This document shows positions 1 through 64,000 of a stretch of 64,000 nucleotides of DNA, piece by piece; within the stretch, counting starts at the first letter, position 1; every line of letters begins with the position of its first letter. The stretch covers positions 5,341,001 through 5,405,000 of the forward strand of contig NC_134029.1 of assembly GCF_964204645.1 (NCBI RefSeq), written 5' to 3'. Made by a program: the position numbers and the translations under genes. This DNA comes from Tubulanus polymorphus. Lineage: Eukaryota > Nemertea > Palaeonemertea > Tubulaniformes > Tubulanidae. The notes under the pieces were generated by a model. That model was given only the letters and a program-made list of their open reading frames with translations. It had not been told where the DNA came from and searched no databases.

Positions 1-153
1 GGGATTAGGCAAATTTGCAATTTTTCCAAAAACAATCTTTGTATAATTCAGACTTTTTTGTCGTAAACCACTAGCGAATAAGGTGGAGTATATTTCATGA
101 GATGTAATAGCCGGATTTTCAGGTCCCCCACTGATAAACAGTTTTTGACTTAC

Positions 154-13867
<13,714 letters not shown>

Positions 13868-14360
13868 GCTGCAAATTTAATCATGTTTACTTGTCAGTAG
13901 TTTCAGAGGTCGATAACGTTAATCCTTTTCGTGTCGAGTTGTAAGCAAATAACGCAGTATTTTTCGCTAGAGGATGGCTGTAACCTGCAAATGAATACGC
14001 AGAGGTTATTCTAAGATCGAGACAGTCGGAGTTCGACGGTCACCGGGCCGAGATTAGGCCGTTGAAAATGAGCCGTCATAAAAATGGCAGCGGCAGCCAT
14101 GATAAAATTCCGTCGGAAACGAGCGAAATTTCGGGTAAATCGCCGCTTTTTCAGCTCGATTCGACCGCTATCAGCCGAGTCGCAATTATTCGGTTCGTTC
14201 TGCGTATCGAAATGCGAGGAATACCTGTGTTTTCGATGAGTTCACCGCTCATCGGGCCGCGATTTCTCGTGGAATTTTGCTGGCAGATTTTACGAGAAAC
14301 GGATCGTCAAACATGGCGGCCGTCATCATCACGGCAGCGCGCGGTGCATTCTGGTTGAAT
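13868..14360. promoter_or_regulatory. Probable CHD1 promoter and 5' leader region
   Basis: The sequence upstream of the CHD1 start (on the minus strand) becomes GC- and CpG-rich between about 13960 and 14350, unlike the AT-rich flanks. That is the usual look of an unmethylated promoter in an invertebrate. Six bases before the CHD1 ATG is a possible splice acceptor (ttgcag), so the 5' leader may itself be spliced. A 98-residue open frame on the plus strand here resembles no family and probably only reflects the high GC content. Confidence 0.4.
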
Positions 14361-15671
14361 AATAGGCACTTGTGACCCACATATTTATTAACATTAATGA
14401 GTGGCGTCAAGACTCAGATCATCCGAATTATCGCGTGAATTATTAATTAACTAGCAAAAATACGGATATCAATTCTAAGTGAAATCTATTTTCACATTTC
14501 ATTTGCAAATTATTGCATAAACGATCAGATAAAATGTCTTAAAAAACTTTCGATGAGCGCTCCGTCGACTCCTTCCCGATTTGTGAAATTATTGATTAAT
14601 TAGCAATAGGCCTACAGAATCAAGTCAAATTAATTGTTACATCATTTAATTTGCAAATGAGTTATTTTGGATCATTCAATGATTGATTTGATTCTCTGGA
14701 CTCCCTAAGCTCGGCACACGCCTCGGGATTAAAAAAACGATCAATTAGGCCCGAGCCCGTGACTTTATGTCTTAAATTAAATTGCTGGCGGAGTAGTACT
14801 AGTAGTATGCCAGTCTGACGAAAAAATTAAGAATTGATGAATTCTATAAGATACGCGAGAAAGGTTCATATGTGATCTAATGGAGAGACCGCGGGGCCAT
14901 CCCACTGCGCTTAACAAACACTTTGAGTAATCATTTCAAATGATACTCCAAGCCATCCAGCATACAACACAGTCAAACGTATGAGAGACATTCATATAAT
15001 TTCATAGGTAGCCTACGAGTTTCAGAAAATTGTCCAATAATTTTTGCCTTGTTTTGAGTACACAGAGATGTCACGGACCACATGGGAAAGACTTTTTGAG
15101 TGTAAGAAAATTATAACTTGTATTCTATATAAAAAAAAGATTTATGATTATTTCGGTACGGTTCAAATCCACAGACTCCATGGGGAAAGTGGAAAAAGAA
15201 ATTGTTTTTCATGTCACTACTCTTTAAAATTCGTGCAACTCCACCCCTACATCTCATGCGACCGAGATTCAGACAGGACGCTGCACTGATGGTGCAGCCA
15301 CCCGTGACCGCTGGTTGCCCTACTTCATACACTACCGTATAGTGGCGCCCTCATATGTTAAGATGCTGAACTGCATCACTTTGCGAGTTTAATTATAAGG
15401 CCTTGCCATACAGCAAGGCCAAATTTTACGAAATATGAAGATTGATTTATAAAGATACACCGCTTCTTGCAGCCTTGCCCAGTAGAACGCAACCGAAAGT
15501 GAAACGTGTTCAATAAACTGAATTTTATTGTCTTGGCTCCATTCATTCATTCATGGCGATTCATTGACAAACAAAAACAATCACGTCTTAACAACCGATT
15601 AAGATTCAGATTTTGGGTTCGTTTAAAATCAGATAACCGAACCTTTTTACAGGCGGTCTATATCAAATGAC

Positions 15672-15883
15672 GGTAAAAGTGCAGATCCGCACCTCTCCGT
15701 GTAAACGGTTCATCAATTACATTAAATTTGTTTCTCAGATTCAAAATGTCATCAGCAATTCAGTACATAGCCAATCTTGCCAATTCTGGTTAATTTTAAA
15801 TCTTCACTATAAAGATTTTAGCCTGGATTCTGTCATTCAATAGATTGTGTCAATCACTAGAGGTGCGGATCTGCACTTTTACC
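15672..15883. mobile_element. MITE with perfect 25-bp TIRs and 8-bp target duplication
   Basis: Bases 15672-15696 (GGTAAAAGTGCAGATCCGCA...) recur as an exact inverse at 15859-15883. The element is 212 bp with a non-coding interior. It is flanked by CAAATGAC on the left (15664-15671) and right (15884-15891), a perfect 8-bp target duplication. Eight-bp duplications occur in the hAT, P and Merlin superfamilies. The termini do not start CAGGG, so I leave the superfamily open. Perfect ends suggest a young copy. Confidence 0.9.
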
Positions 15884-16272
15884 CAAATGACTGCAACATC
15901 TAGTTAGTTACCTAATCATTGGTGGCTGAACTGAAAATAATGAAGCATTTTCCAAATTTTTTAGGTTTCAATTGACAATTCATTCATTCACACTCTGCAC
16001 TCAGACGACACGTATGATCGATGTCATACACACACCATTTCTTTAAGGCTTTGCTTCTCAAGTCTCCCAGATGCCTCTCCTTCTACCCTTTCCCCTTCCC
16101 ACAGACAACAACCAGAAAAACAATATCAAATCAAGGCCTTGATAATAATGCATTGCCATGTTTATGGATTAAATTGTCAAAAATATATTATAAAATTGTG
16201 TTAAATCGATTTATATTTTGTAATTGATCAAATTCAGTGTCATTCTTATTTTTTAATAGGTAACTTTTGCCG

Positions 16273-16332
16273 ATGGGAGATATGCTTAAAATTCTGGATG
16301 GATATCTGAAATTTTCTGAGAAAGAATCGTAA
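16273..16332 (+). other. Upstream ORF in the TPR gene leader
   Basis: An ATG at 16273 opens a 19-codon frame (MGDMLKILDG...) that stops at 16332, five bases before the main ATG at 16338. It lies downstream of the likely leader splice acceptor, so it would be in the mature mRNA and could reduce translation of the main frame. Function is inferred from position only. Confidence 0.4.
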
Positions 16333-16337
16333 AGACG

Positions 16338-19300
16338 ATGAATGAAAACGTAAACGTCATGGATACGGATAAGTCCGGTTTCACGAACGGCAATAACGCT
16401 GAGAAAAGATACATGACGATCGACATCGAAAAATTCACGAAAATCGGAAACAACGAACTGCAGAAAGGCAACGTCGCAAAATCGATAGAAGCGTTCGAAT
16501 TAGCGTTCCGTAGATCAGTGTTGAGCGACGATAGCTTCACGGAACGGGCGTGCGCGTTTAATCTCGGGGCCGTCTACATCGCCGCTAACAAACCGGAAAG
16601 AGGACTTGAATATTTACAAAGAGCCGTTCCGCCTCTGAATGGGCACGATGGAAAATCGAACGGCGATTTATTCTACAATTTCGCTTTGGGTTACGAATTG
16701 TTGAAGAACACGCCGGGAATGGTTCGATATCTCGAATTAGCGTTCGAGCAGTATAAAACCGAGAACGGAAACTACGCGATGGAGAGCACCGTCGCTTCTC
16801 GTCTGGCGCGAGAATACGCGCGCATCGACGACAATCAAAACGCTGCCAAATACTACGGGATATCCGCTGATTTGTACAAAGAGTTGCCGAGCGCAGAAGA
16901 AGACATGGTGAACGCCTTGAACCTACAGACGAAGTTATTAGCAAAAATAGGCGACCTAGAGTCTTGTAGAAGGCAGTTAGATCGGTGCATGGCTAGTGTC
17001 GCTTTGTTGAAGGAACCAGAAAAACAAGGTCAGTAATATCGCTTACATTTTGTTTAATTCGAAAAATCAGTAAAGGTACTGATTTTATAGATGGTAGCCT
17101 CATCAGGTAGGCCTAAATGACTCATTTACTCATGGATGAATTAAAAGCAAAAGCTCATATTTTCAATAAAATCAAGTTAACCTGCTAAGTACCGGTACTA
17201 CCAGTCTTTAAATGTATCGCTATGCTACTAAATTGGCACTTCGGGACCCCTTTTTAAAAATGCGCACTACACTAAACAATTGTTCACCGATCACTGATAT
17301 TTTTCGTAAACTCTGCTGCTCCTGCGATTGTTGCTGGTAGTAGACTCTTAGTAGACTTGTACAACTATTTGGTCAAATTAAAGTCAGTTTTCTAAAAACT
17401 TGTCGTTATTTTCTTTATGCAGGCAAAGTGTACAATGATTTGGGATTGACGTATACGCAGTGCGGGGAATTTGAGAAGGCCTGTCAATCATTTGAACTGG
17501 CTCTGCCCCTCAGCCGAGGCTCAAGCGGGGATAGAAAACGTGAAGCGGTTCTATTACAAAACATCGGTGCAATTTATAATTCATTGGGTGACTATCAGAA
17601 AGCTGTTGAAATGCATGAAAAAGCTATTGAGCTTCATGGTAAGAGCTTCATTTCATTAGTTAGAAAATTTGATGTCTATCCTTAAAAGCTTCAGTAATTT
17701 CTGAAAGTCTGAAAGACTTTTGAAAGTAACGAGAAAAAGGCTGAGAGTTATACGTTAATGTTTCGATTTCAGGTGAACAGCACAGTCGGGCCAGTCAGGG
17801 ACAGTGTTTTATTAATCTTGCGTTCGCATATAGTCAACTCGGTGATGAGGATCAGGCTGGCGAATCTTATTTACACGCTCTTCAAGCTGCTAAAGATAGT
17901 GGTAAGAAAAATCAAATAAGTCAATAAAAAGAAACAAAGATATCAATAAGATTAAAACCCACTACATATAGATTCAATTTCATTTATCAAGAATTAAAAT
18001 TAAAAGACATGATGTTTCGGACCCTCTAAAAATTATCATCAGGTGTCATCTTTAATTTTAGTCCTTGATAAATGAATTTGCTATAGGCCTTCGTGTAGTG
18101 GGTTTAAATCTCATTATCTATTTTCCATGTCAGAGGTAGCTCACCTACCAAAATAGATCAAATCAAGGAATCAATGGTCTATTCAATCAAATTTTGGAAC
18201 ATGATAACAACATGATTATCCATTGCAGGTGATTTTAAAAGTCAGTGGCAGTCTTTAGAGGGACTCGGAGCTGTGGCCTTCAACCGTGGAAATATCGATA
18301 AATCAATCGCGTATTTCAAACAAGCGCTCGGCGTGATGGCTAAAGGGAAACACGACAACATCGCTCAGGATCGGATTGTTACCAAACTGACTGACGCCTT
18401 ACAGCATAAAGTTATGAGAAAAATTCCAGCTAGGAAACAATCGCGAACGGTAAACAAATTCATAGATGATTAATAACAATGATGAAATACATCAAATATC
18501 CAAGTGTTTGTCAATTATAGTTATCGAGAAGGTTCATTCATTTATTGTGTATGCATGAAATTGAATTTAGTGCAGCCCTGAATTCAAATCTGATTCTATT
18601 AGCCTAATTTCTTCATATGATTAAAATCTTAATTCGACTGCTCATTGTTTGTAGATATATTCAGACGGTGACCGACCGAGGAGAAATTCCCGACCTCTAG
18701 CATCCGCAGCGGCAGAGAATGGTAACCAGTCAAATATACCTCTTTATATCAACGATCTAAAGCGATCGATCAGTAAAGAGGTTGAAAATTCAAATTTGAG
18801 AAGGTAAGTACTATAGTCTATTCATCAATTCATGAGACTAATTTTTCTGCAATATTCTGCTTGATTTGGGAATACGTACCTCAGTTAGGTTTTACAGGGT
18901 CCCTACGACTCTATGATACGTTAAAGACTTCTTCTAAACAGAAAATACTTTTAAAAGTTCTGGAAACTCCTTTCATTTGAGCAAAATGCCTGAAACTTCT
19001 TTAAGACAAATTTTTACCCCATTAGGTGGTAAATGCAATTAGAAACCGAGTTTAGTAGTGTAAAGCATAAAAATTTGCTTACAAATCTTCAGAATTAATT
19101 CTTCTGTTATCGGGATATGAAAGTTATGGAGAGTTCCTCAAAATTTTCTCCTTTAAAAGTCCTTATATCCAGGAATGACCAATCTGTAGGGACCCTGTTT
19201 TAAGATGATCCCCTGAATATATCGACAGGGGGCTGAACTTTGATGTAAAAGGAAATGTGAACCAGTCCCTTTCTTTCTGTTTATCAGACGCAGTCGTAGT

Positions 19301-22300
19301 GGAAGCATCGAACATTACTATCTCGGTTTATCGGAATACGATTCTGATACGGACTTGTCGCTGAAAAATCTCGTGAAAAAATCACTACGACGCTCGAAAA
19401 AGGTGGAGCCAATTGATGAGACAGATTTAGCCGTTGACCGGGTCACTCGCATGAAATCAAAACCAAACGGAACTCATGGGCACAGGTAATTCATGTATGC
19501 TAATAAGTAATCCTATTGTTGTACTTTCAAGGTTTCGCTGACAGCAAAAAATTCTCATGATCTTTTAAACAAAACCTGACCCTTTCGATGCGTGTAAGCA
19601 TGCAGGTTATGCATACATAGGTTTAGAAGTCAATCTATGTCATTAATTATTATGTAGTTATTCATAAATGGGACAGTAGAATAGATAATGAATTTCTGAT
19701 TCCATGTGTAAATACCAAAGTTTACAAATCCTCTTTTGAGGTCATAATTGTTCCTAGTTTCAATCCTAACTTCTGATATCACATATGCATGGATGATTTC
19801 ATGATATGTTTTTGATGTTCATCGACATGTGTAGTTAATCTAATCATCTTTAGGTATGGTAAACGGAGGGTATTGGAAGGAGATTCGTTTAGAAAGCGTG
19901 CCGGCGGTCGAAAACAATTGCTGTTAGTCAAAAATCATCCCGAAGCGATGGTGGATTGGAAAATTGAACAGAAAAATCAAGACGGATTAAAACAGAAAGA
20001 AATTGATCGAGCGCTGAGACGACTTGATAACAGCATGACGTCAACAAGTGGTGAAAAGGTTCCAAAGAATGTTGCAGGTCGGTTTAATTCTCTGCAGATG
20101 AATTGATGGCATGGTAGTTAAGATTTGTTTATTCTAATTGCTTTGTATTTTGAATTGTTTTGTAGCTTATGCTGCTTTAATGGAGAGACAAGATTCAGAG
20201 GGTTCGAGCTCAACGAATTCAGAGTCTGTACCATCTACATCACGGGTAAGTTTATGATATAGAACCATACCTGCCCGAGAATAACGGTCTCACTGCTGGA
20301 CATAAAGTCTTTAACTTTGTCCAATCTTCCTGGAATCTTTGATTACCGTAATAAATAATTTAAGATTTGATTATTTCACATTTCCAGGCTTCCAGAGATC
20401 GTGATCCCGAACGAAGATCAGTGGATGATACCGACTCGGAGAGCACCGAAACTAGAACTCCGACGAGTCAGTCTGAATCTGAAATGGATGGTCCTGAAAG
20501 TCCTGTTAGAAAAGTTGAAACCCCCGCAGTTGCGCAACAGCCATCACAACCTGCTTCCAGTCCTACTAGAGAAAGTAAGTTTTAGATCATTTCAAAGTTT
20601 TTCATGATTGCTATGTCATAAATGGGGGTTACATATCAGTTAACATTTTATATTATGATTTTTAGTCGGGATAAAAAATCGCAGGCCACTAACAGCGGTG
20701 AAAAGGCGACCAATCGGAACTTCGGGGTCATCAGTGCCAGATGAAACCACTGAAAAACAGATGAATCAGACCCCTAGAGATGCTGAACCTTATTATGAAC
20801 AAATAAATGATTCATCAGAGCCCGAGGGTGACGCATCGAAACAGCCAAATGATGATGAACCAATTTACGCGACGATTAAATTGACACAAGAAATTAAGAA
20901 TTTTAAGGATGAAGCGAGGAACGGCGAAATGGGGAAGGATTCACGGTCACAAAGTGAAACGGCGACGACTGATTCTGATTCCGACAGTGAGACTGTTACC
21001 GGGTCGTCTTATAGTAGCAGTTCTATAGCTGATAGCGTCGTTAAAAACAGCGATAAAGAACCTCTTGTATCAACGTATGAAAAACCGATAGCGACAACGA
21101 GCAGCGAAAAATCAAACAAATCACCGCACTATTTCCGTACGGATGACAACAAATACGCTAGATTAGACAAACGTGGTAAGGGGCGTCCATAAATCACATA
21201 TGCAAAATATCACCCACTTTTTATGTCGAGATAATTGCTCGTAGTTGATAATAATAATAATTAGTGCTTATATAGCGCCTTTCCAATGAATGCTCAAAGC
21301 GCTGTCACTCAATTATTACCCAGCTTCTGTTACCAATCCAGTACATTCTTACTCTCCCTGGGGAGATGCAACACGGATACGCTGCAGAGCGATCAAGGCG
21401 TCGTAGTTGTAACTAACCAGTTGACCGCACAAAACCATATGTTTTCAGAGATCAAATCTTTACTTTACCTAACAACTAGCTGTTTATCTGATAATTTGTA
21501 ACAAGTAATAGATTACCGCCGCATGGTTCATTTAGTACCTACTCATTTCCGACATGGGTGGATACACATTTCAACATGTGGTCCTAGCTAAGGCTTGAAT
21601 ACATATTTTACGGATTACATTTGTATCAATGTATCAAATGCCGTAGACCTCAGTGTCAGTATTGGCCATCAAGTGCAGACTTAACCAAAATCAAAAGTCT
21701 CTGTTGATGGCCAATATAAGTTGTGTATGCAATATCTAATTCGTATGAGAGTTGGAGATCCTATTGGTTCTTACTGAATTTGGGATATAAAATGATTGAA
21801 ATCCAGCTGAATATACATCTACTAAATCTACATCAAGTATCAAAGGTTCATGTTTGAAACCATTTGTTTCGTCTTACAGGTCGCTCAAAATTAGCCGTTG
21901 ACGATGATGAGGGGATATACGCGAGTATAGATTTCAACAATAAAGCGAGCAGTGGTACAGGTAATAGTGGTCCACCTCGACCCCACGAATCCGACTTGTC
22001 AAACCTTACACGCGCTGAACGGTAAGATACAATACAATATAATTCAAACTAAATGCATATGCTTAATCTAAATCCAAAGCGGAAAATTAGCTTAGCTGAG
22101 TTTTGGATGGGAATTGATGCATTCTAATAAAATTTGTTTATACAGTGCAGCCTCTTTGCTACTGATAAATGAGGTCTGGTTTGAATTTTCTGATTGTCTA
22201 ATCTCCTAATACTTTCATAAGCTTTACAGAATTTTACCAGTTCTTACTTGATCTGAATAAGGTGGATGGAGCCTACTGTAGTTAATGAAGTCTTAAAGAT

Positions 22301-23117
22301 GTATAATTCACATACGTTTATTATAAATGATGAAATTAAATGAGTGAGCTAAATAGTTGTACACATTGCTTCTTGTTATAGACCCAGAACATGCAGGTAT
22401 TTATTTACAAACATGTATACATTTTCTTGACATTTGCTTACGTTATTTCTCAAGTGAAATATCGCATTTTATCACGTTATTTATCGGTACTTCAGTAGTC
22501 GAATTACATGTGATAGTATTTGAAGGCCTTTTAAACTGTACTTGACTGTTAAGCGAGGTATTCATCTGCCCAAAACAAACATTCCTAATTGGACTTATTT
22601 ATTTTAATACACATGTACGTACTATCAAAAGTACATGTAGTTACTTTATCGATTCACTCACTGGAATGTAAAGCCAGCATTGCATGTATTTTATGTAATG
22701 TTTTCACCGGTTAAATTTTATTAATTTTTCACATATGTCTGTTATTTTCTCATATATAGATAAACATTGAATATGTATCTAAGCCTGTGTTCAAAAATTT
22801 TCAATTCGCTTTTTGTCTATTTGCTGTAGCGATGTAGATATACACATTTAAAAACCAAGGTGTATGGTAGCTCTGAGTCTTGTTAAGTCATAAAGCCATG
22901 GTACCGAAGTCTAACCATATTACTCTAGCATAAAACAGCCATGGTTTTACAATTTTATCAATTCATTTATACTGATTCGTATTGTTTGCTGTATTATAGG
23001 GAGAAGGTTTTATTTGAATATCAGAAGATGCGAAATGAAGAAGATGGTGTTGTTGATGACGTTAGGAATAATAGGTCTAGAAGAAAAAATCGCAGTCGCA
23101 TGTGTCTTCTTATGTAA
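16338..23117 (+). CDS. TPR protein resembling TTC24, with tyrosine-motif tail and C-terminal CAAX box
   Basis: Twelve phase-consistent exons encode 954 residues: 16338-17028, 17423-17638, 17773-17901, 18229-18449, 18655-18803, 19288-19485, 19854-20077, 20166-20245, 20388-20574, 20666-21175, 21880-22021, 23000-23117. Residues about 20-410 form tetratricopeptide repeats (for example [56 protein letters not shown]), a protein-binding solenoid. The remaining 540 residues are charged, Ser-rich and apparently disordered, with tyrosine motifs PLYIND, EPYYEQI, EPIYATI and GIYASI. The end is [14 protein letters not shown]: a basic patch followed by a CAAX box whose final Met favours farnesylation. The TPR pattern is closest to TTC24 among families I know; other TPR adaptors are possible. 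A membrane-tethered scaffold role is inference. Confidence 0.8.
17952..18107. repeat. Long imperfect palindrome (hairpin MITE remnant)
   Basis: The left end TTAAAACCCACTACA is mirrored by TGTAGTGGGTTTAA at the right. Further in, TTTCATTTATCAAG is mirrored by CTTGATAAATGAA, so nearly the whole 156 bp can fold back. It sits in the TPR-gene intron between 17902 and 18228. Probably a miniature inverted-repeat element; no clear target duplication. Confidence 0.6.
18895..19197. mobile_element. hAT-like non-autonomous element
   Basis: The termini CAGGGTCCCTAC (18895-18906) and GTAGGGACCCTG (19186-19197) are a perfect 12-bp inverted pair. A CAGGG start is typical of hAT transposons. The 303-bp interior has no coding sequence. 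Flanks share TTTTA, but a full 8-bp duplication is not intact. It lies in a TPR-gene intron. Confidence 0.7.
21243..21410. repeat. Probable dispersed repeat (ATA-rich head, AGCGC motif)
   Basis: A run of ATA/ATAAT leads into 'gtgcttatatagcgcctttcc' and 'gctcaaagcgct'. This resembles a short interspersed repeat common in marine invertebrate genomes, recognised by the paired AGCGC motifs. Boundaries are uncertain. It lies in the intron after the 21175 donor of the TPR gene. Confidence 0.4.
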
Positions 23118-24143
23118 TATACCATACTGCTGACCTGAAGAAACTAACATAGGATAGCAGAAAATGTTCTAACCATCATTAATCTAGAGCTTTGGTTTCA
23201 CTCCATAGCCAAAGTATTTGAGTAGCTAAAGGAATTTGCCATATCTTTGGCTGACGCTCTTGACAAAGATAAAGTACCTCATGTTTCATTTGTGTGCTTT
23301 TGAAATATATAGGAATGATATATTCTGTGATTTTTAAGGCCCAACGCACATGGCAAGGAAAAAACATTTTTCCCTCGTGAAAAACGTTTTCGATGTGTTT
23401 TGTTATGCTGTGTGCATTGAAGTCAGAACAGAAAATGCCGAACAGAAAAACGTTTTTCATGAAACAAGCAAAACGTTTTGTGTCATCTAAGTGTTTCTGT
23501 TATGTCGTTAGCGATGAACATTTTATCGTTTGCGGTCATACTCAAAACATTTTGTGAAAATGTGTTTTTTGTTTTAATGTAACAAACATGCCATGTGCGT
23601 TGGGCTTAATAGATAGAACTGAAAAAAGAATGAATGAATTGATTGAGTAATGATTGGCATTAGACAAGGGTTGACTTGTGTATTAAGATAGATATACCAG
23701 ATTAACACAAATATGCTCAATTATTTCTTGCCTTCTGTGTCATCAATTTATGCATTAGGTATGTACATTTATTTAGATTTCATACACTACTTAGATACTT
23801 GTATGCAATTTTGTTAAATGATCAAAAAAGTATTTTATATACTTTTAAATCTATAATCGTGTGATAAACAATTCCGTCCTGTCTTCTTTTTGATCACTTA
23901 TATTGTTGAGTATTTATACATACAATGTATATCAAATTATACTATTATGTTTTATTCTTACAACTACTGATTTTACATTAAGCTACTTTGTATTGTTATT
24001 CGTTTTGACGGTTTTTCGTTTTGCGCTGCATCAAACATTCCAAGCATAATTATGTTTCATCATCACATTGGTTTAATTCTTATTTCTGGCTGTTGACTTT
24101 ATTAGGAATCATGTGAATCAAAATTTTTATAAACAATAATAAA
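23118..24143 (+). other. 3' untranslated region of the TPR gene
   Basis: AT-rich, with no convincing coding frame. A canonical AATAAA at 24138-24143 is a good polyadenylation signal for the TPR gene. The MITE at 23339-23605 lies inside, so it would be transcribed as part of the 3' UTR if no earlier signal is used. Confidence 0.55.
23339..23605. mobile_element. MITE with perfect 17-bp TIRs
   Basis: GCCCAACGCACATGGCA (23339-23355) recurs as an exact inverse at 23589-23605. TTAA lies on both sides, separated from the left end by one extra G. The interior is rich in AAAACGTTTT-like short palindromes and non-coding. Termini resemble those of the 5916-6281 element. Confidence 0.8.
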
Positions 24144-24265
24144 CTGTTATACAATTTAATTGTCATCTTTCTTTGTATGTGGATCGATATTTTTAATCAT
24201 TTGGCCGTAACTCGAGACTTCAAGATATTCCTGACAGTAGACACGCAAAGTTGCAGTTTTATAGT

Positions 24266-24346
24266 GGATCGCCAAGGATTCGAGTGGGTACCCTCCCCAA
24301 GGATTCGAACCTTGCTTATGGTTAACCAAGGCATTGCGCAAAGACC
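24266..24346 (-). repeat. tRNA-like T-arm fragment (tRNA pseudogene or SINE remnant)
   Basis: On the minus strand CAAGG-TTCGAAT-CCTTG forms a perfect T-arm (5-bp stem, 7-base loop) with a B-box match GGTTCGAATCC. I find no A-box, D-arm or full acceptor stem upstream, so it is not an intact tRNA gene. A second copy of 'aaggattcga' lies a few bases away. It directly abuts the foldback-like element. Confidence 0.35.
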
Positions 24347-25705
24347 CGCGCGCGCGGCTCCTACTAAAAGCCGACCAGCGCCGACCAGCGCCGACTAGCG
24401 CCGACCAGCGCCGACCAGCGCCGACCAGCTATCAAAAGCGCCGACCAGATACGCTTACCAAAACGGATAACAAATTCTTAAATTGAAATAATAACTTTTA
24501 TTTTTATCTTTTTACTTTTATCTATTTAACACGATTAACTCGATTGATCGTTTAAACTAGTGTGTCGGCATCAAAAGTCAAAAACAAGATACTTAGAGCT
24601 ACAATAATTTGCAAAGAAATACTTATTTAACTTTTTTCATTGAATTAAATAACAGAAATATACCAATATACAAATTTACATGTTAACAATTTACATTCAG
24701 GCTTATATTCACTATATTTCTCAGTTTATATACAATTTAGGGATGACTAATTAAAAACCAATGTAATTAGTCAATGGAATTGATATATTTATAAGTTTAT
24801 TTTATGTCCATTGATCTTAAAGTCAATTGGTCAACGGGTCATTGTTTTAACAGATCAAAAGAATTACTAAATTGGTTTTTGATGACAAGCCCAGTAAAAT
24901 TCAAACGGTTTAAGTAATTATATCTTAAAGTTGCGTGTGTCGAATGATTGCACACATCTAATTAGTGGATGATCACAGTTATTTTATTCCTTTCATCAGT
25001 AATTCCTTTCTTTTATTTAATTGAGAAGTGCGTTCTTGACTTCAGTTCACATGCTACTTCCCCTGGACCAATGATCAAAGCTGTTATGAACGTCCTTATT
25101 AATTTTAGCGCGTGTACGTGACGAGAGTAGTCTTGCGTAAAAATCTATTAGGCAAATATCATACGAGATGTATGATATACACATAAACATACATGAAAAA
25201 GAAAGAAAGATTTTAAGTTGTTTGCATTTTCTTTTATTTCAAATAACGATAGTATATGAAATCCCAGTCATATTTAATGCAAGCTTAACATGAAAAAATA
25301 AACCTGATCAATATACCAATTTCAATTTAATTTTGCCATATGAAATTATAAATCTAAAAGTACATCAGACAGCAGAATACATTTTAACGAATATTGTCTT
25401 GGACATGAAAACTCAGTAAAAAATTAACACGAACACAATGCAATCCAAGTAAATATAACCATTTGAATCTAATTTTGCATGTAGTCATAGGTAAGACAGC
25501 AGCATACATTTTTAACGAATTGTCTAGGAAATCGGGGCTTGGACGGCGCTTGGACGGCGCTTGGACGGCGCTGGTCGGCGCTTGGACGGCGCTGGTCGGC
25601 GCTAGTGGGCGCTGGTCGGCGCTGGTCGGCGCTAGTGGGCGCTGGTCGGCGCTGGTCGGCGTTAGTCGGCGCTGGTCGGCTTTTAGTAGGAGCGGCGCGC
25701 GCCGC
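24347..25705. mobile_element. Foldback-like element with tandem-repeat inverted arms
   Basis: The left arm (24347-24449) is built of 10-bp units GCCGACCAGC. The right arm (about 25537-25705) is built of the inverse unit GCTGGTCGGC and variants. The outer ends match across the unique junction GGCTTTTAGTAGGAGC and a CG-rich tip. Between them is about 1.1 kb of AT-rich DNA with no coding sequence. Inverted arms made of short tandem repeats are the signature of foldback elements. No clear target duplication. The right arm ends about 100 bp before the RFC3 start codon. Confidence 0.75.
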
Positions 25706-25801
25706 TCAGCTGGTTTTGCGGTATCCGAACAATCGTTAAGCTATTGGAGCGGCGGCTACTGAAATTTGTCGAGAAATAAATACCAGAATCTGACAGAAAC
25801 C

Positions 25802-28800
25802 ATGAGTTTGTGGGTGGATAAACACAGGCCGACCAATCTGAAGAAACTAGACTATCACAAGGAACAAGCAGATTTATTCAAAAAGCTGGTAAGTACGAAT
25901 AGAAACTGATTTAATCGATTTTAATGCGCAATTTCTATGCTATTTCCTGGAAATCGGGTTCGAATCCCATTTTTCTAAATTTCGTTCCTTTGGTTTGGCG
26001 TTGCTATATTTATGAACTATAGCTAAGAATGAACCAGTTACATGAACAAAAAAGGTTTTATATGGTTTTAGGTTAGTTCTGGTGATTTCCCACATCTTTT
26101 GGTTTATGGTCCGAGTGGAGCCGGAAAGAAAACAAGGATTATGTGCCTGCTGCGAGAACTATACGGACCCGGTGTCGAAAAACTACGCTTAGAAAATCAC
26201 AACTTTACAACTCCGTCGAAAAAGAAATTAGAAATAACCGCATTAGCGAGTAACCATCATATCGAAGTTAATCCCAGGTAGGCCTTAAAATTTATCTCAA
26301 GAATCAAATAAATCACAACATTTTCTCATTATTTCATGAATATCACTTTTATGACTCATTTAAACCATCTTCCCCCAAGAAGTTAAAATTAAATGGCAGC
26401 AAATTAAATGTTTAGCTTTCACAGTACTATGATATCTGTTTTAAATTTGTTTATGTCAAGTGTAATATTTATTTCAGCGATGTTGGTCACAATGATCGAG
26501 TTGTCATACAGGAAATTCTGAAATCAGTCGCTCAGAACAATCCATTAGACAGTTCTGGCCATAATAACTTTAAAGGTAGGGCTTGCTGTTAATTCAACTT
26601 CTTAATGGCACCATAACTGAAATTCGATAAGATCAAAAGGAGATTCATAGAGTATGTAGACAAAATTTACCAATTTGCAGCCCATCTTGTGTGCGCAATC
26701 TTAAAATTATGTACATGAACATTGGAAGAAGTGGCCAATTTTTTGCTTACATACATAACATGAATGGCCCCAAATGAATTGGAAATGTTCCTTGTCATTA
26801 AAGTTACTATCTGATTATCTGCCACCCTCGGATTTCCGCCCAAATTTTGTTTGAATTTCTGATTACAAAAATTTAGTTCATTTTCAACTCAGTCAGCCAT
26901 CTCTGGCCCGTATCACATATTACAAGTCGAAATAGTGCACGCCACTGATGCCCTGTTTATCTCATATTTATAGTGGTTGTGTTGACAGAAGTCGATCATT
27001 TAAGTAAAGATGCTCAACACGCTTTACGACGCACGATGGAGAAATACATGTCGACTTGTCGCTTAATACTCGTCTGTAATTCAACCAGTAAAGTTATCCC
27101 CGCCATTAAAAGCCGATGTTTAGGAATTCGAGTTCCAGCCCCGACATTCGATGAGGCAAGTGTCCTGAGCTGCCCTAGACCTTGTACCGTATATCAGAGA
27201 GTTTGACTGTTGGAAAGGTTTCCTAGGAAGCAAACGAAATTAACTTCAACGTTTTGTTGTAATTTCATTTTTCAGATCGCCTCAATTCTGCAAGCTACCT
27301 GTAAGAAAGAGAGTTTAACGTTACCGATGGAATTAGCCGAGAAGATTTCCAAACAAAGCAATCGGAATTTACGCCGCGCGCTTCTCATGTGTGAAGCCTG
27401 TAAAGTACAGCAGTAAGTATCTATGTAATTCTGACCTATTCCCTTAAACCTTACTGACCAAAGTTGCAAGTAGGAGGAAAAATCTCATTTGTTATTTTAG
27501 ATATCCGTTTGACGCCGAACAGGATGTTTCTGAACCGGATTGGGAGATATTTCTACGAGAGACCGCTAAACTCATAGTCGAACAACAAACTCCAAAGCGG
27601 TCAGTGTCATTAGCCCACTTGGGACTTTAGTCCCAGCGGGCTATTGCGTTCACTTTTCGTCCGTCGTCCGTCCGTAGACGGAATCCAGTTATTTTGGGAA
27701 GTTTTGAAGACGCTTCAAGGTAATGTCTTGATATTTGGGTTACACATGTATCTACCCTAGACACATCTTCAGCCCAAAAACTGGCCCTGTCAGAATCAAG
27801 ATGGCCGACTAGCAGCCATTGTTGTTCGCCAAAATCAGCACTTTTTACACATTTTTGAACTTTTTGAGGGAAATTTTGAAGACGCTTTGATCAATTACCT
27901 TGGTCTTTCGGATATATGTGAATCCCCCCAGGGCCCATCAACATAACAAAAATTGGGTCGGTCGGACTCGAGATGGCCGTCCTATGACCTTTTTAGTGCC
28001 CAAAAATGTTAATTTTGGCCCGAATTCTGAGTCCTGTAGCTTCCTACTGGTTTGCCATTTCTCATTGCAATTTGTGATGGGTATTCTATGGAAAGGGATG
28101 TTTTATACCTGAGACAGGTATTTTTCATCAGCCAATTATGACGCAATTGGCGGCCATCTTTGTGTCACCAGTACTCATTCGTAAGTGGGAAAAAGTTTTT
28201 CCACATTATATTGATACCTAAGCGTATTTTGATACCACAATCAATTAGAAAGTTGTAGCTCATAATGCTCTATGATTGTGGTGAGTTTCAAGGTAATTGG
28301 ATTTCGTGTATGGCCACCAGGGGGCGTTGAATAATACAATATCTTAGCATTTCTTTATTATATTCGTACCTATGCATATTTTGTAACCACAATCAATTGG
28401 AAAGTTGTAGCTCATGACATCATCTATGATTGTTGCGAGTTTTAAGGACATTAGTTTTTCTATATGGTCACCAGGGGGCGTTGAATAGTAGAATAACTTA
28501 GTATTTCCTTATTATATTGGTACCTAGGCATATTTCGTTACCATGATCAATTGCAAAGTTGTTGTTCATGACATGTTCTATGATTGTGGTGAGTTTCGAG
28601 GTCATTGGGTTTTGAATATGGTCACCAGGGGGCGATGAATAGTAGAATGACTTAGTATTTCCATATTAAATTGGTAACGAGGCATATTTTGTTATCACAA
28701 TCAATTACAAAATCGTAGCTGCTGACATGTTCTATGATTGTGGTGAGTTTCAAGGTCGTTGGTTTTTGTAAATGGTCACCAGGGGGCGTTGAATATTGAA

Positions 28801-29795
28801 ATTGTTAGATTGTTGAGCATTTGAAACCACTTCCCAAGTGGGCATGGTGTCCCTGGACCCCTAGTTTTTGGTTTCCATTCTGTCTTTCTTCCTATGAGCG
28901 GACAACCCACAATGGCTGAAAAACCATAATACATATAAAGCTTATGTTTACTTCTCTGAGCCATTTTTAAAACTGATTCATATGTTTTAGATGAATTGTA
29001 ATGATTAATCAGTTTTGAAAATGGCTCATAGCAGTTATAATAACCTTTATAGCTTTTCATTCAGTTGTTGGTGGGCTTTTCTCTATGTAAGTTTCGTTCT
29101 CATCAAACTCAGGAGTTAGTGCACATGATTCTGTTTTATATTTTTAGATTATTAGAAGTAAGAGGTCGTCTGTATGAATTGTTAACGCATTGTATTCCAC
29201 CTGATGTTATCATAAAGGTAAGTGTGAAACTGAAGAGTTTATTACACCAGAGAAAATATTTCAGTCCCCTAAAACAGGGTGGCCACTTGCCAGGAAATCA
29301 GGGAAAGTCAGGAATTTTCTTTTTTTCTAAAAAGTCAGGGAATATCATAAAAAAAGTTTAAAAGTCAGGGAAATTTGTTGAGATTGCTAGATCACGTGCA
29401 AAATCAAACAGTTTCCGTCTATATTTTATGTATTTGACTATTAATTGATTGGATTGTAAGCTGATCAAGTGAGGGAAAACAACAACGTGCTTGTCGGGAA
29501 TAGTCGGGGATAACGCGCCAACTGTCATTTAAATAAAAGTGGCCATCCTGTTACAACCTCTGACTTATGCATGGTTTACTGTATAAATGCATGTCTCTCA
29601 TTTAAGGGTTTACTGACTGAACTGATTCAGAATTGCGACGGTCAGTTGAAAGCTGAAATCACTCAACACGCCGCATTCTACGAACACAGATTGAACCTCG
29701 GTCAGAAACCGATATTTCACATCGAAGCTTTCGTCGCTAAATTCATGTCAATTTACAAACGCTTCTTGGAAGAAGGATTCGCGGATTTCTTTTGA
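25802..29795 (+). CDS. RFC3: Replication factor C subunit 3 (clamp-loader ATPase)
   Basis: Subunit of the RFC complex that loads the PCNA sliding clamp onto primed DNA in the nucleus. Eight phase-consistent exons give 355 residues, against 356 in human: 25802-25888, 26072-26277, 26478-26575, 26974-27155, 27276-27412, 27501-27599, 29148-29217, 29607-29795. It begins [10 protein letters not shown]. Walker A is GPSGAGKKT; the sensor region is [15 protein letters not shown] and the conserved [19 protein letters not shown] block follows the Walker B region, which reads LTEVD. The C-terminal collar ends [23 protein letters not shown]. The fourth intron starts with GC (GATGAG|gcaagt), because any nearby GT would shift the frame. 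AATAAA at 29872-29877 is the likely polyadenylation signal. Identity is secure. Confidence 0.97.
27613..28843. mobile_element. Helitron-like non-autonomous element with tandem core
   Basis: It is bounded by the 12-bp inverted pair GCCCACTTGGGA (27613-27624) and TCCCAAGTGGGC (28832-28843). Read on the minus strand, the 27610s end has a TGGGACT-AA-AGTCCCA hairpin followed by AGTGGGCTAA and a T in the flank. That matches a Helitron 3' end (hairpin, then CTRR, inserted before T). The middle holds four 154-bp tandem units. Short terminal inverted repeats plus a tandem core recall the pearl elements of bivalves and Helentron-derived repeats. No coding sequence. It lies in the RFC3 intron between 27600 and 29147. 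Helitron assignment is likely but not proven; the TC start was not found. Confidence 0.65.
28190..28800. repeat. 154-bp tandem array, four units, each with a CTCF-like motif
   Basis: Four units share the blocks 'accacaatcaatt', 'aagttgtagctcatgac', 'tctatgattgtggtgagttt' and 'caccagggggcg'. The motif TGGYCACCAGGGGGCGWTG starts at 28311, 28465, 28619 and 28773, exactly 154 bp apart each time. Flanking parts of the units are more diverged than this motif. It forms the core of the Helitron-like element. Confidence 0.9.
29275..29550. mobile_element. hAT-like non-autonomous element
   Basis: The termini CAGGGTGGCCACTT and AAGTGGCCATCCTG pair as inverted repeats at 13 of 14 positions. The interior repeats 'gtcagggaa' several times and has no coding sequence. 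Elements with CAGGGTGGCCACTT ends and 'agtcagggaa' repeats are widespread hAT-type repeats in animals. It is in the last RFC3 intron. Confidence 0.7.
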
Positions 29796-29877
29796 ATATC
29801 ATCCCCACATCATTTTCTAACTGCATTTATATGAAAACGCTGTAGCTTGCGGTGCTTTTTCATTTATGAGAAATAAA

Positions 29878-32260
29878 TATCGTATTTTCCATATATAATA
29901 TTTCCTATCCTTTTTGATTTGATTGGCATGACATAACTGAGCAGACCCCTTTCTCAAATCAATTGCTACCAGTTATTTTTGTTCGAGTAAGACAATGGAA
30001 TTTAATTCGCATTATGCCACGATGGTTCCAAAAGATAAGTGATCGAGCAATTGAGTTAAGAGGAGTTTACTGCTGTATCAACCTAGCTAAGAGGAGTCTA
30101 CTGCTGTAGAAATCGAGTTAAGAGGAGTTAACTGCTGTAACTATTGGCTGCGCTGTGCTGTGTGAATAGAACCAAGGTGTTAGTGCTCACTGCTGAGTAA
30201 AATTTTGAACGAACCCAATTATTTTCTGATTTAGTCCATTCCAGGATTTAGAACGGACTTACTTTGATTGGTTCTTTAGGCCGGTCAACTTACATCGGAT
30301 GTTTAGCTTCTTTTCTGCTGCGTTCAACGGCTCCCATCATAGTCAAGACCTATCCATAACAATACACAAATGATCAACAGCAAGATGAAAATCGTCTTTG
30401 AGAGATTTTCAAAAAGATAACGCAAATGTAGTTTATCTTAATAGCACCATTGTTGGTTTATTTCATGTACAATACAATTGTAATAATATAATATATACTA
30501 CAAATATGAACAAAATAATTGAAAGGAAAAAAATATTTATGCAAAATGAAAATAAATTCTACTTTGATGAGATTCGAGTGAGCTTTTTTCACTGTGTGTT
30601 GATCAATTTACGCAGTAGCTGAATACAGGCAGTTCATTATACTAAATAAATACATGTTTACATATAATTAACATTTTCAACTGTTTTTTGTCATTAACCT
30701 GCTTCCAGTTTCCAATAGATAATATTAGATTCTATTATTAGTGATAATATATTCTTCTTTTGTACAAGAGACATTCGCAGTCCTAAATGCACAAGATTGC
30801 TCCAGATAACGCTCACCTTTGCCAGCCAGTTCCCGGAAAAACTACTGTTTTACTCGTGATGGATTGGCTATTGAATTATTATTTGTTATCTTATATATAA
30901 CTAAAAACATCACAAGGCAACTGCTGTCTATGTGTACAGAGTCCTTCAATTCTGTTAGTTGGCATCTAGTATAGTACAATATAATTGAAAAGTTTAAGTG
31001 TCAGGATAATTAGAACTGGCCTAAAAGAATTTCAAAAGAGATGAACATGATACCAATGAAATCTTAGATAGCCTACATACAAAGGTAAATGAACATTATA
31101 TCTAGCTGAAAAATAACTTTTTGAGCAAAATACAAAAACTTAGACCTTGGACTGGAGAATACGCACGAATGTGTTAGCCCTGTCTCAATAAATAAATGTT
31201 ATTTTTACTAAAATAAAGTGTATGCTTTTACATTCAAAAGGGCAGTTTACGTTTAAAAAAAAAAACTCATGTCATTTATATTTTCAAGGCCTGGTTTCAC
31301 AAAAGACGTTTATTGTGAAATTTTAAGTGTCAAAAACAGGCCTAAAACAAGATAAAGCATTGTCCAACATTGAAAAACATGAGATTAATAAACTGATGTA
31401 ATAAACATTTTAAGGAATAAATATATACATGGCCTTCATTTTGTTATGGAAATTATCTTCAATTTGAAGCACAACATCCAATGACAGCTATATCTCATGC
31501 ATATAAATTAAGTACTAATTTCTAACAGACTCATGAAAACATGATTTTTTTTCTGTACTACTGGCCTGCATTTCAAAGCAGTTTGAAAATAATATTTGTT
31601 AGCCAAAATTGCCGAATATCAAAGTTCTTCTGAAGTAAAACTAAAAGGTGACAAAATACTGAACTGAAAAGGCCAATAATTCAGACATAACAGAAACAAT
31701 ACTTTCAAAACATGAAACAATGCCCCATCAGCAGAATATCTAATTCTCAAGTAGGAATCCAGCAGTCTTCAAGTAAAACAGTATAGATTTTTGATAGAAT
31801 CTTCACAGGTAAGTTCAAACACTAACAACCTATTAATGACTGATGAAATAAATGAAATTTTTATGTTAACAAATATAAAATGTATACAAAATTATTGTCA
31901 TCGCCTTTCCATATCACTGCTTCATGAAATACATTAAGGCATTATGATAGGGCTTAAGTGTCTTGATCTAGAGGGCAGTTTTCAGTACATGTACAATCTA
32001 CATTTTAAACGAAGACAAACTGACTGAGTATCACCTTATAAGCCAAGCGGTTTACCATAGGCATTTGCAATACCTTGTTGTTTAAAAAACAGCAGTATCA
32101 TTCAATCAGTTTTAATCTCTCATTGTTTCTAAAACCAGTATTCAACAAATAATTCATCATCAATGATTGTAAAACTTTTTCTTTCATAACATAAAATAAA
32201 ACTATCAACAGTATTCATCGTCATTAAATGCATAAGTTGCACATGAAATTATAATAGTTT
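29878..32260. other. Intergenic spacer between convergent RFC3 and VEGFR genes
   Basis: AT-rich, with no convincing gene. At 30053-30140 a unit containing 'taagaggagt..actgctgta' occurs three times with a period of about 32 bp. The stretch from about 31000 to 32260 is probably the 3' untranslated region of the VEGFR-like gene, but I could not choose its polyadenylation site with confidence. Confidence 0.5.
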
Positions 32261-43706
<11,446 letters not shown>

Positions 43707-46700
43707 CTGAAAGAAAAATGATGCGAAACAAACTGATGTCTTATTCGTTTATTAATAAGCATTTCACCTGATAAAAACACAGCGCCTATCAATGTCTATG
43801 CAAATAGTTACGTTAATTTCTCCTGTTTTTCAGTTAAACTATTTCTACAAGTATTTGTCTAAACATGCCATTTATGTTGCTTTAGCTTTCGCCCCAGGGG
43901 GTAAAAACATTACTGAAATTTTCGCCAGTGAGGTAGTTCCCACTAAACGGGTTGTTATCTCAGCTCCTGTGTGTGCTGTGTGTTGCAGCCCTGATAAGAA
44001 TATACGTATGCTTTTTGTTTTTATTCTGATGTGTCAACTTTAAAAGCCTAGATTTGAGTATTCAGGTGCTAAGAAAGCGTGTAGTGTGTGAGAAAGAGAG
44101 GAAGAATAACACTTTATATGAGATGGATTTCAGCACTACACACACAACATCGTTCTCATAAGCCGCGTTCTAGTTAGTCTGTCCTTAGTACATTTTCATT
44201 AGACATGTGCCCGGAATGGACTAAATCAATGTTATATACATTCACATGCATCGCTGTTATGGGACAAATTTTCTATCCACACACTGTGGAAATAGTCCAA
44301 TCTAAAATTCAAAACCGACCTGGATCGGTCATTTTGGGCAGTCTACGGCTCCATTCTAAAATGAAACGGAAGTACGAATGCTCTAATGTAGCCTAAATAG
44401 TGGCTGTGTAATTCAACAAGCATGAAATTCATGACTTACTCAAACAACACTGAATAGGGGAAAGGATGTGGCAGTTGCAAGTAGTCATCACTTGATAAAC
44501 AGTGTTTGTTTGATGGTCACATCGGGGTAAAGAAATATTAATCCTTAACAGATCGATGATAAAAAACTCACTTGGCTCGATCTAAGATTTCAAAAACAAG
44601 TGATGTAGAAATTATACATTAGGCCTATAGTAAAAGTAAAGAAAAGAATCCTGCCCGACAATAATGGATTTAGCTGCAGTGGAAAAGGCCGGCTAATTTA
44701 AATACTATAAGAGGCCTACATTGGAGGCATGAACTTTAGAAAACAAACACAAAAAACACACAAGCCCCGAATTGCTGTTGATACAGTGGCAAATTATGAT
44801 ATTAATACTATGGAAATGAGGTCATATCTAATAACAAGGCTGCATATTAGGAACATATTAATTAAGACATGCATTTCACTATATAGAGCATATCTAGTCC
44901 GTAGTTTCCATACGCCGCTGTACTGTATTACAGATCTGATACAAACGAATATTCACTGATTGATAATGAGTTTAATTATTCGGCTTAGATTTTTGGACCC
45001 AGTTTTCACCGATGCTACAACTATTGTGGTGAATTACCTCCAAAACCTAGAACGGGGGAGGGTGCCGATCTAAAAGAAAACGTTGAACAACAGAAAAACC
45101 TGGTTCTATTTATTCTGATGTATATTCTTCATATTTCATCAGATGAATAAACAACGAGTTTGAAAATGTTTCAAACCTTAAGCAAATCTTCCATTTTTTC
45201 GAAGCAGGTTTTATTTATTCTACGACTAAAGTCAAGTGGACTCAGAAAGTTTCTGGCTCGATCTACACGGTGTATACACCTGCAATAAAGTTGAAATTCT
45301 CTCTCGTTCGAAACCGATCAGAAACCCAGATGTTTCTCTCTGCAACCTTCAGAGATTGGTACAACAAACTACATCAACTCATAACATACATCCCAACATT
45401 CCATCTGTTTACTCTTCGCTATAATTTTCAGCGCTCTCCAATCCACAATACCCTTAATCATTATTTTGTGCGGTTTACCAATATTTACGGGCAAATAAAA
45501 AACAAGTTGGGTCTCCCCCCATATCACATCATTTCAATGACCATATTTGATTCGTAACATGCAGAAATTTTCTTCTAAACCGAGCATAGAGGGGTCACCG
45601 GTTCAAATCTCGTAATGGTAAAAATATGCCGGATAGCATCGTGATGCAGATCACTGACGTAGGTCTAACCACTGATCTCACCAATGATTCAACTTAAAAT
45701 CGACATCAAAATTTCGTTATTCATCTGCATGAAGATGATGATAATGAAGCACATTATAAGCAGATGGCATTCTCTTATAACGAAGCATTTCTTCTGAAAA
45801 CTGAATACAATTTAAACGACTGCATTTCTTGGCAACTTACTGATCATTTCAAAGATAGCAAAAGATTTTGAAAGATAACGAGTTCAATGTAGAAAGATGA
45901 TACTATAGTCTCTGAGAAATGATTGGCATATAAGAAATAAAGTGACCTACGAAATGAAAGAAAGGGCTTCACATTGAATACGGGCGTTGGCTAGTGTTCC
46001 GTGCACTGCCACAAAAATTCGCAAACGTAACGAAGCATGTATATCTAACTAGACCAGCTTCCTGGCTCTGCTACACACGCATGTACACCGCACTTACTGG
46101 CATTCTTTTTCTAATAAACAACTCTTTAAAAGGCCATCACGCAGCAATCAATCAGAATTGTAAGTCATCACTGCTATGAAAACACTTTATTACCATGTGT
46201 CAAGAGTTTAAGACATACAAATCCCAAAATCTTTCTTGAAAACTATAGAATCTTTAAAAGTCCATGTAATGCTTTTGTATTTTTTGAGCTTGTTTGTATG
46301 TTTTCAATGGAAACACTCATTGTCAGGTGCAGCAGATTCCAACTGCTATCGTTACTCCAAGGTTTGGGATGACTGGTCAATTTCTTGGTCAATGCAATCT
46401 TCAAAATACATTTTCTCGTCTTTAGTAGCTCTCTGGCTAGCAACAAAAAGGAATTTTTTTCATGAACTCGGCAACTGAATCTAGGTTTACGCTATATAGT
46501 ATTAAAATATGACTTCAGGGCTGTTTTGGATTAAATATGAATGCCCTTATTTTGGAACGTGTATACGCAGACGCCATTCATGCTGAAAATTACGGTATTC
46601 TTTATGATTATTTGATATAAACGAAATACGGATTTTTATTTCCGTCAATGACGTTTAGTCACACCTATACGGCCATGAATATACACATAACTGCATTGAA

Positions 46701-47144
46701 ATTAGACACTCTTGTACGATCTATTTATGTAAGAGTGTAGGCCTATGTTAGTTATATATTTCTTCTAAGTATTTCCTGCTAAAGAACTCAAAACTGTTCA
46801 TCAGTAAGCTATATATTTCAAGTCCATCTTATATCTCACAATTCGGCAAAAAATTTGGTTTTTTGAACAAATTTCGGTATCTGGTCACACTTTAGATATA
46901 CCGTTTCGTCACAGCTGAAATATTAACCTGACTTTAAAAAAAACAATTGGGCATTCAAGGAAAATGAAGCGAGATCTGAATTTTGAGATTGCGTCGGTGA
47001 GATAATAGGGTTTGATGGATAAGGTTTAATAGGGAAGACGCCTCTGCGATGACCTTTTCAACCACACCTTATATCAAACAGCTTTCTAGACTAAGGAGTG
47101 CATGCGAACACCTTTATAGGACTAGATTGTTAAAAACATGTCAC

Positions 47145-47274
47145 CTCCCCTGACGCGTCTGACCAATGGAGTCGAAATATGACCCCGAGAATTTCCGAGT
47201 CCGACGAGAAGGCGCGTGGAGAGGACTATGAATATTCGCGGCAAAAACCTAGCTATACGAGATATTCTCAACAT
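47145..47274 (-). CDS. Candidate VEGFR first coding exon (weak)
   Basis: A frame opens at 47274 with MLRISRIARFLPRIFIVLST and continues with LLVGLG, a somewhat hydrophobic stretch that could be a signal peptide. It reaches a possible donor (GGGGAG|gtgaca) in phase 1, exactly what the next exon at 43706 needs. It lies in a CpG-richer patch, as a promoter-proximal exon would. Against it: arginines inside the hydrophobic core and a poor Kozak context. A different exon may be the true start. Confidence 0.25.
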
Positions 47275-48340
47275 GAACGCCGCGATATTTGACTAATTCC
47301 AGTCGACGGTACTTGTAACCGGTGCAATATTGTTTGACTAGCGACGTTTATCGGCCACTTTCCGACGACGCATACAAGAGAGTAAACTGAACAATCCCTG
47401 TTGCCTCTTCAACAGTAATAGCACCAGCGAAAGCCGTTTTGTCACAGGAACCGCAACGACCAACTTACGATAAAACTCAACAAGTCATCGGTGGTTTTAT
47501 GCCCTGTGTGAATAATCTAGGTCAGACGCATTCATACTCATTTTTTCCGCTATATTTCATTGAGTCATATGGATCTAGTAACTTTTCAATTTGGTCTGAA
47601 CGTGTCTTGAGGTTCATAGAATACGAAAAAAATGCCATGTTGTTGAATAAAATATTTGGGTGAATAGGGACCAGCGAGTGGTACCAGCCAGGTCTTTCCA
47701 TACACTGGTATCATCAATACAAGAGAGAGAGAGAGAGGTTTATAATGGCCTGAGTGGTACTCAAAGGGTGATGAGGGATAGAGAAATGAGGAAATAATAA
47801 TCACATCTGATATACTTAGATTTTGTAATTGTTTAATAATTCAAGCGATTATACCAATAATAGCAGTAATCAGCATTCAGTCGTAACTGGTCAAGTGTTG
47901 ACTCAATATCGGCTTGTATAGGGGCGAGTTTTAATAGCGTGACCATCGCGGTTCCGAGAATAAACATCAGATCGCTGTATGATATATTTAGTTAGGAGAC
48001 AGTAATTGCTGGAATAATTTGATATTAATTTCATAATAAGCGGCAACGTAATGGAACGGTAGATGACGGAACGATCGAACGCAAACACACAACTCTACCA
48101 TCAATACCAACACGAGCTTAAACTGCTTCTATATTTATACCCGCCTCAAATACGGTTTCAATTTAATCATTATTTACCTTTTTTTCGTTTACTTTGCCTT
48201 CGCAAATCGAATTAACTCATTGCTTTCCCCTGACAGCAGATAGTTAGACTAGCTGCAGTTCAGTCAGAAAGCATTCAACGGATATCAACCACTTTCATTT
48301 CACGAAGGTTTTGCACAACAGGGAATCTAAGCGAGGAATC

Positions 48341-48600
48341 AAACTGGGACCAATCCTTGTACAATTGGGAATTGTACAACTGGGACCAATCCTAGTAATA
48401 TTGGGAGTTGTACAACTGGGACCAATCCTTGTAAAATTGGGAGTTTTACAACTGGGACCAATCCTAGTACAATTGGAAGTTGTACAACTGGGACCAATCC
48501 TTGTACAATTGGGAGCTGTACAACTAGGGTCAATCCCTGTACAATTGGGAGTAGTACAACTGGGACCAATCCTTGGATATGGGAATTTCACAACTGAGAC
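48341..48600. repeat. 36-bp minisatellite, seven units
   Basis: The landmark 'tgggacc' or its variant recurs at 48345, 48381, 48417, 48453, 48489, 48525 and 48561, exactly 36 bp apart. Each unit includes TTGTACAA or a variant of that palindrome. Because 36 is a multiple of three and the unit has no stop, long frames stay open on both strands (LGPILVQLGVVQ on plus, TRIGPSCTTPNC on minus). I treat them as chance frames. Confidence 0.9.
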
Positions 48601-51600
48601 AAATCATCGCAAAAATGGAAATGGGCCAACTGGGAAGCACTGAAGCAGAATTGTCTAAGAAGAAAAGGAGCTGTAGACAGAAATATTGCTCGTACTATTT
48701 TGGCCTATTTTTTCATTCGACGATTGAAAATTCGATTAGACTCCAGAAATGAAATTACACTCGAGAATCTTCGCATCGTTTGTTCAGTTCTATTTCTCAC
48801 CACTGAACATATTTCACTCGCGGAAAAGATTTGTGGTAAATGGATGTTTGCAGAACACTTCGCCACCGAATTGAACGATATACATTCGCAAAGTCTGCAG
48901 TCGGAAGATAACTGGAGTGGCTGAACGCGTACACAAACAGTTGAAAATAGGAGGAACAAGCGGTCCAGGGGTGAAACACGCAATCAAACGTTTCGAAGCT
49001 GAAATAAATCCAGGAATCCGCAACAAATACGTAAACACGCTTTATTTCTAGAAATCCTATACTACGCTCATGCTAGCATTACCATCAGGATAAACCAAAT
49101 CGTTGACCCCGCAAGAACCCTTCTATTAGGGGTCTGTAAATATCATCATTCCTGTCAAATAAGAAGTTGAACCAATGATATTCTACAGCTTTCATCGATT
49201 CCCTAAAAAAATGAATAATCATAAAATTTTTGACCCACTGTTTATGGCCCCCTACAGTCAAACTAGCAGGCTGCGTTCTGACAGAAATCCAGTTCCTTAT
49301 TCTGCCCAGCCGAGTTACCATATAATCCATTCCTCTCTTCATATCGATAACTGAAGCTGGCTATGAGAACCAGTTTCCACATAAGATGAAGTGAAAATAT
49401 TTTTCCATCAAGTTCACGGCAATGGCTCTACGTATGATAAGCGAAGGTAGAATAAAATATGAAATATGCTCGAGCGAGCGAATGGGGAGCCACAAATCAC
49501 GAAGGCTTTCAAACGAAAGATGCCTAATGAGATTCTTAAATGTTCCGTTTTATCATGCGAGATGATTGATTAAAATACGGTACGTGAAAATTAATATGCG
49601 CGAAAAACCTATTAAACTATTTCATATCTGAATACGCCGATATCAGAGCTTTACAAGACACGCGGTTTAATTATCAAGATGATTACGGAAAAATTGCGTA
49701 GGTGTAGTTGAGCGTCGAAATGCCATGAAGCATATCAAAAACATGTCAAGAAGTCTGTCATGAAAGAACATCGACTGATTTCCGGGTAAGCGCACCAAGT
49801 GGATCCTCCATTGCCACAGCGGTATTTACAACAGATGTTTTGATTTAAGCAACACAATCAACACAGATCGAATCATAATGTTTTTTGTTATTCGGCAACA
49901 ACTCGTATCAACACAGATCAAATCGTTCATTTAATCAAGTAATGCGATTTGCTAACAACATCCATTTATTGAATCAAAGCGTCAACGCGAGTACCCGCCG
50001 AGGTCAAATCTCCCCTCGCGGTGCTTAAATTCGATTTGCAAGATAGCGCCTGTGACAGTAGCGATTGTCGATAGTTCAAAAACAAAATGGCTGCTTTTTC
50101 AAACGCAGACAATTCAGGTTACACGGGTCTATAGAGGGTAGCGTCATTTATTTATAAGATGATTCAAATTTGTACCATGTGGTAGCAATCAATGGAGCGA
50201 AGTGATTTTATACGAGTTGTTTAAATAATAACACCTAACATATAAGCAGCAATCACCCAGAGTGAAACTGGCCCAGTCTACAGAATGGGTGCCTGATTGG
50301 AGAAGGCATTCACATGCAAAATCACTCGCGCAAATTACCCCGATGCTATCAAATAATGCTATTGCAAGTGAGGTGAGCCACTTCCAGTACATTTTGCATT
50401 CACGCAGAATAATTTGACCCATACAACAATTTAGCACCAGTCGGCACCAGATCAGCATCAATATCGTGGCAAGTTACTTTTTGGTAACGTCACTGAATTT
50501 CAGAATTTTCAGAATAGCTTATATACAGACGGGTCAGTGAGTCGGTATATGATTTTAAACCAACACAAAAATCTTGCTTTAAAGGTTCATATGACATCAT
50601 AGCTTCTTGGCAATTGCCAAACATCCATTGTAGTGTCTTGGCAATTTCCGAACATCTATCGCTCCATCGGCGGATTTTCCACCATGATCTTATATAAATA
50701 GAATCGGTTTCCAACAAACAACATTAATTCACTGTCGGTTACTTTTCATATATTAGATTTATTTTGAAAACAACATGTAATTCGTTTTACGACGACGGCA
50801 ACAACAAACTCGTTGCCGCGGAAACGAATTACGATCAATTGCGGGGAGCGCCGGCGTGGTCGTTATGATGAGGTGGCCACCGCCCAGACGGACGTAAATG
50901 AATCTCCATTCATGTTCATGCATATCCAGTAATGAGTTAACAGATATGTCTCGTGTATATTCATGTGGATTCGTGTTGTTATCTGCGTCCGAATCGGTAA
51001 TTTCAGATCGCGCCGGTCCTTCGTTGTGAAGATGAAGCCGCTAATGAATGACCAGCACGATATCCGTGCTCGGTACATCTATTTCAATATAAATACGACA
51101 TTCAAATGTCATCGGCGTATAAACCGGCTTGTAACGAGACGTTGATCTAACACAGATACCTACCGCAATCAATTCCACAAGATTCCGTTTATATAACAAT
51201 CCATTGCATATGATTTATGTAAGCAATTTCGAAGGATAGCTCCCTCGATAAACGTATTGAGGCATGGATTTCCTCGATGCCAATGTCAAATCGAAGACCG
51301 GTATCGGGATGGAGAATGTGAAATACCGGGTGTATCAATTCGTGGTTGAATAGTAAGAAAAATGGTATGCAATAATTTCAATTTCATGAAGGGTTAAAAT
51401 GACAACTTATAGGTCGATTACTAAAAAAAAAAATCTTGTCCATGAAATGAGTCTACAAGTCAAACAGATTTCTATGGACTGATTTTTACTAGGGCTACAC
51501 TGCAGCTAATGTGAGATGATAGTAAATAGGGCATCAGGCTGCTTATTCAGAATCACACTATTGTGAATTGACAAATGTATAAAAAAAGCAGGAAAAGGAG

Positions 51601-52015
51601 GTCAAAGCCGGATAGTAATCAGAAAGTAAAACCATAGACCTATTTCACAACCCTTCAAACAGCAGAATAGGATTAGTTTTACTCATAAATGATGCACCGT
51701 AAAAAGTGTTGGATAATAAACATTGCTGTAAAAAAGTTCCTAACTATCAGGTTTTATGCGACAAAAAATTCTGCCAATACATATTCTGATATTCAGAGGC
51801 CTAACTCCAAAACTATGACATCGTCGAAGGAAGTTGAAATACAAAGTTGACAGTTTTATCTATAGATCAAGCAGCGTAGCATCGATTCACCACCCAGTAT
51901 TTTTCAATGATCGATTAAATTCCAGAAATATCTGGTGAACAAATAGATTTGTTTTAATATCATCTGTAGCGCTGTTTTTGGAGAGCAGTGAATCAGTAAA
52001 TAAAATCCCACACAC

Positions 52016-53707
52016 CTTCACTACATGAAAACAGTTGGTATAAATACAACCAGCTGTAGATATAGCGTATAGACTTCTCAGCTTTCCAAACTTCATCTCT
52101 GCCTCTCTCTCTTTTTGCCGGTAGGCTTGAGTCTTTTGTTCTTCGAGAGGGGAGAGGTATTTCATGAGCATATAGCTGGACGAGATAATTTCTTTCAGAA
52201 GTCTCGTTCCAAAAGACTGCAGGGAATTTAAATGAATGTCAAATTTAAGAAGTACAATTCTCGCTGAGGTTTTACCTAACTAGCCTGCTAAACTAGTTAT
52301 AGCAATAACCTTGCCAAGTTTTACCCAATTAACATTGTGAATACGATTTCATGATACTCAAAATTCCATTTTTTTGGACCATGAAGTTTACCAAAATTAA
52401 AGCATTTGGATGGGTGAAAGGAAGAGGCATCAAATTCAAATTGATTTGTCAAAATATCTCCAGAGATTATTTGATACAATTTGATGCGATTTAAAGATGG
52501 CGGACTCACAGTTTCTTTTTCACAAGAGTTTCTGCCATTCAATGAACATGGACAACTCCCACCAAATCCACGATAAGTGAACTATCAAATGGAAAACCCT
52601 TTAAAAGCTGCCCCTAGCTTTTGGAGAACTGATCAAAATGGTCATAAACTGAATAGAAAGTGGCCCTCATGTGTTGTTGAAAATAAAAGTCAATAACCAG
52701 GGGCAGTATTTTCTTGTCAGCGGTTTGACCAAATCGTCAAATTTATCCTGTTGTGCAAATCTGATATAATTAGAAGACATGTGCCTAGCAAATTATGATT
52801 AGAGAAATCAAATCTGATTTGACAGGATAAATTTGCCTAAGATTTTAACAAATGTTTTTTAGTCTACTGTGTGATTTATACTTACTTGTGCTTCTAATTG
52901 CTTGATGGGAATCAAAACAAGTAATTAAAATCACTAAAGCAATAATCCATCGACCCCCAGTTAATTCCAGTTCATTCATTATTGTTTTTAAATCCAGGGA
53001 AGGTCGGCCCTGTTAAATCCAAACACTCTTCGCCTGATGATAATCACTGCACACTAAGGCAAAAACTATAAATCCATTATCATTCGAGTTCCTACAATAA
53101 AATCAGTGATGAGTATTGGTCACTTGAGAACAGTTGAATCCAATTAGTTAAAATAATGCAAATTGATTTTCAATTATTTGGGACAAGACTCGAAATGACA
53201 GTTGCTCTAGTTGAAGTCGTGGTTGTACAAGAACACATTTTATGTGATGAAGGCTTCTCTAAAGTACAGACTGACCAGCAGTTGACACATGACAAATGAT
53301 GAAATATGAAATTCTTTATTTAGCAACTTGCTTGATTTGCAAGATCAACAATGACATGACAATTGACATGACAATAAGGTGCTAATTTTAATTGCAGCCA
53401 CCAAACAACGAATGAAGCCGAAACAAGTACGATGAAGTGACTTGTGATATTTCATTCATTCAATCAGGCGAAATGATGAGTCAAAAGCCACAATTACTCA
53501 AATAATCAGGGCTATTTCATAATCCTTGCATCAAGCAACTGAAATTCTTATCACAATCAACATCAAAGCAGGGCTACGATTTCCGAAAATTTCTAAAACA
53601 AAGGTCCGAATCACCTGAACACATTTTTATTAATTGAATTAATTAACTGGTCCTTTCAGTTTCAATTCTTTTCTTTTTTCGTTAATTTTTTGAGTGGCAA
53701 GGGCCAT
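52016..53707 (-). CDS. Two possible exons of an unrecognised gene
   Basis: The exon at 52016-52216 is bounded by an acceptor (ccctgcag) and a donor (gtgtgt). It encodes 67 residues including MLMKYLSPLEEQKTQAYRQK and then EREAEMKFGKLRSLYAIS, a charged, helix-like composition that looks like real protein. Upstream at 53648-53707 a frame beginning MALATQKINEKRKELKLKGP, with a good start context, reaches a weak GT donor in the same phase. The two can be joined in phase but I have no proof they are. I recognise no family. Downstream exons were not found. A gene here would lie head-to-head with POMP. Confidence 0.3.
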
Positions 53708-54688
53708 ATTTCCACGTTGTGTCCTTGCGTTACACAACAACATTGATTCTATTCGATTTGAGGAATTCTGATCGTATTCTGAAAAGCACTCACCCATTTT
53801 CACGCACCAATGATAAACCAAAACTGTAAGTTCCACTACTATCAATCATCGATACATCGTTGGCCGTGGATCACTGATCACTGAATCGCGTCCTGAAAGT
53901 TGTAGACAGTTACAAACTGCGTCATCCTCCCGCTGTCAGTCTATTCTAACACCAAGATTTAGCGGGGAAGGAGTTCCATTATCAGAATGCTACTACAGTG
54001 ACACCGCCTCTGGTAGGTGAATAAAAGTTACAGCCTCTGGCAATTGAGTGCAATTAAATCAATTTATTACATCGGAATAGTGCAATTTGTCGGAAAATAT
54101 TAAATGGTGTGCGCCTAATAACAGTATGAACATTATCAAAATTTTCAACTCATTGAGAGGATACCCCAACTCTGTATTCTATTGACAACCATCTCAAGGC
54201 AAGCGAGGTAAGCTAATCCGATAGATGTCGCCAAAATCTTCAAAATGGTTGGTATTGCTATCATTAGTTTGCAATTTTTGTAAAAAATATTAACATTCGT
54301 AAGGCCCCTGGTGCATCAGCAGTAAATTAGTACTAGATAATGATTATTCTCGCTATTCCATACAATATGAGATATTTTCCATTGTCCTAAGAGAATAAAA
54401 AATGTAGAAAATTGCTCGAAAACGGTCATTCGGTGCCAATCTAACCAATGTCCAAGTCAAATTCAATTTTATTGCAATTATAGTTGCTGTGATATCTGGG
54501 TTTGGTTGGGTGAATATAGTATTTTTCCACAAAGTTTTAGACTTTTTAATCTCTTTCATAGATATGATTGGACAGATAATTGTCATTGACATGCTGCTGC
54601 CCGGAGCCGGATGGGGGATGCGATAGATCTAGAGAGGGCCATGGCGGCAGGGGTACTAAATAAGTCAAGAATTCTTGTTATTTTACAG

Positions 54689-55795
54689 GATCCAAGTATG
54701 ACAGGAGATGTGTGCTCTACAGTACCAGCCAGACAAGGGCCATTCGGTATCAATGAAGCCATGTGGAATGGGTAAGTTAGATTTCTATTGAATTCTAGCT
54801 GCCGAAAATGCACTTATTACACTTATTACTTTCGTTCGTCTGTGATACCTGGTCAACAATTCTTTTTCACTATTTTCCAGTCCACACAATGTAGAATCAG
54901 ATCTTACGTGTGTACATCCATTACAAGCATCCGAACAACAGGTCAGTTGGGATTATTCCATAAGTCTGTCTAGATTGTGGTTAGAATTTGAAATTAAGAT
55001 TTCCAGTCTAACTGGGCTTTTCCAATCTTACAGTTTTATTCTAACGAAGAAAGACAAGATTTACTGATGTTGAGGAACACGCAAGGAATTCACGCTCCAC
55101 TGAAACTGCAGATGGAAAGAAATGTAGCAAAACAGGTGAGTGTCTAGCACTACTAGATTTGTTCATAGGTTAGATTGATATTTAAGAAAAATTCTGAAAA
55201 TTTTATTTTCAAAAATTGTGAAGAAATGTGAAAAATTCAAGCAAAGTATCTGTTTTCATATTTAGATTTCTGTGCTTTGTACAATTCCCAGAATTTATAT
55301 ACAAGCTGCGAGGGTTTTATTGTAATACGTCCAAATTGTTATCGGTAACCGCTTATCTTGCTGTACCTTGACATTGAAAATCTGGAAATAATATGTATAA
55401 AATCCTTAAATTATTTTGTGAAAGTTTTTTAAGGATATAAAAAGTGTGAAGTTCCTCAATCTAACCCTGTTATTGTAGCATTCACTACTCAGTGTTTTAA
55501 AGAAATATCATTTGTAATTTCGATTTTAGATTGGAAGACTGCCGTGTTTTAAAAGTTCTAATTTAATGAACGACATTCTGACCGGTAAAATCTACTCTAT
55601 TGACTTTGATGACGTTCTCAATAGTAAGTTCAAACCAATTCCTAAATATTTCAATTTTTAATTCAAATTTTTCTATGAGGAGTAGTCTGATATAACGACC
55701 ATTATATAACAAAAATTTTATTTTCAGCCGAGCCTGAGAGCGTTGGTAATCCTCATGTTTTGGTCGAAAAGAAATTCGGATTCTTCAGCAGTTGA
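54689..55795 (+). CDS. POMP: Proteasome maturation protein (POMP/Ump1), N-terminus uncertain
   Basis: Chaperone that guides 20S proteasome assembly and is degraded as the first substrate of the finished particle. Exons: 54689-54771, 54881-54941, 55034-55135, 55530-55623, 55728-55795, all in phase. It matches the POMP pattern throughout: QGPFGINEAM, SDLTCVHPL, then LRNTQGIHAPLKLQMERN, IGRLPCFKSSNLMNDILTG, FDDVLN and the C-terminal GNPHVLVEKKFGFF. The first exon begins after an acceptor (ttttacag), and only about four residues are missing against the human protein, so a tiny upstream exon is likely. Alternatively translation starts at the in-frame ATG 54698, or unspliced at 54641, which has a strong GCCATGG context. 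Confidence 0.92.
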
Positions 55796-56713
55796 ATGAA
55801 ATGTTTAAACTCTTGATGTGTGCGCAGTCACTTCAAATGATTTGTAAAATGTATTGTATCTCATTAAAATCACATTTATCGGTAATAATTGAAATCACAA
55901 GTTGCTTAATTGCTGTTTTTTTTGTGAAGATAAGAGAGAAGGCAAAAATACTGAGTTTTGATGAGATTATCAATGATTTTATTTTGTATCACTAATATCT
56001 TAAATTCATATTACATAGTTAAGTCATTTATTTACATGATTGAAAGTGATTGTTACTGACTATGGGTTTTCATATGATAAAAAGAAAGTCTAATGCAATG
56101 AAAACCCACTTAATCAGGATCATTTTGGTTAATGTGAATGCCGGATCAAGTAGGTTTGAGAAAATTCAATGGTTTCAGAGGAGAACTGGCATAAATTACA
56201 TCCTATGTGCAACTTAACAGACATCTGATGATGAAGGGCAATTAGTGTAGATAGTTACAAAAACAAATTGTCAGCACATACAAAACAACAGTATTTATCA
56301 CAGACATTATGATTAGTAAATACTAAGACAAAAGCTTAGAAATTCATCAGAAAATTGACGAGAGGGATCCCCTAATAATTCAGTCAAAAATTCTTGAATA
56401 AAAGAGTATATATTTTGAACAAAGTTTCCTCTATTAGCCATCATCAGGCGTACTGAGAAACAAAATGAAATTACAGAATATTTATACTTTCAATTTGTTT
56501 CTCAGTATGCCTGATAGTGTAGTAGATAGTGTTTAGCCGAAACGTTGCTCAAAATATATACTCATCTATTCATATATATAAGAATTTTTCATCTTTGAAT
56601 TATTGTGTGATTTCTCTCATCCATCTTACACGAATAGTGTGTATCTTCTTGACTCAATTTGATCCTTGACGCTTCTACATTCATGATATAATTAAGGCTT
56701 AATTTTTAACTGT
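55796..56713. other. Spacer between convergent POMP and the 293-residue gene
   Basis: 3' untranslated DNA of both genes; AT-rich. ATTAAA near 55863 or AATAAA at 56397-56402 may serve POMP. Contains the palindromic repeat at 56384-56590. Confidence 0.5.
56384..56590. repeat. Long imperfect palindrome (hairpin MITE)
   Basis: Nested inverse pairs are visible: TCAAAAATTCTTG with AAGAATTTTTC, GAGTATATATTTTGA with TCAAAATATATACTC, and CAGGCGTACTGAGAAACAAA with TTTGTTTCTCAGTATGCCTG. About 200 bp can fold back. A 'ccgaaacgt' core resembles the 'gtttcgga' core of the palindrome at 17952-18107. Confidence 0.65.
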
Positions 56714-58253
56714 CTAGCACAAACAAGGTAATTTGTGGTGAGCTATAGTTGGTGGCCAGTCCGGATGAATTACAAAATCTCCTCTCGATGGAATTGGTTT
56801 ATAAACAGATCGACGCATTTTCGAGACATCGCTGTATTTTCGAGCACCTATCGTGTTGTTGTTGGCTGGATTTGGATTGTATTCGATGCGCGAATTATTC
56901 TGTAATCTGTCCCAAGCTTTTCGGTCTATAAAAAGATAAGTATATATTTGGAAATTTTAGTCCCTACAATTTGTTGTGGCAGGGTCTCGAAAAATCCTGA
57001 CTTACCAGTGTAGCCTGCTTGTTTAAGGTATCCTCGTAATGATGGAATAGGTGCAGCACTTCGTCTACGTTCGGTACTCTGATCAAGTTCTTTCAATTTC
57101 TCAATTATATCGCGTCGATCTAAAAATCCATTTAAGAAATTGAATATTGTCACTCCTAGGTTTAAATAGTTCCATATATTGGTATTCAGAGACTGCTGCA
57201 TTAGGTATATTTTAATTACCGTTATCATTTGACATTTTTATCCAGGCATCAGTTATTTGTGCATCTTTTGAATCCAATGCATCTAATCCCTGAAAAATGT
57301 TACAACATATTTTGGTAAAACATAAATGAAATGTTCTTTTTCTGCATAAACATAGCACGATAAAAGTCAGTAATAAATCCAGTTGATTAGTCCTTAGTTA
57401 GTAACCTAATCATTGGTGGTAAGCTTTTATTTTTATAATCAGATTGGCTTATACCAACGTATGATTTGTGAAAATATCCGATTGGAAGAAACTAAAGTCT
57501 GGTTACTGAGTAAATCCCTTGTCTCCAGTACATTCTTTACTCTCGCACTCTGTTGAAGTCTCCTGCTAATTAACTTGATCATTTTGACATACCTCTGTTC
57601 TCTTGTACTGCATGACTGTCGCTGTATTTGGACGACTTTCATATTTGGCTCGTAAGCTTTGTCGGTAAGCGTTCTCAATAGGAGCCATAGCACTTCCATC
57701 AACTGTAGCGGAAAAACATCACCAGTCAATACACAGTAAAAACAATAAATAGTTCATAATCATGTAGAATACTAGATACATTTCCCTACCTTTATAAACT
57801 CTTTTGCCAAGAGTTGTATCAGCATTTTGAAAACCTTCGATATAATGAAGTCTGTTTGTGAGAAATACACTGAAAATGAAAATAAGCATTTCCATCGATG
57901 AAACGAATAATAATCGCTACTGTTTGAAAGCGTTGAAGCGGCTGTATAACTACTTACAGAGGTGGATGTGGTTTATTTTTTCTACTTGGAGAAGTTGGTC
58001 TTGTATTTGCCTGCACGTGATTCTTGAGGTAAGCTTCGTTGTGAAAGTCGTTGTAAGTAGTCGCTGAAGTTGAAGGACGAGACCACGTTTCGCGAGCCTG
58101 TCTTCGTATCTCGTCCAAAACGTTGCCATCCAAAGGCTTCATCAGGTTGTTCAATTCCGCATCTGCCTTCGAACCGAACGGGATCGCTGATTTGGAGCGT
58201 CTCAGTCGACTGACTGGATCTTTATATCCTGGGTTTAAATGTCCAGTTGCCAT
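56714..58253 (-). CDS. Unrecognised 293-residue basic protein, possibly axonemal
   Basis: Six phase-consistent exons: 57958-58253, 57790-57869, 57593-57702, 57220-57289, 57006-57119, 56714-56925. The start MATGHLNPGYKDPVSRLRRS is the first ATG. No signal peptide, membrane segment or enzyme motif. The protein is rich in Arg, Pro and Tyr, with short landmarks VFLTNRLHYIEGFQ, NAYRQSLRAKYES, then SLRGYLKQAGYT, ARKYSDVSKMRRS and GDFVIHPDWPPT. Small proteins of this composition, with scattered Tyr/Pro motifs and no fold, are common among ciliary microtubule inner proteins. That is an impression, not an identification. Convergent with POMP. Confidence 0.8.
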
Positions 58254-61209
58254 TCTTCAGTGTGTGTCAGTGTATGCGATATTGATATATAGTATGGAGC
58301 CTTAGACTGAGAAATCTGATCAGCTCTCACCACTGCTGTATAAACAAATGAATGACTATTTGGCATAGGCCCTATTTATTGGCTATACTACTTAACCGGG
58401 CATTAGACAGTCTGAAAGACGAAATGAATGAGTGCCGCCAGGCAGTGGAGGGAGGTAGTCAGACCTTATATAATGATTCATTCAGTGATTGATTACTGGC
58501 CGAGTCAAAGCATAAAATCCGCTTGGCAATATGCAAACTCACACTGTACTCTTTACTCTAATGAGGAATTGATTGCTTTTCTGCCATTCTTACGCCATGT
58601 TTAGCATTTTATCAACATCAATCGTGCAGTATTGAGATTGATCGAGGATTGTTTACAAGCACCTGGCAACAATTAATTGGACCCGGAAGTAAAACTGCTG
58701 ACTTAACGACGTGCCTCAGAAGTCTTTTGCGCGCGCGTACCTTTTCTGTCATGAGGTTCGATCCCGTATATTATTTCCACAAAAATGCGCGAGTTTTTCA
58801 AACATCAAAACCGGGTCGAGAAAGCGTGGTAGTTTACGAAGTATTACATGATTAATACATTCTAACTGTTAAAAGTGTAACATTGTAACTCCTATCGAAT
58901 TTGAGTGTGCTCTGATTACTTTGATTATGGACTCTCGTTTTAGAGTCCATCGATTGATGCTTTTATGGATGAATGAATGAATGAATGAATGAATGAATGA
59001 ATGAATGAATGAATGAATGAATGAATGAATGAATGAATGAATCAATCAATCAATTAATTCGTATATGAGAAAAAACATATATACAATCGGCATATTGTAC
59101 AACAACTAAGCAAAAAATAAAACCAAAAACACAATACAGACACAATATCAAATCTCAGGACGAAACAGATAATTCAGAGCCAACGCAAATAAACTCAGTA
59201 TATTAAGATATGTTCGTTGGCGTTTAAATATGTTATTTTCCAACCGTCCAATTTCCACAACTGGATTACGTTGAATACTCTCCTCCCCTCAGCGACAATA
59301 ATAAATTCGTGGCGGCGTCACTGCTTAGCGGCAGAGATTTTGTGTAATCATGAAAATTTATCCAACAAATTTAAACTTACGGATTAATTCTTTGATTAAA
59401 TTGGTCACCATTTTGATTAGAGTGATTATTAACCGTTAAAAAGGCTGAATAGTTTCCAAGACCAAGAATCGCCCTATTTCTCGATCTTTATTTTCTTAAG
59501 TAAAGTTAAATAAAATCGTTCCAAGAATTTCAACCTGGATTTTCAGTGGTATTAACTCATTATCTAAAGAGATTCAACTGGAATCCTTGAGGATGACATT
59601 TCTCAGATAAACCTGGTTCTTGGCCTCCCTTTAATATACCGGTACGAATTGTTTCTTGAGCACGATGAAAAATTATGAATTAACCATCAGACACAACCTG
59701 CGCGCGTGAACCCTAAATTTTGCTCATATTCAGATCGTATAGTGTAGTTTTGTAAAGGTTTCCTGTCTTCTCTCGAGAATGCAGACAATTTAATGAAAAC
59801 AAAAATGAAAACTGCATCTGTAACGCCCACTGAGAGAGCGTTCAGTTTACAGTAAATCCACGACTAACATTATATAAATCGTTTCCAAAAGACCCGGATG
59901 ACGTGGTGCTTTAATCCAGGCATTTTCCCTTTTTGAATTTTTTTGTAGTCAGATGAGATGCTCATCATCATTTATCTTGTTTCGCCTTACACTCATCATT
60001 AAACACTCATTAAATTGTCGACTGTATAAGATGCTGCCTACTGCATAAATCAATAGTGGAAAACTGGGTCGGGGTCAGGGGAACGTGTTCGCTGGGGTCA
60101 AAATCGATAAAAAAATGCACTTATGGCGAGGGTCTGAAATAAACCAATTCGGTTTAATTTCTATCACCGTATTCTCTGAAATATCCGAAGTCTTTTCTGA
60201 GAGATAAAATATTGATGCATCAACCAAATCCCGGGGGGGGGGGGGGTCAGGGGACGTTCCCGGCGGTCAAAATCGATTAAATTTTCACGCATTCAAATTC
60301 AAGCTGCGCCAAGTTCAATTTCCATCGATCGTAATATATTCCGACTAAGTATGAGTAACACCTATTATTTAACACATAGGAGAGGCGAAATCCGGTTAGG
60401 CGAGTCTGGATTTGAACTCCCTGACAAAGACATTTTAAACCCCGCAGATGCTTTGACCGGAAAGTCGCCATCTTTCTGTGAAGAGAGTTGTTTTTGGAGC
60501 ATAGTTTTCTTTTCGGGATTATCTACACGATTAACTAGCGATGCTTCATTTCTAACTGGTTTTCAGCGCATATAACGGGTAATTATAGACTCTAATTAAT
60601 GATGCCGAATTAATTGTTAAGCAGTGAACACTGATATATGTAAACGAGATACTGGAAAGTTTGTATTGTTACTGTGGACTGTGTTTAGCGGCGGCCGGCA
60701 CTGTTTTTAGTACCTGATCGCACCGGTGTTCTAGAATTCCATTCAAATAGTAGTTTAAATAGGTAGATCTCCGAATTGATGACAAATTTTTCTTTTTATT
60801 TATATCAGGAATTTTGATTGATTTGTGTGGTCATCAGTGTAGCATCTTGATGATGTTGTCAGTGTAAGGGGAGCTACAGTCAGAGGGAGGAAAAATTTTC
60901 GACTGGGACAGGTGTATCATCTTGTACTTACAAATAGTTTTGTTTTTGGATCTCAAAATATGTTCTAATCACCACACTACACTACCTTCTAACTACCATC
61001 ACTACTGAACAGTTTTGATATATTTGGAAATTGACTTAAAATCCCTCGGCCCGGCATTGGCATTTGACGATATGATTCCTCTTCAAATAAGTTTTTGACT
61101 TTCAATTTTCTAGTGATATACGAGTGATATCCACAATTTTTTTTCTTTCCTTAGATTTTGGTTGCGGTTTCGTAAATGCGGATGATTCGAGGTTGAACAA
61201 GTTTCGAAC
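58254..61209. other. Intergenic spacer before GATAD2
   Basis: Mostly AT-rich with no convincing gene. It holds the tetranucleotide array at 58969-59042. A diverged duplication occurs: 'ggggtcagggga' followed by 'ggtcaaaatcgat' appears near 60068 and again near 60240, the second after a run of about 16 G. A splice acceptor (tttccttag) ending at 61154 suggests a 5' leader exon of GATAD2 upstream; its donor was not found. Confidence 0.5.
58969..59042. repeat. (TGAA)n microsatellite
   Basis: About 18 uninterrupted TGAA units, followed by a short ATCA run. Likely polymorphic. Confidence 0.95.
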
Positions 61210-62667
61210 ATGAGTAGTCGTGGACAAGTTCGAACGATGGACTTCCGTCAACGCGAAGAGTACGGCGACCCTCGCGCCGCGCTCGACTTCTCCGTGAAAA
61301 AGGCGAAAAAAGATCACGAAAAAGAAAACAACGGCAATTTGGCCGACGCGCCGATGGATCTGAGCAAGAAGCCGACATCGCCCCCGGATGTGATCATGCT
61401 ATCGGATTCCGACGACGAATGTTTGGTCAAAGCGGCGAACGGATTCGCCGATCTTAAAAACGGCGATTTGAATCACGTCGACAAGAACAAAATCATCAAA
61501 AGACTGCAAGAAGAATTACGCAACGAAGAGGCGAAATTAGTCCTGTTGAAAAAACTGCGACAAAGCCAGCGTTCCCATCAGGTGATTGAATCGAACGATA
61601 ATAATATGAGTAATAATAAAGCTCATCAGAGTCGTTCGAACGTACCGCCGCCTCCGCTGATGAGAAATGCTCATAGCGGTATGGTGAGTAACAGTAAGCA
61701 TCAGATCCGCGGTTCACCTAGCCAGCCGTCGGTACGGGCATCGCCGCAGCACGGTCCACCGCCGCTGATGTCGTCGAGAGATCGCATGTCGTCGCAGGCT
61801 TCGCAGAATATTCGTAATTCCCAGCAAAACAATCAGAGCTTGTTAGCGGCGGCCGGTTACCGTATACCGGGCCAGTCGAATTCGCACAGTCAACAGAGCA
61901 ATCAGGTCAGTCAGGCCGTCATCGATAATCAAACGCCCGGACAGCGTCAGGCGGCTGCGAAATTAGCGCTGCGTAAACAACTCGAAAAAACGTTGCTTCA
62001 AATTCCGCCGCCGAAGCCGCCGCCACCGGAGATGAATTTCATTCCTAGTCTCGCGAGTAACGAGTTCATCATGCTCGTCGGGCTCGAGGAGGTCGTCAAA
62101 ACGATCACGGACTTGGATAGCAATTTACGCGGCATCAAGCCGACCGACGTCAAATACGTGTTCAATCCGTTTACGTGTGTTCAGTGTAATACCGACTTCA
62201 CGCCGGTGTGGAAGCGCGACAAGCCCGGCTCAAAGAACGTTATCTGCGAGGACTGCGTGACGAATAATCAAAAGAAAGCGCTGAAACAAGAGCACACGAA
62301 CCGTCTGAAGAGCGCGTTCGTCAAGGCGTTGCAACAGGAACAGGAAATCGAACAGCGTCTACAAGCTCAGCCGGTTACGACGGTAACGACGGCGGCGCCA
62401 CAGGTGTCCAATCCGACGGTGAATATTCCCGGCTCGTACAAGCCGTCGCAAGCTCAGCTTACGCATCAAAATCTACTGCAGGCGCATCAGGCGACGTTGC
62501 AGAGCGCTCAACATCTCGCCGGGTTGCCGGCGGCGGCGTTCGCCAACTCGCGTCTGTCGTTTCCGTATCCGTACGGCGCGAAAGCGTCGGATCTGCAGCG
62601 ACAGTATTTGTTAGATATGATTCCATCGGCTCGGTCTATGCACCCGCAAATGCAGTGGAAAAGTTAA
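61210..62667 (+). CDS. GATAD2: GATAD2/p66 subunit of the NuRD repressor complex
   Basis: Bridges the methyl-CpG-binding (MBD) subunit to the CHD remodeller in the nuclear NuRD complex. One uninterrupted exon encodes 485 residues. Near residue 48 is PMDLSKK, a PxDLS-type motif, then PDVIMLSDSDDE, a typical SUMO-interacting sequence. The conserved coiled coil CR1 (MBD-binding) reads IIKRLQEELRNEEAKLVLLK and then KLRQSQ. CR2 has ALRKQLEKTLLQIPPPKPPP, NEFIMLVGLEEVV and the GATA zinc finger CVQCNTDF...CEDC followed by TNNQKKALKQEHTNRLKSAF. The extreme C-terminus DLQRQYLLDMIPSARSM matches vertebrate p66. The start ATG follows a leader splice acceptor at 61154. Vertebrate GATAD2 genes are split into many exons, so a single-exon coding region is unusual. 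Confidence 0.95.
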   Translation: MSSRGQVRTMDFRQREEYGDPRAALDFSVKKAKKDHEKENNGNLADAPMDLSKKPTSPPDVIMLSDSDDECLVKAANGFADLKNGDLNHVDKNKIIKRLQEELRNEEAKLVLLKKLRQSQRSHQVIESNDNNMSNNKAHQSRSNVPPPPLMRNAHSGMVSNSKHQIRGSPSQPSVRASPQHGPPPLMSSRDRMSSQASQNIRNSQQNNQSLLAAAGYRIPGQSNSHSQQSNQVSQAVIDNQTPGQRQAAAKLALRKQLEKTLLQIPPPKPPPPEMNFIPSLASNEFIMLVGLEEVVKTITDLDSNLRGIKPTDVKYVFNPFTCVQCNTDFTPVWKRDKPGSKNVICEDCVTNNQKKALKQEHTNRLKSAFVKALQQEQEIEQRLQAQPVTTVTTAAPQVSNPTVNIPGSYKPSQAQLTHQNLLQAHQATLQSAQHLAGLPAAAFANSRLSFPYPYGAKASDLQRQYLLDMIPSARSMHPQMQWKS

Positions 62668-63392
62668 TTATCGATTTGAAACCGAACGATCGCTTTTAAT
62701 CTGTCGTACGACGCTACGAAGACGTCGGTTGAAAAAAAAAAAGACGTGTTGTATAGAATCGCTTAAATTTCGTATATCGTCGGTCGAGCTTTTTATATGA
62801 GATCATGACAAATTTTCGTCGTATTCCGCAGCAAAGTGCGACGTTTATTTGAAAAAAATGCACTGCGTCATGTCGCTTTTCAATCGTGAAATATTTGGGG
62901 AAAAAATGTGGTATAGTCGTAATAGTTGTGAGGAATCGATGGTTGTTTTCGTTTTTTGACACTGACTATCGAGAGCTACGCGGTTTTTAATTGAATCATG
63001 AATTCGAGACTTGCACTGATACCAATGACAGCACTGCCGGGCTGAAATAAACGGTTCCGAATTGACACTTCGCGGAATGGTTGTAGATTTATAAACTGCA
63101 TTAGTGAGAATATAATCATTGTCCACGATTTCTATATTACACAGGGTTTTACGTATACCCACTGATATTCAATGATGAAATGGGAATGTGAAATGTTTCC
63201 TTCGATGCCTGATGAATTAGACTTTCTTGTACAAGGTCATTAGGCGGCGACTGAACAATCCTGAAACTACTGTGGCCTTTTATATATTTATTTCTTGTAC
63301 AGTGTTTAACTTTTTGTTCTTTTTTATATATATATATATAAATATATATAAAACGAAATATGTTTGAATCATTGTACATTATATTATTATGA

Positions 63393-63423
<31 letters not shown>

Positions 63424-63720
63424 AGTGAATATAGATATCAGTGTGTTTCGCCTTTTGTGAGATACCTAGCAGATTTTAATACTGAGGTCATGAATTAGTT
63501 TTTTCGTTGAATCGTTTGAAGATATATTTGTGTATTTAGAGCAATTGATCGTATGGCAAAATGATATAATGGCTATTTGTCTGGCCGCCAAGTTGCTGAA
63601 GTATCTAAGGTCAAATTCCAAGGCCTTAATCGAAAACGCTACGCTAAAAGAACTCATGATTTAGATTCTGATGTGCAGGGTATGGAATATATTGAGGTTA
63701 TCAAAAAGAGTTTCAATAAA
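62668..63720 (+). other. GATAD2 3' untranslated region
   Basis: About 1 kb after the stop with no coding signal. It contains a TA microsatellite (about 63327-63352) and an (ATT)n run (about 63393-63422). AATAAA at 63715-63720 is a strong polyadenylation signal. Confidence 0.65.
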
Positions 63721-64000
63721 TGGAGTTAAAATTCTTGTGGAGAGATTATATCTTACTGAGGTATATACAGTAAAACTTTCATACGTTGGAAAATTCTGGG
63801 CCAGTTGCCCAAAAGTTTGTTAGAGTTAACCACTGGATAGTTGACATAGTGACAATTAAGAAGTTCATTGTTACTGATGGTATTTATCCGCCAGTTATCC
63901 TTAGCCAACCAGTCGAACAACTAGCCTTTGGAGTGGACCAAGCAATTCCTTCGAACTTCATGTTCCGATTTTCCGACATTATCCCGGCTTTTGTACGTTT
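63721..64000. other. Window end, nothing recognised
   Basis: AT-rich DNA after the GATAD2 polyadenylation signal. No coding frame, RNA gene or repeat that I can support. Confidence 0.5.

What the first reader, a model, noticed from the sequence alone, without database searches (positions are those of the whole stretch)
28311..28791. Transposon-borne array of four CTCF-like sites at exact 154-bp spacing
Each tandem unit of the Helitron-like element in the RFC3 intron carries TGGYCACCAGGGGGCGWTG, at 28311, 28465, 28619 and 28773. This is very close to the vertebrate CTCF consensus core (CCACCAGGGGGCGC). The motif is better preserved than the rest of the 154-bp units, and the spacing is near nucleosomal. 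If CTCF binds here, this mobile element would spread ready-made boundary arrays through the genome. Mobile elements carrying CTCF sites are known in mammals; I know of no such report for Helitron-like tandem cores in invertebrates.
Basis: partly seen in the sequence, partly recalled or inferred. Interest (0 to 1): 0.82.

Follow-up and report, generated by a model that had tools for sequence, protein, structure and literature searches.

The report
Mobile element carrying CTCF-type site arrays
A short jumping DNA element in an unnamed invertebrate carries up to four well-kept copies of a sequence that looks like the landing site of CTCF, the protein that partitions animal genomes, and such sites occur thousands of times in its genome; whether CTCF really binds them is untested.

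Summary
Four TGGYCACCAGGGGGCGWTG sites (28311, 28465, 28619, 28773) are the window's four best CTCF-matrix hits. They lie in the 154-bp central repeat of a 1.25-kb non-coding element (27611-28864) in an RFC3 intron. Its anatomy is that of a non-autonomous Helentron (HINE); no autonomous partner was found.

The 268-Mb genome encodes an 11-finger CTCF whose ZF3-5 contact residues equal the human ones. CACCAGGGGGCG occurs 4,676 times (reversed control 4); CTCF-type cores also occur in apparently single-copy DNA. On a tree of 264 units the motif has 0.57 of the base-matched changes, 0.26 on internal branches, lowest of 136 windows. One cruder filter pointed the other way, and young copies differ little.

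So the motif seems kept mainly while the element transposes: tip branches show weaker constraint (0.69), and none of 94 sampled units lies in the outer 20% of its chromosome. This suits a selfish element selected to carry CTCF sites better than a set of host boundaries.

TE-borne CTCF sites and satellite-like HINE cores are each known; I found no report of the combination.

The parts
27611..28864 (+). Whole HINE-like element (TAGCCC...CCCCTAG, T-rich flanks)
   Evidence: Ends shared, with single-base differences in a few, by 17 other copies aligned with the window copy; BLAST limits in 20 fetched copies
27611..27643 (+). 5' terminal hairpin TAGCCC..GGGACT..AGTCCC..GGGCTA
   Evidence: Fold of the first 45 bases, -20.9 kcal/mol
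27613..27624 (+). Left subterminal inverted repeat GCCCACTTGGGA
   Evidence: Longest exact inverted repeat between the ends
28832..28843 (-). Right subterminal inverted repeat (TCCCAAGTGGGC on the + strand)
28846..28861 (+). 3' end hairpin before the terminal TAG
   Evidence: Fold of the last 45 bases
28194..28795 (+). Central array of 154-bp units, 3.9 copies
   Evidence: TRF
28311..28329 (+). CTCF-type site 1 (TGGCCACCAGGGGGCGTTG), 25.8 bits
28465..28483 (+). CTCF-type site 2 (TGGTCACCAGGGGGCGTTG), 20.6 bits
28619..28637 (+). CTCF-type site 3 (TGGTCACCAGGGGGCGATG), 21.8 bits
28773..28791 (+). CTCF-type site 4 (TGGTCACCAGGGGGCGTTG), 20.6 bits
27600..29145 (+). Host intron of RFC3, most of which is the element; the element begins 11 bp after the GT
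   Evidence: Sequence, reading frames, RFC3 match of the next exon; exact splice sites inferred
29146..29220 (+). Downstream RFC3 exon
   Evidence: PDB match to Replication factor C subunit 3, E 1.6e-9

Best explanation
The array is the central tandem core of a non-autonomous Helentron (HINE-like) element. Each 154-bp unit carries one site fitted to the host's own CTCF, all pointing the same way. The element lineage has been selected to keep the site (inferred), most simply because CTCF bound to the array keeps the donor copy or its intermediate accessible and resistant to silencing and so helps it to be copied. As a by-product it has seeded thousands of consensus-grade CTCF sites. Shown: anatomy, copy number, a CTCF gene with matching ZF3-5 contact residues, occurrence of the core in DNA outside detected repeats far above the control, and a deficit of motif changes that follows CTCF's degeneracy. 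Inferred: CTCF binding, the benefit to the element, and any effect on chromatin folding.
For: CTCF orthologue at C3:3430379-3431720 (pieces 62% and 52% identical to human; next by E-value 33% over 2-308), 11 fingers, helix residues -1/2/3/6 of ZF3, 4 and 5 identical to human. Matrix scores 20.6-25.8 bits. CACCAGGGGGCG 4,676 versus 4 reversed; 1,528 exact pairs 150-158 bp apart versus 0. CACTAGRTGGCGC 243 versus 0; CACYAGATGGCG 1,486 versus 4, with 22 of 37 sites read lying in other repeats; 22 of 23 tested contexts outside those repeats showed no second copy. Tree built without the motif: ratio 0.57 in all and 0.26 on internal branches, each rank 1 of 136 windows; the 58 windows free of motif and search anchor (all in the 5' part of the unit) give 0.92-1.14 and 0.91-1.24. 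Changes that the matrix does not tolerate 64 observed versus 200 expected, tolerated 67 versus 78; on columns invariant between unit types and outside CpG 37 versus 82.9, and 37 versus 38.1. 14 of 27 internal changes fall at positions 8 and 16, where CTCF takes Y and R. At the motif CpG, TG:CA is 14:26, against 40:27 at other CpGs of the unit (Fisher P 0.017). 187 of 213 units with a fully aligned motif score at least 15 bits.
Against: No binding data. Position 4 is T in three of four window units where human CTCF prefers C. Positions 1-3 and 17, weak in the human matrix, are as constrained as the core, so something beyond the human matrix is also kept. Position 16, with 9 of the 27 internal changes, is part of a CpG and mutable for that reason alone. 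In young copies the difference is small (7/1367 in the motif versus 95/9465 in the rest of the array). On columns invariant between types the raw non-CpG rates are close (3.2% versus 4.0%); the deficit there depends on base matching with only 6 G columns. A filter to rare changes gave ratios of 1.34-1.71; I judge it unsound because recurrent changes saturate. ZF6 and ZF7 helices differ from human at some contact positions. The single-copy test used 62-bp contexts and a search that skips very common words.
Confidence: 0.57

Rival explanations
1. The motif is kept for the element's own machinery (Rep/helicase binding, replication) or for another zinc-finger protein, and its likeness to CTCF is coincidental.
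For: Constraint is strongest on internal branches, i.e. while transposing. Positions 1-3 and 17 are constrained though weak in the human CTCF matrix. Three of 20 fetched copies abut another copy's array about 5-7 bp before the motif (both sides in L026, one side in L013 and L022).
Against: The same core occurs far above the control in DNA with no detected similarity to the element. At least two other repeat groups, with no BLAST similarity to the element, carry CACCAGATGGCG, a variant that CTCF accepts (those copies were found by that word). Lax positions are those of CTCF.
Confidence: 0.18
2. The founder element happened to contain a CTCF-like word; its conservation is an artefact of homogenisation among units and of sampling, and nothing binds.
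For: Units of one element can be homogenised. About half of sampled units no longer have the exact core (114 of 213 do; 18 of 31 exact-anchor units do). Young copies show only a small difference, and the rare-change filter shows none.
Against: Homogenisation does not single out 19 columns: windows free of motif and anchor have ratios 0.92-1.14 for all changes against 0.57. Changes follow CTCF tolerance.
Confidence: 0.14
3. The copies are, in bulk, host-co-opted boundary or loop-anchor arrays.
For: CTCF-type, co-oriented, clustered sites; TE expansion of CTCF sites is reported for mammals (PMC3368268, listing). Tip branches still show some constraint (0.69).
Against: 0 of 94 mildly diverged units and 0 of 30 other young copies on C1-C6 lie in the outer 20% of chromosomes, against 44 of 98 CACTAGRTGGCGC sites, which were not screened for repeats. 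Constraint is weaker on tips than on internal branches. In two echinoderms CTCF motifs at boundaries show no orientation pattern (PMC13317027, passages).
Confidence: 0.11

Closest known systems
HINE elements (non-autonomous Helentrons), incl. oyster Cg_HINE with satellite-like central repeats (PMC4067079, PMC7492417; passages)
   Same: Non-coding, palindromic 12-bp subterminal inverted repeat, 3' palindrome, T-rich target, central tandem repeats of similar length
   Different: Right inverted repeat lies 21 bp from the 3' end (38-60 bp in the mite elements); each unit bears a CTCF-type site, and 'ctcf' has 0 occurrences in the oyster paper; autonomous partner not found
Mammalian retrotransposons that spread CTCF sites (PMC3368268, search listing only)
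   Same: A mobile element multiplies CTCF-consensus sites genome-wide
   Different: Rolling-circle type DNA element, not a retroposon; up to four co-oriented sites per copy; an invertebrate; no binding data here
Placozoan Mutator TIRs carrying the loop-anchor motif (PMC12221973, passages)
   Same: A DNA transposon carries the sequence motif found at chromatin loop anchors
   Different: Non-bilaterians lack CTCF, so another factor must act there; loop anchors were mapped there, not here

Membership tests
HINE (non-autonomous Helentron) | Palindromic subterminal inverted repeats of 12-15 bp, 2-4 nt from the 5' end | tested here: met
   GCCCACTTGGGA 27613-27624, 2 nt from the 5' end, with its complement at 28832-28843; definition from PMC4067079 (passages)
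HINE (non-autonomous Helentron) | Right subterminal repeat 38-60 bp from the 3' end (as given for the mite families) | tested here: not met
   It ends 21 bp from the 3' end. I take the distance as a trait of the mite families and not as defining, and therefore say HINE-like
HINE (non-autonomous Helentron) | Palindrome near the 3' end | tested here: met
   Hairpin 28846-28861, 3 nt from the end; the last 45 bases fold at -10.2 kcal/mol, subterminal repeat included
HINE (non-autonomous Helentron) | Insertion in T-rich DNA, without target-site change | tested here: inconclusive
   16 of 18 aligned copies have at least TT before the 5' end and 18 of 18 have T after CCTAG; no empty sites were compared
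HINE (non-autonomous Helentron) | No coding capacity | tested here: met
   No stop-to-stop frame of 110 aa or more inside 27611-28864
HINE (non-autonomous Helentron) | Autonomous Helentron with the same ends in the genome | tested here: inconclusive
   58 matches to the Helitron Rep family; 5 loci of 10 kb inspected, none shows the element's ends, which may lie outside the stretches
CTCF binding site | Match to the CTCF matrix | tested here: met
   20.6-25.8 bits, best four of the window (matrix recalled)
CTCF binding site | Host has CTCF with the base-contacting fingers | tested here: met
   11-finger orthologue, ZF3-5 contact residues identical; ZF6-7 partly different
CTCF binding site | Occupied by CTCF in cells | not testable with these tools
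   No ChIP, CUT&RUN or ATAC data at hand
Insulator / boundary | Blocks enhancers or anchors loops | not testable with these tools
   Needs Hi-C/Micro-C or reporters

The most novel reading that the evidence does not exclude
A Helentron lineage is under selection to carry a CTCF array as a chromatin shield or opener for its own spread, at least two other repeat groups of the same genome carry CTCF cores too, and together they supply a large share of the consensus-grade CTCF sites of this invertebrate, concentrated in chromosome interiors and thus reshaping where CTCF goes.
Probability: 0.34. Interest if true: 0.82.

Novelty: new variant of a known kind. Interest (0 to 1): 0.62.

Why it matters
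TE-borne CTCF sites are best known from mammals, and the role of CTCF outside vertebrates and flies is unsettled (PMC10658181 and PMC13317027, passages). A compact genome in which one element has planted thousands of consensus-grade sites offers a natural test of what CTCF clusters do in an invertebrate, and of whether selfish elements, and not only hosts, select for architectural-protein sites.

Tried and rejected
Organism: I first suspected Nematostella (268 Mb genome). Rejected: a primer string that I recall as Nematostella EF1b, held by two Nematostella papers (listing), is absent with up to 2 mismatches, and the genome has a CTCF, which non-bilaterians lack (PMC12221973, passage). COX1 was not found in the assembly.

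Host-wide enrichment: CACYAGATGGCG (1,486 versus 4) looked like independent host evidence, but 22 of the 37 sites read fall in two or three repeat groups. I then tested only contexts outside those groups: 22 of 23 had no second copy and one had a weak 48-bp match elsewhere. One of the 23, L035, itself overlaps a 32-bp, 87.5% match to the element, so it is probably an old remnant. The search skips very common words, so 'single copy' is 'none seen'.

Constraint tests: an 'all columns' comparison is inflated by differences between unit types. A filter that removes changes seen in another unit type gave 0.92, and limits to changes in at most 3, 2 or 1 loci gave 1.35, 1.34 and 1.71, i.e. no constraint or the reverse. 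I rejected it because at about 5% divergence changes recur and because the motif has no between-type alternatives to remove. I then used invariant columns (ratio 0.61, locus bootstrap 0.48-0.76, column permutation P 0.01) and a tree built without the motif. The 31-bp search anchor is itself low (0.71) by selection of the sample and cannot be judged.

Rows dropped: one search used 17 of 20 fetched copies plus the window (L007, L015, L020 left out: their 5' parts did not align through). Searches used 165 of 181 units (only types u2-u4). One search used 264 of 297 units, and the 15-bit count rests on 213 of 264 (51 with gaps or missing motif columns set aside); counted as failures, 187 of 264 remain. 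Of the 100 places listed (of 1,300), 60 were fetched; of the 100 (of 7,747). Both samples favour good anchor matches, the latter only C1. One search used 94 of the 100 places and 98 of the 100 (C1-C6 only), and 30 of 39 other full copies.

Autonomous partner: 5 of 58 Rep matches inspected, none with these ends.

Papers: seen as search listings except PMC12221973, PMC4067079, PMC7492417, PMC10658181 and PMC13317027, where I read passages only. 'No report found' rests on the listed parts of six searches: 20 of 333, 15 of 135, 15 of 57, 12 of 25, 12 of 119 and 8 of 32.

Full report
What is there. The four reported sites are real and lie in a 154-bp tandem array, 28194-28795. They are the four best matches to the human CTCF matrix (recalled) in the 64-kb window, 20.6-25.8 bits. 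The array is the core of a 1.25-kb element without long frames, 27611-28864, that fills most of an RFC3 intron.

What the element is. Seventeen other copies share its ends, TAGCCC...CCCCTAG, with single-base differences in a few, set in T-rich DNA. It has a strong 5' hairpin, a 12-bp palindromic repeat near each end in opposite orientation, and a 3' hairpin. This is the anatomy described for HINEs, the non-autonomous Helentrons (PMC4067079, passages), and satellite-like central repeats of 140-180 bp are known in oyster HINEs (PMC7492417, passages). One distance differs, and no autonomous partner was found in the 5 Rep loci inspected out of 58 matches. I therefore call it HINE-like. Three of 20 fetched copies abut another copy's array about 5-7 bp before the motif, on both sides in L026 and on one side in L013 and L022.

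How common. A 25-base stretch of the unit, with up to 3 mismatches, occurs 7,747 times in the 268-Mb assembly, reversed control 0. The 12-mer CACCAGGGGGCG occurs 4,676 times, control 4, with 1,528 exact pairs at 150-158 bp, control 0. Of the first 100 places, all on C1, 65 sit in register with another. Of 20 places fetched because they had no such neighbour in the list, 10 lie in the element and 10 do not by that search.

Does the host have CTCF? Yes. C3:3430379-3431720 matches human CTCF with two pieces 62% and 52% identical; the next place by E-value has 33% over nearly the whole query, and other zinc-finger genes reach 40-53% over short pieces. With a third exon read from the sequence it has 11 fingers. 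The residues at helix positions -1, 2, 3 and 6 of ZF3, ZF4 and ZF5 are identical to human; ZF6 and ZF7 share only some.

Is the core used outside the element? Of the first ten 12-mer places on C1 (0-6.1 Mb), none is covered by an element match. One (L035) overlaps a short remnant-like match, two (L028, L031) were not tested further, and seven showed no second copy. About 0.09 would be expected from the control density. CACTAGRTGGCGC, another CTCF-type variant, occurs 243 times, control 0, and CACYAGATGGCG 1,486 times, control 4. Many of the latter are in other repeats: of 37 sites read, 22 fall in two or three repeat groups, and the other 15 showed no second copy apart from one weak match. So CTCF-type cores are enriched both in apparently single-copy DNA and in several repeat groups. 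The single-copy test used 62-bp contexts and a search that skips very common words.

Is the motif better kept than its surroundings? In 18 young copies the difference is small: 7/1367 versus 95/9465. In units from 60 more diverged loci, on columns invariant between unit types u2-u4 and outside CpG, there are 74 changes against 121 expected, base matched (ratio 0.61, bootstrap 0.48-0.76, column permutation P 0.01); unmatched rates are 3.2% and 4.0%. On a tree of 264 units from 98 loci built without the motif the ratio, outside CpG, is 0.57 overall, 0.69 on tips and 0.26 on internal branches. The motif is the lowest of 136 windows overall and on internal branches, eighth on tips; the 58 windows free of motif and anchor, all in the 5' part of the unit, stay between 0.89 and 1.24. 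A filter to rare changes gave no deficit or an excess, which I attribute to saturation.

Does the pattern look like CTCF? Changes tolerated by the matrix are near expectation (67 versus 78), others are at a third (64 versus 200; on invariant columns outside CpG 37 versus 38.1 and 37 versus 82.9). Internal changes gather at position 8 (5) and 16 (9), where CTCF accepts Y and R, 14 of 27 in all; position 16 is also a CpG, so part of this is mutation. At the motif CpG, change to TG, which CTCF should not accept, and to CA, which it should, is 20 and 17 on tips but 2 and 7 inside the tree (small numbers); summed over units it is 14 and 26, against 40 and 27 at other CpGs. Against a pure human-matrix reading, positions 1-3 and 17 are also kept.

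Where the copies lie. Of 94 mildly diverged units on C1-C6, 88 are in the central half of their chromosome and none in the outer 20%; of 98 CACTAGRTGGCGC sites, not screened for repeats, 34 and 44. Of thirty other young copies on C1-C6, 28 and 0. That these contigs are whole chromosomes is inferred from their sizes. The RFC3 copy, 22% along C5, is outside the central half.

Reading. The evidence fits an element that profits from CTCF while it moves. Once inserted, its sites seem to decay under weaker constraint, and in the sampled copies they stay in chromosome interiors. Spread of ready-made boundaries may follow in single cases, but bulk co-option is not supported. Binding is the missing step.

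Known or new. TE expansion of CTCF sites is known in mammals (PMC3368268, listing), transposon-borne loop-anchor motifs in placozoans (PMC12221973, passages), and satellite-bearing HINEs in oysters. The listed parts of my searches for Helitron or Helentron with CTCF, or CTCF in invertebrate repeats, show no such report by title or abstract start; only open-licence papers are held. I class it as a new variant of a known kind.

Noticed in passing
L107, L109, L110, L111, L114, L116, L139, L142: A repeat group matching itself in both orientations carries CACCAGATGGCG, in L110 as two inverted sites about 37 bp apart; no similarity to the HINE-like element was found.
   Followed up: partly
L115, L119, L120, L125, L132, L133, L135, L136, L146; L122, L134, L143, L144: One or two further repeat groups with CACYAGATGGCG, weakly similar to each other, with no BLAST match to the HINE-like element.
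   Followed up: partly
L003:2166-2186 (intron of the CTCF gene itself): CTCCAGGGGGCGGTTTCATAG, which resembles part of a CTCF core and may be a repeat end, inside the CTCF gene.
   Followed up: no
28234-28243 and 28273-28282, with partly changed equivalents in other units: An inverted repeat ACCACAATCA / TGATTGTGGT inside the unit; one unit (28500-28653) folds into a long hairpin. The TGTGGT core resembles a RUNX site (recalled).
   Followed up: no
27600-27611: The element sits 11 bp behind the inferred RFC3 splice donor; an effect on splicing was not examined.
   Followed up: no
G000 C8:11.3-11.6 Mb and C10:10.9 Mb: Dense clusters of C2H2 zinc-finger matches appeared in the CTCF search, possible repressors of such elements.
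   Followed up: no
G000 C1-C6: The sampled HINE-like units avoid the outer parts of the six largest contigs, 0 of 94 in the outer 20%.
   Followed up: partly
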